Of a stretch of DNA of 45,523 bases, positions 1-45,523 are shown piece by piece. Origin of the DNA: Oscillospiraceae bacterium (lineage in GTDB: Bacteria; Bacillota; Clostridia; Oscillospirales; Oscillospiraceae). The stretch spans positions 1 to 45,523 of the forward strand of contig JAFYHU010000065.1 of the NCBI GenBank assembly GCA_017538965.1, read 5' to 3'. The number at the start of each line of letters is the position of its first letter. The first letter of the stretch is position 1. The translations under genes and the position numbers were made by a program. The notes under the pieces were generated by a model. The model searched no databases and was not told the origin of the DNA. It saw nothing but the letters and a program-made list of their open reading frames with translations.

Positions 1-1005
1 AGGCATGAACGGCTGGCACCGCTGCGCTACGGCGGCATTTGCCGCGGCTATCAGGATCTGCGTCCGGACGACGCGCTGATCTGTTTTTCCCGGAAGAGCG
101 TGCTTTCGACCGCGGCCCTGCTTGAGCGGAACGGCTTCCGTGCCAGCGTGATTTACGGCGCGCTGCCGCCGGAAGCGCGAAGGAACGAGGTCAGGAAGTA
201 CACCCGGGGCGAAACCAACCTGGTTGTCGCAACGGACGCCATCGGGCTCGGCATCTCCCTGCCGATCAAGCGCATCATCTTTGCCGAGACCGAGAAGTTC
301 GACGGACGGGAATTCCGGCCGCTGACCACCGCCGAGGTCAACCAGATCGGCGGCCGCGCCGGCCGCTTCGGCCTGAACGAATACGGCGAGGTGCTGGTAC
401 TCGGAAACAAGTCCATCATTCGGGAAAAGCTCGGAAAGCAGGTTCGCGATATCCGGGCGGCCTGCATCGCCTTCCCCCGCGAGGTGCTGGAGACGGATTA
501 CGAGCTGGAGCTGCTCCTGAAAACCTGGCAGAAGATGGAGAGAAACCAGGCCTTTATGCGCGAGGATATGCGCGATGCCCAGATTCTGCTGCGCTGCCTG
601 AAAGGTCTGCGCGCGGTCACGACACAGCGCGAACTGGTCTTCGACCTGATCACCTGTCCGGTCGATACCAAAAGCGAAGAACTGATTGGATACTGGACGG
701 CCTGCGCCAGAGCCATTCTGCGCGGGAAACCGGTTCCGCTGCCGTATTTCGGTACGGAAACGCTGCTGGACTGCGAACTGCAGTACAAGGCCTACGATAT
801 TCATCACCAGCTGCTGCGGAGAATCGGTATCCCGGATGACTGTACGGCCGAGCGCAGTGAAATCTGCGACCGGATCGCGGAACTGATGCGCGAGAACAAG
901 GAACAGTATATCCGCCGCTGCCGCAGCTGCGGAAGGGAACTGCCCATCGGATCCATGTTCAACTACTGCGAAGACTGCTTCACAACCGCAAGACCCTGGA
1001 GATAA
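1..1005 (+). CDS. SUV3-like ATP-dependent helicase, C-terminal part (5' end outside window)
   Basis: The reading frame is open from base 1, so the gene begins upstream of the window; the GTG at 100 is internal. The visible part is the second RecA-like domain and tail of a superfamily 2 helicase. It shows FSRKSV, IYGALPPEARR, VVATDAIGLGISLPI and the motif VI-like QIGGRAGRFG. The combination of IYGALPPE, ATDAIG and the GRAGRFG arginine finger matches the SUV3 (mitochondrial degradosome helicase) family, which unwinds RNA or DNA with ATP. The C-terminus carries a probable zinc ribbon, CRSCG followed by CEDC. Walker A and B lie outside the window. A terminator follows directly. Family assignment is confident; the substrate in bacteria is not known to me. 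Confidence 0.85.
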   Translation, partial: RHERLAPLRYGGICRGYQDLRPDDALICFSRKSVLSTAALLERNGFRASVIYGALPPEARRNEVRKYTRGETNLVVATDAIGLGISLPIKRIIFAETEKFDGREFRPLTTAEVNQIGGRAGRFGLNEYGEVLVLGNKSIIREKLGKQVRDIRAACIAFPREVLETDYELELLLKTWQKMERNQAFMREDMRDAQILLRCLKGLRAVTTQRELVFDLITCPVDTKSEELIGYWTACARAILRGKPVPLPYFGTETLLDCELQYKAYDIHHQLLRRIGIPDDCTAERSEICDRIAELMRENKEQYIRRCRSCGRELPIGSMFNYCEDCFTTARPWR

Positions 1006-1039
1006 GAAGAAAGCCGCCCCCACCGGGGCGGCTTCTTTC
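1006..1039 (+). terminator. Rho-independent-like terminator after the helicase gene
   Basis: A 10-bp perfect GC-rich stem, AAGCCGCCCC with GGGGCGGCTT and a 3-nt loop, starts immediately after the TAA stop. It has A-rich and T-rich flanks that can extend the stem. Confidence 0.8.
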
Positions 1040-1044
1040 AATCA

Positions 1045-2119
1045 GGAGCCCGACTATGGCTATCTGCATTTGCGCGGAATCACAGTATCTCTCTCGCTCC
1101 GAACTTTCTCCGCCGCGCTTTAAATGGGAGCAAATCAGTCCCTATATAAATCATTCGCGGCAGCAGGCGGTATGTCAGGGGCAGTCGCTACCCTGACCGC
1201 GAAACAGTACAGCCCTCTGGCGAGTGCCCGATCGTAGCTTCCTGCAATTACGCGGAATACGAACTTCTTCCTCGAACTTACGTTCCCACGCTGCGCTTTT
1301 TATGTGTCTCTTTTGATTATTCGCGGCAGCAGGCGGTATGTCAGGGGCAGTCGCTACCCTGGCCGCGAAATGGAATCGCGCAACGCCGCTGCCGGAGGCA
1401 GATGAAGGCGATGCACGATTACCGCAGCGGTCGAAAAACACAAGGATCAGCGTAAGCCCGCAGTGTTTTTCGGGTACCGCAAGGCGGAACAGCCCTCCGG
1501 GGAGCGCCCGATCGTAGCTTCCTGCAATTACGCGGAATATGAACTTCTTCCTTGCACTCACGTTCCCCCGCCGCGTTTTATAGTTGGGTGGTGCCTATAA
1601 GCTGGCAGGAACCTTCAACGTAGCCGCAAAGTTTCACACCCATAATCCATTCGCGGCAGCAACCGGCTGGTCAGAGGCTTTCCGTTCCCTGGCCGCGAAA
1701 CAGTACAGCCCTCCGGGGAGCGCCCGATCGTACCTCTCTGCAATTGCGCGGCAGGGAAGGAGATCCCTCGCTCGAAACCTTTGCGCCGCGCTTAGTTTAT
1801 TGGGACGGTCTTGTGCGTTTGGTTGAGGCTAGGTGCGAGTAGAAGGCCGGAAGCGTAGACATCTGGGGCTGCCCCTATACGGAAGGAATCATTCGCGGCA
1901 GCAGACGGTTCGTCAGGGGCAGTTGTTTCCCTGGCCGCGAAACGGTATGGCCTGATTGGGAGTCACCCCGCATCCCCGATGGAAAGCCCAGCAAAGCGGG
2001 TTTCCATCGGAAAGGACGAGCAGCGGAGGGAGTGAGCTTTCCTGTTGCTACAGGGAAGCGAATGATCCGGAGCTTGTGAGGACGCGGCCGCGAAACAGTA
2101 CAGCCCTCCGGGGAGCGCC
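1045..2119. repeat. Stacked modular palindromic repeats (A, B, C and D modules), no gene
   Basis: About 1.1 kb without a credible gene. Module A is about 53 bp, starting TTCGCGGCAGCAG and ending CCCTGGCCGCGAAAC. Its ends pair (TTCGCGGC with GCCGCGAA), with an inner CAGGG/CCCTG stem. Copies lie near 1153-1205, 1319-1370, 1649-1701 and 1891-1943. Module B is about 80 bp, with CGATCGTAGCTTCCTGCAAT, then ACGCGGAA and a GCCGCGTTTTA end. Copies lie near 1045-1124, 1217-1302, 1499-1582 and 1715-1800. Module D is near 1590-1648. Module C is near 1958-2096, with a 10-bp stem CCGATGGAAA/TTTCCATCGG. A further inverted repeat, CGAAAAACAC with GTGTTTTTCG, is at 1432-1472. Open frames across these modules recur wherever the module recurs and are taken as spurious. 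Confidence 0.85.
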
Positions 2120-2126
2120 TTCCGGC

Positions 2127-3959
2127 TCAGCCGTTGTCGCTGCCTTCCCAGTCCGAGTCGCCGTCGACATTGTCGTCAGGGTCCCAGCCGCCGTTGTCAT
2201 TATCCCCGCTGTCGTCATCGCTGTTCCCGTAGACATCGACAGAGACGACATTGTCGCTGGTGGGATAGTCCCCGTAATAATTGACATCCGCTTCGCTGCC
2301 GATGGTGATGTCGCCGTAGACAACCTGGACGAGACTCATGTTGACGTTCACGGTGCCGCCCTGATCCAGCGCGACCGTGATATCATTCATGCTGGTATCG
2401 ACAATGCTTCCGCTCGCCGTGTTGATCACGGGCTGGGGAGGCTCAGGCGGCTGGGGCGGTTCGGGATCGGGATCGGAACCGTAGACATCGACCTCATATA
2501 CGTTGTCGCTGCTGGGGGAGTCGCCGTAGTACAGAACATTGCAGCGGCAGCCCAGGACCATGCTGCCGTAAACCATATTGACAATATCCTGGCTGACGGT
2601 AACGCTTCCGCCCCCATCCAGATCAATGGTGGCAAAGTTCATGGTTGCATCCGAGATCGAACCGCCCATGGAACCGTAGGAGGGAGGATTGTTGCCGTAG
2701 ATATAGACGTAGGTGACGTTGTCGGTCGTGGGCTGATCTCCCTGATAGTAGACATCGCAGCGGCAGCCGACACTCAGTTCGCCGGAGACAACGACATTGT
2801 CCCGCAGCGGCTGGATCGTCGTTCCGTTGTCCAGCTGGATGGTCACCGTGCTCATCATGGCATCGGTCACTGTGCCGGACATGACCCCGGGCGTCGGGGA
2901 CGGATTGTCACTCACGCTCAGCCAGGCCGTGCTGGTTCTGGCCGTCTGTCCCTGATAACGGAAGGTGCAGTACACGCCCCAGCCGTCCATCCAGGTTTCC
3001 AGATTGCTGATGGAAAGTGTGGTGCCGGATACGCCGTTGATGCTGGCGCCGGAACCGGACAGAAAGTCTTCAGGCGAATCTTCCGAGCCGTTCGGCGAGA
3101 CAAAGGTCCAGGCCAGAGAATCCCAGGTGTTGGCACCGGCAACAAACCAGGCGGTTTCCCCTGCGGAATGATACTCATTCGTCGGGTTCTTTGTAATCAT
3201 CAGGAACTGGGCGCCGGGGGCCGGCTTGCCGGAGGGTGCCGGCTTGACCGGCTGCTTCTCCCCAATGAAAATGGCATAGCTGTCGGCGAGACGGGTCAGA
3301 GAAACTTCATCGTAGGCGAACCAGTCGAAATTGGTGCTGCTTCTGTTCTGCTGCGGGAAGGCGGCAGTGCCGGCAGCGTTGAACGCATCCTCGGTGAGGA
3401 CATTGCCGTCCATATCCGTATAGGTGACGATCTGACTGCCGTTTTCCGTACGCACATGCATGACGGCATACTGTTCATAGGACAGCGTGCGGTCCTTCAG
3501 GGTGACCGAGCATTTGAGCGAATAGGCGTCCTGATCGGAAAGAACGATGTTGTCGAAGAACAGGTAGTGCCAGGTGTCGGTCTTGTCGTCAAAGAAGGTG
3601 TCCGCCGCTTCGTCCATGATATCGGGGAAGGATTCATCGTCTTCCACCTGGACGACGCACTTGACCATGGTATCCACGGCCTTGTTGACTTCCCAGACCA
3701 TCAGGGTGGTGGAATGGGTGCTGTCGTGCTCGGAAGCGGCGAGAAGCTCAAGCTGACCGTTCCGGTCGAGATCCGTCACGGCATAATTCCAGGCCTTCTT
3801 CGCTTCGTTCTGTTTCATGGCGCTGAGTTTGGAATAGATAAAGCTAATTTGATTATCTGCATCCGCAGAAGAGAGCTGGATCGGTGCGGCAAGCGCGCTT
3901 GCGCAGCTGACCGTCAGCATCAGAACCGCGAGTGCAATCGACAGAATTCTTTTCATCAC
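2127..3959 (-). CDS. Secreted protein with three C-terminal repeats and an acidic tail
   Basis: 610 residues. A signal peptide (MMKRILSIALAVLMLTVS..., likely cleaved after ALA near residue 24) sends it out of the cell. The N-terminal part contains a DLDRNGQLELL segment, which resembles calcium-loop motifs common in clostridial secreted proteins. Three related repeats of about 70 residues lie near 355-425, 430-497 and 515-580. Each starts with a G(S/T)(V/I)xD turn and ends in a YYGDxPxSDNV-like stretch and VDVYG. A Pro-rich linker separates repeats two and three. The protein ends in an Asp/Gly/Asn-rich tail of about 30 residues. The start is supported by AAGGAG about 8 nt upstream. I do not recognise a named family; a role at the cell surface is inference. 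Monocistronic. Confidence 0.8.
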   Translation of the reverse strand: MMKRILSIALAVLMLTVSCASALAAPIQLSSADADNQISFIYSKLSAMKQNEAKKAWNYAVTDLDRNGQLELLAASEHDSTHSTTLMVWEVNKAVDTMVKCVVQVEDDESFPDIMDEAADTFFDDKTDTWHYLFFDNIVLSDQDAYSLKCSVTLKDRTLSYEQYAVMHVRTENGSQIVTYTDMDGNVLTEDAFNAAGTAAFPQQNRSSTNFDWFAYDEVSLTRLADSYAIFIGEKQPVKPAPSGKPAPGAQFLMITKNPTNEYHSAGETAWFVAGANTWDSLAWTFVSPNGSEDSPEDFLSGSGASINGVSGTTLSISNLETWMDGWGVYCTFRYQGQTARTSTAWLSVSDNPSPTPGVMSGTVTDAMMSTVTIQLDNGTTIQPLRDNVVVSGELSVGCRCDVYYQGDQPTTDNVTYVYIYGNNPPSYGSMGGSISDATMNFATIDLDGGGSVTVSQDIVNMVYGSMVLGCRCNVLYYGDSPSSDNVYEVDVYGSDPDPEPPQPPEPPQPVINTASGSIVDTSMNDITVALDQGGTVNVNMSLVQVVYGDITIGSEADVNYYGDYPTSDNVVSVDVYGNSDDDSGDNDNGGWDPDDNVDGDSDWEGSDNG

Positions 3960-3999
3960 TGTTCTCCTTACTGTTATTTTTTGCGTGGCTTCCGAGACT

Positions 4000-4028
4000 A
4001 ATTTACCATACTTTCAGGGAGAATACAA
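4000..4028 (-). promoter_or_regulatory. Putative sigma-A promoter of the secreted repeat protein
   Basis: On the minus strand, TTGTAT (4028-4023), a 17-bp spacer and TAAATT (4005-4000), about 40 bp upstream of the start codon at 3959. Read by eye; the -10 is imperfect. Confidence 0.45.
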
Positions 4029-4113
4029 TCGGAAAAGCCGGAAATTCGGGGCCTTTTTGTTAAGAAAAACTTCATAAAATATGCTGGACATTTGTTGGAC
4101 AGGGGGAATTACA

Positions 4114-4227
4114 ATGCAATCGACAAGTCCGGAAACAGTAAAACGGCTGTCGGACAGTATTTGCACGGTGCGACACAAATGTGACAGAGACTGTGCTGAT
4201 ATACCTGCAAAAACAAAATTTTATTAA
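4114..4227 (+). CDS. Possible 37-residue small ORF upstream of the LysM gene
   Basis: A short frame, MQSTSPETVKRLSDSI onward, ends in TAA at 4225-4227, 18 nt before the LysM gene. An AGGGGGA ribosome-binding-like site lies 7 nt upstream of its ATG. The peptide has three cysteines (17, 23, 27) and is basic. No family is recognised. It could equally be part of the 5' leader of the LysM transcript. The evidence is only a plausible RBS and position, so this is a weak call. Confidence 0.2.
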   Translation: MQSTSPETVKRLSDSICTVRHKCDRDCADIPAKTKFY

Positions 4228-4245
4228 AAAAAGGAGAAAACAAAA

Positions 4246-4497
4246 ATGGCACTGAACGACAATGAACTCAGAGACGTGGCTGGCGGCGCCGGCAATTGGC
4301 AGCAGTATGCGAAGGGCAGCTATGTAAACTATGGCCAGTACATCGTTTACAATGTTGTGGGCGGTGACGTCCTCTCCGGCATCGCGATCCGCTTCGGCGT
4401 GACGGTCCAGCAGATCTGCCAGTGGAACAACATCAAGAACCCCGACCTGATCTACGTCAACCAGAAGCTCACCATTTATCCGACCATCCTCAGATAA
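4246..4497 (+). CDS. Small LysM protein with bacteriocin-type double-glycine leader
   Basis: 83 residues. The first 14 ([14 protein letters not shown]) match the pattern of double-glycine leader peptides: LxxxEL, a hydrophobic residue, then Gly-Gly at 13-14. These are cut and exported by peptidase-containing ABC transporters. The rest, about residues 30-80 ([10 protein letters not shown] to QKLTIYP), is a single LysM module of the type that binds the GlcNAc backbone of peptidoglycan, with the usual [13 protein letters not shown] and [13 protein letters not shown] stretches. A strong AAAGGAG site precedes the ATG and a perfect 14-bp terminator follows. No ABC exporter or modification enzyme lies nearby, so any transporter would be elsewhere. 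The LysM call is firm; the export route is inferred from the leader. Confidence 0.85.
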
Positions 4498-4513
4498 GAA
4501 CAGCTTCACGGAC

Positions 4514-4545
4514 TTCAGCCCCCTGCCGTTCGGCAGGGGGCTGAA
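4514..4545 (+). terminator. Strong terminator between convergent genes
   Basis: A perfect 14-bp stem, TTCAGCCCCCTGCC with GGCAGGGGGCTGAA, and a GTTC loop. It sits between the LysM gene and the oppositely oriented histidine phosphatase gene, so it could serve both strands. Confidence 0.85.
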
Positions 4546-4567
4546 TCTGCTTATTGATTATTTTTTA

Positions 4568-5299
4568 TCAATCTTCCCGGTCGCCGTTGCCGTGCACTTC
4601 GCAGAATCTTGCCGCAAAGGCCGGCTGAACGCCGTGCTTCAAAAGATGCGAAATGTCCCCGACTGCTGCAGCGCGGAAGGAGGCGATCCCGGACCTGCGT
4701 TCCTCCGTGTAGATGGTCGTTACGGAGGAAGGAGCCATGCACAGCCCCTGCCACAGCACCATCGGCGAACAGTTCATCAGGTGACTCATCAGCAGGCAGC
4801 TGAGACCGAAATGACTGAAAAAGGCAAGAGTCTGCGTATTCGGCTGAACTGCCCGATAGAGAAGCCAGTCCCGCTGATAACCGTGTTCGGCCAGCAGCGA
4901 GTCGAAGGATGCCGTTACCGCATCATAGGCTCTGCCCACATCTCCGGCCTGCATAACCTCGTTTTCTCTCCAGCGGAACGGATCCAGCAGTTTCGGATCA
5001 CAAAGCCAGTCCTGCGGCAGCCAGTCCCAGGGAACACGGCTCAGATCGCCCTGCTTGTCAGGCCGCGGGACGGGAATCGAGAATTCCTGCAGCCAGTCGC
5101 AGCAGACGGCTTCCTGGTTTGTCCTCCGCAGTGTCGGCTCCGCCGTTGCCTGTGCCCGTCCCAGAGGGGAAACATAGAATTCGCTGATCCTTTCGTCGCC
5201 TAACCGGGCGGCAAGAAGCTCCGCTTCCCGTTTTCCGGCCGGTGTCAGAACATCATGTTCGTAATCCGGATCTCCGTGCCGGATAAACAACAGTTTCAT
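4568..5299 (-). CDS. Histidine phosphatase family protein (phosphoglycerate mutase-like)
   Basis: 243 residues from the ATG at 5299. The upstream in-frame start at 5329 is rejected because the family begins at MKLLFIRHG. The RHG motif is at residues 7-9, with the phospho-accepting His at 8. It is followed by LTPAGKREAELLAARL and SPLGRAQATAEPT, as in phosphoglycerate mutase and broad phosphatase members. A later FFSHFG segment supplies the second active-site His. The substrate cannot be read from sequence; members act on phosphosugars, phosphoglycerate or nucleotides. It is a single-gene unit between a terminator and its own promoter. Confidence 0.88.
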   Translation of the reverse strand: MKLLFIRHGDPDYEHDVLTPAGKREAELLAARLGDERISEFYVSPLGRAQATAEPTLRRTNQEAVCCDWLQEFSIPVPRPDKQGDLSRVPWDWLPQDWLCDPKLLDPFRWRENEVMQAGDVGRAYDAVTASFDSLLAEHGYQRDWLLYRAVQPNTQTLAFFSHFGLSCLLMSHLMNCSPMVLWQGLCMAPSSVTTIYTEERRSGIASFRAAAVGDISHLLKHGVQPAFAARFCEVHGNGDRED

Positions 5300-5342
5300 T
5301 TCTCTTCCCTTTCTTCCGCAGCGTATCATTCTTTCAGAATGA

Positions 5343-5372
5343 ATTCTATCACATAAGAGACAGATTGTTCAA
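5343..5372 (-). promoter_or_regulatory. Putative promoter of the histidine phosphatase gene
   Basis: On the minus strand TTGAAC (5372-5367), an 18-bp spacer and TAGAAT (5348-5343), about 45 bp before the start codon. Confidence 0.6.
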
Positions 5373-5436
5373 CAGAAATCCGTCTGCAGTATGATGACGG
5401 GTTCACAGGGAAGCGGCCGATTCCCAGAAAAAGCGC

Positions 5437-5465
5437 TTGCAAAACAGGCGCAGATAGGATAGAAT
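5437..5465 (+). promoter_or_regulatory. Putative sigma-A promoter of efp
   Basis: TTGCAA at 5437-5442, a 17-bp spacer and TAGAAT at 5460-5465, about 50 bp upstream of the efp start. Confidence 0.65.
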
Positions 5466-5517
5466 AGGCACAACCGATATGGTATCAGCTTATTCAATCT
5501 ATTCGGAGGTTTTTCTT

Positions 5518-6075
5518 ATGATCACAGCAGGCGATTTCAGAAACGGCGTAACTTTTGAGATGGACGGCCAGGTTATGCAGGTCGTGGAGTTTCAGCATGT
5601 CAAACCCGGTAAGGGCGCAGCCTTTGTCCGCACAAAGATGAAGAATGTCATCACAGGGGCTGTGACGGAGACTTCTTTTAACCCGACTGCAAAGTTTGAG
5701 AACGCCACCGTTGACCGCATGAATATGGAGTACAGCTATGCTGACGGCAATCTGTACTATTTTATGAATCCTGAGACCTATGAACTGGAGCCCGTCGATG
5801 AGAGCGTTCTGGGCGACAACTTTAAATTCGTAAAAGAGAATATGGAGTGCACGGTCTACTCTTATAAGGGAAAGGTCTTTAACGTGGAACCGCCTTTCTT
5901 CGTCGAACTCGAAGTAACTGAGACGGATCCGGGATTTGCCGGCAATACGGCAACGAACGCCACCAAACCCGCCACCCTTGAGACCGGAGCGGAAATCAAG
6001 GTTCCCCTGTTTATCGAACCGGGTGAAAAGATCAAAGTTGATACCCGTACGGGAGAGTACCTCTCCAGAGCCTGA
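5518..6075 (+). CDS. efp: Translation elongation factor P
   Basis: 185 residues, the usual EF-P length. EF-P binds stalled ribosomes between the P and E sites and promotes peptide bonds at polyproline stretches. The start at [10 protein letters not shown] is chosen over the upstream in-frame ATG at 5479 because it matches the family N-terminus and follows a CGGAGG site. The modification loop reads PGKGAAF, with Lys32 at the tip. The C-terminal OB domains end in the typical [15 protein letters not shown]1247-like gene follows after 44 nt in the same direction. Confidence 0.97.
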
Positions 6076-6119
6076 CACGGAACGGTCTTAATACTGTTGC
6101 GCCGGAAAGGAGACGGCAT

Positions 6120-6473
6120 ATGACGATCACCGAAAAAGCAGCTTATCTGAGAGGCCTTGTGGAAGGGCAGGGGCATGATCCGGAAGCAGGGGAAGGCAAG
6201 CTTTGGCATGTTCTGTCTGAACTGGTCAGCGATATTGCAGCTGCTCTTGACGATCTCCGCGAAGAACAGGATAATCTGGCAGATTCGCTGGAAGAGGTGG
6301 AGGTCGGGCTCGACTATCTGGAAGAGTTTCTTCAGGATGACTTCGACTACGAAGAATATGAAGAAGACAATAGTGAACTGGGTGACTATTATCCTTTCAG
6401 CGGTGGAGAATTCCACATAGAAGAGGATGAAGATACTGAAGCCGACCTGCCGGACGACGATGACGAAGACTGA
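6120..6473 (+). CDS. CD1247 N-terminal domain-like acidic protein
   Basis: 117 residues. The N-terminal part (KAAYLRGLVEGQGHDPEAGE, then LVSDIAAALDDL) matches small clostridial proteins annotated with a CD1247 N-terminal domain. It continues as a predicted coiled coil (about residues 35-75) and ends in a very acidic tail of Asp/Glu runs. No signal peptide or membrane segment. An AAAGGAG site precedes the ATG. The position after efp suggests co-transcription. Function is unknown; the family name is recalled from pattern, not searched. Confidence 0.75.
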   Translation: MTITEKAAYLRGLVEGQGHDPEAGEGKLWHVLSELVSDIAAALDDLREEQDNLADSLEEVEVGLDYLEEFLQDDFDYEEYEEDNSELGDYYPFSGGEFHIEEDEDTEADLPDDDDED

Positions 6474-6509
6474 GAGCAACGTCAGAGACCGAAAAGAGGA
6501 GAAATGATT

Positions 6510-6539
6510 GCGAGCCAGTGACCGAAGTCACTGGCTCGC
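6510..6539 (+). other. Perfect 12-bp hairpin just upstream of the rarA ribosome binding site
   Basis: GCGAGCCAGTGA pairs with TCACTGGCTCGC around a 6-nt loop (CCGAAG). It ends a few bases before the AAGGAG of rarA and is not followed by a T-run, so it is not a standard terminator. It could be an attenuator, an mRNA-stability hairpin or a small palindromic repeat. Confidence 0.7.
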
Positions 6540-6558
6540 TGCAACAAGGAGAGTTGGC

Positions 6559-7821
6559 ATGAACTGCAGATATCAGCCGCTGGCTGACGAGATTCGGCCG
6601 CGTAATCTGGATGATATAGTCGGGCAGCAGCATATCCTGGGTCAGGATGGTCTGCTGCGGCGGATTGTAGAAAGCGGGAGTACCCCGAATATGATTTTCT
6701 ACGGACCGTCAGGAACCGGGAAAACAACGGTGGCGCGCATCATTGCCGAACAGACACAGCGAAGCCTGCGCAAACTGAATGCGACCACGGCCGGCATCGG
6801 AGATATCAAACGAATCATCGAAGAATTGGATACTTTTCTGACACCGGGCGGGGTGCTGCTGTATTTGGATGAGATTCAATATTTTAATAAAAAGCAGCAG
6901 CAAAGTCTTCTTGAATTTATAGAAGACGGCCGTATTACGCTGATTGCCTCGACAACAGAGAATCCTTATTTCTGTGTATTTGGTGCGATCCTGAGTCGAT
7001 CTACCGTTTTTGAATTCAAACCGGTATCGGCTGAAGATGCCGAAAAAGCAGTACTCCGAGCTATCGATCTGCTGAATACACGCCGAGAAACACCAGTTCG
7101 GGTGGAAGACGGAGTTGTCAGGAGAATTTCGGTTTCCTGCGGAGGCGATGTGCGCAAGGCAATTAATGCCGTGGAACTGCTGTTTTCAGCCTGTGGAGAG
7201 GAAGGCATCATCCGCCTGAAGGATGCAGTGCTGATTTCACAGAAAAGCGCCATGCGCTATGACCGGGACGGCGATGAGCATTATGACATTCTGTCGGCAA
7301 TGATGAAATCGCTGCGAGGTTCTGACCCGGATGCGGCACTGCATTATCTGGCACGTGCCATTGAAGTTGGAGATCTGACCGGAATCTGTCGCAGAATTCT
7401 ATGCTCGGCAAGTGAAGATATCGGAATGGCATATCCACAGGCAGTAATGATAGTGAAAGCCTGTGTTGACAGTGCACTGCAATTAGGTCTGCCGGAGGCA
7501 AGGCTACCACTGGCTGAGGCCTGCATTCTGTTGGCCACTGCTCCGAAATCCAACAGCGTTGTTGTGGCAATCGATGAAGCTCTTGCAGATGTGCGGTCAG
7601 GAAAAGTCGGAAGCATTCCCCGCGAATTGCAGAATGTGCATGCTGACGGAACCGGATTTGAGAGGGAACAGGGCTACCGGTATCCGCATGATTTCCCCAA
7701 CCACTGGGTAGAGCAGCAATATCTCCCGGATGAGTTGAAAGGACGGGTTTACTATCAGCCCGGCAACAACAAAACTGAACAGACAGCCCAAGCCTATTGG
7801 GAAAATATCAAGAGGAAATAA
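6559..7821 (+). CDS. rarA: Replication-associated recombination protein A (RarA/MgsA AAA+ ATPase)
   Basis: 420 residues from the ATG at 6559, which has AAGGAG 9 nt upstream. The in-frame start at 6508 lies in the upstream hairpin and is rejected. RarA is a clamp-loader-like AAA+ ATPase acting at stalled forks. The N-terminus PLADEIRPRNLDDIVGQQHI is diagnostic. Walker A GPSGTGKT is at 49-56 and Walker B LYLDEI at 101-106. The sensor region STTENPYF and the C-terminal tetramerisation part, with EDIGMAYPQAV and PHDFPNHWVEQQYLP, are all present. DUF951 follows after 3 nt. Confidence 0.97.
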   Translation: MNCRYQPLADEIRPRNLDDIVGQQHILGQDGLLRRIVESGSTPNMIFYGPSGTGKTTVARIIAEQTQRSLRKLNATTAGIGDIKRIIEELDTFLTPGGVLLYLDEIQYFNKKQQQSLLEFIEDGRITLIASTTENPYFCVFGAILSRSTVFEFKPVSAEDAEKAVLRAIDLLNTRRETPVRVEDGVVRRISVSCGGDVRKAINAVELLFSACGEEGIIRLKDAVLISQKSAMRYDRDGDEHYDILSAMMKSLRGSDPDAALHYLARAIEVGDLTGICRRILCSASEDIGMAYPQAVMIVKACVDSALQLGLPEARLPLAEACILLATAPKSNSVVVAIDEALADVRSGKVGSIPRELQNVHADGTGFEREQGYRYPHDFPNHWVEQQYLPDELKGRVYYQPGNNKTEQTAQAYWENIKRK

Positions 7822-7824
7822 AAT

Positions 7825-8016
7825 ATGGATATCCGGGAGTATGATATTCTGACCATGAAAAAAGCACACCCCTGCGGAGGGGTGCGCTGGCAGGTGCTGC
7901 GAACAGGCGCCGATTTTCGGCTTCGCTGTCTCGGCTGCGGAAGGATCGTAGAAGGGCCGAGAAATAGATTTGAAAAGAACATCCGTCAGATTCACCGGGA
8001 GACGGAAACGGATTGA
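7825..8016 (+). CDS. DUF951 family small protein
   Basis: 63 residues. The pattern MDIREYDILTMKKAHPCGG, FRLRCLGCGR and the basic C-terminus are typical of DUF951, a short Firmicutes protein with HPCG and CxxC motifs that may bind a metal. It starts 3 nt after the rarA stop with GAGGAAA as ribosome binding site, so translational coupling is likely. Function unknown. Confidence 0.88.
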   Translation: MDIREYDILTMKKAHPCGGVRWQVLRTGADFRLRCLGCGRIVEGPRNRFEKNIRQIHRETETD

Positions 8017-8025
8017 ACGACTTTT

Positions 8026-10392
8026 TTATCCAAAATAATGTAAGCGTTCTTCATCGGTCAGGTGAAGTTCGCGGCAGATTGCATCAATATTGTGCTGCTT
8101 CCAATCATTATCAAGGATAAAAGCGCGAAGGGAATTGACGGCAGCTTCCCAGCTTTTATAGCTTCGTTTTTCCATGGCAAAGTCACGGGAGACTTCCGGG
8201 GCAATCTCAATTGAAAGCCGGTCTATTTCCCGGAGTACCGCTTCATTGGAAAGCGGACCGTTCAATAGTTCAGCTGCTCGGCGTAGAAAACGATCGCGAA
8301 ATTCACCGTTTACCATAAGATCTGCAAAAAGGGCGGTAATTTGCACACACTGAATGTTGTTGCGATGAAGCAGAATACTGTGATTCAAATAAGGATCTCG
8401 CAGAGTTGCATCAAGATCATAGAACATGAAACGCCAACGGCCATCGCCTTCAGAAGTTCGGCAAAAACGGAGATTGCCGAAAGTCAAATCCGAATTGGCA
8501 CAGAAACCTTCCAGGAAGACCCAGTCGATAAGACTGTCAACATCCATCAAAGAACAGAAATGTGCATAGTTTTCCGGATCGGACATGTCGTGAGAAGCGC
8601 AGAACTGAAAAACATCGATATATAGATCGGAAGTACGGGGAACCTCATAATCTACCGTTACGACCGAACTCTCTTCTACGCCGACCAGATCGGCGTAGAG
8701 TTGTTCATTGAACTTTTCTCCAAGCGCATAGATTCCGGAATAGACGTTGTCAATATATACGACACAATAACGGCTGCGGGAAGCGATCACGTGGTCGGAG
8801 GCCGAAAGAGCCAGATCTTCACAGAGTTCATTCCTGATGATGGCAGCCGTCTGATCTTGCCCGCCGCGGATAACAAGGTCGGTAAAATGGGTAACGCCGC
8901 CGCCGAAAAGATCGTAGTCAAGCTCCGACTGTCCGTAGCTTCCCCGGAACTTGACGCTGAGACCTTTCTTGCGATAGATCAGGCTGGTATCACCGTGCAG
9001 CCTGATCCCGCAGGGGATGCTGAAACTGCCGTCGTCTTCATACCATGAGAGATTGCCGCTCCATTCCTGCCCTTTGTAGTTGACGGTAAGCATACGGTGA
9101 AAGGCAACTTTGTTATCAGATACCAGACTCAAAACAGGCAATTGAAATTCTTCACCAATGAAATAATTAAGCGTAAGCGGACGACTGGGCAAGGCACCGG
9201 ACTCAACGGAAACCGCGCGCACAACACAGCTGCCCGAAATGGAAATCGGCCCTTTCCACTCCACAGAAGAGATAGTCGGGACACTGGTGTCAAGCGTGTA
9301 ATAAATGGTTCCCTGCGCCGAAAGCTCCAGAACAACCGGGTCATGTTCTTCAAAGATACCGTCCGGCGTGAGAGAAACGGGCATGGCTGAAACACGGCGC
9401 TTACCGTCCTGATTCTCCATACCGGGAGTGGCAGCAGCAAAAAAGAATGCACCGTTTCTGCCTGACATGCGACCATAGCTTCCGCCCAGAGGAATATCGC
9501 GAAGAACCAGCCAGTCCTGCAGACCAGCTGTATCTTCGCTCAGGAAGAGCGCCTCATTGCTCGAACTCAAAGACAGACCGATGTTGTCACAACTGACCAC
9601 AGTAATCCCTCCGGCCGGGAGAGTGATCGACGGAAGGACTGCTTTTCTAAGATGGTCTTCCTGATCGGAAAGGTACCAACTCGAAAGGTCGATCGGAGAA
9701 GTCGAGACATTTTTGAGTTCAACCCAGTCACCGCCCCCGAGTTTTGAGAAAGAGGAATTCGGGTCTGAGACAAGCACTTCGTTCAACTGAAGCGGAGACT
9801 GACAGACCGCTTCGTTTTGCAAGGCATCATAGGCCGCAGCTGTGTTTTCACGCCAGGGAGTTGGGTACAGGCATTCTTTCCAGCTTCCATCTGCCTGCAG
9901 AGCCCAGCTGTAGTCTGCCGGAAGATCCGGACATATGAGCTGCGAGACAGTTTCGCCGTCGGGACTGCGCAGATACAGCGTCTCATCCGATGAAACAGAA
10001 AAAGGCGCCTGCAATTCTTCCGGACAGTCTTTTCCCGAGGCATAGACCAAAAAAGTGCTGTCGGCTGGAAAAAGAAAAGCCGGAAAAACGAGACCGTCAC
10101 GGTTTGAACGGTCGCTGAGACTCCAACCGCACAGATTGACATCCTCACCGCTGTCGTTCCGGATTTCAATCCAGTCGGAGAAATCTCCGTTTGGATCTCG
10201 AAGCGTGGCGTGGTTGCGGGTCATGACCTCAGTGATGGTCAGAAGAGGCGCTAGTTCACGTTCCGGCAGGGAAGCGGAAATAGTCGGCACCGGCGCAGAG
10301 TCAGCCGCTGCTTTAGACAGAGAGCAGCCACCAAGCAGAAATAAACCCGGTAGCAGAAACAAAAAGACCCATTTTGACTTCCAAACGTGCAT
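8026..10392 (-). CDS. CotH kinase family lipoprotein with lamin-tail domains
   Basis: 788 residues from the ATG at 10392, chosen over an upstream start at 10533 because of a lipoprotein signal (lipobox LLGGC, Cys23) and an AAAGGGG site. Two lamin-tail-like domains (about 54-145 and 205-310) each contain a D(S/G)DW(I/V)E(I/L)-type core and GWSLSD/SWYLSD. A chitobiase C-terminal-type domain (about 360-425, TIYYTLDTSVPT) follows. The CotH domain (about 435-760) shows IRLHGDTS, KKGLSVKFR, RNELCEDLA, SGIYALGEKFNEQ and FMFYDLDATL. CotH proteins are atypical kinases that phosphorylate spore coat or surface proteins. The lipid anchor places this one on the outer face of the membrane. It is convergent with the DUF951 gene. 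Confidence 0.9.
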   Translation of the reverse strand: MHVWKSKWVFLFLLPGLFLLGGCSLSKAAADSAPVPTISASLPERELAPLLTITEVMTRNHATLRDPNGDFSDWIEIRNDSGEDVNLCGWSLSDRSNRDGLVFPAFLFPADSTFLVYASGKDCPEELQAPFSVSSDETLYLRSPDGETVSQLICPDLPADYSWALQADGSWKECLYPTPWRENTAAAYDALQNEAVCQSPLQLNEVLVSDPNSSFSKLGGGDWVELKNVSTSPIDLSSWYLSDQEDHLRKAVLPSITLPAGGITVVSCDNIGLSLSSSNEALFLSEDTAGLQDWLVLRDIPLGGSYGRMSGRNGAFFFAAATPGMENQDGKRRVSAMPVSLTPDGIFEEHDPVVLELSAQGTIYYTLDTSVPTISSVEWKGPISISGSCVVRAVSVESGALPSRPLTLNYFIGEEFQLPVLSLVSDNKVAFHRMLTVNYKGQEWSGNLSWYEDDGSFSIPCGIRLHGDTSLIYRKKGLSVKFRGSYGQSELDYDLFGGGVTHFTDLVIRGGQDQTAAIIRNELCEDLALSASDHVIASRSRYCVVYIDNVYSGIYALGEKFNEQLYADLVGVEESSVVTVDYEVPRTSDLYIDVFQFCASHDMSDPENYAHFCSLMDVDSLIDWVFLEGFCANSDLTFGNLRFCRTSEGDGRWRFMFYDLDATLRDPYLNHSILLHRNNIQCVQITALFADLMVNGEFRDRFLRRAAELLNGPLSNEAVLREIDRLSIEIAPEVSRDFAMEKRSYKSWEAAVNSLRAFILDNDWKQHNIDAICRELHLTDEERLHYFG

Positions 10393-10423
10393 GAAAGCCC
10401 CTTTCGTTTTTATCAGATAGAAT

Positions 10424-10452
10424 ATTATACCGCCGGCAGAAAGAAGTGTCAA
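10424..10452 (-). promoter_or_regulatory. Consensus sigma-A promoter of the CotH gene
   Basis: On the minus strand TTGACA (10452-10447), a 17-bp spacer and TATAAT (10429-10424): both hexamers are perfect. It lies 32 bp upstream of the start codon. Confidence 0.85.
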
Positions 10453-10457
10453 TCTTT

Positions 10458-10505
10458 CCCATGAATGTGCTAGAAAAGGATCCCATGAATCTGCTAGAAA
10501 AGGAT
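10458..10505 (+). repeat. 24-bp tandem duplication between the cotH-like and rpsB promoters
   Basis: Two adjacent copies of CCCATGAATSTGCTAGAAAA plus GGAT, differing at one base (G or C at S). They sit between the CotH promoter and the rpsB promoter. No coding or protein-binding role is evident. Confidence 0.8.
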
Positions 10506-10527
10506 GACCAAAAACACAAAAAAGTAC

Positions 10528-10556
10528 TTGCAATTTCGCAACAAATCAGTTATTAT
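10528..10556 (+). promoter_or_regulatory. Putative rpsB promoter
   Basis: TTGCAA at 10528-10533, 17 bp, TATTAT at 10551-10556. It leaves a leader of about 95 nt before rpsB in which a leader-type control element could lie; I cannot define one. Confidence 0.65.
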
Positions 10557-10656
10557 ATATCGGCAATTCGCACGGACGTGGACTTTCCCCATGTGGCCAA
10601 AGGCTTGGCGGAGGGGCTGAAACGTTCGGAGGAAAAAACAAAAAAGGAGAAATTAT

Positions 10657-11403
10657 ATGGCAGTCGTATCCATGAAACAGCTGCTGGAAGCCGGTGTCCA
10701 TTTCGGCCACCAAACCAGACGCTGGAACCCCAAGATGGCCGAGTACATCTATTGTGAGCGTAACGGCATCTACATCATTGACCTTCAGAAGACCGTAAAA
10801 AAACTGGAGGAAGCTTATCAGTTCGTTCGTCAACTTGCTGAAAACGGAGATACTATTCTCTTTGTCGGCACCAAGAAGCAGGCCACGGACGCTGTCCGCG
10901 AAGAAGCTTCGCGCGTCGGTATGTACTATGTTAACGCCCGCTGGCTCGGCGGCATGCTGACCAACTTCAAGACCATGCGCACCCGCGTAGAGCGTTTGGC
11001 CCAACTGAAGAAAATGCAGGAAGACGGTACCTTCGACATGCTTCCAAAAAAGGAAGTCATGAAACACCTCGGCGAGATGGAAAAGCTTGAGAAGTATCTC
11101 GGCGGTGTGAAGGACATGAAGAAACTCCCCGGTGCCCTGTTCGTAGTTGACCCGCGCAAGGAGCACAATGCGATTGCGGAAGCCCGCAAGCTGCACATTC
11201 CAATTGTTGCGATCGTCGATACTAACTGTGACCCGGACGAGGTCGACTATGTAATCCCGGCAAATGATGACGCAATCCGTGCGATTCGTCTGATTGCCGC
11301 GACCATGGCCAATGCCGTTCAGGAAGGCCATCAGGGTGCGGATGTGGCAGAAATCGAAGTCGATGCCGAGACGATCGAGACTGCGGAAGCTGCTGAGGAA
11401 TAA
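10657..11403 (+). CDS. rpsB: 30S ribosomal protein S2
   Basis: 248 residues. Ribosomal protein S2 of the small subunit. The signatures [50 protein letters not shown] and [13 protein letters not shown] are all present, and the protein is full length with an acidic C-terminus. AAAGGAG precedes the ATG. tsf follows after 68 nt in the conserved rpsB-tsf order. Confidence 0.98.
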
Positions 11404-11471
11404 AATTCGGTGGGGGCGTTTAAGCGCCTCCGCTTCCGTGTAAGGATATAGTATTCAAGGAGGAAAGAAAA

Positions 11472-12404
11472 ATGGCTTTTACTGCTCAAGATGTAAAAAC
11501 ACTTCGTGAGATGACAAACGTCGGTATGATGGACTGCAAGAAGGCGCTTCAGGCAACCGACGGTGATATGGACAAGGCAGTTGACTGGCTGCGTGAGAAG
11601 GGCTTGGCCAAGGCTGCGAAGAAGGCCGGGCGGATTGCTGCCGAGGGTATGGCATATGCTCATGTCTGCCCGGAGTGCGGTGTCGGCGCTGTCGTGGAAG
11701 TGAACTGCGAGACTGACTTCTGTGCCAAGAGCGAAGCGTTTATTGCTTTCGTCAAGGATATCTGCAAAGTGGTCATGTCTGAGGATCCCAAAGATGTTGA
11801 CGCGTTGCTGCAGTGCAAGTATCCCGGTCGTGATCTGACGGTTGCCGAGATTCTGCCGGAGAAAGTTATGTCCATCGGTGAGAATCTTCAGATTCGTCGA
11901 TTTGCCCGCTTTGCAGAGCCCTTTAACGTTGCCTATGTTCATGCCGGCGGCACCCACGGTGTTTTGGTGAATCTGGCTGTCGAGGGTGACATTGATGCGA
12001 CCGAGATCGGCAAGAACGTATGCATGCAGATTGCTGCCATGAACCCGAAGTTCTGGGACAAGTCGCTGGTTCCGCAGGAAGACCTCGATCATGAGCTGGC
12101 TGTGCAGGTTGCGCTGATGGATAACGACCCGAAAATGGCAGCCAAGCCTGCCGCCATAAAGGAAAAGATTGCAGCCGGAAAGATGAATGCTTTTTACAAG
12201 GAAAGCTGCCTGCTGCAGCAGGAGTTTGTCCGTTCTGATCTGTTCACGGGCTCCGTAGAAGGCTATATTGCCGATGCCGCCAAGAAGCTCGGAGGAAAGG
12301 TGAAATTTGTGGATGCCGTACATTTTATCAAAGGTGAAGGCATCGAAAAGAAACAGGAAGACTTTGCTGCCGAAGTTGCTGCTCAGATGAATATGGGGAA
12401 ATAA
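11472..12404 (+). CDS. tsf: Translation elongation factor Ts
   Basis: 310 residues. EF-Ts exchanges GDP for GTP on EF-Tu. The N-terminal UBA-like domain (VKTLREMTNVGMMDCKKAL, DMDKAVDWLREKG) is followed by the core and dimerisation domains (VNCETDFCAK, YVHAGGTHGVLVNL, AAMNPKF). It is cysteine-rich near residues 63-85 (a CPEC pair, then VNC and FC). The usual TDFVA motif, which contacts EF-Tu, reads TDFCA. AGGAGG precedes the ATG and a terminator follows. Confidence 0.97.
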   Translation: MAFTAQDVKTLREMTNVGMMDCKKALQATDGDMDKAVDWLREKGLAKAAKKAGRIAAEGMAYAHVCPECGVGAVVEVNCETDFCAKSEAFIAFVKDICKVVMSEDPKDVDALLQCKYPGRDLTVAEILPEKVMSIGENLQIRRFARFAEPFNVAYVHAGGTHGVLVNLAVEGDIDATEIGKNVCMQIAAMNPKFWDKSLVPQEDLDHELAVQVALMDNDPKMAAKPAAIKEKIAAGKMNAFYKESCLLQQEFVRSDLFTGSVEGYIADAAKKLGGKVKFVDAVHFIKGEGIEKKQEDFAAEVAAQMNMGK

Positions 12405-12424
12405 ACCTGAGAAACATGAAAAAT

Positions 12425-12450
12425 CCCGCCGACGATCGGCGGGGTTTTTT
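12425..12450 (+). terminator. Rho-independent terminator of rpsB-tsf
   Basis: CCCGCCGA/TCGGCGGG stem with a 3-nt loop, followed by GTTTTTT. It abuts the 3' end of the convergent LRR gene. Confidence 0.9.
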
Positions 12451-13646
12451 CATGGATTCAAAGGATACTCAATGCGCATGTAGTAGTATGGGTCATTTTC
12501 ATTATAGGCATAACATGCGGGAAAACTGCCGTATTGGAACTCCTGATACAGCTGCTCATAACGGTCAACAGCGGTAGGAGGATAAATATCGCTGCGGATA
12601 CGCCATTCTTCTTCAGTCGGGTTTTCTGTGGTGGTGTTCACCTCACAGTTCGGATGGCGTTTTTGATACTCAACGATCTGTTCGCGCGGAATCGGGGTCA
12701 GGCAACCGATCCAGAGACGGTTGAGGTCAAGATCGTAAATCGGACGAATGTCCCGCAGGGCAAAGTCGTAGCATATATTAAGGTCTTTCAGTTTCTTCAG
12801 TTCGGACAGAGGGCGAAGGTCACAGGCACCGCTGGTCTGAAACTCCAGATAGTTCAACTTTGGACAATTTGCCAGAGCAGAAATGTCTTTGATAGCCGTC
12901 ATAGCAATAATCAGGACTTCCAGATCCGGCATGTTGGCAGCCCAGCCGGCATCAGTTACAAATGACATATGGCCGATGTCCAGATACTTGACCTTAGTGC
13001 AGTAATAAAGGCCTTTTACTGCTTCATCGTCAAACGGAGTAGAGTTGCGGTCGGGATTGGACATGAGCAGACGCTCGACGTTGGTTCGGGCGCTGTAGGC
13101 AGGCCCGAAATACACGCGCCAGATGACCTCAACATCTGGGAATCTTTCGCGGATGTTGGCCATGCTCTCGTCGGATACACCGCAGCTGTCCATGTCGAGG
13201 ATCTTCAGATTGGGCATGCAGGAGGCAACCTGGACAGCAAAAGCACCCTCATCTTCAAAGCTTATGTGACTTAGATTCAGAACCTCGTCCTCAAGTTGAA
13301 ATCGATAGCCGCGTATGCTGAAGGGGTATTCAATCTTGAGATCAGGGCGCACTTCCTGAATGCTGCGAATTTGCTCCCAGGAGACCAGAGGATCCTCCGC
13401 GGGAGCAAAGCCAAGAATCAAAGTGCGTAGATTTGTGAGCGAGGGAAGAACGGAAATCACTTGAGAAATTTCTTCCTGTGTTGCATAGCCCAGGTTCAGA
13501 GACTCTGTCGATGCGCTCACTTCCTGATTCTGAACCATAAAAGGTAAATCAGGAGTGTCTTCTTCGGCAAGCACGGTAATCCCCGTATATGCAGACACGA
13601 GAAGCAGGAGCAGCGTCAGAAGAAAGATATGGGAGATTTTTTTCAT
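12450..13646 (-). CDS. Secreted leucine-rich-repeat protein (paralog of the upstream gene)
   Basis: 398 residues from the ATG at 13646, which has CGGAG upstream and opens a clear signal peptide (MKKISHIFLLTLLLLLVSAY). A longer in-frame start at 13937 lacks these and overlaps the neighbouring gene. The body holds leucine-rich repeats such as NLKILDMDSCGVSDESMANI, TKVKYLDIGH, MPDLEVLIIAMTAIKDISAL and CPKLNYLEFQ. The C-terminal part (from about 300) departs from the repeat pattern. It is 22 nt downstream of a longer paralog with the same segments in the same order, so the pair probably arose by duplication and is co-transcribed. A role in surface binding is inference. Confidence 0.85.
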   Translation of the reverse strand: MKKISHIFLLTLLLLLVSAYTGITVLAEEDTPDLPFMVQNQEVSASTESLNLGYATQEEISQVISVLPSLTNLRTLILGFAPAEDPLVSWEQIRSIQEVRPDLKIEYPFSIRGYRFQLEDEVLNLSHISFEDEGAFAVQVASCMPNLKILDMDSCGVSDESMANIRERFPDVEVIWRVYFGPAYSARTNVERLLMSNPDRNSTPFDDEAVKGLYYCTKVKYLDIGHMSFVTDAGWAANMPDLEVLIIAMTAIKDISALANCPKLNYLEFQTSGACDLRPLSELKKLKDLNICYDFALRDIRPIYDLDLNRLWIGCLTPIPREQIVEYQKRHPNCEVNTTTENPTEEEWRIRSDIYPPTAVDRYEQLYQEFQYGSFPACYAYNENDPYYYMRIEYPLNP

Positions 13647-13668
13647 GAATGATCTCCGATGAATAGAA

Positions 13669-15456
13669 TTAATAAAGTGGATCGTTCTGCGGCAATGAGT
13701 AACTCTGGTCGGCGGTATCATATCCGAATTGTTCACGTAATAAGGCATAACGCTCGTTAAGGGGGTCGTTAAATGTTCCTGTTTGCTGCCACTGTTCCCA
13801 GACCCAGTTCGGTCGATAGCCGGCAGTCCGCCAACTTCCTTGAGACGGATCTCCGGAAGAAAGATTGATGCGGCAGTAGTCGTATGGGAGACCTTCGGGA
13901 GAAACTCGGGCGTCGCAGTAATCTCCTTCCGAGTCAATCTTTTCGGCTTTCATTACTTGTGCCATGGTTTCAAGTTGTTCTTTGGGAATTCCGGGTGCAG
14001 TTAAGCTTCCGATATAAAGACGTTCAAGATCCGTCAGACCAAAGAGCGGTGAAATGTCAGTGACACGCGGACGTTTTTCATCGGTTCCGTCGTTCTCGCC
14101 GTTGTTGACGCATCGACCGATGTTTAGGTGATGAAGACCGGTCAGATTCGAGAGCGGGGTCAGATCCGTGATATTGGTGGAATTAATTTCAAGGTACTCC
14201 AACTTCGGACAGTCGGCCAGAGGAGAAGCATCGCTGATGTCATTAATGGCGAATATGGCAACCTCAAGATCGGGCATACCGCGAACAAAGGAAATGTCGG
14301 TCAGAGCTTCGTTATGGCCAAGATCGAGATATTTGACCTTATTGCAATACTGCAGACAGCGTGCCGCTTCATCTGTGACCGTTCCGCCTTTGGCTTTTGA
14401 GGATGCCAGAATACGCTCAACATCCGTGCGGACGCTATAGCCGGCAAACCAGATACGCCAGATGACATTGATGTTCGGAAACTCCTCACGGATGGCGGCC
14501 ATAGAAGTGTCTGAGACATCGCAGGAGTCCATGTCTAAGGTCTCCAATCTGGTCATACAAGGCAGAACCTGTTTGACGGCAGCACCCTCGTCGTTCATTT
14601 TGATATGGCTGAAACTGAGATCAGTATCAGAAAGATTAAAGTCTACACCCCATAGACTGTAAGGGTAATCCAGTGCGGCAGAAGGCGCTGCTTCATGCAA
14701 CTGTGTAAGATCCGACAGGCTGAGACCGTTGTCAGCTGTGCCAAGATGAACCAGAGAGGCCTGATTCATGCAGCGGAGAAGCGAGACAGCTTCCGGAACA
14801 TCAGCCGGAGTGATGGAGGAAAGGTCAATTTCGGTGCTGTTGAGAGGAAGGGACTGGCCTTTAAAAGACAGAGAATAGTTCAACGCAGCATCCGGGCAGG
14901 CTGCGGCAATAGCGGCGAGATCATCGGTGCTGATCGCACTGCCGGATTGCGCGGTCCCCAGATCCACTGTAGTCAGATTTGGAAGAAATGCCAGCAATTC
15001 TGCTACTTGAAGGGCATCCGTCGGATTCATTCCAGAGAGGTCAAGCGTCTTCGCATCATTGGCGATCGTCTGACCATCGGGAAGCGTGACGGTATAACGC
15101 ACAGAGATCTCGGGATGCTGCTCTGCCCAGAAAATAATATCTGCATAGCAGGTGCTGCCCGAAAAATCGGCCGTCTTCAATGCGGCAAGGCTGTCAAGCA
15201 ACGGCAGGTCTGCGGGGATCACGACCGCCGTCAGATTTTTGGCCGTCAGCGGATAATCACCTGATGAGAGAGTAATAACATCCTTCTCCGTTTGATCCGG
15301 TGCTGCTGCGAGTGTAGTGTCATTGCCGACGTTGTCGGGAGTGCTTTCGCTCAGTGTGCTGTTTAGCTTCATGATGCAGGAGTGACAGCAGAGAATCAAG
15401 AAAACCAGCCATGCCAGTAACAGGATGACTTTAAAAAAATGAAGTACTTTTCTCAT
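13669..15456 (-). CDS. Membrane-anchored leucine-rich-repeat protein
   Basis: 595 residues. A hydrophobic N-terminus (about residues 8-27, VILLAWLVFLILCCHSC) acts as signal anchor or lipoprotein-like signal. Irregular leucine-rich repeats follow, among them LDLSGMNPTDAL, FLPNLTTVDLG, TRLETLDMDSCDVSDTSM, NKVKYLDLGHNEALTDI, CPKLEYLEINSTNITDLTPL and LHHLNIGR. The segment from about 270 to 480 is shared with the downstream paralog. The last 80 residues are aromatic-rich and not repeat-like. A good promoter lies upstream. The start is supported by an AGAGG site. No enzyme domain is seen. Confidence 0.85.
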   Translation of the reverse strand: MRKVLHFFKVILLLAWLVFLILCCHSCIMKLNSTLSESTPDNVGNDTTLAAAPDQTEKDVITLSSGDYPLTAKNLTAVVIPADLPLLDSLAALKTADFSGSTCYADIIFWAEQHPEISVRYTVTLPDGQTIANDAKTLDLSGMNPTDALQVAELLAFLPNLTTVDLGTAQSGSAISTDDLAAIAAACPDAALNYSLSFKGQSLPLNSTEIDLSSITPADVPEAVSLLRCMNQASLVHLGTADNGLSLSDLTQLHEAAPSAALDYPYSLWGVDFNLSDTDLSFSHIKMNDEGAAVKQVLPCMTRLETLDMDSCDVSDTSMAAIREEFPNINVIWRIWFAGYSVRTDVERILASSKAKGGTVTDEAARCLQYCNKVKYLDLGHNEALTDISFVRGMPDLEVAIFAINDISDASPLADCPKLEYLEINSTNITDLTPLSNLTGLHHLNIGRCVNNGENDGTDEKRPRVTDISPLFGLTDLERLYIGSLTAPGIPKEQLETMAQVMKAEKIDSEGDYCDARVSPEGLPYDYCRINLSSGDPSQGSWRTAGYRPNWVWEQWQQTGTFNDPLNERYALLREQFGYDTADQSYSLPQNDPLY

Positions 15457-15492
15457 AACATTCAGCCTCTCATGTGATTGCGGGTTTCCTAC

Positions 15493-15521
15493 AGTATATC
15501 ACTTGAATCAGCACATTGCAA
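15493..15521 (-). promoter_or_regulatory. Putative promoter of the LRR gene pair
   Basis: On the minus strand TTGCAA (15521-15516), 17 bp, TATACT (15498-15493), 37 bp upstream of the first LRR gene. Confidence 0.7.
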
Positions 15522-15567
15522 ATCTCTATATGCAGCAGAACCTGAAAAAAAGCACGAAACTGGAGGT

Positions 15568-16350
15568 TCAGGCTTTGCTGGCGGCAATGACGGCTTCTAT
15601 GACGGACGATCGAAAACCATGGGCCTCCAAAGCTCGTACGCCTTGAATGGTGGTACCACCGGGGGAACAGACGGCATCTTTCAATTCGCCTGGATGTTTG
15701 CCACTCTCCAGAATCAGCCGGGCAGAGCCGAGAGTCATCTGAGCAGCCAGCATAATCGCCTCTTTCCGCGGTAGGCCGCAGGCAACGCCTGCGTCGGCCA
15801 GCGCCTCGACAAAAAGATCAACATAAGCGGGACCGCAGCCAGAAATAGCCATGCCGGCATCAAAAAGACGCTCTTCCATTTTGACAAAGCGCCCGGCAGC
15901 CTGCATGGCGGTGAGGAAAGCAGTTTCTTCGTCAGCGGTGACTTCGCCACTGCAGCAATAAAGAATCATGCCTTCGCCGACAGAAACCGGGGTATTCGGC
16001 ATAATGCGGATGACGGGGTATGGTTTCTGCAGACGATTCTGGACATCCTGAATCGTAACGCCGGCCAGCATGCTGATAAGAACAAAGCGGCTCTGTCGGG
16101 AAGCAAGCTGCGGAGCAAGAGTTTCAGACAGAGCAGAGAGCATGATGGGCTTGACGCCGAGAAAGAGGAAGTCCGAGTTCTGTGCGGCCTCGGCCTGGGA
16201 AACAGAACGACCGCCGATTTCTACGGCGAGTTTATCAGCTTTTTCGGGATGACGGTTGACCAGCAAAAGCCGATTTCCTTCCGTTCTGGAAGCGGCTCTT
16301 GCGAGCGCAGAACCCATATTCCCGGTACCGATCAATCCAAGTGTTTTCAT
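15568..16350 (-). CDS. proC: Pyrroline-5-carboxylate reductase
   Basis: 260 residues. Catalyses the last step of proline synthesis, NAD(P)H-dependent reduction of 1-pyrroline-5-carboxylate. The N-terminal Rossmann motif GLIGTGNMGSALA, the central VIRIMPNTPVSVGEGM and the C-terminal signature (DAVCSPGGTTIQGVRALE) are all present. GCGPAY in the dimer domain is typical. AAAGGAT precedes the start. Its ATG overlaps the stop of the HAD phosphatase gene by 4 nt, so the two are translationally coupled. Confidence 0.97.
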   Translation of the reverse strand: MKTLGLIGTGNMGSALARAASRTEGNRLLLVNRHPEKADKLAVEIGGRSVSQAEAAQNSDFLFLGVKPIMLSALSETLAPQLASRQSRFVLISMLAGVTIQDVQNRLQKPYPVIRIMPNTPVSVGEGMILYCCSGEVTADEETAFLTAMQAAGRFVKMEERLFDAGMAISGCGPAYVDLFVEALADAGVACGLPRKEAIMLAAQMTLGSARLILESGKHPGELKDAVCSPGGTTIQGVRALEAHGFRSSVIEAVIAASKA

Positions 16351-16997
16351 TGCAGTATCCTTTCTGACAGTTCTTCGGGGGTATGGACAAGAATCGATGC
16401 CCCGGAGGAAAAAAGCGCTTCTTCGTCTCGGAAGCCCCAGCTCACCGAGATACAGACCATTCCGGCGCTGCGGGCGGTTTCAATATCGACTTCCGAATCC
16501 CCGATATAGACGCAGTCTTCAACAGCAAGTCCCATACGCGAGATTGCTTCTAAAACCGTGTCTGGACTGGGTTTTCGCCGAATGCCAGGACTTTCGCCGA
16601 CAACGACATCCAGCATGCCCGGGAAAAAGACGGCTGCAAGTTCCTGGACGGCAGTGTCGGGTTTGTTCGAGATCACGGCAAGGCGAAGACCATGTGCACG
16701 AAGTTTCTGCATCAGGGGCAGAATGCCGTCATACGGCCGGGTATGAATTTTGCAATGCGCATCATACCAGGGCTTATAAAATTCGAGAACACGCGTGCAG
16801 AGATCTTCTTCGGTTCTCGGAGGAACACAGTGCGCGATCAGGAACGCAGCCCCGTTGCCTAGATTTCGGCGGACGACAGAAGAATCGACAGGCGGAAGGG
16901 AAAACTCCGCAAGACTTCGGTTGACGGAATCTACCAGATCATCAAGCGTATCGAGAACGGTTCCGTCCATATCAAAGAGAACAGCTTTCCAATTCAT
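16347..16997 (-). CDS. HAD phosphatase, phosphoglycolate phosphatase-like
   Basis: 216 residues. Motif I is FDMDGTVLDT (nucleophile Asp9). A helical cap follows. Motif II is VISNKPD, motif III lies in RRKPSPD and motif IV is YIGDSEVDIETARSAGM. This arrangement is that of Gph/PpaX-type HAD phosphatases acting on phosphoglycolate, pyrophosphate or small phosphoesters. Exact substrate not assigned. Overlaps proC by ATGA. The start follows CAGGAG. Confidence 0.88.
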   Translation of the reverse strand: MNWKAVLFDMDGTVLDTLDDLVDSVNRSLAEFSLPPVDSSVVRRNLGNGAAFLIAHCVPPRTEEDLCTRVLEFYKPWYDAHCKIHTRPYDGILPLMQKLRAHGLRLAVISNKPDTAVQELAAVFFPGMLDVVVGESPGIRRKPSPDTVLEAISRMGLAVEDCVYIGDSEVDIETARSAGMVCISVSWGFRDEEALFSSGASILVHTPEELSERILQ

Positions 16998-17010
16998 GAA
17001 TGCTCCTGAA

Positions 17011-17037
17011 AGAATCCCGCCCTATGGGCGGGATTCT
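17011..17037 (-). terminator. Terminator after the CoA-transferase gene
   Basis: A 12-bp perfect stem AGAATCCCGCCC/GGGCGGGATTCT with a TAT loop, between the CoA-transferase stop and the HAD gene start. There is only a short T tract on the minus strand. Confidence 0.7.
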
Positions 17038-17055
17038 GTTCTGTTTAGGTAAAAA

Positions 17056-18363
17056 TCAGATCAGAATACCGCGTTTCTTGGCTTCAAAGCGGAGTTCGTC
17101 TCGAAAATCGGGATGGGCAATGGCGATCAGCTGGGCGACGCGTTTGGAAAGGGGCTCGCCTCTCAGATGAGCCAGACCGTATTCGGTTACAATATAGTCG
17201 ACATCGTTCTTGCTGGTCGTCACAACGGCGCCGGGAGTCAGAATGGGCTTAATCTTGCTGATGGTGCCGCCCTTGGCAGTCGAGGTAAAGGCGATGAAGC
17301 TTTTGCCGCCTTTGGACTGGCAGGCGCCGCGGACATAGTCCACCTGACCGCCCGACCCGGACATGATTTTCGTTCCGATGCTTTCGGCGCATACCTGGCC
17401 GAAAAGATCGACTTCCAGCGCGGCATTGATAGAGATCATGTTGTTGTTCTGGCAGATGACTTCGGGATTGTTTACGTAGTCGACCGGCAGGATGGCGATG
17501 GCGGGATTGTCATCAATGAAGTCATTAATGGCCTTGGAACCGAAGGCAAAGGTGGTGACGCTGACACCTCGGTGAATCTGCTTTCTGCTGTTGTTGACGG
17601 CACCGCAGGCAATCAGATCAACCATGGAGCTGGTGAACATCTCGGTATGAATGCCAAGATCGTGTTTTTCCTTCAGCGCCAGACCGACGGCATCGGGGAT
17701 CGCCCCGATCCCGAGCTGAATGCAGGAGCCGTCCTGAATCTGCTCGGCAATCAGGTTGCCGATGGTGATGCTGGTTTCGTCCAGCTTGGCAGGCGGCAGG
17801 GTGGGGAGTTCAAAGGTGTTCTCAACCAGTCCGGTAATCTGACTGATATGCAGCTGAGCGCCGCAGACGGCGCGCGGTGTGTTTTCATTGACCTCTACAA
17901 AGATACGCTTTGCCTTGTCGATCATGGCCGGGGAATACGAGCTGACCGTTCCCAAACTAAAGTAGCCGTGTTTGTCCATCGGAGAAACCGAGACGCAAAA
18001 GGCATCATATTCGTAGTTGGCACGAATGTGGCGGGGACAGTCGCGATAGTAGTTGGGGATGAAATCCGCCCAGCCGCCAGCCAGGGCTTTGCGGGCACCC
18101 GCACTGGCGAACCAGCCTTCGCCGGTGATCTTGCCGGCGAAAGAATCATCTGCAAGAAAGGCAAAGGGATAGCTGTCAAGAAGGAACTGAACACGCACAC
18201 CGCGAAGAAGGCTGCTTTCTGCACGGCGGCAGATGGCGTCCATGATGGCAGGAGTTTGGGCAATAGCAGCGTCCATACCGATCAGCCAGTTGTTTTCCAC
18301 CTGAGCTGCAACTTCATCGGCTGTGAGCCGTTTCTGCTCATAGAGAGCTTGATAGTTAGACAT
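17056..18363 (-). CDS. Acetyl-CoA hydrolase/transferase family CoA-transferase
   Basis: 435 residues from the ATG at 18363, which has GAGGT 7 nt upstream; an ATG 18 nt further upstream lacks a site. Members move CoA between acetyl-CoA and acids such as 4-hydroxybutyrate, butyrate or succinate. QLGIGAIPDAV and GIHTEMFTSSMVDL are seen, with Glu241 the likely catalytic glutamate by comparison with 4-hydroxybutyrate CoA-transferase. SGSGGQVDYVRGA and DYIVTEYGLAHLRG are typical of this family. The gene follows the oxaloacetate decarboxylase operon behind a terminator, in the same direction. The acceptor acid cannot be read from sequence. Confidence 0.9.
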   Translation of the reverse strand: MSNYQALYEQKRLTADEVAAQVENNWLIGMDAAIAQTPAIMDAICRRAESSLLRGVRVQFLLDSYPFAFLADDSFAGKITGEGWFASAGARKALAGGWADFIPNYYRDCPRHIRANYEYDAFCVSVSPMDKHGYFSLGTVSSYSPAMIDKAKRIFVEVNENTPRAVCGAQLHISQITGLVENTFELPTLPPAKLDETSITIGNLIAEQIQDGSCIQLGIGAIPDAVGLALKEKHDLGIHTEMFTSSMVDLIACGAVNNSRKQIHRGVSVTTFAFGSKAINDFIDDNPAIAILPVDYVNNPEVICQNNNMISINAALEVDLFGQVCAESIGTKIMSGSGGQVDYVRGACQSKGGKSFIAFTSTAKGGTISKIKPILTPGAVVTTSKNDVDYIVTEYGLAHLRGEPLSKRVAQLIAIAHPDFRDELRFEAKKRGILI

Positions 18364-18390
18364 GTTTAATACCTCGTTCATGAAATCAAG

Positions 18391-18418
18391 AAAAAAGCCC
18401 GTAAAGACGGGCTTTTTT
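18391..18418 (-). terminator. Terminator after the oxaloacetate decarboxylase operon
   Basis: Perfect 12-bp stem AAAAAAGCCCGT/ACGGGCTTTTTT with a 4-nt loop and a T-run on either strand. Confidence 0.9.
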
Positions 18419-18422
18419 GTAT

Positions 18423-19643
18423 TCAGCCGAAAACGCTGAGCAGGAAGCCTGCAGCGATGGCTGAACCGATGACGCCGGCCACATTCGGGCCCATGGCGTG
18501 CATCAGCAGATAATTGCTCTTGTTGTACTTTCTGCCGACATCCTGGGAGACGCGAGCGGCCATGGGAACCGCGGACACACCGGCGGAACCGATCAGAGGG
18601 TTGATCTTGCCGCCGGAAGTCTTATACATGACAATACCGCCGCAGAGACCGCCAACTGTCGAGATCGAGAAGGCAATCAGACCTAGAATAATGATTTTAA
18701 TGGTGTTGAGATTCAGAAAGTTCTGTGCGACCATCGTGGCACCGACAGAGGTGGCGAGGAAAATCGTGACGATATTCATCAGCGCGTTCTGGGCCGTGTC
18801 GGACAGACGATCCGTCACACCGCACTCGCGGAAGAGATTGCCGAGCATCAGGCAGCCGATCAGAGGAGCGGTGGAGGGAAGGAGCAGGATGACAAAGGTG
18901 GCAACGACAACCGGGAAGACGATCTTCTCAGTCTTCGAGACCTCACGGCTCTGAACCATTTTGACCTTCCGCATCTTGTCGTTAGTCATCAGCTTCATGA
19001 TCGGCGGCTGAATCAGCGGGATCAGAGCCATGTAGGAATAAGCGGCAATCGCAATCGGTCCGAGCAGTTCCGGAGCAAGCTTGGTGGTCAGGTAGATGGC
19101 TGTGGGGCCGTCCGCACCGCCGATGATGCCGATGGAAGCTGCTTGGGGGCCGGTAAAGCCAAGTAGCACTGCACCGAAGAAGGCAATGAACACGCCAAGC
19201 TGAGCCGCGGCGCCGAGAAGAAGACTCTTCGGGTTCGAGAGCAGCGGACCGAAGTCCGTCATGGCACCGACACCCATGAAGATCAGTGAGGGATAGATAC
19301 CGGCTTTGACACCGATATAGAAGAAGTCCAGAAGTCCGCAGTGAGACATGATATGGCCGTAACTGTGGTAATACGGACTGGTGGAATCGAGAAAGGCCTC
19401 CCAGAGCTCGGGGTGATAGAGAGCGTTTGTGCCCATGCCGATAAAGTAGCTCAGGTTCGAGAGCAGGCAGCCGAAGGCAATGCCGCAGAGCAGCAGAGGC
19501 TCAAACTTTTTCACGATGCCGAGATAGAGAAGCACGAAAGCGATCAGGATCATGACCAGATTTTTCCAGCCGCCTTCCGTGGTAAAGAAAGCCGCAAAGC
19601 CGGACTCAAGGGCCAGCTTCTGCAGGACACCCATTATATCCAT
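18423..19643 (-). CDS. oadB: Sodium-pumping decarboxylase beta subunit
   Basis: 406 residues, strongly hydrophobic with about ten membrane segments. The beta subunit decarboxylates carboxybiotin and exports sodium. The signature [17 protein letters not shown] is complete, as is [14 protein letters not shown], which belongs to the conserved membrane core. [18 protein letters not shown] and [20 protein letters not shown] also match. An extra stretch near residues 75-100 makes it slightly longer than many homologs. AAGGAGG lies upstream. Last gene of the oadA-oadG-biotin carrier-oadB operon, 10 nt after the carrier. Confidence 0.95.
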
Positions 19644-19653
19644 CCGGGCCTCC

Positions 19654-20058
19654 TTATGCGATCACGACGAGCGCGCTGCCGGTTTCCACAACGGCACCCT
19701 TTGCGACAACAACCTGGGCAACGGTGCCGGCCTTGGGAGAAACAACCTCATTCTCCATCTTCATGGCTTCGAGAATCAGAAGGACGTCGCCTTCTTTGAC
19801 CTGCTGGCCCTGCGTGACATTGATTTTCAGAACATTGCCGGGCATGGGACTCTTGACGACTTCGCCGGCGGCAACAGCGCCGGCAGGCGCTGCAGAAGCG
19901 ACGGGAGCAGCTGGGGCAGCCGCGGCGGGAGCGGTTGCAGGTGCAGGGGCAGCGGGAGCGGCCGGAGCAGCCAGCGCATATTCATCGACGAGCATGGCTT
20001 CGCCTTCTTCGACCTCAACCTCATAAACGCGATTGTTCAGCGTTACTTTATACTTCAT
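19654..20058 (-). CDS. Biotin carboxyl carrier protein of the decarboxylase
   Basis: 134 residues from the ATG at 20058; the longer frame upstream is an artefact in the neighbouring gene. A short N-terminal region ([20 protein letters not shown]) is followed by an Ala/Pro-rich flexible linker (about 38-65) and a biotinyl domain with EAMKMEN, whose Lys is the biotin site. It swings carboxybiotin from OadA to OadB. It overlaps oadG by 11 nt. In some species this domain is fused to OadA; here it is separate. Confidence 0.93.
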
Positions 20059-20404
20059 CTTCCTTGACCTCCCTGATGGAAATAAAGCGCAGTTCATTGA
20101 TGGGCTTGCCGAGCGAATCAGCGACGATAGCCATGACCATGGCGGCGTCACGGGGATCGGTGTTGTAGAGCTTGAACTCACCGGCCGTACCGGAGGCCTT
20201 TTCAGCCTGAACAGCCGGCGCTGCGGGCTCGGGAACCGCGGCGGCTTCGGTCTGAACGGCGGGTGCGGCATTCTTTGCCATCATGATCTTCCCCATGATC
20301 ATGATCACGATCATCAGAAGCACCAGACCGAAGAACACGACACAGTAGCCGAGAATCGCATAACCGCCCGCGGTGGGCAGGGAGATGTTTACCAGATCTG
20401 TCAC
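20048..20404 (-). CDS. oadG: Decarboxylase gamma subunit (OadG-like)
   Basis: 118 residues from a GTG at 20404, chosen because GGGAGGG lies 7 nt upstream; an upstream TTG at 20434 would overlap oadA. A single membrane helix (about residues 18-40, ILGYCVVFFGLVLLMIVIMI) is followed by an Ala/Pro-rich linker and a soluble tail. This is the layout of the gamma subunit that holds alpha and beta together. The C-terminal tail (PRDAAMVMAIVADSLGKPIN) resembles a helical domain seen in clostridial versions. The start is the least certain part. Confidence 0.8.
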   Translation of the reverse strand: MTDLVNISLPTAGGYAILGYCVVFFGLVLLMIVIMIMGKIMMAKNAAPAVQTEAAAVPEPAAPAVQAEKASGTAGEFKLYNTDPRDAAMVMAIVADSLGKPINELRFISIREVKEDEV

Positions 20405-20420
20405 GTGTATTCCCTCCCGT

Positions 20421-21803
20421 TTACAGCTGCTCAATGGAGTAGCGGACCTTCTTCTCTTCGCGCTGTTTACGCTCCTCGAAGAACTTTTCGGCTACCTGTG
20501 GGAAGGCAATGTAGCTGAGGACGTCCTCTTCGCAACGGGCGGTATCACCCAGCTCTTTTTCGGCCTTTTCATAGATATCAGTGGGAAGGGTGTCGGCATA
20601 GCGGCCTTTGAGGGGCTCTTCGCCGTTGAGAATCTTTGCACGGATCTCCGGGTCAATGGGAGCCGGGGTCTTGCCGTACTCGCCTCGGCAGTAAGCCTTG
20701 ATCTCGGCGCCGACGTTCTTGTAGCGTTCACCGGCAAGGACGTTCTGCACGGCCTGAGTGCCGACCAGCTGACTCGTCGGGGTGACCAGCGGGGGATAGC
20801 CCATGTCCTTGCGTACACGCGGGGTCTCGAGCAGGGCTTCGTCAAACTTGTCCAGCGCATTCAGCGTTTTCAGCTGGCTGAGGAGGTTGGAAAGCATGCC
20901 GCCGGGAATCTGATAGGTCAGGCACTGAGTATCAGTGGCCATCGAAATCGGATTGAGGGTTCCCTTCTCAAGGAACTGGGCCCGGATAGGCTTGAAGAAG
21001 TTCGCCATCTTGAGAAGTTTGTCATCATCCAGGTCAACCTCATAGCCGAACTCCCGCAACGCATAGGCAAGGGTCTCGGTCGCAGGCTGGCTGGTACCGC
21101 CGGAGAAGGGGGAAATCGCCGTATCGATGATATCACAGCCGGCCTCAACCGCCTTCAGACAGGTCATGAACGCCAGCCCGGCAGTGCAGTGAGTATGAAG
21201 AACAACAGGAAGATCTACCGCATCTTTGATCGCGGAGACCAGGTCATAGGCGGCTTTCGGAGTGCAGATACCGGCCATGTCCTTAATGCAGATGGAGGCA
21301 ACGCCCATCTGCTGGAGTTCCTTGACCATTTCCACATATTTTTCAAGGGTGTGCACGGGGCTTGTGGTGTAGGAAATTGCGCCGGAAGCCATGGCACCGG
21401 ATTTTACGGTTTCTTCGATGGCAACCTTGAGATTGTCAACGTCGTTCAGTGCATCGAAAATACGGATAATATCGATGCCGTTGCGGACGGAAGCGCGTAC
21501 GAAACGGCGGACGACATCATCGCTGTAATGCTTGTAGCCGAGAATGTTCTGACCGCGCAGAAGCATCTGCAGCTTGGTGTTGGGCATCTTTGCCCGGATT
21601 TTCCGCAGCCGCTCCCAGGGATCTTCATTCAGAAAGCGCAGGCAGACGTCAAAGGTTGCGCCGCCCCAACACTCCACGGAATAAAAACCTGCCTGATCGA
21701 TGGTTTCAAGAATGGGCTCAAACTGATCGTAGGCCAGACGCGTTGCAATCAAAGACTGACCCGCGTCACGCAGCACAGTTTCGGTAAATTGTACTTTCTT
21801 CAT
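20421..21803 (-). CDS. oadA: Oxaloacetate decarboxylase alpha subunit (carboxyltransferase)
   Basis: 460 residues. Moves CO2 from oxaloacetate to biotin. The carboxyltransferase barrel shows TVLRDAGQSLIATR (metal-binding Asp13), IKDMAGI (Lys174, the expected carbamylated Lys) and LHTHCTAGL (His203 and His205). A C-terminal PYC/OadA conserved domain follows (from about 300), and no biotin domain is attached. This composition fits OadA rather than methylmalonyl-CoA decarboxylase alpha. First gene of the operon, with AGGAGG and a strong promoter upstream. Confidence 0.95.
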   Translation of the reverse strand: MKKVQFTETVLRDAGQSLIATRLAYDQFEPILETIDQAGFYSVECWGGATFDVCLRFLNEDPWERLRKIRAKMPNTKLQMLLRGQNILGYKHYSDDVVRRFVRASVRNGIDIIRIFDALNDVDNLKVAIEETVKSGAMASGAISYTTSPVHTLEKYVEMVKELQQMGVASICIKDMAGICTPKAAYDLVSAIKDAVDLPVVLHTHCTAGLAFMTCLKAVEAGCDIIDTAISPFSGGTSQPATETLAYALREFGYEVDLDDDKLLKMANFFKPIRAQFLEKGTLNPISMATDTQCLTYQIPGGMLSNLLSQLKTLNALDKFDEALLETPRVRKDMGYPPLVTPTSQLVGTQAVQNVLAGERYKNVGAEIKAYCRGEYGKTPAPIDPEIRAKILNGEEPLKGRYADTLPTDIYEKAEKELGDTARCEEDVLSYIAFPQVAEKFFEERKQREEKKVRYSIEQL

Positions 21804-21859
21804 CCGTTTTCCTCCTGCCGGTTGATGATATGATAATATGGTATGCTCAGATACTGATT

Positions 21860-21888
21860 ATAATAAACTGTTCAGGCAATTCTGTCAA
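21860..21888 (-). promoter_or_regulatory. Promoter of the oxaloacetate decarboxylase operon
   Basis: On the minus strand TTGACA (21888-21883), 17 bp, TATTAT (21865-21860), with an overlapping TATAAT 3 bp further down. The rest of the 251-bp gap to the AEC gene shows only a TATACT at 22015-22020 with a poor -35. Confidence 0.75.
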
Positions 21889-22054
21889 TTAAGACATTGC
21901 CCAAAATCTTCAAAATCCATGCCGGAAAAATGCAGAAAAACTGTACAAAACCACAAGACATGAGATAAAGGGAGAAGTTTAAAGAAAAATAATCTTTTCT
22001 GCACCGGCATGTGCTATACTGAAAAACAGGATCAGGAAAGGAGGGGAGCACTTT

Positions 22055-22996
22055 TTGGAAAACTTTCTGCTTTCAGCGAATGCCGTTGTGCCGATGTTTC
22101 TGATCATGGCCGCGGGTTACGCTGCCCGGGCTGCGGGCATTCTGAACCGCGGAGATATTTTCCGCTTCAACCGTGCTGCCTTCTGTGTGTTCCTGCCATG
22201 CCTGCTGTTCTGGAACATCTATCAATCGGACCTGTCCACCGTTGTTAATCCGAGGCTGATTGCGTTTGCAGCAGCCGGGGTGCTGCTTGTATTCTCGGCG
22301 GCCTTTATCGGAGTCAAGCATTGGGAGCCAGCAGAAAACCGGCGCGGCGTGGTGGCACAGGGCATCTTCCGCAGCAATTTTGTGATTATGGGACTACCTG
22401 TGGCAGAAGCGCTGACCGGAGGGGAAAACCTTGGTTCGGTTACGCTGCTGATCGCCGTCGTTGTGCCGCTGTTCAACTTCCTTGCCGTTTTTGTTTTGGA
22501 ACGCTTTCGGGGCGGGAAGCTGAAGCCGGGAGAAGTCGTTCTCGATATCCTGAAAAACCCTCTGGTAATCAGTTCGCTGCTCGGGATCCTGTTTCAGCTG
22601 CTGCACATCCGGCTGCCTAACCTGATGGAAACGGCTGTCTCAAACATCGGAAGAATCGCTACCCCGCTGCAGCTTTTTCTTCTCGGGGCATTCTTCCGAT
22701 TCGGCGGAATGAAGGACCGAATCCGACCGGTAGCTGTCGTGACGGCGATCAAACTGTTTGTCACGCCGGGTCTGCTGCTTTCCGCGGCAGCGCTTGCCGG
22801 TTTCCGCGGAGCAGAGTTTATTGGGCTGATCGGCATTTTTGCCACACCGACGGCAGTAAACTCGTTTACCATGGTACAGCAGATGCACGCTGGAGATGAA
22901 GAACTGGCCGGTGATATCGTGGTGATCACCTCAGCAGTCAGCGTCTTCAGTCTGTTTCTATGGATTCTGCTTTTCCGGAATCTGGGAATGTTCTGA
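22055..22996 (+). CDS. AEC family membrane transporter
   Basis: 313 residues with about ten hydrophobic segments in two halves. The opening NAVVPMFLIMAAGYAARAAG, the central VAQGIFRSNFVIMGLPVAEA and the C-terminal FATPTAVNSFTMVQQM match the auxin efflux carrier family. In bacteria this family often exports or takes up organic acids such as malate. Translation must begin at TTG (22055), behind AAAGGAGG; no ATG fits. It is divergent from the oxaloacetate decarboxylase operon, so a link to C4 acids is possible but is inference. Confidence 0.88.
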   Translation: MENFLLSANAVVPMFLIMAAGYAARAAGILNRGDIFRFNRAAFCVFLPCLLFWNIYQSDLSTVVNPRLIAFAAAGVLLVFSAAFIGVKHWEPAENRRGVVAQGIFRSNFVIMGLPVAEALTGGENLGSVTLLIAVVVPLFNFLAVFVLERFRGGKLKPGEVVLDILKNPLVISSLLGILFQLLHIRLPNLMETAVSNIGRIATPLQLFLLGAFFRFGGMKDRIRPVAVVTAIKLFVTPGLLLSAAALAGFRGAEFIGLIGIFATPTAVNSFTMVQQMHAGDEELAGDIVVITSAVSVFSLFLWILLFRNLGMF

Positions 22997-23004
22997 AGTT
23001 TTCC

Positions 23005-23032
23005 TTGCAATTCCGGTTTCAGATGATACAAT
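23005..23032 (+). promoter_or_regulatory. Putative promoter of the serine hydrolase gene
   Basis: TTGCAA at 23005-23010, 16 bp, TACAAT at 23027-23032, about 42 bp upstream of the start codon. Confidence 0.6.
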
Positions 23033-23074
23033 AGTACGGTCTGAAGAAAGCACTGCCGCTCAGGAGTTCGGAGA

Positions 23075-24892
23075 ATGAAAAACAGAGACGTGAAAAAGAG
23101 AATACTGTGCTTCCTCCTCAGCTTCCTGCTGACAGCGGCGCTGCTTCCTGCCGCTCTGGCTGAGGAGCCGGCAGCAATACCGGAAGAGACAGCGGCAGCG
23201 GAAGATGAGAGTCAGGATAACAATACCGACGGGACCGAAGAAAAAACGGAAGAGAAAAGTGACTGGGAAACCCGTTTGTTGCTGATGCTGCAGGAATACA
23301 ATGCCGATCCGGAGACCATTGGGGCGGGGTATTACAACTTTGCGACCGGAGAGGAACACTATTACAACGGCGATGTATACCGGGTCAGCGGCAGCATGTA
23401 TAAGGTGCCGTTGAACATGCTGTTTCTGGACTGGATTGCCGAGGGAAAAATCGGATCGGATGAATCCATTCTGGGTTTCCGCTATTCCGAGCTTTTGCGC
23501 GGCACTATTATCGACTCCAACAACGATTACGCTCAGACACTCTGGACCTATGCCGGTGATACCATCCAGACACAGCCTGCTTCGACCTATTATCACCGTT
23601 ATCGAATCCTGATTGCGCCAATTATGGGTGAAGATCCGGAGAATGTCGATGAAAAATATTATGAAAACAACTTTTTTACACCGCGGCAGATGATTACCTG
23701 CCTGCGGCAGCTGTATGACGGCGGGGAGAAGTACGACCGGCTGATCAGCACCATGCAGCAGGCTGAACCAGAAAAATATTTCAAACTGCATGAACGGCGA
23801 TTCAACATTGCCCATAAATACGGCTGGTTCGCGGAGGATCCGATTCTTTACCTGAACGACTGCGCCCTCTGCTTTACGGATGATCCGATTGCCATCGTGC
23901 TTTTCACGACGGGAACAGAGAACGCCTACGGCGTTCTGGCTGCGTACTGCACGCTGATGTGCGATTACGCCCAGGAAACGCATGAAAAACGAGTCGAGAG
24001 AGAGCAGGCGGAAGCAAAAGCGCTTGCAGAAGCGGAGGAGAAGGATCGGCTGGCAGCAGAAGAAGCGGCGGCAGCCGAAAAAGAAGCAGAGGAAAAAGCG
24101 GCGGTTCCCGCCGAAAAGGCAGAAACGACTGCCGCAGCGAAAAAAGATCTTTCGGAAATCCGAAGCCGTTCACTCCCAATGGAAACTATGGTTGGCGCTG
24201 CCCTGATCTTCCTGGGGGCTCTGGCTGCGCTGATCTGGTTCTCAATTCGGCACAGAAAGAGCAGGTTCCGTATGCTCTACGGAGTGCTGGCGATCATTCT
24301 GACTGCGGCCGCCCTGACAGTCTGTTTTCCGACGGTCAGCGAAAACAGCTATGTTTCCGCAAGCAAAGAAGGAGCGCAGGAGACGGTAGAACGCTTTTTT
24401 GATGCGCTGAAGAGAGGAAGCTATGAAGAGGCGGAAGATTGTCTGACAACCCGCGTAAATCTGACAGGCGGAGATGCTTCCGGAGACGAACTTCGCACCA
24501 AGGCACGGGAGGCGCTGAGAGAGAGCTGGAATTGCCGCCTGTTGGGAGAATGTATTACCGAGAAGACCAAGGCCTGGCAGGAAATTCAGCTGCAGGTGCT
24601 CGACTATTCGAAGATGGAGCAGGATCTGCAGCGTGGAACGCGGGAACAGCTGCTGGAGCTGACGAGGAGAACAGATAGAGATCAGGTTTATGACGAGAAC
24701 GGGGAATATCGTCAGGAAGCAGCAGAGACGGCATGCGAAGCGGCATTGAGTGAACTGCTCGACCATCCGAGAGATTATTACGGGTCGGTAGGTCTGCGAA
24801 TACAGCTTTGCCTGACACGGGACGGCTGGAAAATAGTGCCGAATAAGGATCTCATCACCACTCTCAGCGGCAACCTCCCGCAGGAAAAGTGA
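23075..24892 (+). CDS. Secreted class A beta-lactamase-like serine hydrolase with two membrane helices
   Basis: 605 residues. A signal peptide (ILCFLLSFLLTAALLPAALA) leads a Glu-rich spacer and a penicillin-binding/beta-lactamase-like domain (about 70-310). The catalytic SxxK is SMYK (Ser107, Lys110), the SDN-like motif is SNN (148-150) and a KTG-like KYG is at 248-250. A Lys/Glu/Ala-rich coiled coil (about 310-360) follows, then two membrane helices (about 370-390 and 402-421). A C-terminal region without a recognised fold ends the protein. Whether it cuts beta-lactams, peptidoglycan or esters is open, since the second and third motifs are altered. CGGAG precedes the ATG. Confidence 0.8.
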   Translation: MKNRDVKKRILCFLLSFLLTAALLPAALAEEPAAIPEETAAAEDESQDNNTDGTEEKTEEKSDWETRLLLMLQEYNADPETIGAGYYNFATGEEHYYNGDVYRVSGSMYKVPLNMLFLDWIAEGKIGSDESILGFRYSELLRGTIIDSNNDYAQTLWTYAGDTIQTQPASTYYHRYRILIAPIMGEDPENVDEKYYENNFFTPRQMITCLRQLYDGGEKYDRLISTMQQAEPEKYFKLHERRFNIAHKYGWFAEDPILYLNDCALCFTDDPIAIVLFTTGTENAYGVLAAYCTLMCDYAQETHEKRVEREQAEAKALAEAEEKDRLAAEEAAAAEKEAEEKAAVPAEKAETTAAAKKDLSEIRSRSLPMETMVGAALIFLGALAALIWFSIRHRKSRFRMLYGVLAIILTAAALTVCFPTVSENSYVSASKEGAQETVERFFDALKRGSYEEAEDCLTTRVNLTGGDASGDELRTKAREALRESWNCRLLGECITEKTKAWQEIQLQVLDYSKMEQDLQRGTREQLLELTRRTDRDQVYDENGEYRQEAAETACEAALSELLDHPRDYYGSVGLRIQLCLTRDGWKIVPNKDLITTLSGNLPQEK

Positions 24893-24896
24893 GGTA

Positions 24897-25340
24897 TTAT
24901 TTGCACTTTTGGAATTCGGCACGGGAAGCGGAGTCCCAAACGGTCAGTATACCGTCCTTGTAGAAGAAGGGATAGGACTGCCCGCTGCCGGTCAGCAGCA
25001 TGGCATCGGGATCGACTGCCAGGTCGATTCGAGTATCAAATACCGAAAGAGAGGCGGTCCCGTCATCTCCAAGCACGATACCGAGCGGAATACCGCGCTC
25101 CCGCAGAGGCGCAAGATCGGATTCTGTGAGCGACAGTTCATCGGAAGACAAAGCCGTGAGTACATATTCTCCGGCAAGCTCATCCTTTAAAGGAAGAACA
25201 TAGACAGTTTCCTCCCCGTCTTCGTCCGGCAGTTCGAAGACGGGGTCTTCCGTTTGAATGGTGATTCGGGGAATGACCAGGAGAAGAACGGCAAGCAGCA
25301 CAATCACGGGCAGGAGCAGGATCAAGAACAGCTTTTTCAT
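24897..25340 (-). CDS. Small membrane-anchored hypothetical protein
   Basis: 147 residues. An N-terminal hydrophobic segment (LFLILLLPVIVLLAVLLLVI) acts as signal anchor. The rest is a predicted outside domain of mostly beta character, rich in acidic residues, with a stretch (GDDGTASLSVFDTRIDL) that looks like a small extracellular repeat. No family is recognised. Its ATG overlaps the stop of the NAGPA-type gene by 4 nt, so the two are likely made together. It converges with the serine hydrolase gene with only 4 nt between stops. Confidence 0.7.
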   Translation of the reverse strand: MKKLFLILLLPVIVLLAVLLLVIPRITIQTEDPVFELPDEDGEETVYVLPLKDELAGEYVLTALSSDELSLTESDLAPLRERGIPLGIVLGDDGTASLSVFDTRIDLAVDPDAMLLTGSGQSYPFFYKDGILTVWDSASRAEFQKCK

Positions 25341-26233
25341 GCGCTTTTCTCCAGACTCAGATCTTCAATATACAGAAAGTCCGAGAGCTGGCGGGCTTCA
25401 CTCGGCCAGCCACGTTCGGAACCGTGAAACCAGATGTGGGTGGAACCTCCGCCGTCCAGGTTATAGGCCTGTTTGCAGCCGAGAAAGGCGAAATAGTCGG
25501 ACAGCTCTTCAAGCGTAACACCCGGAAGATCGCTCCGGTATCCGAAAACCGACACCACGCAGTAATGTCCCGGCCCGAAATATCCGATAGCGGTTCTGGG
25601 ATGTTCGCGAGTCAGATAATCATCGGGCAGATCAGAAAAGTCAGCAATGGGACTCCCGTCCGGATTGAGAAGAATCGGTCCGAAAGACCAGGCCTGCCAG
25701 GCGTTCTGCAGAGCGGCCTCTGCGGAGGCCTGATCCCGCAGCTTTTCGTGAGAAATTGTCCGCATGCTTCCGTCTTCGCAGAGAACGCATAAGTCATACC
25801 CGCTGGGGCAGGCATTCAGAATATGACCGTTTCGCACAGCATTTACACCCTGCAGGGTATAAAAGTCACCGTTGACTGCATACGCGGCGCCGGACTGCCG
25901 GGCAGCGGTCACGATATCTGCAGATGAAGGTTCCGCATGCTCCGGATCGTCGGCATACCAGGTTTTCAGATTATGCACATCGGACAGATAGATTTCGGTA
26001 TAGATATAGGCACTGCCAAGATGCTCATCGGCCTGTGGGTGAGTCTCAATCAGAACCAGGGCATTGCTGCCGCAGTAGTTTTCGGAGATCCAGGTTGCCT
26101 CGGCAGGCATCAGGGCGGCATAGGCAGGGAACTGGGCGGCCTGAACGGCAGCCGGGTCCGGGGCGATAAGCGCGCCGGTGAGAGCAAGCAGGGCAAGAAG
26201 CCTGCTCAGCGCGGCGGAAATGATACGAACCAT
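25337..26233 (-). CDS. Phosphodiester glycosidase family (NAGPA) exported protein
   Basis: 298 residues. A signal peptide (about 1-33, ending VQAA) is followed by a domain with AYAVNGDFY, AWSFGPILLNPDG, HPRTAIGYFGPGHY and GCKQAYNLDGGGSTHIWF. These are hallmarks of the family named after the mammalian uncovering enzyme N-acetylglucosamine-1-phosphodiester alpha-N-acetylglucosaminidase. Bacterial members act on sugar phosphodiesters in walls or spores. The catalytic NLDGGGS is intact. AAAGGGG precedes the ATG. Confidence 0.9.
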   Translation of the reverse strand: MVRIISAALSRLLALLALTGALIAPDPAAVQAAQFPAYAALMPAEATWISENYCGSNALVLIETHPQADEHLGSAYIYTEIYLSDVHNLKTWYADDPEHAEPSSADIVTAARQSGAAYAVNGDFYTLQGVNAVRNGHILNACPSGYDLCVLCEDGSMRTISHEKLRDQASAEAALQNAWQAWSFGPILLNPDGSPIADFSDLPDDYLTREHPRTAIGYFGPGHYCVVSVFGYRSDLPGVTLEELSDYFAFLGCKQAYNLDGGGSTHIWFHGSERGWPSEARQLSDFLYIEDLSLEKSA

Positions 26234-26265
26234 GGTGAAGCCCCTTTCTCAGTGCGGATGTTGTT

Positions 26266-26294
26266 ATTATGCACGGCAGCGCTTTTTTTGTCAA
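26266..26294 (-). promoter_or_regulatory. Promoter of the NAGPA-type gene pair
   Basis: On the minus strand TTGACA (26294-26289), 17 bp, CATAAT (26271-26266), about 32 bp before the start codon. It is divergent from the next promoter. Confidence 0.75.
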
Positions 26295-26329
26295 ATGTCT
26301 TTCATCGGGACAATGTTCATAAAATCCTC

Positions 26330-26359
26330 TTGAACTGGCCGAAGAGATGCGGGTATAAT
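26330..26359 (+). promoter_or_regulatory. Promoter of the DUF3298-type lipoprotein gene
   Basis: TTGAAC at 26330-26335, 18 bp, TATAAT at 26354-26359, 37 bp upstream of the start codon. Confidence 0.75.
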
Positions 26360-26396
26360 GCTTCCCGATCAAAACTTCTCCGGAGAACAGAAAAGA

Positions 26397-27707
26397 ATGA
26401 AAAACGCAAAAACAATCCTTTGTCTGCTAATGCTCGCAGCTTTGCTGCTGAGCGGATGCGCGGCGATCGAGAATCTGCCGAAGCTGCCGCAGATTACCGC
26501 AGCACCGACTGCTGAACCGGCCGCTTCGACTCCGGCTGCGCCGGAAGAGGAAAAACCGGAAACGGCGCAGATAACGTTTTCCCCGGCGGCATCGGCAGGG
26601 GAAGAAGAGGACGGAAACGGCTTCTTCGTTCATCTGGAACGCAATACCCGCGAAGCCTATGATCCCGCAGAGAATAAGGAGAAGATCCTGAACTTCTCAT
26701 GGGATTCCGTGCGGGTGCTGTCGGACCGCCATGCGGAAGCAGCGGAGAGAATTACGGAAACGCTGGCGGAGATGGAAGACGCCTGGTATACCGGCGGCAG
26801 CGTAGAAGACGGGTATGATTACGGCTATAACGGAATGCTCGAAATTGCCGAGGACAACTACGGGTTTGCCGTGGAATACGGCGGGATCATGGAACTCGAA
26901 GCGGAGCGGACGGTTTTCGTCGAACATGCGGACAGCGACTACTGTGCATTTCTGATCAATACTTATTATTATACCGGAGGAGCGCACGGCAACTATTCGA
27001 CCGAAGCGGTCTGTTTTGATTCCCGGACGGGAGAGAGGCTCGGTCTGGATGAGCTTTCCTCCGATCCGGAGGCGCTCCGCGCCCGGCTGTTGGAGCAGAT
27101 GCTGAAGCTCGCAGAGGAGGATCGGGACGGATATTACAGCGAACAGCTCTCCCTGACGGATCCTGAAAACTACGCCGCTGCCTTTGCCGCGCTGCTGCGG
27201 GAAGGATCCTGGTACCCCGGTCATGATGCCTTTTATGTATTCTCGACACTCTATGAGCTGGGACCGTATGCGGCCGGGATTGCGGAGTTTGCGATTCCTT
27301 ATGAAAGTCTGGAAGGGATTCTGGACGAGCGCTGGATCCCGCGGCATACGGAGGAAGAAGCCGGGCTCCGGATTGTTCCGATGGCGGAGGTTCCGGAAGG
27401 AAGCGTGGAAATTGCCGATCTGCTTGTCCTCGGAGACGGCGGAGAGGCCTTCCTGCTGATCTGCGAGGGAGAGCTGACGGACCTGCAGATTCAGACCTGC
27501 AGCATCGGCTACGAAGACCGCTTCTATCCGGACAGGAATCTGTATTACTGCGGGCGCCTGAAGAACGCAGCCATCCAGCTGGCGCTGCTGATGCAGGGAG
27601 ATCTTCCGGACTCCATGATCCGGTACCGGGATCGGAACGGGGAGCATGAACTGCTGATCTGCATGTCCGGAGAGGACGGAAGCTATTTTCTGACGGAAAA
27701 TTCCTGA
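26397..27707 (+). CDS. Lipoprotein with PdaC/DUF3298-like domain
   Basis: 436 residues from the ATG at 26397; the in-frame start at 26358 overlaps the -10 box. The lipobox LLLSGC gives lipid attachment at Cys20. A low-complexity Pro/Ala/Glu linker follows. The domain contains YYYTGGAHGNYSTEAVCFD, typical of the DUF3298/RsiV-PdaC group found on anti-sigma factors and peptidoglycan deacetylases. The last 100 residues (IADLLVLGDGGEAFLLICEG) are not recognised. Likely on the outer face of the membrane; ligand unknown. CGGAG precedes the start and a hairpin follows. Confidence 0.85.
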   Translation: MKNAKTILCLLMLAALLLSGCAAIENLPKLPQITAAPTAEPAASTPAAPEEEKPETAQITFSPAASAGEEEDGNGFFVHLERNTREAYDPAENKEKILNFSWDSVRVLSDRHAEAAERITETLAEMEDAWYTGGSVEDGYDYGYNGMLEIAEDNYGFAVEYGGIMELEAERTVFVEHADSDYCAFLINTYYYTGGAHGNYSTEAVCFDSRTGERLGLDELSSDPEALRARLLEQMLKLAEEDRDGYYSEQLSLTDPENYAAAFAALLREGSWYPGHDAFYVFSTLYELGPYAAGIAEFAIPYESLEGILDERWIPRHTEEEAGLRIVPMAEVPEGSVEIADLLVLGDGGEAFLLICEGELTDLQIQTCSIGYEDRFYPDRNLYYCGRLKNAAIQLALLMQGDLPDSMIRYRDRNGEHELLICMSGEDGSYFLTENS

Positions 27708-27732
27708 ATACCCGTTTGCGGTTTACTGAAGC

Positions 27733-27781
27733 TGCACGGAAGAGAAAGCGGTTCTTTGCACTGAACTTTCTCTTCCGTGCA
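27733..27781 (+). terminator. Long hairpin terminator after the lipoprotein gene
   Basis: A 16-bp perfect stem, TGCACGGAAGAGAAAG with CTTTCTCTTCCGTGCA, a 17-nt loop and TTTCTGTT after it. Confidence 0.75.
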
Positions 27782-27795
27782 TTTCTGTTGGTGTA

Positions 27796-27856
27796 TTTGC
27801 ATAAGAATGGCGAAGGGCGGGGGATGTCTGTCTGCAAGTGTGCATAAAAATAATGG
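27796..27856 (+). promoter_or_regulatory. Two ARG-box-like sites upstream of argG
   Basis: TTTGCATAAGAAT (from 27796) and TGTGCATAAAAAT (from 27839) match the left side of the ArgR/AhrC operator consensus TNTGNATWWWWATNCANA; the right half is weak in both. Their starts are 43 bp apart, close to four helical turns, as expected for paired ARG boxes. They lie 20-80 bp upstream of the argG -35. argR itself is not in the window. Confidence 0.45.
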
Positions 27857-27874
27857 CGGCAGCCGATTTGACCC

Positions 27875-27903
27875 TTGACTTGAGCGCCGAAAGGCGCTAT
27901 AAT
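27875..27903 (+). promoter_or_regulatory. argG promoter with an inverted repeat in the spacer
   Basis: TTGACT at 27875-27880, a 17-bp spacer and TATAAT at 27898-27903. The spacer holds AGCGCCGAAAGGCGCT, a 6-bp inverted repeat with a GAAA loop that ends at the -10, so a regulator could bind there. A second TTGACC lies 7 bp upstream. Confidence 0.75.
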
Positions 27904-27937
27904 CAGCGCATATTTATACAATAAGGAGCGCATAATT

Positions 27938-29152
27938 ATGAATAAATCCGATATCAAAAAAGTCGTCCTTGCCTATTCCGGCGGTCTGGACACCTCCATC
28001 ATCATCCCCTGGCTGAAGGAGAACTACAACAACTGCGAGGTCATCGCGGTTTCCGGCAATGTCGGACAGGCGGACGAACTGGAAGGCCTCGAAGAGAAGG
28101 CGCTGAAGACCGGGGCATCGAAGCTCTATGTACTGGACCTGACGGACGAGTATGTCGACGACTTCATCATTCCCTGCCTGAAGGCCGGCGCGGTCTATGA
28201 GGACTATCTGCTGGGAACCAGCCATGCACGGCCCTGCATCGCCAAGGGTCTGGTGGAGATCGCCCTGAAGGAGGGCGCCGACGCCATCGCCCACGGCTGC
28301 ACGGGCAAGGGCAACGACCAGGTCCGCTTTGAACTGGCAATCAAGCACTTCGCGCCGAACATGCCGGTCATCGCGCCCTGGCGCGAGTGGAGCATCAAAT
28401 CGCGCGACGAGGAGATCGACTACGCCGAGGCGCACAATGTGCCGCTGAAGATCAACCGCGAGACCAACTATTCCAAGGACAAGAACCTCTGGCATCTGTC
28501 CCACGAAGGACTGGATCTGGAGGACGTCGGCAATGAGCCGCAGTATGAAAAGCCCGGCTTCCTCGAGATGGGCGTTTCGCCGATTCAGGCGCCGGACAGC
28601 CCGAGCTATGTGACGCTGGACTTCGAACAGGGTGTGCCGGTCGCACTCGACGGGGAGAAGATGAGCGCAAAGGAGATCATTTACAAACTGAACGAGATCG
28701 GCGGCGCAAACGGCATCGGCCTGCTGGACATCGTGGAGAACCGTCTGGTCGGAATGAAGTGCCGCGGCGTGTACGAGACGCCGGGCGGCGCGATCCTGTA
28801 CGCGGCGCACAAGGCGCTCGAGACGGTCTGCCTGGACAAGATGACCGCGCATGAGAAGCAGAAGCTGGCAATCACCTTCGGCGAGCTGGTTTACAACGGC
28901 CAGTGGTATACGCCGCTGAGGGAAGCACTGAGCGCCTTCGTGGACAAGACGCAGGAGCGCGTGAGCGGCAAGGTGAAGCTGAAGCTCTACAAGGGCAACA
29001 TCATCAAGGCCGGAATCTGGAGCGAGAACTCGCTGTACAGCGAAGAGATCGCGACCTTCGGCGAGAGCGACTACAACCAGGCGGACGCGGCCGGATTCAT
29101 CAACCTCTTCGGCCTGCCGGTCAAGGTGCAGGCGATCGTAGACGGGAAGTAA
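27938..29152 (+). CDS. argG: Argininosuccinate synthase
   Basis: 404 residues. Joins citrulline and aspartate with ATP. The N-terminal P-loop-like [17 protein letters not shown] (about residues 9-25), [17 protein letters not shown] and [13 protein letters not shown] are all classic ArgG motifs. TAAGGAG precedes the ATG. It leads the arginine cluster with its own promoter, and argH follows after 3 nt. Length and motifs are complete. Confidence 0.98.
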
Positions 29153-29155
29153 AGC

Positions 29156-30532
29156 ATGGCAAAGATGTGGGCCGGCGTGACCGCCGGCAATACCGACCCG
29201 CTGGCGGATGATTTCAATTCGTCGCTGCGTTTCGATAAAAGGATGTTCCGGCAGGACATCACCGGGAGCATCGCGCACGCGCAGATGCTGGCAGCGAAGG
29301 GAATCCTCAGCGAAGACGAACGGGACGCGATGACGGAGGGCCTCGCCGGAATCCTCGAAGATCTGGAGACCGGAACGCTCGCGATCGATGAAAACTGCGA
29401 GGACATCCACATGTTCGTCGAGCAGGTGCTGACCGAGCGGATCGGAGAGACGGGCAAGAAGCTGCACACGGCGCGCAGCCGCAACGACCAGGTCGCGCTG
29501 GACCTGCGGATGTACCTGCGGGATGAGAACGATGAAATCCGCGGGCTGATCCGTGAGCTGCTGACGGTGCTTGCCGATCTGGCGGAGGAGCACAAAGAGA
29601 GCATCATGCCCGGATACACGCACCTGCAGCGGGCGCAGCCGGTCAGCTTCGGGCATCACATGATGGCCTATGCGATGATGCTGCTGCGGGATCTCGACCG
29701 CCTGAAGGACTGCCGGAAGCGGACCAACGTTTCCCCCATCGGCTGCTGCGCCCTGGCCGGGACGACCTATGAGACGGACCGGGTTCTGGAGGCCGGACTG
29801 CTGGGCTTTGACGGAATCGCATTGAACAGCATGGACGGCGTTTCGGACCGCGACTTCGCGGTGGAGATGCTGAGCGCGCTGGCCGTGCTGATGATGCACT
29901 TGTCCCGGCTGTCGGAGGAGCTGATCCTCTGGGCCAGCTGGGAATTCCGCTTCATCACGCTGTCGGATGCCTATACGACCGGCTCGTCGATCATGCCGCA
30001 GAAGCGCAACGCGGATATGGCCGAGCTGATCCGCGGCAAAACGGGACGCGTGTACGGCGAACTGATGGGCCTGCTGACGACGCTGAAAGGTCTGCCGCTT
30101 GCCTACAACAAGGATATGCAGGAGGACAAGGAGGGCGTTTTCGACGCCTGCGACACGGTCAAGATGTGCCTGCGGGTGCTGACGCCGATGCTGCAAAGCA
30201 TGCAGGTCAACACCGGAAACATGCTGCTGGCGGCACAGAAGGGCTTCCTCAACGCGACGGATCTGGCGGACTGGCTGGTGAAGAAGGGCCTGCCCTTCCG
30301 GACGGCCTACAAGATCTCCGGACAGCTGGTCAGACGCTGCATGGAGACCGGGCAGGTGCTCGAGACGCTGCCGCTGGAGACCTATCGGGAGTTCAGCGAA
30401 CTGTTTGACGGGGATGTCTATGCCGCCATCGATCTGAGAACCTGCATGGAAAAGCGCATCAGCGAGGGAGGAACCTCGGCGGCGTCGGTCGAAAAGCAGA
30501 TTGCCTTTGTGCGGAAGGAGATCGGAGAATGA
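29156..30532 (+). CDS. argH: Argininosuccinate lyase
   Basis: 458 residues. Splits argininosuccinate to arginine and fumarate. The fumarase/aspartase superfamily signature GSSIMPQKRNAD (from residue 276; Ser278 near the catalytic loop) is complete. HTARSRNDQVALDLRMYLR and TYETDRVLEAGLLGFDG also match. It starts 3 nt after argG and its stop overlaps argC by ATGA, so argG-H-C form one translationally coupled unit. Confidence 0.98.
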   Translation: MAKMWAGVTAGNTDPLADDFNSSLRFDKRMFRQDITGSIAHAQMLAAKGILSEDERDAMTEGLAGILEDLETGTLAIDENCEDIHMFVEQVLTERIGETGKKLHTARSRNDQVALDLRMYLRDENDEIRGLIRELLTVLADLAEEHKESIMPGYTHLQRAQPVSFGHHMMAYAMMLLRDLDRLKDCRKRTNVSPIGCCALAGTTYETDRVLEAGLLGFDGIALNSMDGVSDRDFAVEMLSALAVLMMHLSRLSEELILWASWEFRFITLSDAYTTGSSIMPQKRNADMAELIRGKTGRVYGELMGLLTTLKGLPLAYNKDMQEDKEGVFDACDTVKMCLRVLTPMLQSMQVNTGNMLLAAQKGFLNATDLADWLVKKGLPFRTAYKISGQLVRRCMETGQVLETLPLETYREFSELFDGDVYAAIDLRTCMEKRISEGGTSAASVEKQIAFVRKEIGE

Positions 30533-31443
30533 CGACAATTTTCATAGACGGCAGCGCCGGAACCACCGGTCTGCGGATACACGAGCGTCTGGCTGACCGG
30601 CCGGAGCTGAAGATCCTGAGCCTGCCGGCGGAAAAACGCAAGGACGCCGCGGCGAGAGAAGAGATCATCAACGCGGCTGACGTTGCCTTCTTCTGCCTGC
30701 CGGACGCGGCTTCCCTGGAAGCGGCGCAGATGGTGCACGGAAACACGGCCGTGATCGACACTTCGACCGCGCACCGGACGAACCCGGACTGGGATTACGG
30801 ATTTCCCGAACTGCACGGTCTGCGGGAGAAGATCAGGGAAAGCAGACGCATCGCCAATCCCGGCTGCCATGCAAGCGGCTTTATCTCGCTGGTGGAGCCG
30901 CTGGTGCACGAGGGCCTGGTATCGAAGGACACCGCATTCAGCTGCTTCTCGGTGACCGGCTATTCCGGCGGCGGCAAGAGCATGATCGCCGATTACGAGG
31001 CCGGAGGACGGGATGCGGCGCTCGACAGCCCGCGGCAGTATGCGCTGAGGCAGAGCCATAAGCACCTGAAAGAAATGGTGAAGATCTGCGGACTTGAGAC
31101 GACGCCGGTTTTCTGTCCGATTGTGGGAGATTATTACAGCGGGATGGCCGTGACGGTGCCGCTTTTCCGGAAGAATCTGAGAGGCAGCGCGGAGGATGTG
31201 AAACAGCTGTATGCGGAGCGCTATCACAGCGCTGTGGTGCACTACGAAGCGTATGAGGACGGGATGATCGCGGGGAACGCGCTGTCCGGGAGAGACGACA
31301 TGATCGTTACGGTGGCGGGGAACGAAGAGAGAATCCTGCTGATTTCCGTGTTTGACAATCTGGGGAAGGGCGCTTCGGGCGCCGCGATCCAGAACCTGAA
31401 TATTCTTCTGGGACTTGACGAAACAACGGGACTGGTAGTATAA
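30529..31443 (+). CDS. argC: N-acetyl-gamma-glutamyl-phosphate reductase, type 2
   Basis: 304 residues, the short form of ArgC. Reduces acetylglutamyl phosphate to the semialdehyde with NADPH. The start MTTIFIDGSAGTTGLRIHER holds the nucleotide motif GSAGTTG, and the catalytic cysteine is Cys113 in ANPGCHASGF. TGYSGGGKSMIADYE is typical. It overlaps argH by 4 nt. A heptamer repeat and a palindromic repeat element begin right after its stop. Confidence 0.96.
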   Translation: MTTIFIDGSAGTTGLRIHERLADRPELKILSLPAEKRKDAAAREEIINAADVAFFCLPDAASLEAAQMVHGNTAVIDTSTAHRTNPDWDYGFPELHGLREKIRESRRIANPGCHASGFISLVEPLVHEGLVSKDTAFSCFSVTGYSGGGKSMIADYEAGGRDAALDSPRQYALRQSHKHLKEMVKICGLETTPVFCPIVGDYYSGMAVTVPLFRKNLRGSAEDVKQLYAERYHSAVVHYEAYEDGMIAGNALSGRDDMIVTVAGNEERILLISVFDNLGKGASGAAIQNLNILLGLDETTGLVV

Positions 31444-31449
31444 GAGTGA

Positions 31450-31491
31450 GAGAAGAGAGAAGAGAGAAGAGAGTTGAGAGTTGAGAGTTGA
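31450..31491 (+). repeat. Six 7-bp tandem units after argC
   Basis: Three GAGAAGA units then three GAGTTGA units, starting 7 bp after the argC stop and running into a palindromic element. Similar arrays lie after argB and carB-dapF. Confidence 0.85.
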
Positions 31492-31504
31492 GCGGGGCGC
31501 TCCC

Positions 31505-31700
31505 CGGAAGGGTGTACCGTTTCGCGGCCAGGGAAGCGATTGCCCCTGACGAACCGTTTGCTGCCGCGAATGGATTATAAGTGTGGAATTATGCGGCTGT
31601 GTCGAAGGTGCTGGCAAGATTTTGAACCTACCCCTATAAAGCGCGGAGCAGTGGTTTTGAGCGAGGGAAAACGTTCCCTGACGCGCAAATGCAGAAAGCC
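31505..31700 (-). repeat. Palindromic repeat element between argC and argJ (modules A, D, B reversed)
   Basis: Module A lies in reverse orientation at 31519-31571 (GTTTCGCGGCCAGGGAAG to GCTGCCGCGAAT). Module D follows (31571-31640, GGATTATAAGTGTGG, AAGGTGCTGGCAAG). A diverged reverse module B comes next (about 31637-31697, AAAGCGCGGAG to ACGCGCAAATGCAG). The rest of the gap before argJ is an AT-rich leader with no gene. Confidence 0.75.
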
Positions 31701-31754
31701 GGGGACGGGCGTACATTTAATATTTATAGAAAGAAATAACTGCAGGTGATGGAA

Positions 31755-32972
31755 ATGATTAAACAGATTTCAGGCGGTGTGTGTGCTGCCAAAGGGTTCT
31801 CCGCTGCGGGCGTGTACTGCGGCATCCGGAAGAACCGTGAAAAAAAAGACCTGGCGCTGATTGTCAGCGCGGTGCCGGCGCATGCGGCGGCGGTCTATAC
31901 AACGAATCTGGTCAAGGGTGCTCCCCTGACCGTGACGAAGGCGCATATTGCCGACGGTCTGGCGCAGGCGGTCATCTGCAACAGCGGGAACGCCAACACC
32001 TGCAACGCGGACGGCATCGAGATTGCCGAACAGATGAGCAGCCTGACGGCGGAAGCGCTCGGAATCAAAGCGGATGACGTCGTCGTCGCTTCGACCGGAG
32101 TCATCGGCCAGCCGCTGAGCATTCAGCCGATTGCCGAAGGCCTGCCGGGCCTTGCAGCGGCGCTGAAGACGGACGGATCGGAAGAGGCCTGCGAGGCCAT
32201 CATGACCACGGATACGAAGAAAAAGGAAGCCGCGGTCTCCTTCACGCTGGGCGGGAAGACATGCCGCCTCGGCGGCATCGCGAAGGGCAGCGGCATGATC
32301 CATCCGAACATGGCGACCATGCTCGTATTCCTGACGACGGATGCGGCCGTCAGCGCGGAGATGCTGCAGAAAGCCCTTTCGGGGGATGTGCAGAAGACCT
32401 TCAACATGATCAGCGTGGATGGGGATACCTCGACCAACGACATGGTCACGATCCTGGCGAACGGCATGGCCGGGAACGAGGAGATCACGGCAGAAGGCGA
32501 GGACTTCACCGTGTTCATGGAAGCGCTGAACACGGTCACGGTGCAGTTGTGCCGGATGATCGCGGGAGACGGCGAGGGCGCGACCAAGCTGCTGGAATGC
32601 AGAGTCAGCGGAGACCTGAGCGAGGAGAACGCGAAGAAAATCGCGAAAAGCGTGATCGCCTCCAGCCTGCTGAAGGCGGCGATGTTTGGGGAAGACGCCA
32701 ACTGGGGGCGCGTGCTCTGCGCCGTCGGATACAGCGGAGCCGACATCGATGTCGGAAAGGTCGGGGTGAGCTTCTCCTCGGCGGCCGGCGAGCTGAGCGT
32801 CTGCGAGAACGGGGCCGGCGTGCCCTTTTCGGAGGAGCTGGCCGCAAAGATCCTGCACGAGGACGAGATCAGCATTCTGATCACGGTCGGCGAGGGCGAA
32901 ACCGCGGTGACGGCCTGGGGCTGCGACCTGACCTATGACTATGTGAAGATTAACGGAGACTACAGGACGTAA
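31755..32972 (+). CDS. argJ: Bifunctional ornithine acetyltransferase / N-acetylglutamate synthase
   Basis: 405 residues from the ATG at 31755, which has AGGTGAT 6 nt upstream; GTG 31746 and ATG 31749 are alternatives. ArgJ recycles the acetyl group from acetylornithine to glutamate and can also start the cycle from acetyl-CoA. It is made as a precursor that cuts itself between Ala and Thr: here MIHPNMATMLVFLTTD, with Thr188 the nucleophile. CNSGNANTC and SVDGDTSTNDM are conserved family motifs. argB begins 1 nt after its stop. Confidence 0.97.
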   Translation: MIKQISGGVCAAKGFSAAGVYCGIRKNREKKDLALIVSAVPAHAAAVYTTNLVKGAPLTVTKAHIADGLAQAVICNSGNANTCNADGIEIAEQMSSLTAEALGIKADDVVVASTGVIGQPLSIQPIAEGLPGLAAALKTDGSEEACEAIMTTDTKKKEAAVSFTLGGKTCRLGGIAKGSGMIHPNMATMLVFLTTDAAVSAEMLQKALSGDVQKTFNMISVDGDTSTNDMVTILANGMAGNEEITAEGEDFTVFMEALNTVTVQLCRMIAGDGEGATKLLECRVSGDLSEENAKKIAKSVIASSLLKAAMFGEDANWGRVLCAVGYSGADIDVGKVGVSFSSAAGELSVCENGAGVPFSEELAAKILHEDEISILITVGEGETAVTAWGCDLTYDYVKINGDYRT

Positions 32973-32973
32973 G

Positions 32974-33840
32974 ATGGATTCCTTTACCAACAATCAGCGG
33001 GCGCAGGTGCTGACCGAAGCCCTGCCCTATATCCGGAGCTACAACGGGAAAATCGTCGTCGTGAAATACGGCGGCAACGCGATGGTCAGCGAACAGCTGC
33101 GGGAGCAGGTCATGGAGGACATGGTGCTGCTGTGGCTGGTCGGCGTCAAGGTCGTGCTGGTGCACGGCGGCGGGCCGGAGATCACGGAAATGATGAATAA
33201 GCTCGGGAAGAAGCCGAAGTTCATCGACGGGCTGCGTGTGACGGACCAGGAGACCGTGGACATCGCCCAGATGGTGCTGGCCGGGAAGGTCAACAAAACG
33301 CTGGTCAAGCTGCTCGAGGTAAAAGGCGGAAAGGCCATGGGCATCTCGGGCATGGACGGCGGCCTGATCCAGGCGCAGATGAGAAACCCGGATCTGGGTT
33401 TTGTCGGCAGCATCACAGGAGTGAACATCGAGCCGGTGATGGATCTGCTGGAGAAGGGATATATCCCGGTGATCTCGACCCTCGGCTGCGACAGGGAAGG
33501 GAACACCTACAACATCAACGGCGATACGGCTGCGGCCTGCATCGCGGGAGCGCTGCATGCCGAGAGACTGATCATGATGACGGATATCGCGGGGGTGCTG
33601 CGCGACAAGAATGACCCGACGACGCTGATCGGAGAGATGACGATCTCGGAGGCGGTGAAGCTGTTTGAGGAGGATGTGATCGCGGGCGGAATGATCCCGA
33701 AGGTGGAATGCTGCATCGACGCCATCCACCGCGGGGTGGAACGCGTAATCATCATGGACGGGAGAGTGCCGCACTCGATCCTGATGGAGATCCTGACCGA
33801 CGAAGGCGCAGGAACGATGGTGACGGGAGACCCGGAGTGA
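32974..33840 (+). CDS. argB: Acetylglutamate kinase
   Basis: 288 residues. Phosphorylates N-acetylglutamate, usually the arginine-inhibited step. The signatures IVVVKYGGNAM, VLVHGGGPEI, GLRVTDQETVD and the ATP-site MTDIAGVL are intact. The N-terminal helix (NNQRAQVLTEALPYIRSY) resembles that of arginine-sensitive ArgB. It starts 1 nt after argJ. Its TGA is followed at once by GAGTTGA-type repeats. Confidence 0.97.
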   Translation: MDSFTNNQRAQVLTEALPYIRSYNGKIVVVKYGGNAMVSEQLREQVMEDMVLLWLVGVKVVLVHGGGPEITEMMNKLGKKPKFIDGLRVTDQETVDIAQMVLAGKVNKTLVKLLEVKGGKAMGISGMDGGLIQAQMRNPDLGFVGSITGVNIEPVMDLLEKGYIPVISTLGCDREGNTYNINGDTAAACIAGALHAERLIMMTDIAGVLRDKNDPTTLIGEMTISEAVKLFEEDVIAGGMIPKVECCIDAIHRGVERVIIMDGRVPHSILMEILTDEGAGTMVTGDPE

Positions 33841-33890
33841 GAGTTGAGAGTGGAGAGTTGAGAGTTGAGAGACGGAGTTGAGAGACTGAG
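33841..33890 (+). repeat. Heptamer tandem repeats after argB
   Basis: Units of GAGTTGA and GAGTGGA (four clear units, then degenerate ones), beginning at the base after the argB stop codon and leading into a palindromic element. Confidence 0.8.
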
Positions 33891-34262
33891 AGGGCTGCCC
33901 GATCGAAAGTTGCTGCTGTTACGCGGATAAGAAGCCGGTACCTCGCACGGACGTTACACCGCCGCGTTTTATACATTATTACGTAATACGGTAGAAATGC
34001 AGGCCTCACATCAGGCCGCCGTACGGGGCAAAATTCCCTCACACATCATTCGCGGCAGCAGTGCTTGTTAAGGGGCTTATCGTTCTCTGGCCGCGAAACG
34101 GTATATACTAATTAGGAGCACCCCGCATCCCCGATGGAAAGCCCAACGAAGTGGGTTTACATCGGAAAGGACGAGCAGCGGAGGGAGTGAGCTTTCCTCA
34201 AGCCTGAGGGAAGCGAATGATCCGGAGCTTGTGAGGACGCGGCCGCGAAATGATACAAGCTT
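33890..34262 (+). repeat. Palindromic repeat cluster between argB and argD (modules B, A, C)
   Basis: Module B is at about 33890-33975 (CGATCGAAAGTTGCTGCTGT to GCCGCGTTTTATAC). Module A is at 34048-34099. Module C is at 34115-34249, nearly identical to the copy at 1958-2096 (CCCCGATGGAAAGCCCAAC, GACGAGCAGCGGAGGGAGTG, AGCTTGTGAGGACGCGGCCG). The A-C order is the same in both places. No gene is seen. Confidence 0.85.
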
Positions 34263-34301
34263 CCGGGGAGCACATAAATAACAGAAAGAGAGGAATATGC
34301 A

Positions 34302-35465
34302 ATGTCGGAACTGAAGAATATTGACAAAAGCTATGTGGCGAATACCTATGCCCGGTTTCCGATCGAAGTGATTTCGGGAAAGGGCTCGCTCGTTTATGAC
34401 GACACGGGGAAGGAATACATCGACATGGGCAGCGGCATCGGCGTGACTGCTTTCGGCATTGCGGACGATGTCTGGGTCGCGGCCGTGGAAAAGCAGCTGG
34501 GAAAGCTGCAGCACATGTCGAACCTGTACTATACCGAGCCCTGCGCCCTGCTCGCAAAACTCCTGTGCGAGAAGAGCGGCATGAAAAAGGCCTTCTTCTG
34601 CAACTCGGGCGCCGAGGCCAACGAGGGCGCCATCAAGACGGCGCGCAGGTATGCCGCCGAGAAGAAGGGCCCGGAGTATTATACGATCGTGACGCTTGAG
34701 AACAGCTTTCACGGGCGGACGATCAGCACCCTGGCCGCGACCGGACAGGAGCATTATCACGAGCTGTTCCAGCCCCTGACCCCGGGCTTCGTCCATGCCC
34801 CGGCCAACGATCTCGAGGCAGTCAAAAAGGCAGCCCTCGACAACAAGGCGGCGGCGGTCATGATCGAATGCGTGCAGGGAGAGGGCGGCGTCATCCCTCT
34901 GGAGAAGGACTTCGTGCTGGGCCTTGCGGACTTCTGCGAGAAGGAGGATATCCTGTTGCTCGTCGACGAGGTGCAGACCGGAAACGGACGCACCGGCGCA
35001 CTGTATGCCTTTATGAACTTCGGCATTCGTCCGGATGTGGTCTCGACGGCAAAGGGCCTGGGCGGCGGTCTGCCCCTGGGCGCGGTGCTCTTCGGGGAGA
35101 AAACCGAGTTCACGCTGAAAGCCGGCGAGCATGCCTCAACCTTCGGCGGAAATCCGGTCTGCTGTGCAGGCGCGATCAGCGTGCTCGAGCGGATGGATGA
35201 AAAACTGATGGCGGAAGTAAAGGAAAAGAGCGCGTATGTATTTCAGGCGCTGGAGGGAGCACCGGGCGTTGAGGGCGTCAGCGGCATGGGCCTGATGATC
35301 GGCATCAAGACCGTGAAGCCTGCCGGGGATGTCGTAAAGGCCTGCATGGAAAACGGCGTTCTCTGCCTGACGGCGAAGGACAAGGTGCGGCTGCTGCCGG
35401 CGCTGAATATCCCGATGCCGCTGCTGGAGAAGGCGATCGAAGTGATCAAGGGAGCATGCGTATGA
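34302..35465 (+). CDS. argD: Acetylornithine aminotransferase
   Basis: 387 residues. A class III PLP aminotransferase that makes acetylornithine; such enzymes can also serve the DAP pathway. [55 protein letters not shown] and [14 protein letters not shown], with the PLP-binding Lys251, are all present. GAGAGGA precedes the ATG. Its stop overlaps argF by 4 nt. Confidence 0.97.
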
Positions 35466-36445
35466 ATCTACACGGAAAAAATTTTCTGAAACTGTTGGAC
35501 TTCAGCCCGGAGGAAATCGCCGGGCTGTTGGATCTTGCGGCGGATCTGAAGGCAAAAAAGAAAAACAGCATCCCGCACCGGATGCACGAAGGAAAAAACG
35601 TCGCGCTGATTTTCGAGAAGACCAGCACCCGCACGCGCTGCAGCTTCGAAGTGGCGGCGGCGGATCTGGGCATGCATGCGGTCTATCTGGACCCGAAGGC
35701 TTCTCAGCTGGGGAAGAAGGAGAGCATCGCCGATACGGCAAGGGTGCTGGGACGGATGTTCGACGGGATCGAATACCGCGGCTTTGAACAGGCCAGGGTT
35801 GAAAAGCTTGCGGCCTATGCGGGCGTTCCGGTCTGGAACGGTCTGACGAACGAATTCCACCCGACCCAGATTCTGGCGGACTTTCTGACCATCCGCGAAC
35901 ATTTCGGCGAACTGAAGGGAAAGAAACTGGTCTACCTGGGAGATGCGCGCTACAACATGGGCAACTCCCTGATGGTCGGCAGTGCGAAGATGGGTCTGCA
36001 GTTCACGGCCTGCGCGCCGGAGAAGTACTTTCCGAACGCGGAGCTGATACGGGAATGCCGGGAGATTGCGGCGCAGACCGGCGCTGTGCTGAAGTTTGAG
36101 ACCGACCCACTGCAGGCCGTGCAGGGGGCGGATGTGCTGTATACGGATATCTGGGTATCGATGGGCGAGCCGGAAGAGGTCTGGGCGGAGCGTATCGCAG
36201 ATCTGCAGCCCTATCAGGTGAACGCAAAGCTGATGGAGGCGGCGGGAGCGCAGAGCCGCTTCATGCACTGCCTGCCGGCCTACCACGACCTGGAGACGGA
36301 AAACGGGATGGAAGCCTATGAGCGCTTCGGACTGGACGCGCTGGAAGTGACGAACGAAGTGTTCGAAAGCGCGCAGTCGATTGTCTTTGACGAGGCGGAA
36401 AACCGCATGCATACCATCAAGGCCGTGATGGCCGCAACGCTGTAG
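35462..36445 (+). CDS. argF: Ornithine carbamoyltransferase
   Basis: 327 residues from the ATG at 35462, with AAGGGAG 8 nt upstream; an ATG 6 nt earlier is too close to that site. Forms citrulline from ornithine and carbamoyl phosphate. The carbamoyl-phosphate motif FEKTSTRTR and the ornithine-side motif MHCLPA are intact. [19 protein letters not shown] and [14 protein letters not shown] also match. Overlaps argD by ATGA. Confidence 0.97.
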
Positions 36446-36461
36446 ATAATTCCGCTCCCAA

Positions 36462-36746
36462 TCAGGCTATACCGTTTCGCGGCCAGGGAAAGAACAGCCC
36501 CTGACCAGCCGGTTGCTGCCGCGATTCCTTACTTTGTAGGGAGGTATCCCCGATGGGAAGCCCAGCGAAGCGGGTTTCCATCGGAGAGCGACGATCAGCG
36601 GAATGGGCGAGCTTTCCCGACGCTTCGGGGAAGCGAGACGATATGGAGCTTGAGAGGAGCCAGCGCGGCGGGAAAGGTCGGAGCGAGGAGAAACATCATC
36701 TTCCGCGCAATTGCAGGAAGCTGAGATCGGGAATGAACAAAGCGTT
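36462..36746 (-). repeat. Palindromic repeat element upstream of carA (modules A, C, B)
   Basis: Reversed module A at 36474-36525, module C at about 36540-36668 and reversed module B to about 36745. It is the near-perfect reverse complement of the element inside carA (37310-37580). Across the C part (36549-36670) I see about one mismatch. It fills the gap between argF and carA. Confidence 0.85.
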
Positions 36747-36786
36747 TTAAGACAACACCAAAGAGATATATACAAGGAATCAGAGA

Positions 36787-38163
36787 ATGAACGCGTATCT
36801 TGTGCTGGAAAACGGAATGATCTTCGAAGGCCGGGCCATCGGATATTGGCCGGGCCTTTCGGACAATGGCGGTTCTGTCGGAGAACTGGTGTTCACGACC
36901 GGGATGACGGGATATCTGGAGACGCTGACGGACCCGAGCTATGCCGGGCAGATCATCATGCAGACCTTCCCGATGATCGGCAATTACGGTGTGATTCCGG
37001 CCGATTTTGAAGGAAAATGCTTTGCGAAAGGCTATGTGGTGCGGGAACTCTGCGACGCGCCGTCGAATTTCCGCAGCGAAGGCAGACTGGACGACTTTCT
37101 GAAGCAGCAGCGCATCCCGGGCATCTGCGGCGTGGATACGCGCGCGCTGACCCGGCTGATCCGGGAAAACGGCGTGATGAACGCCTGCCTGTGCGCAGAC
37201 CTGCCGACGCAAAGCGCCGACATTTCTGTGATGCTGGAAGAGATCAAAGCATATAAGGTCGAAAATGTGGTGGCGGAGGTCAGCACGAAAGAAATATTGG
37301 AGTTTGCCGCAGGGAGCCCGATCGAAGCTTCCTGCAATTGCGCGGAAGATACAGTTGCTCCTCGCACGGAAGTTTCCCCGCCGCGCTGGCTCCTCTCAAG
37401 CTCCATATCATCTCGCTTCCCCGAAGCGTCGGGAAAGCTCGCCCATTCCGCTGATCGTCGCTCTCCGATGGAAACCCGCTTCGCTGGGCTTCCCATCGGG
37501 GATGCCTCCCAACAAAGTAAAGAATCGCGGCAGCAGGAGGTCGGAGAGGGGCAGCAGCTTCCCTGGCCGCGAAACGGGGAAAGCTGCGTGGGAGCGGGGA
37601 ATCCTCTTCATGTTGTACTCATAGACTATGGGGCGAAGAGGAATATCATCCGCAGTCTCACGGAGCGCGGGTGCCGCGTGACCGTGGTGCCGCATGACAC
37701 CCCGGCGGAGAAGATCCTGGCGATGCAGCCGGACGGCGTAATGCTCTCCAACGGACCGGGAGACCCGGCGGAGAACGTCTTTGAAGTCGAGCAGATCGCG
37801 CAGCTTGTCGGCAAACTGCCCGTCTTCGGCATCTGCCTCGGCCATCAGCTGACGGCGCTGGCCATGGGCGGGAAGACCTATAAGCTCAAGTACGGACACC
37901 GCGGCGCCAACCAGCCGGTGACGGACGGAAAACGGACCTGGATCACAACGCAGAATCACGGCTATACCGTGGACTCCGACAGCATGGCGGGCATCGCTTC
38001 CCTCAGCTTCCGCAATGCCAACGACTTCAGCTGCGAGGGACTGGACTATCCGGGAAAGCGCTGCTTCACGGTCCAGTTTCACCCGGAAGCCTGCGCGGGA
38101 CCCCGCGATACCGGCTTCCTGTTCGACCGGTTCCTGCGCATGATGCGGGGAGAGGAGGGCTGA
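36787..38163 (+). CDS. carA: Carbamoyl-phosphate synthase small subunit with in-frame repeat insertion
   Basis: 458 residues, about 90 more than the usual 360-380. CarA hydrolyses glutamine and channels ammonia to CarB. The N-terminal domain (1-174) is normal: LENGMIFEGRAIGYWPG, FTTGMTGYLETLTDPSYAGQ, GICGVDTRALTRLIRE. Residues about 175-266 come from a genome repeat inserted in frame with no stop. The class I glutaminase domain (from NPLHVVLIDYGAKRN) is intact, with Cys350 in FGICLGHQ and the HPE motif near 437. The insertion lies at the domain junction, a place where extra residues may be tolerated. carB begins 1 nt after the stop. AAGGA precedes the ATG. Confidence 0.95.
   Translation: MNAYLVLENGMIFEGRAIGYWPGLSDNGGSVGELVFTTGMTGYLETLTDPSYAGQIIMQTFPMIGNYGVIPADFEGKCFAKGYVVRELCDAPSNFRSEGRLDDFLKQQRIPGICGVDTRALTRLIRENGVMNACLCADLPTQSADISVMLEEIKAYKVENVVAEVSTKEILEFAAGSPIEASCNCAEDTVAPRTEVSPPRWLLSSSISSRFPEASGKLAHSADRRSPMETRFAGLPIGDASQQSKESRQQEVGEGQQLPWPRNGESCVGAGNPLHVVLIDYGAKRNIIRSLTERGCRVTVVPHDTPAEKILAMQPDGVMLSNGPGDPAENVFEVEQIAQLVGKLPVFGICLGHQLTALAMGGKTYKLKYGHRGANQPVTDGKRTWITTQNHGYTVDSDSMAGIASLSFRNANDFSCEGLDYPGKRCFTVQFHPEACAGPRDTGFLFDRFLRMMRGEEG
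37310..37580 (+). repeat. Repeat element B-C-A inserted in frame inside carA
   Basis: Module B (about 37313-37393, CCCGATCGAAGCTTCCTGCA to CCGCCGCGCTGG), reversed module C (37392-37506, GCTCCATATCATCTCGCTTC, ending CCCATCGGGGAT) and module A (37523-37575, TCGCGGCAGCAGG to CCCTGGCCGCGAAAC). The coding frame runs through all three modules without a stop. The same modules occur outside genes elsewhere in the window. Confidence 0.92.
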
Positions 38164-38164
38164 G

Positions 38165-41100
38165 ATGCCAAGGGACAACAGCATTCAGAAAGTTCTCGTA
38201 ATCGGCTCCGGCCCGATCGTCATCGGGCAGGCGGCCGAGTTCGACTATGCCGGGGCCCAGGCGTGCCGGATTCTGCGGCAGGAGGGGATCCGAACCGTTC
38301 TCGTCAACTCCAACCCCGCCACCATCATGACCGACAAGAAGCTTGCAGATGCGATCTATCTGGAGCCCCTGACAGAGGAAACCCTGCGGCGCATCATCGA
38401 GAAGGAGCGCCCGGACGGGCTGCTGGCCGGCCTCGGCGGGCAGACGGGTCTGACGCTTGCGATGCTGCTGAGCCGGGACGGAACCCTGGAAAAGTACGGC
38501 GTGCGCCTGCTGGGCTCGAACCTGGAGAGCATCGAGCGGGCCGAGGACCGGGAGCGCTTCCGGAAGACGCTGGAAGAGATGGGACAGCCCGTCATTCCTT
38601 CGGCCACGGCCGTGACCGTCCCGGAGGCTCTTGCCATCGCGGAGGAGATCGGCTATCCGGTCATCATCCGGCCGGCCTATACCCTGGGCGGCACGGGCGG
38701 CGGCATCGCCGGAAATCCGGAAGAACTCGCGGGGATTGCCGGAACCGGACTGGATCTCTCGCCGATCAGCCAGGTGCTGGTTGAAAAGTGCATCTCGGGC
38801 TGGAAGGAAATCGAATTCGAGACCATGCGGGACGCCGCAGGCAACGTCATCGCGGTCTGCTCGATGGAAAACATCGACCCGGTCGGCATCCACACGGGAG
38901 ACTCGATCGTCGTTGCGCCGGCGCTGACGCTGGCGGACCGGGAATACCAGATGCTGCGCTCGGCGGCTCTGGATATCATCACCGCCCTCGGCATCGTCGG
39001 CGGCTGCAACTGCCAGTTCGCGCTGAACCCCGACAGCTTTGAATACGCCGTCATCGAGGTCAATCCGCGCGTCTCACGCTCGTCGGCGCTGGCTTCGAAG
39101 GCGACCGGCTATCCGATCGCGAAGATCAGCACGAAACTCGCGCTGGGCTACACCCTGGACGAGATCAAAAACGACATCACCGGCAAGACCTGTGCCTGCT
39201 TTGAACCGGCGCTGGACTATGTCGTGGTGAAGTTCCCCAAATGGCCCTTTGACAAGTTCCCGCATGCCAGCCGCCGCCTCGGCACCCAGATGAAAGCGAC
39301 GGGCGAAGTGATGGCCATCGCGCCGAGCTTCGAGATGGCTCTGATGAAGGCGGTCCGCGGCGCGGAAATCTCGATGGAGACCTTAAATGCGCAAAAGACG
39401 GAGAACCGTCCCCTGTCTGTTTCGGATCTGACAGCGCAGGACGATCACAGGATCTTCACGGTCTTCGCGGCACTGAAGCAGGGCATGACGGTCGACGAAA
39501 TCCATGAGATCACCCGCATCGACCGCTTCTTCATCGAGAAGCTGAAGGGCATGGCGGTGTTCGAAGAGGAGATCGCCGGGAAGACATTGACGGAAGCGCA
39601 ATACCGGAAGGCGAAACAGCTGGGCTATACGGACAGGGGCCTGCGGGAAGTGCTCGGAGCGGAAATTCCGGAAGGACTGACGGAGCCTTTCATTTACAAG
39701 ATGGTCGACACCTGCGCGGCGGAATTCGACGCGCAGACGCCGTATTTCTATTCGGCCTGCGAAGAGGGGAAAATGAAACGAGGAACCGTCCCCTGTTTCA
39801 GCTGCGAGGCAAGGAGCTTTGAGCGCAGCGGGAAGCCGGTCGTGATGGTGCTCGGATCCGGACCTATCCGGATCGGGCAGGGCATTGAATTCGACTACAG
39901 CTCGGTGCACTGCGTCTGGACCCTGCGCGAGATGGGCTATGACGTGGTCATCGTCAACAACAACCCCGAGACGGTCTCGACCGACTATGACACGGCGGAC
40001 CGGCTGTACTTCGAGCCGCTCTGTCCCGAAGACGTGTGGAACATCATTCAGGTGGAAAAACCCATCGGGGTGGTGGTTGCCTTCGGCGGGCAGACGGCCA
40101 TCAAGCTGACCAAATTCCTGTCGGAGAAGGGCGTCGCGATTCTCGGAACCTCCGCCGACGGCATCGACATCGCCGAAGACAGGGCGCGCTTTGACGCGCT
40201 GCTCGAGCGCTTCGGCATCCGCCGGCCGCGCGGGCACGGCGTCAGCAGCCTGGAGGAGGCCGTCCGGGCGGCGGAGGAGCTGGGCTATCCGGTCCTGCTG
40301 CGTCCCAGCTACGTGATCGGCGGACAGGGCATGTGCATCTCCCGCGACCGGGAGACCACCGAGCGCTACATGCAGGGCATTCTCTCCGGCGGCATCGAAA
40401 ACCCGGTGCTGGTCGACAAGTACATGCCCGGCATCGAACTGGAGGTCGACGTGATCTCGGACGGGGAGGACGTGCTGATCCCGGGCATCATGGAACACAT
40501 CGAGCGCGCCGGGGTGCACAGCGGCGACTCCATCGCGGTCTATCCCCCCTACAACCTCAACGACAAGTTCCTGCAGCGGATCTGCGAGGTGTCCGAAAAA
40601 CTGACTCTGGCGCTGGGAACCAGGGGCCTGGTCAACATCCAGTACCTGATCTACGGCGACGAGCTGTACGTGATCGAGGTCAACCCCCGCGCATCGCGGA
40701 CGGTCCCCTATATTTCCAAGGTCACAAATGTCAATATGGTGGATATCGCGGCGCACGTCATGCTGGGCGAAAAGCTGCGGGATCTGGGCTGCGGCACCGG
40801 ACTGAAGGCGACGCCGCCCTACTACACGGTCAAGGTACCGGTCTTTTCATTTGAAAAACTGAACGACGCCAACTCCATCCTCGGCCCGGAGATGAAGTCG
40901 ACCGGCGAGGTGCTCGGCATCGGACGGAGCCTGGCGGAGGCCATGTTCAAGGGACTGACGGCCGCCGGATTCCGGATCCCCGGACCGGGACAGGGCGTCC
41001 TGCTCAGCGTGGAAACGGCCGACTATCCCGACATCCTCACGCTCGCGAGGCGCTTTCACGGCCTCGGCCTGCAGCTCTATGCCACCGAGGGAACGGCGGC

Positions 41101-42220
41101 CGCCATCCGCGAGGCCGGGCTTCCGGTGGAGAGCTTTGATCCGGCGATGCTCCTCAGCGCTGCGCCGGAAACGGTGCCCGTCAGCCTCATCGTCTATACC
41201 GGCGCCGTCAAGGACGGAACCATGGGCGACTACATCGCCCTGCACCGGAGGGCCATGCAGCTTGGCATTCCCTGCCTGACCTCCACCGACACGGCCAATG
41301 CGCTTGCCGACAGCATCGCGGGACGCTATCACGAGTCGAACACGGAGCTGGTCGACCTCAACCGGATGCGGCGCTGGCGGCGGACCGTTCCCTTCACCAA
41401 GATGCAGGGCTGCGGGGACGACTATATCTTTATCGAGAACTTCGACGGCTCCCTTTCCTGTCCGGAATCACTCTGCGTTTCCCTCTGCCGGGTGCACACC
41501 GGCATCGGGGCGGACGGCATCGTGCTTCTGGAGACATCCACATGCGCCGACGTACGCATGCGGAGCTTCAACCGCGACGGCAGCGAAGGGAAAATGGCCG
41601 GGAACAACCTGCGCTGCGTGGCCAAGTATCTCTATGACAGGGCTTATATCCGCACGGAGACGATGACGGTAGAGACGGCGGGCGGCATCCGGAAGCTGCG
41701 CCTCTACTGCCGGGACGGCAAGGTCAGCTCGGTCACGGTTGCAATGGGAAGGGCCTCGTTCGACCCGGAAGAGATTCCGGTACGGACCGAAAAACAGCGC
41801 CTTGTTGACAGCGAGGTCTTCATCGCGGGACGCAGCTGGAAGGTCAGCTGTCTCTCCGTCGGAAACCCCCACTGCGTGACCTTCGTATCAAACCCCGACA
41901 TCCTCAATCTTGAGGAGATCGGCCCGCAGTTTGAACATGATCCGATGTTCCCCGAGCGCGTCAACACGGAGTTTGTCCGTGTCGTGAGCCGGACCGCGCT
42001 GCGCATGCGCGTCTGGGAGCGCGGCAGCGGGGAGACCCCTGCCTGCGGCACCGGGGCCTGTGCGGCCGTTGCGGCGGCCGTGGAAAACGGACTCTGCGAC
42101 CCGGACACCGATATCCGGGTAACGCTGCCGGGCGGCGACCTGATCGTGCGCCTGAGCGGCGGGGAAATCTTCCTCACCGGCGGTGCCGAAACCGTCTTCA
42201 CCGGAAGCTTTGAATACTGA
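38165..42220 (+). CDS. carB: Carbamoyl-phosphate synthase large subunit fused to a DapF-like domain
   Basis: 1351 residues; CarB alone is about 1070. Residues 1-1070 hold both ATP-grasp halves (VIGSGPIVIGQAAEFDYAG; VLGSGPIRIGQGIEFDYSS; NPRVSRSSALASKATGYPIA; NPRASRTVPYISKVTN) and the C-terminal methylglyoxal-synthase-like regulatory domain, ending near RYHESNTELVDLNRM. From about 1075 a diaminopimelate-epimerase fold follows without a stop: PFTKMQGCGDDYIFIE, GADGIVLLE, SFNRDGSEGKMAGNNLRCVA, GNPHCVTF, RVWERGSGETPACGTGAC. The second catalytic Cys (1294) is present; the first is Ala1145. Asp1085 replaces the conserved Asn of GNDY. The CarB part looks fully functional. Two short palindromes lie in frame within it. 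Confidence 0.95.
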   Translation: MPRDNSIQKVLVIGSGPIVIGQAAEFDYAGAQACRILRQEGIRTVLVNSNPATIMTDKKLADAIYLEPLTEETLRRIIEKERPDGLLAGLGGQTGLTLAMLLSRDGTLEKYGVRLLGSNLESIERAEDRERFRKTLEEMGQPVIPSATAVTVPEALAIAEEIGYPVIIRPAYTLGGTGGGIAGNPEELAGIAGTGLDLSPISQVLVEKCISGWKEIEFETMRDAAGNVIAVCSMENIDPVGIHTGDSIVVAPALTLADREYQMLRSAALDIITALGIVGGCNCQFALNPDSFEYAVIEVNPRVSRSSALASKATGYPIAKISTKLALGYTLDEIKNDITGKTCACFEPALDYVVVKFPKWPFDKFPHASRRLGTQMKATGEVMAIAPSFEMALMKAVRGAEISMETLNAQKTENRPLSVSDLTAQDDHRIFTVFAALKQGMTVDEIHEITRIDRFFIEKLKGMAVFEEEIAGKTLTEAQYRKAKQLGYTDRGLREVLGAEIPEGLTEPFIYKMVDTCAAEFDAQTPYFYSACEEGKMKRGTVPCFSCEARSFERSGKPVVMVLGSGPIRIGQGIEFDYSSVHCVWTLREMGYDVVIVNNNPETVSTDYDTADRLYFEPLCPEDVWNIIQVEKPIGVVVAFGGQTAIKLTKFLSEKGVAILGTSADGIDIAEDRARFDALLERFGIRRPRGHGVSSLEEAVRAAEELGYPVLLRPSYVIGGQGMCISRDRETTERYMQGILSGGIENPVLVDKYMPGIELEVDVISDGEDVLIPGIMEHIERAGVHSGDSIAVYPPYNLNDKFLQRICEVSEKLTLALGTRGLVNIQYLIYGDELYVIEVNPRASRTVPYISKVTNVNMVDIAAHVMLGEKLRDLGCGTGLKATPPYYTVKVPVFSFEKLNDANSILGPEMKSTGEVLGIGRSLAEAMFKGLTAAGFRIPGPGQGVLLSVETADYPDILTLARRFHGLGLQLYATEGTAAAIREAGLPVESFDPAMLLSAAPETVPVSLIVYTGAVKDGTMGDYIALHRRAMQLGIPCLTSTDTANALADSIAGRYHESNTELVDLNRMRRWRRTVPFTKMQGCGDDYIFIENFDGSLSCPESLCVSLCRVHTGIGADGIVLLETSTCADVRMRSFNRDGSEGKMAGNNLRCVAKYLYDRAYIRTETMTVETAGGIRKLRLYCRDGKVSSVTVAMGRASFDPEEIPVRTEKQRLVDSEVFIAGRSWKVSCLSVGNPHCVTFVSNPDILNLEEIGPQFEHDPMFPERVNTEFVRVVSRTALRMRVWERGSGETPACGTGACAAVAAAVENGLCDPDTDIRVTLPGGDLIVRLSGGEIFLTGGAETVFTGSFEY
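39393..39422 (+). repeat. Short palindromic repeat in carB, copy 1
   Basis: GACGGAGAACCGTCCCCTGT, with GACGG/CCGTC pairing, encodes the stretch around TENRPLSVS between the first ATP-grasp half and the oligomerisation domain. It shares GAACCGTCCCCTGT with copy 2. Confidence 0.55.
39775..39799 (+). repeat. Short palindromic repeat in carB, copy 2
   Basis: GAAACGAGGAACCGTCCCCT then GTTTC: ends GAAAC/GTTTC pair and the centre shares GGAACCGTCCCCTGT with copy 1. It encodes KRGTVPCF just before the second ATP-grasp half, where homologs I recall have a shorter linker. Confidence 0.6.
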
Positions 42221-42229
42221 AGAAAAGAA

Positions 42230-42372
42230 TTGAGAGTGGAGAGACGAAGGATAGAGTTAAGAGTGGAGAGTTGAGAGTGGAGAGACGGGGGAGCCCGTTA
42301 TAAGGCTTTGTGATTACGCGGGAGGGAAGCTGGGCACTCGTACCCAGGCTTTACCGTCCCGCGTTTTATTCT
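42230..42372 (+). repeat. Heptamer repeats and a B module after carB-dapF
   Basis: GAGTGGA/GAGTTGA/GAGACGG-type units (42230-42286) starting 10 bp after the stop, then a diverged module B (42287-42370, GATTACGCGGGAGGG to CCGTCCCGCGTTTTATTC). No gene. Confidence 0.75.
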
Positions 42373-42410
42373 TTTGGGATCGTTTTTCAGGCTTACGGAT
42401 ACATCTGGTG

Positions 42411-42528
42411 TCTACTTTTGAAAAACCATTATTCGCAAAAATGTGGTGTATGTCCACTTTTGAAAAAAGAAATAAAATAAAATTATTTTTCATGTCTACT
42501 TTTCTTGACTGGTACAGTCTACTTTAAC
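42411..42528 (+). repeat. Four related GTCTACTTTTGAAAAA motifs at an AT-rich junction
   Basis: GTGTCTACTTTTGAAAAACC (from 42409), GTATGTCCACTTTTGAAAAA (near 42448), CATGTCTACTTTTCTTGAC (42491) and CAGTCTACTTTAACTTT (42515). They sit where the upstream repeats end and the truncated ATPase begins. They may be remnants of a mobile-element end; no transposase is seen. Confidence 0.55.
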
Positions 42529-43671
42529 TTTGATGAAGAGGACGAACTCAAATCGATTTTTCAGAAAAACAAGAATCCTCATCGTATCATAGAACTTCTT
42601 TCCATGATCGCCGGAGAGAAGATCGTTCCGGGAGAAACGCTGATTATCTTCGACGAGGTGCAGGAATGCCCGGAGGCACTTAACGCCCTGAAGTATTTCA
42701 AGGAGAAAGCAAATGAATACCATGTTATTGCAGCCGAAAGTCTGCTGGGGACACTTCTTGCAGAACCGAAGTCTTATCCTGTCGGCATGGTCAACCTTCT
42801 GGACATCTATCCCCTGACTTTTGATGAGTTCCTCGAAGCAACGGATCCCGGGCTGTTCTCCTATTACAAAAGCATCCGGAAGGAACAGCAGATTGAGGAT
42901 ATCTTCCATACCCGTCTGCTGGATTCCTATAACAGCTACCTGATTATCGGCGGTATGCCGGAATGTGTGGCATCGTGGATAAAATACAAGGATCCTGCCC
43001 GTATATCGCAGATCCAGCAGGAATTGACAGAGATCTATGAAAATGAATTTTCCAAGCACAACGGCAAAGTTAACAGCGGACGTATCCTTATGGTTTTTCG
43101 AAGCATCGTTTCACAGCTTGCCAAGCCAAATGAAAAGTTCATGTATGGAGCTGTTCGGAACGGCGGCAGAGCAAGAGATTTTGAAGAGGCTATCGAGTGG
43201 CTTGTTTCAGCCGGTATGCTCAACCGCGTTTACAATGTCTCCAAGATGGAACATCCGCTTTCTGTTTTTGACAAGCCGGATCAATTCAAGCTCTTTGTTT
43301 TCGACACAGGTCTTCTGAAACACATGGCCGGTATTGACAACAGCGCTATCCTCCTGAAAACCAATTTTCAGTTCAAGGGTCCGCTTACAGAAAACTATGT
43401 TCTGCAGCAGCTTCGAGGACAGTTTGATGTTGAGCCTCGATACTATTCTGATAAAAACAGTGAGATTGACTTTGTCCTGCAGCATGGAACTGAGATTATT
43501 CCCCTTGAAGTAAAAGCCGGAGAAGACAAATCTGCACCTTCATTCAAGAAGTATGTGAATGACCATCATCCGGAACACGCGATCAGATATTCGAAACGCG
43601 GGTACAGAAAAGACGGAACCATTACGAACCTGCCTTTATATCTTGCGAGAAAAACCAGAGAGTTGTTATAA
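42505..43671 (+). pseudogene. AAA ATPase / DUF4143 protein, 5'-truncated
   Basis: The frame has no ATG or ribosome binding site at its 5' end; the only possible start is a TTG at 42505. Recognisable homology starts near VYFNFDEEDELK. The Walker A segment (normally GARQVGKT, about 35-45 residues earlier) is missing. Walker B (TLIIFDEVQECPEAL), sensor VIAAES, YPLTFDEFL, IIGGMPECV, the DUF4143 part (YGAVRNGGRARDFEEAIEWL) and the endonuclease-like end (SEIDFVLQHGTEIIPLEVKAG) are intact. It is AT-richer than its neighbours, suggesting later acquisition. Without the P-loop it cannot bind ATP normally, so it is called a remnant. Confidence 0.8.
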
Positions 43672-43732
43672 AGAGAGAAGAGATAAATTGCTCCCAGCGG
43701 AGATGCGGGGTGCTACCCACTTGGCTTGTACT

Positions 43733-43850
43733 GTTTCGCGGCCAGGGAAACAGATGCCCCTGTCGAAACAACTGCTGCCGCGAATAGATTATGGGTATGG
43801 AATTCTGCAACAACGCTGAAGGTACCTGCCAGCTTATAGGCACTAACAGA
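43733..43850 (-). repeat. Reversed A and D modules
   Basis: Reversed module A at 43733-43785 (GTTTCGCGGCCAGGGAAAC to GCTGCCGCGAAT), then reversed D to about 43850 (ATTATGGGTATGGAATTC, GGTACCTGCCAGCTTATAGG). A short GAGAGAAGAGA stretch precedes it after the ATPase stop. The rest of the gap to 44031 holds the next promoter. Confidence 0.8.
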
Positions 43851-43909
43851 TTTCCCGTTGCCGGACAATATGCAAATCCTAAAAAGGGTTTGACATTCTG
43901 GACCCCCCC

Positions 43910-43938
43910 TTGCAGGAAAGAAAAACCTGTTATAATAT
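43910..43938 (+). promoter_or_regulatory. Putative promoter of the secreted HAD gene
   Basis: TTGCAG at 43910-43915 with TATAAT at 43931-43936 (15-bp spacer) or TAATAT at 43933-43938 (17 bp). About 95 bp before the start codon. Confidence 0.5.
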
Positions 43939-44031
43939 AATTTTCCTGAGAGTGAAAAGTTCTCTCCTAATACAATTCTGATCAAAATGAACAAAAAACA
44001 ATAGAGAGGATAGAAAAGAAAGGTACGAACT

Positions 44032-45198
44032 ATGAAAAATTATCTGACTCTTTGCCTTGTGCTCGCGATCCTGCTGAGCATCTGCGCCTTTGGAGGCGTT
44101 TCCGCGTCTGCGGAGGAGAGCCTCGGCGAGACAAGCGTGGAAGAAGACATCTTTGCGGACTGGAACGAAGACGCGCCCGCACTTTACGCCCTGGTCGACT
44201 ATGTGGAGGCGGTTACAGACGAGTTATCGCCCGATTACATCCCCCCGGAGGACCGCGTTGCCGTCTTTGACATGGACGGCACGCTCTGTGCGGAACTCTG
44301 CCCGACCTATCTTGAGTATTATCTGCTGGCCTGGCGCATTCTGAAAGACCCGACCTATGAGCCGGATGAAGAGATGCTGGAATTCGGACGCATGCTGCGC
44401 GATCACGCGCTGGATAAATCTTTCCCGGATCACATGGACCTGCTTCATGCCGTCTATGCCGCCGAAGCCTACGCGGGCATGACGCTGAGGGAATTTGACG
44501 ATTATGTCACCGGCCGCCTGCTTCAGCCCTGTGACGGCTTCGAGGGTATGATCTGGGCAACGGCCTTTTATGCCCCGATGATCAACGTCGTGGACTATCT
44601 GAACGAAAACGGTTTCAAATGCTATATCTGCTCGGGCACCGACCGCGCGATTTGCCGCACCTTTGTCGAGGGCATGCTGGACATCCCCTCTAATCAGATC
44701 ATCGGCATGGACGACGATTATGAGGCGACCGGCCAGGGAGATGTTGACGGACTGGACTATGTGTTCAAGGCAGACGACCAGGTCATCCGCACGGACAGAC
44801 TGCTCATCAAGAACCTGAAAATGAACAAGGTCAAGCAGATTGTGCGGGATATCGGCAAGCAGCCGGTGCTCTCCTTCGGCAATTCGAGCGGCGATGTGAG
44901 CATGCACATGTACACCATCAGCAACAATGCCTACCGCAGCGAAGCCTTCATGCTGGTCGCGGACGATGATGTGCGCGATTACGGCAACCCCGAGAAAGCA
45001 GCCTCGCTGAGGGAAAAATGGGAGGACTACGGCTTCAACGTAATCTCCATGCGCGACGATTTCCGCACAATCTATGGCGACGGAGTCGTCAAGACCGGTG
45101 AATTCCACTGGCTGGAAGACCTGGCGGACACGCGTGAACCCGCTGAGACAGAAGAAGACGTGGTGTGGGACGAATACTACAACAGCGCAGCGGCATAA
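44032..45198 (+). CDS. Secreted HAD-family phosphatase
   Basis: 388 residues with a signal peptide (LTLCLVLAILLSICAFGGVSA). Motif I is VFDMDGTLCAE (Asp80, Asp82), motif II is YICSGTDRAICRTF, a Lys lies in KNLKMNKVKQIV and the acid motif is LSFGNSSGDVSM. The arrangement resembles phosphoserine-phosphatase-like HAD enzymes. Export is unusual for HAD proteins and suggests a role in releasing phosphate or acting on an outside substrate. An acidic tail follows. Substrate unknown. Confidence 0.85.
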   Translation: MKNYLTLCLVLAILLSICAFGGVSASAEESLGETSVEEDIFADWNEDAPALYALVDYVEAVTDELSPDYIPPEDRVAVFDMDGTLCAELCPTYLEYYLLAWRILKDPTYEPDEEMLEFGRMLRDHALDKSFPDHMDLLHAVYAAEAYAGMTLREFDDYVTGRLLQPCDGFEGMIWATAFYAPMINVVDYLNENGFKCYICSGTDRAICRTFVEGMLDIPSNQIIGMDDDYEATGQGDVDGLDYVFKADDQVIRTDRLLIKNLKMNKVKQIVRDIGKQPVLSFGNSSGDVSMHMYTISNNAYRSEAFMLVADDDVRDYGNPEKAASLREKWEDYGFNVISMRDDFRTIYGDGVVKTGEFHWLEDLADTREPAETEEDVVWDEYYNSAAA

Positions 45199-45253
45199 GA
45201 CTGAAGAACGGATGACAACTCTGTATAACTATTTGAGCGAAGGACAGAAAACT

Positions 45254-45523
45254 ATGAAACGAGAGCTTGAAATCGCCAGATGCGGGCTGGCATGCTGTTT
45301 ATGTTCTGAAAACGTCACCTGCAAGGGATGTAAGCGAGATGGCTTTATGGAACTGTCGTGGTGCAAAGACGCTGAGTGGTGTGAAAACCGTAAATGTGTG
45401 ATCGAAAAGAATCTGTCCGGCTGTTATGAATGCAATCCTGCAGAATGCCGTAAAGGCCTGTATGCGGAAAAGATCAAGGCACGGGCCTTTGCAGAATTCG
45501 CACATCGATACGGCGTAGATGAA
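45254..45523 (+). CDS. DUF3795-like cysteine-rich protein (3' end outside window)
   Basis: The frame is open from the ATG at 45254 to the last base, 90 residues visible. EIARCGLACCLCSENVTCKG, then WCENRKCVIEKN and CYECNPAECRKG, give about a dozen cysteines in pairs. This fits small DUF3795 proteins, probably metal-binding. GAAGGA precedes the start. It follows the HAD gene by 55 nt and may be co-transcribed. Function unknown. Confidence 0.8.
   Translation, partial: MKRELEIARCGLACCLCSENVTCKGCKRDGFMELSWCKDAEWCENRKCVIEKNLSGCYECNPAECRKGLYAEKIKARAFAEFAHRYGVDE

Follow-up and report, generated by a model that had tools for sequence, protein, structure and literature searches.

The locus described here raises the question of why a predicted CarA protein should extend to 458 residues, when 49 of the 51 loci compared from relatives encode CarA proteins of 349-381 residues, and of what such a surplus is made (among these loci L017 and L028 are shortened by contig ends and one contig stands twice, as L010 and L051, while L061 was left out). 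The gene lies in the window, by which is meant the whole stretch of 45,523 nt that was analysed, and belongs to a draft genome of 3.39 Mb in 91 contigs. Its host is an uncultured bacterium of a genus that occurs in ruminant guts. In the reading preferred here, to which a probability of about 0.85 is given, the surplus is a tolerated palindromic repeat that would be translated and would serve as a passive linker in an active CarA. The presence of a repeat in frame within carA is itself real and well supported.

The carA insert and its surroundings

carA is read as a single open reading frame, in which the surplus stretch runs from 37316/37317 to 37595/37597, i.e. about 280 bases or about 94 codons, specifying residues 177-270. 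It consists of three repeat modules, which in the naming used in this analysis follow one another as A-B-C along the coding strand, and a second set of the same modules is found in inverted orientation just upstream of the gene. The features of the region are the following:

35456..36445, plus strand: argF, the upstream neighbour, in a conserved argF-carA-carB order; 84-93% identity by BLASTP to the loci of 7 relatives
36454..36731, minus strand: a further A-B-C element in inverted orientation, lying between argF and carA; compared with the carA copy it is identical at 59/71 positions in A, 112/114 in B, 16/18 in the spacer and 54/73 in C
36787..38163, plus strand: carA, carbamoyl-phosphate synthase small subunit, a single 458-codon ORF (458 aa) with the repeat, predicted to be translated, inside
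37317..37387, plus strand: module A inside carA, 71 nt; nhmmer E 2e-18 with a model grown from this copy and E 3.9e-18 with model R2, which includes this copy
37391..37504, plus strand: module B inside carA, a palindrome-bearing unit of 113 positions, 3 nt after A; nhmmer E 7e-34
37523..37595, plus strand: module C inside carA, 73 nt; nhmmer E 1e-16, and E 6e-19 with model R1, which includes this copy
38165..42220, plus strand: carB fused to dapF, the downstream neighbour, 1351 aa; Pfam CPSase domains and PF01678

The three modules remain in frame and open between two intact domains, namely the CPSase small-chain domain (PF00988, residues 5-135, E 1.8e-47) and the class-I glutaminase domain (PF00117, residues 277-451, E 1.1e-46), and the protein retains C350, H432 and E434, presumably its glutaminase residues. 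Alignment to solved CarA chains places the insert in the interdomain linker; in chain 1t36_B, which we take to be CarA from E. coli, residue 174 aligns before the insert and residue 191 after it. The composition of the insert peptide, with 69% of its residues drawn from AGRQSPEK, is disorder-like, and the predicted product is probably a working CarA with a long linker that this composition suggests to be disordered. No other CarA match was obtained in its own genome, where only the carA on contig C58 matched at E 1e-40 (all 5 candidates scored). Most of what the preliminary description had claimed for the insert is borne out by these results: the oversized protein, the origin of the surplus from a repeat that recurs in the same genome (at least 69 matches), the frame that stays open between intact domains, and the position at the boundary of the N-terminal and glutaminase domains, on which the site in relatives, the identity of the repeat and the Pfam domains agree. 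The coordinates that it gave for the insert, 37310-37580, have been replaced by the boundaries given above.

The same arrangement could be read as a divided enzyme, in which the N-terminal and glutaminase domains are made as separate chains, for example if translation also began inside carA, towards the end of module C, where an AGGAGGT occurs in the carA copy and an in-frame GTG lies just before the glutaminase domain. Yet no start codon was seen by eye at normal spacing from this AGGAGGT, all 94 codons are open even though 24 of the 45 other C copies contain a stop in the carA frame, and there is no other pointer to a split CarA; division into two chains is therefore regarded as highly improbable.

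On both sides of carA, the gene order is shared with relatives, the identity of argF in L192 being computed over its last 100 residues, the only part present. The fusion of carB with dapF (presumably the diaminopimelate epimerase gene) in a single ORF was also found in all 7 relatives' loci compared, and a literature search returned no paper on it. Concerning the remainder of the window, the repeat had been described as lying between genes, which is correct for 5 of its 8 other clusters, as these overlap no ORF of at least 100 aa, and needs qualification for the other three: two have no overlap except with small ORFs on the opposite strand (128 and 102 aa), most of whose length lies over the repeats, and the third overlaps one of these small ORFs as well as the 5' end of an ORF of 681 aa with an uncertain start. 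Short AGAGTTGAGAGT-type repeats were seen near several repeat elements, at 31456-31505, 33840-33879 and 42226-42292 of the window.

The repeat family, its copies near genes and its known counterparts

Comparison of a 311-nt query with its own genome yielded at least 69 matches, of which the best, at E 7e-161, is the query itself (best 40 of 131 candidates scored). Modelled singly, module C gave at least 89 matches (best 150 of 2745 candidates scored) and module A at least 150 (best 150 of 2150 scored, all of them matching), some being fragments in either case. The fetched stretches and the window, together 483,028 distinct bases, hold 157 A, 88 C and 27 B modules in 140 distinct clusters, where the most frequent pair of neighbours is A followed by a C of equal direction (65), A and B are 3 nt apart in 13 of 14 A-B neighbours, and a few B modules stand beside a C while pointing the other way. 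In the fetched stretches, gaps from A to C fall into two main classes, of about 28-35 nt and about 67-71 nt, which suggests that there is one more module, optional and about 39 nt long. The consensus sequences of A, B and C fold with -22.7, -45.0 and -27.5 kcal/mol, respectively, values that stand without a shuffle control, and promoter-like sites (1 versus 0.4 in shuffles, sd 0.6) and terminator-like sites (1 versus 1.3) were also counted. In Rfam no match exceeded the threshold, the one minus-strand match reaching 21.9 bits versus the 40 needed. Beyond this genome, the 282-nt element was matched in 47 of 101 same-genus genomes, its own included, with at most 7 candidates scored per genome, and the matches listed outside its own genome lie mostly over the B part.

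The dispersal of the family agrees with its earlier designation as mobile, a property that the dispersal suggests, and no transposase could be tied to it at the Y1_Tnp loci of its own genome. The genome has four Y1_Tnp (IS200-like) matches, with an A module near the gene at two of the four loci and B or C at none; a connection is unconvincing, because A is so common that its proximity may be due to chance. The two loci with an A module nearby are L185 and L184 (G000:C64 and C69), and translations of L185 also show other repeated stretches.

Further coding regions carrying the element, for which the preliminary description had proposed a search, did not emerge, and among the 140 distinct clusters no copy other than that of carA was found to lie within a gene and in frame, a tally that covers clusters clear of contig ends and the best 150 A copies scored. 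A coding-score filter retained three clusters with both flanks (at least 90 nt) above -0.2, namely carA, L088:4687-4861 and L099:2499-2571. The second was rejected, as it sits between pyrD-like and pyrF-like ORFs in an antisense open frame with no Pfam match, and so was the third, in which the element occupies residues 40-65, upstream of a phage-portal domain at residues 92-520. Because this cut-off of -0.2 misses about 3.3% of true 150-nt coding windows, and because high scores also occur in other frames of a gene, Pfam was used to scan 20 open frames crossing elements, some of them further ones and some repeated; 16 were without a match, and in the remaining four (portal, SAICAR synthetase, Suv3 helicase and Y1_Tnp) the domain lies wholly after the element. 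At L088:2502-5598 (G000:C2) elements are situated in a run of pyrimidine genes, next to an ORF resembling pyrK and in the gap separating those that resemble pyrD and pyrF, names that we presume from the ORF sequences, and another element precedes the SAICAR synthetase (purC) gene; given 140 clusters, such neighbourhoods may have arisen by chance.

Compared with known repeats, the family is similar in layout, and in layout only, to the BOX elements of Streptococcus pneumoniae, in which an optional middle module stands between two end modules (boxA-boxB-boxC). The best-known hosts of protein-coding palindromic insertions are intracellular bacteria; the carA case comes from an uncultured clostridium-like bacterium with a draft genome of 3.4 Mb and concerns a gene of which no second copy was found. 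In the literature, in-frame fusions of MITEs are described as not unusual, with the Rickettsia palindromic elements (RPEs) as the extreme case, and a similar mechanism in other prokaryotes is called conceivable (PMC10969869); protein-coding palindromes are reported from Rickettsia, Wolbachia and Methanocaldococcus, typically in non-structured protein segments (PMC2996958); and clusters of intragenic REPs encode 43-82 residues in Thauera and R. conorii (PMC3733652). Like RPEs, which are palindromic repeats of about 150 bp present in many copies, nearly half of them in frame in genes (PMC10969869, PMC2996958), the carA family is dispersed and hairpin-capable, and it lies in frame in a housekeeping gene, the examined orthologues of which are devoid of the full element. 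The two are set apart by RPEs striking many genes (PMC10969869), whereas the carA family was found in a gene in 1 of 140 clusters, and by RPEs encoding a conserved peptide (PMC10969869), whereas copies of the carA family carry stops in the same frame. The palindromes of Wolbachia and Methanocaldococcus extend protein-coding insertions in genes to organisms other than Rickettsia (PMC2996958). The GTAG and CGTC REPs are likewise high-copy palindromes, mostly intergenic and in some cases inside ORFs (PMC3733652), but they measure 20-40 bp, and their stems comprise 8-9 bp in the CGTC and 5-13 bp in the GTAG elements (PMC3733652), in contrast to the carA units of 71, 113 and 73 nt. The string CGTCGC occurs in 16 of 25 B copies, where it is internal and not terminal, and the predicted B stem is longer than 8-9 bp. 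The words 'Firmicutes' and 'Clostridi-' are absent from the main text of the REP paper (PMC3733652). The kind of insertion is already known from Rickettsia, Wolbachia and intragenic REPs. Within the scope of the searches, the novelty lies in the repeat family, its host group and the gene concerned, as well as in the remnant in a relative and the neighbour copy with the common B tract; no earlier report of an in-frame repeat in carA was recognised among the papers listed, subscription journals being mostly outside the reach of the search.

The site in relatives and the history of the insert

The full insert is absent from CarA of all 51 relatives' loci, and it matches no CarA examined, as had been anticipated if the surplus was acquired. 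At E 1e-40, a CarA match was obtained in 47 of 102 same-genus genomes, and all 46 matches other than the window's cross the site unbroken, RUG282 included, with only the CarA of the window being split in two. The empty site predicted for relatives is accordingly found, with the exception that RUG282 retains a stub of module A. In the other 55 genomes no CarA match was obtained at this threshold. They include 19 of the 34 genomes with a completeness of at least 90% and a contamination of at most 5%, so that carA may have been lost often in the genus.

Among the seven relatives compared, RUG282 (L039, ONGJ01000013.1) stands nearest to the window, with 93% identity in ArgF and 88% in CarB versus at most 86% and 85% in the others. 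Its carA has, at the same codon, a stub of 36-39 nt corresponding to positions 1-36 or 1-39 of module A, and its linker begins with insert-like residues (GSPxxAxCxCAE). Across the 51 loci, the stub was detected at E 0.006 with an A model built from the window's genome alone. A second A model, made from 22 copies in the genome of L039 without that of its carA, detected it at E 0.0016, and the best other hit that either model gave up to E 1 was at 0.77. An identity of 26/33 to the L039 consensus occurs at one of 147,627 positions (one strand, 22 loci), which is taken to be the stub itself. As the stub and the insert of the window share the same nucleotide boundary, orientation and frame, at least module A was probably in place before the two species diverged, and the element would later have been either reduced in RUG282, which would have kept only these first nucleotides of A, or enlarged in the species of the window. 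That two species were struck separately at the same spot is an alternative, although an unlikely one: the stub is nearer to the A consensus of L039 itself (26/33) than to module A in carA of the window (23/33), while a single event is the simpler account of identical boundary, orientation and frame, and no A-module hit below E 0.7 was found in the other relatives' loci scanned.

The stub also bears on the correctness of the assembly. It is conceivable that a repeat was falsely joined into carA or that two B modules were mixed, the real gene having no insert or a different one, since the genome is a draft of 91 contigs, of which C5, C8, C26 and C6 end in or beside a B module and C64 inside A just before B, so repeats did stop the assembler, and the two B copies near carA have 93 exact bases in common, enough to confuse short-read assembly. 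Against this, the frame continues through three modules and both halves of the domain pair, distinct A and C modules flank B in each copy, which would require two independent false joins, and the separately deposited genome of RUG282 carries part of module A at the same codon, which makes an assembly error unlikely; such an artefact is regarded as very improbable.

In the preferred reading, in which a dispersed, non-coding, palindrome-rich modular repeat would have been inserted between the parts of carA coding for the N-terminal and glutaminase domains, the element of the window's species has reached its present A-B-C form of about 94 codons, and its B module would have exchanged sequence with the inverted copy upstream. 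The two copies have an exact run of 93 nt in common, and the spacer after B, variable among other full copies, is nearly common to this pair; no module was found at the argF-carA junction of 7 relatives' loci. Because B and the spacer are near-identical while A and C diverge, local gene conversion between the copies seems to have taken place; a simple duplication of the pair would not leave B and the spacer alone nearly identical, and a misassembly of the common B tract could mimic this signature. Since the signature suggests that the two copies interact, homologous recombination between them might even flip the start of carA with its N-terminal segment and act as a reversible switch of carbamoyl phosphate synthesis, a speculative and highly unlikely idea under which carA, owing to the in-frame inner copy, would be complete in one orientation and silenced in the opposite one. 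With reads from populations, the life cycle of such an insert, comprising gain, homogenisation and near-loss, becomes testable.

Reading frame, selection and function of CarA

How an insert of this kind may have survived can be judged from copies elsewhere. Among the other copies, read in the carA frame, those free of stops number 54 of 62 for A, 8 of 16 for B and 21 of 45 for C, stops being present in 8, 8 and 24, respectively, and 36 of 62, 2 of 16 and 11 of 45 are both stop-free and of a length kept modulo 3 (alignment A3 comprises 61 of the 63 full A copies). The product of the stop-free fractions is about one in five, and about one in fifty when length modulo 3 is added, and the open frame through the insert is thus only moderately unusual. 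With odds of one in fifty, frame-keeping did filter what could survive in carA, and the insert would have persisted by chance retention of the frame in a linker that tolerates extra residues.

Both flanks of CarA are under purifying selection, with dN/dS versus RUG282 of 0.11 in the N-terminal part and 0.13 in the C-terminal part, and the tolerance of the insert proposed in the preliminary description is upheld by these values. Versus outgroups, N-terminal dN/dS is 0.17-0.22 for the window and 0.13-0.16 for L039, and the somewhat higher values of the window are due to lower dS, as dN is nearly equal. CarA with the insert likely still works, judging from its sequence. The companion proposal, selection of the peptide, is not supported: measured against a consensus drawn from 7 further full copies (without L092, which lies at a contig end), the insert is changed at 7/73, 4/71 and 8/70 sites of codon positions 1, 2 and 3, and the codon score of the insert is -0.17 versus 0.15 and 0.20 in the flanks, so that by neither measure was selection on the insert peptide seen. 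A functional linker, for example one regulating CarA or pairing with the CarB-DapF fusion, would fit the kept frame and the persistence of the stub at the same site in the nearest relative; this is quite improbable in view of the lack of codon-position bias, the low codon score and the loss or absence of nearly all of the insert in RUG282. The case serves as a warning that recycled intergenic DNA can account for about 94 residues of an enzyme.

A separate observation concerns the loci L056-L060, MAGs from deer and sheep hindgut, whose CarA, 5 of the 23 aligned, are without the Cys and His that match Cys350 and His432 of the window, with G or S replacing Cys and A, C or Y replacing His; these CarA may not use glutamine.
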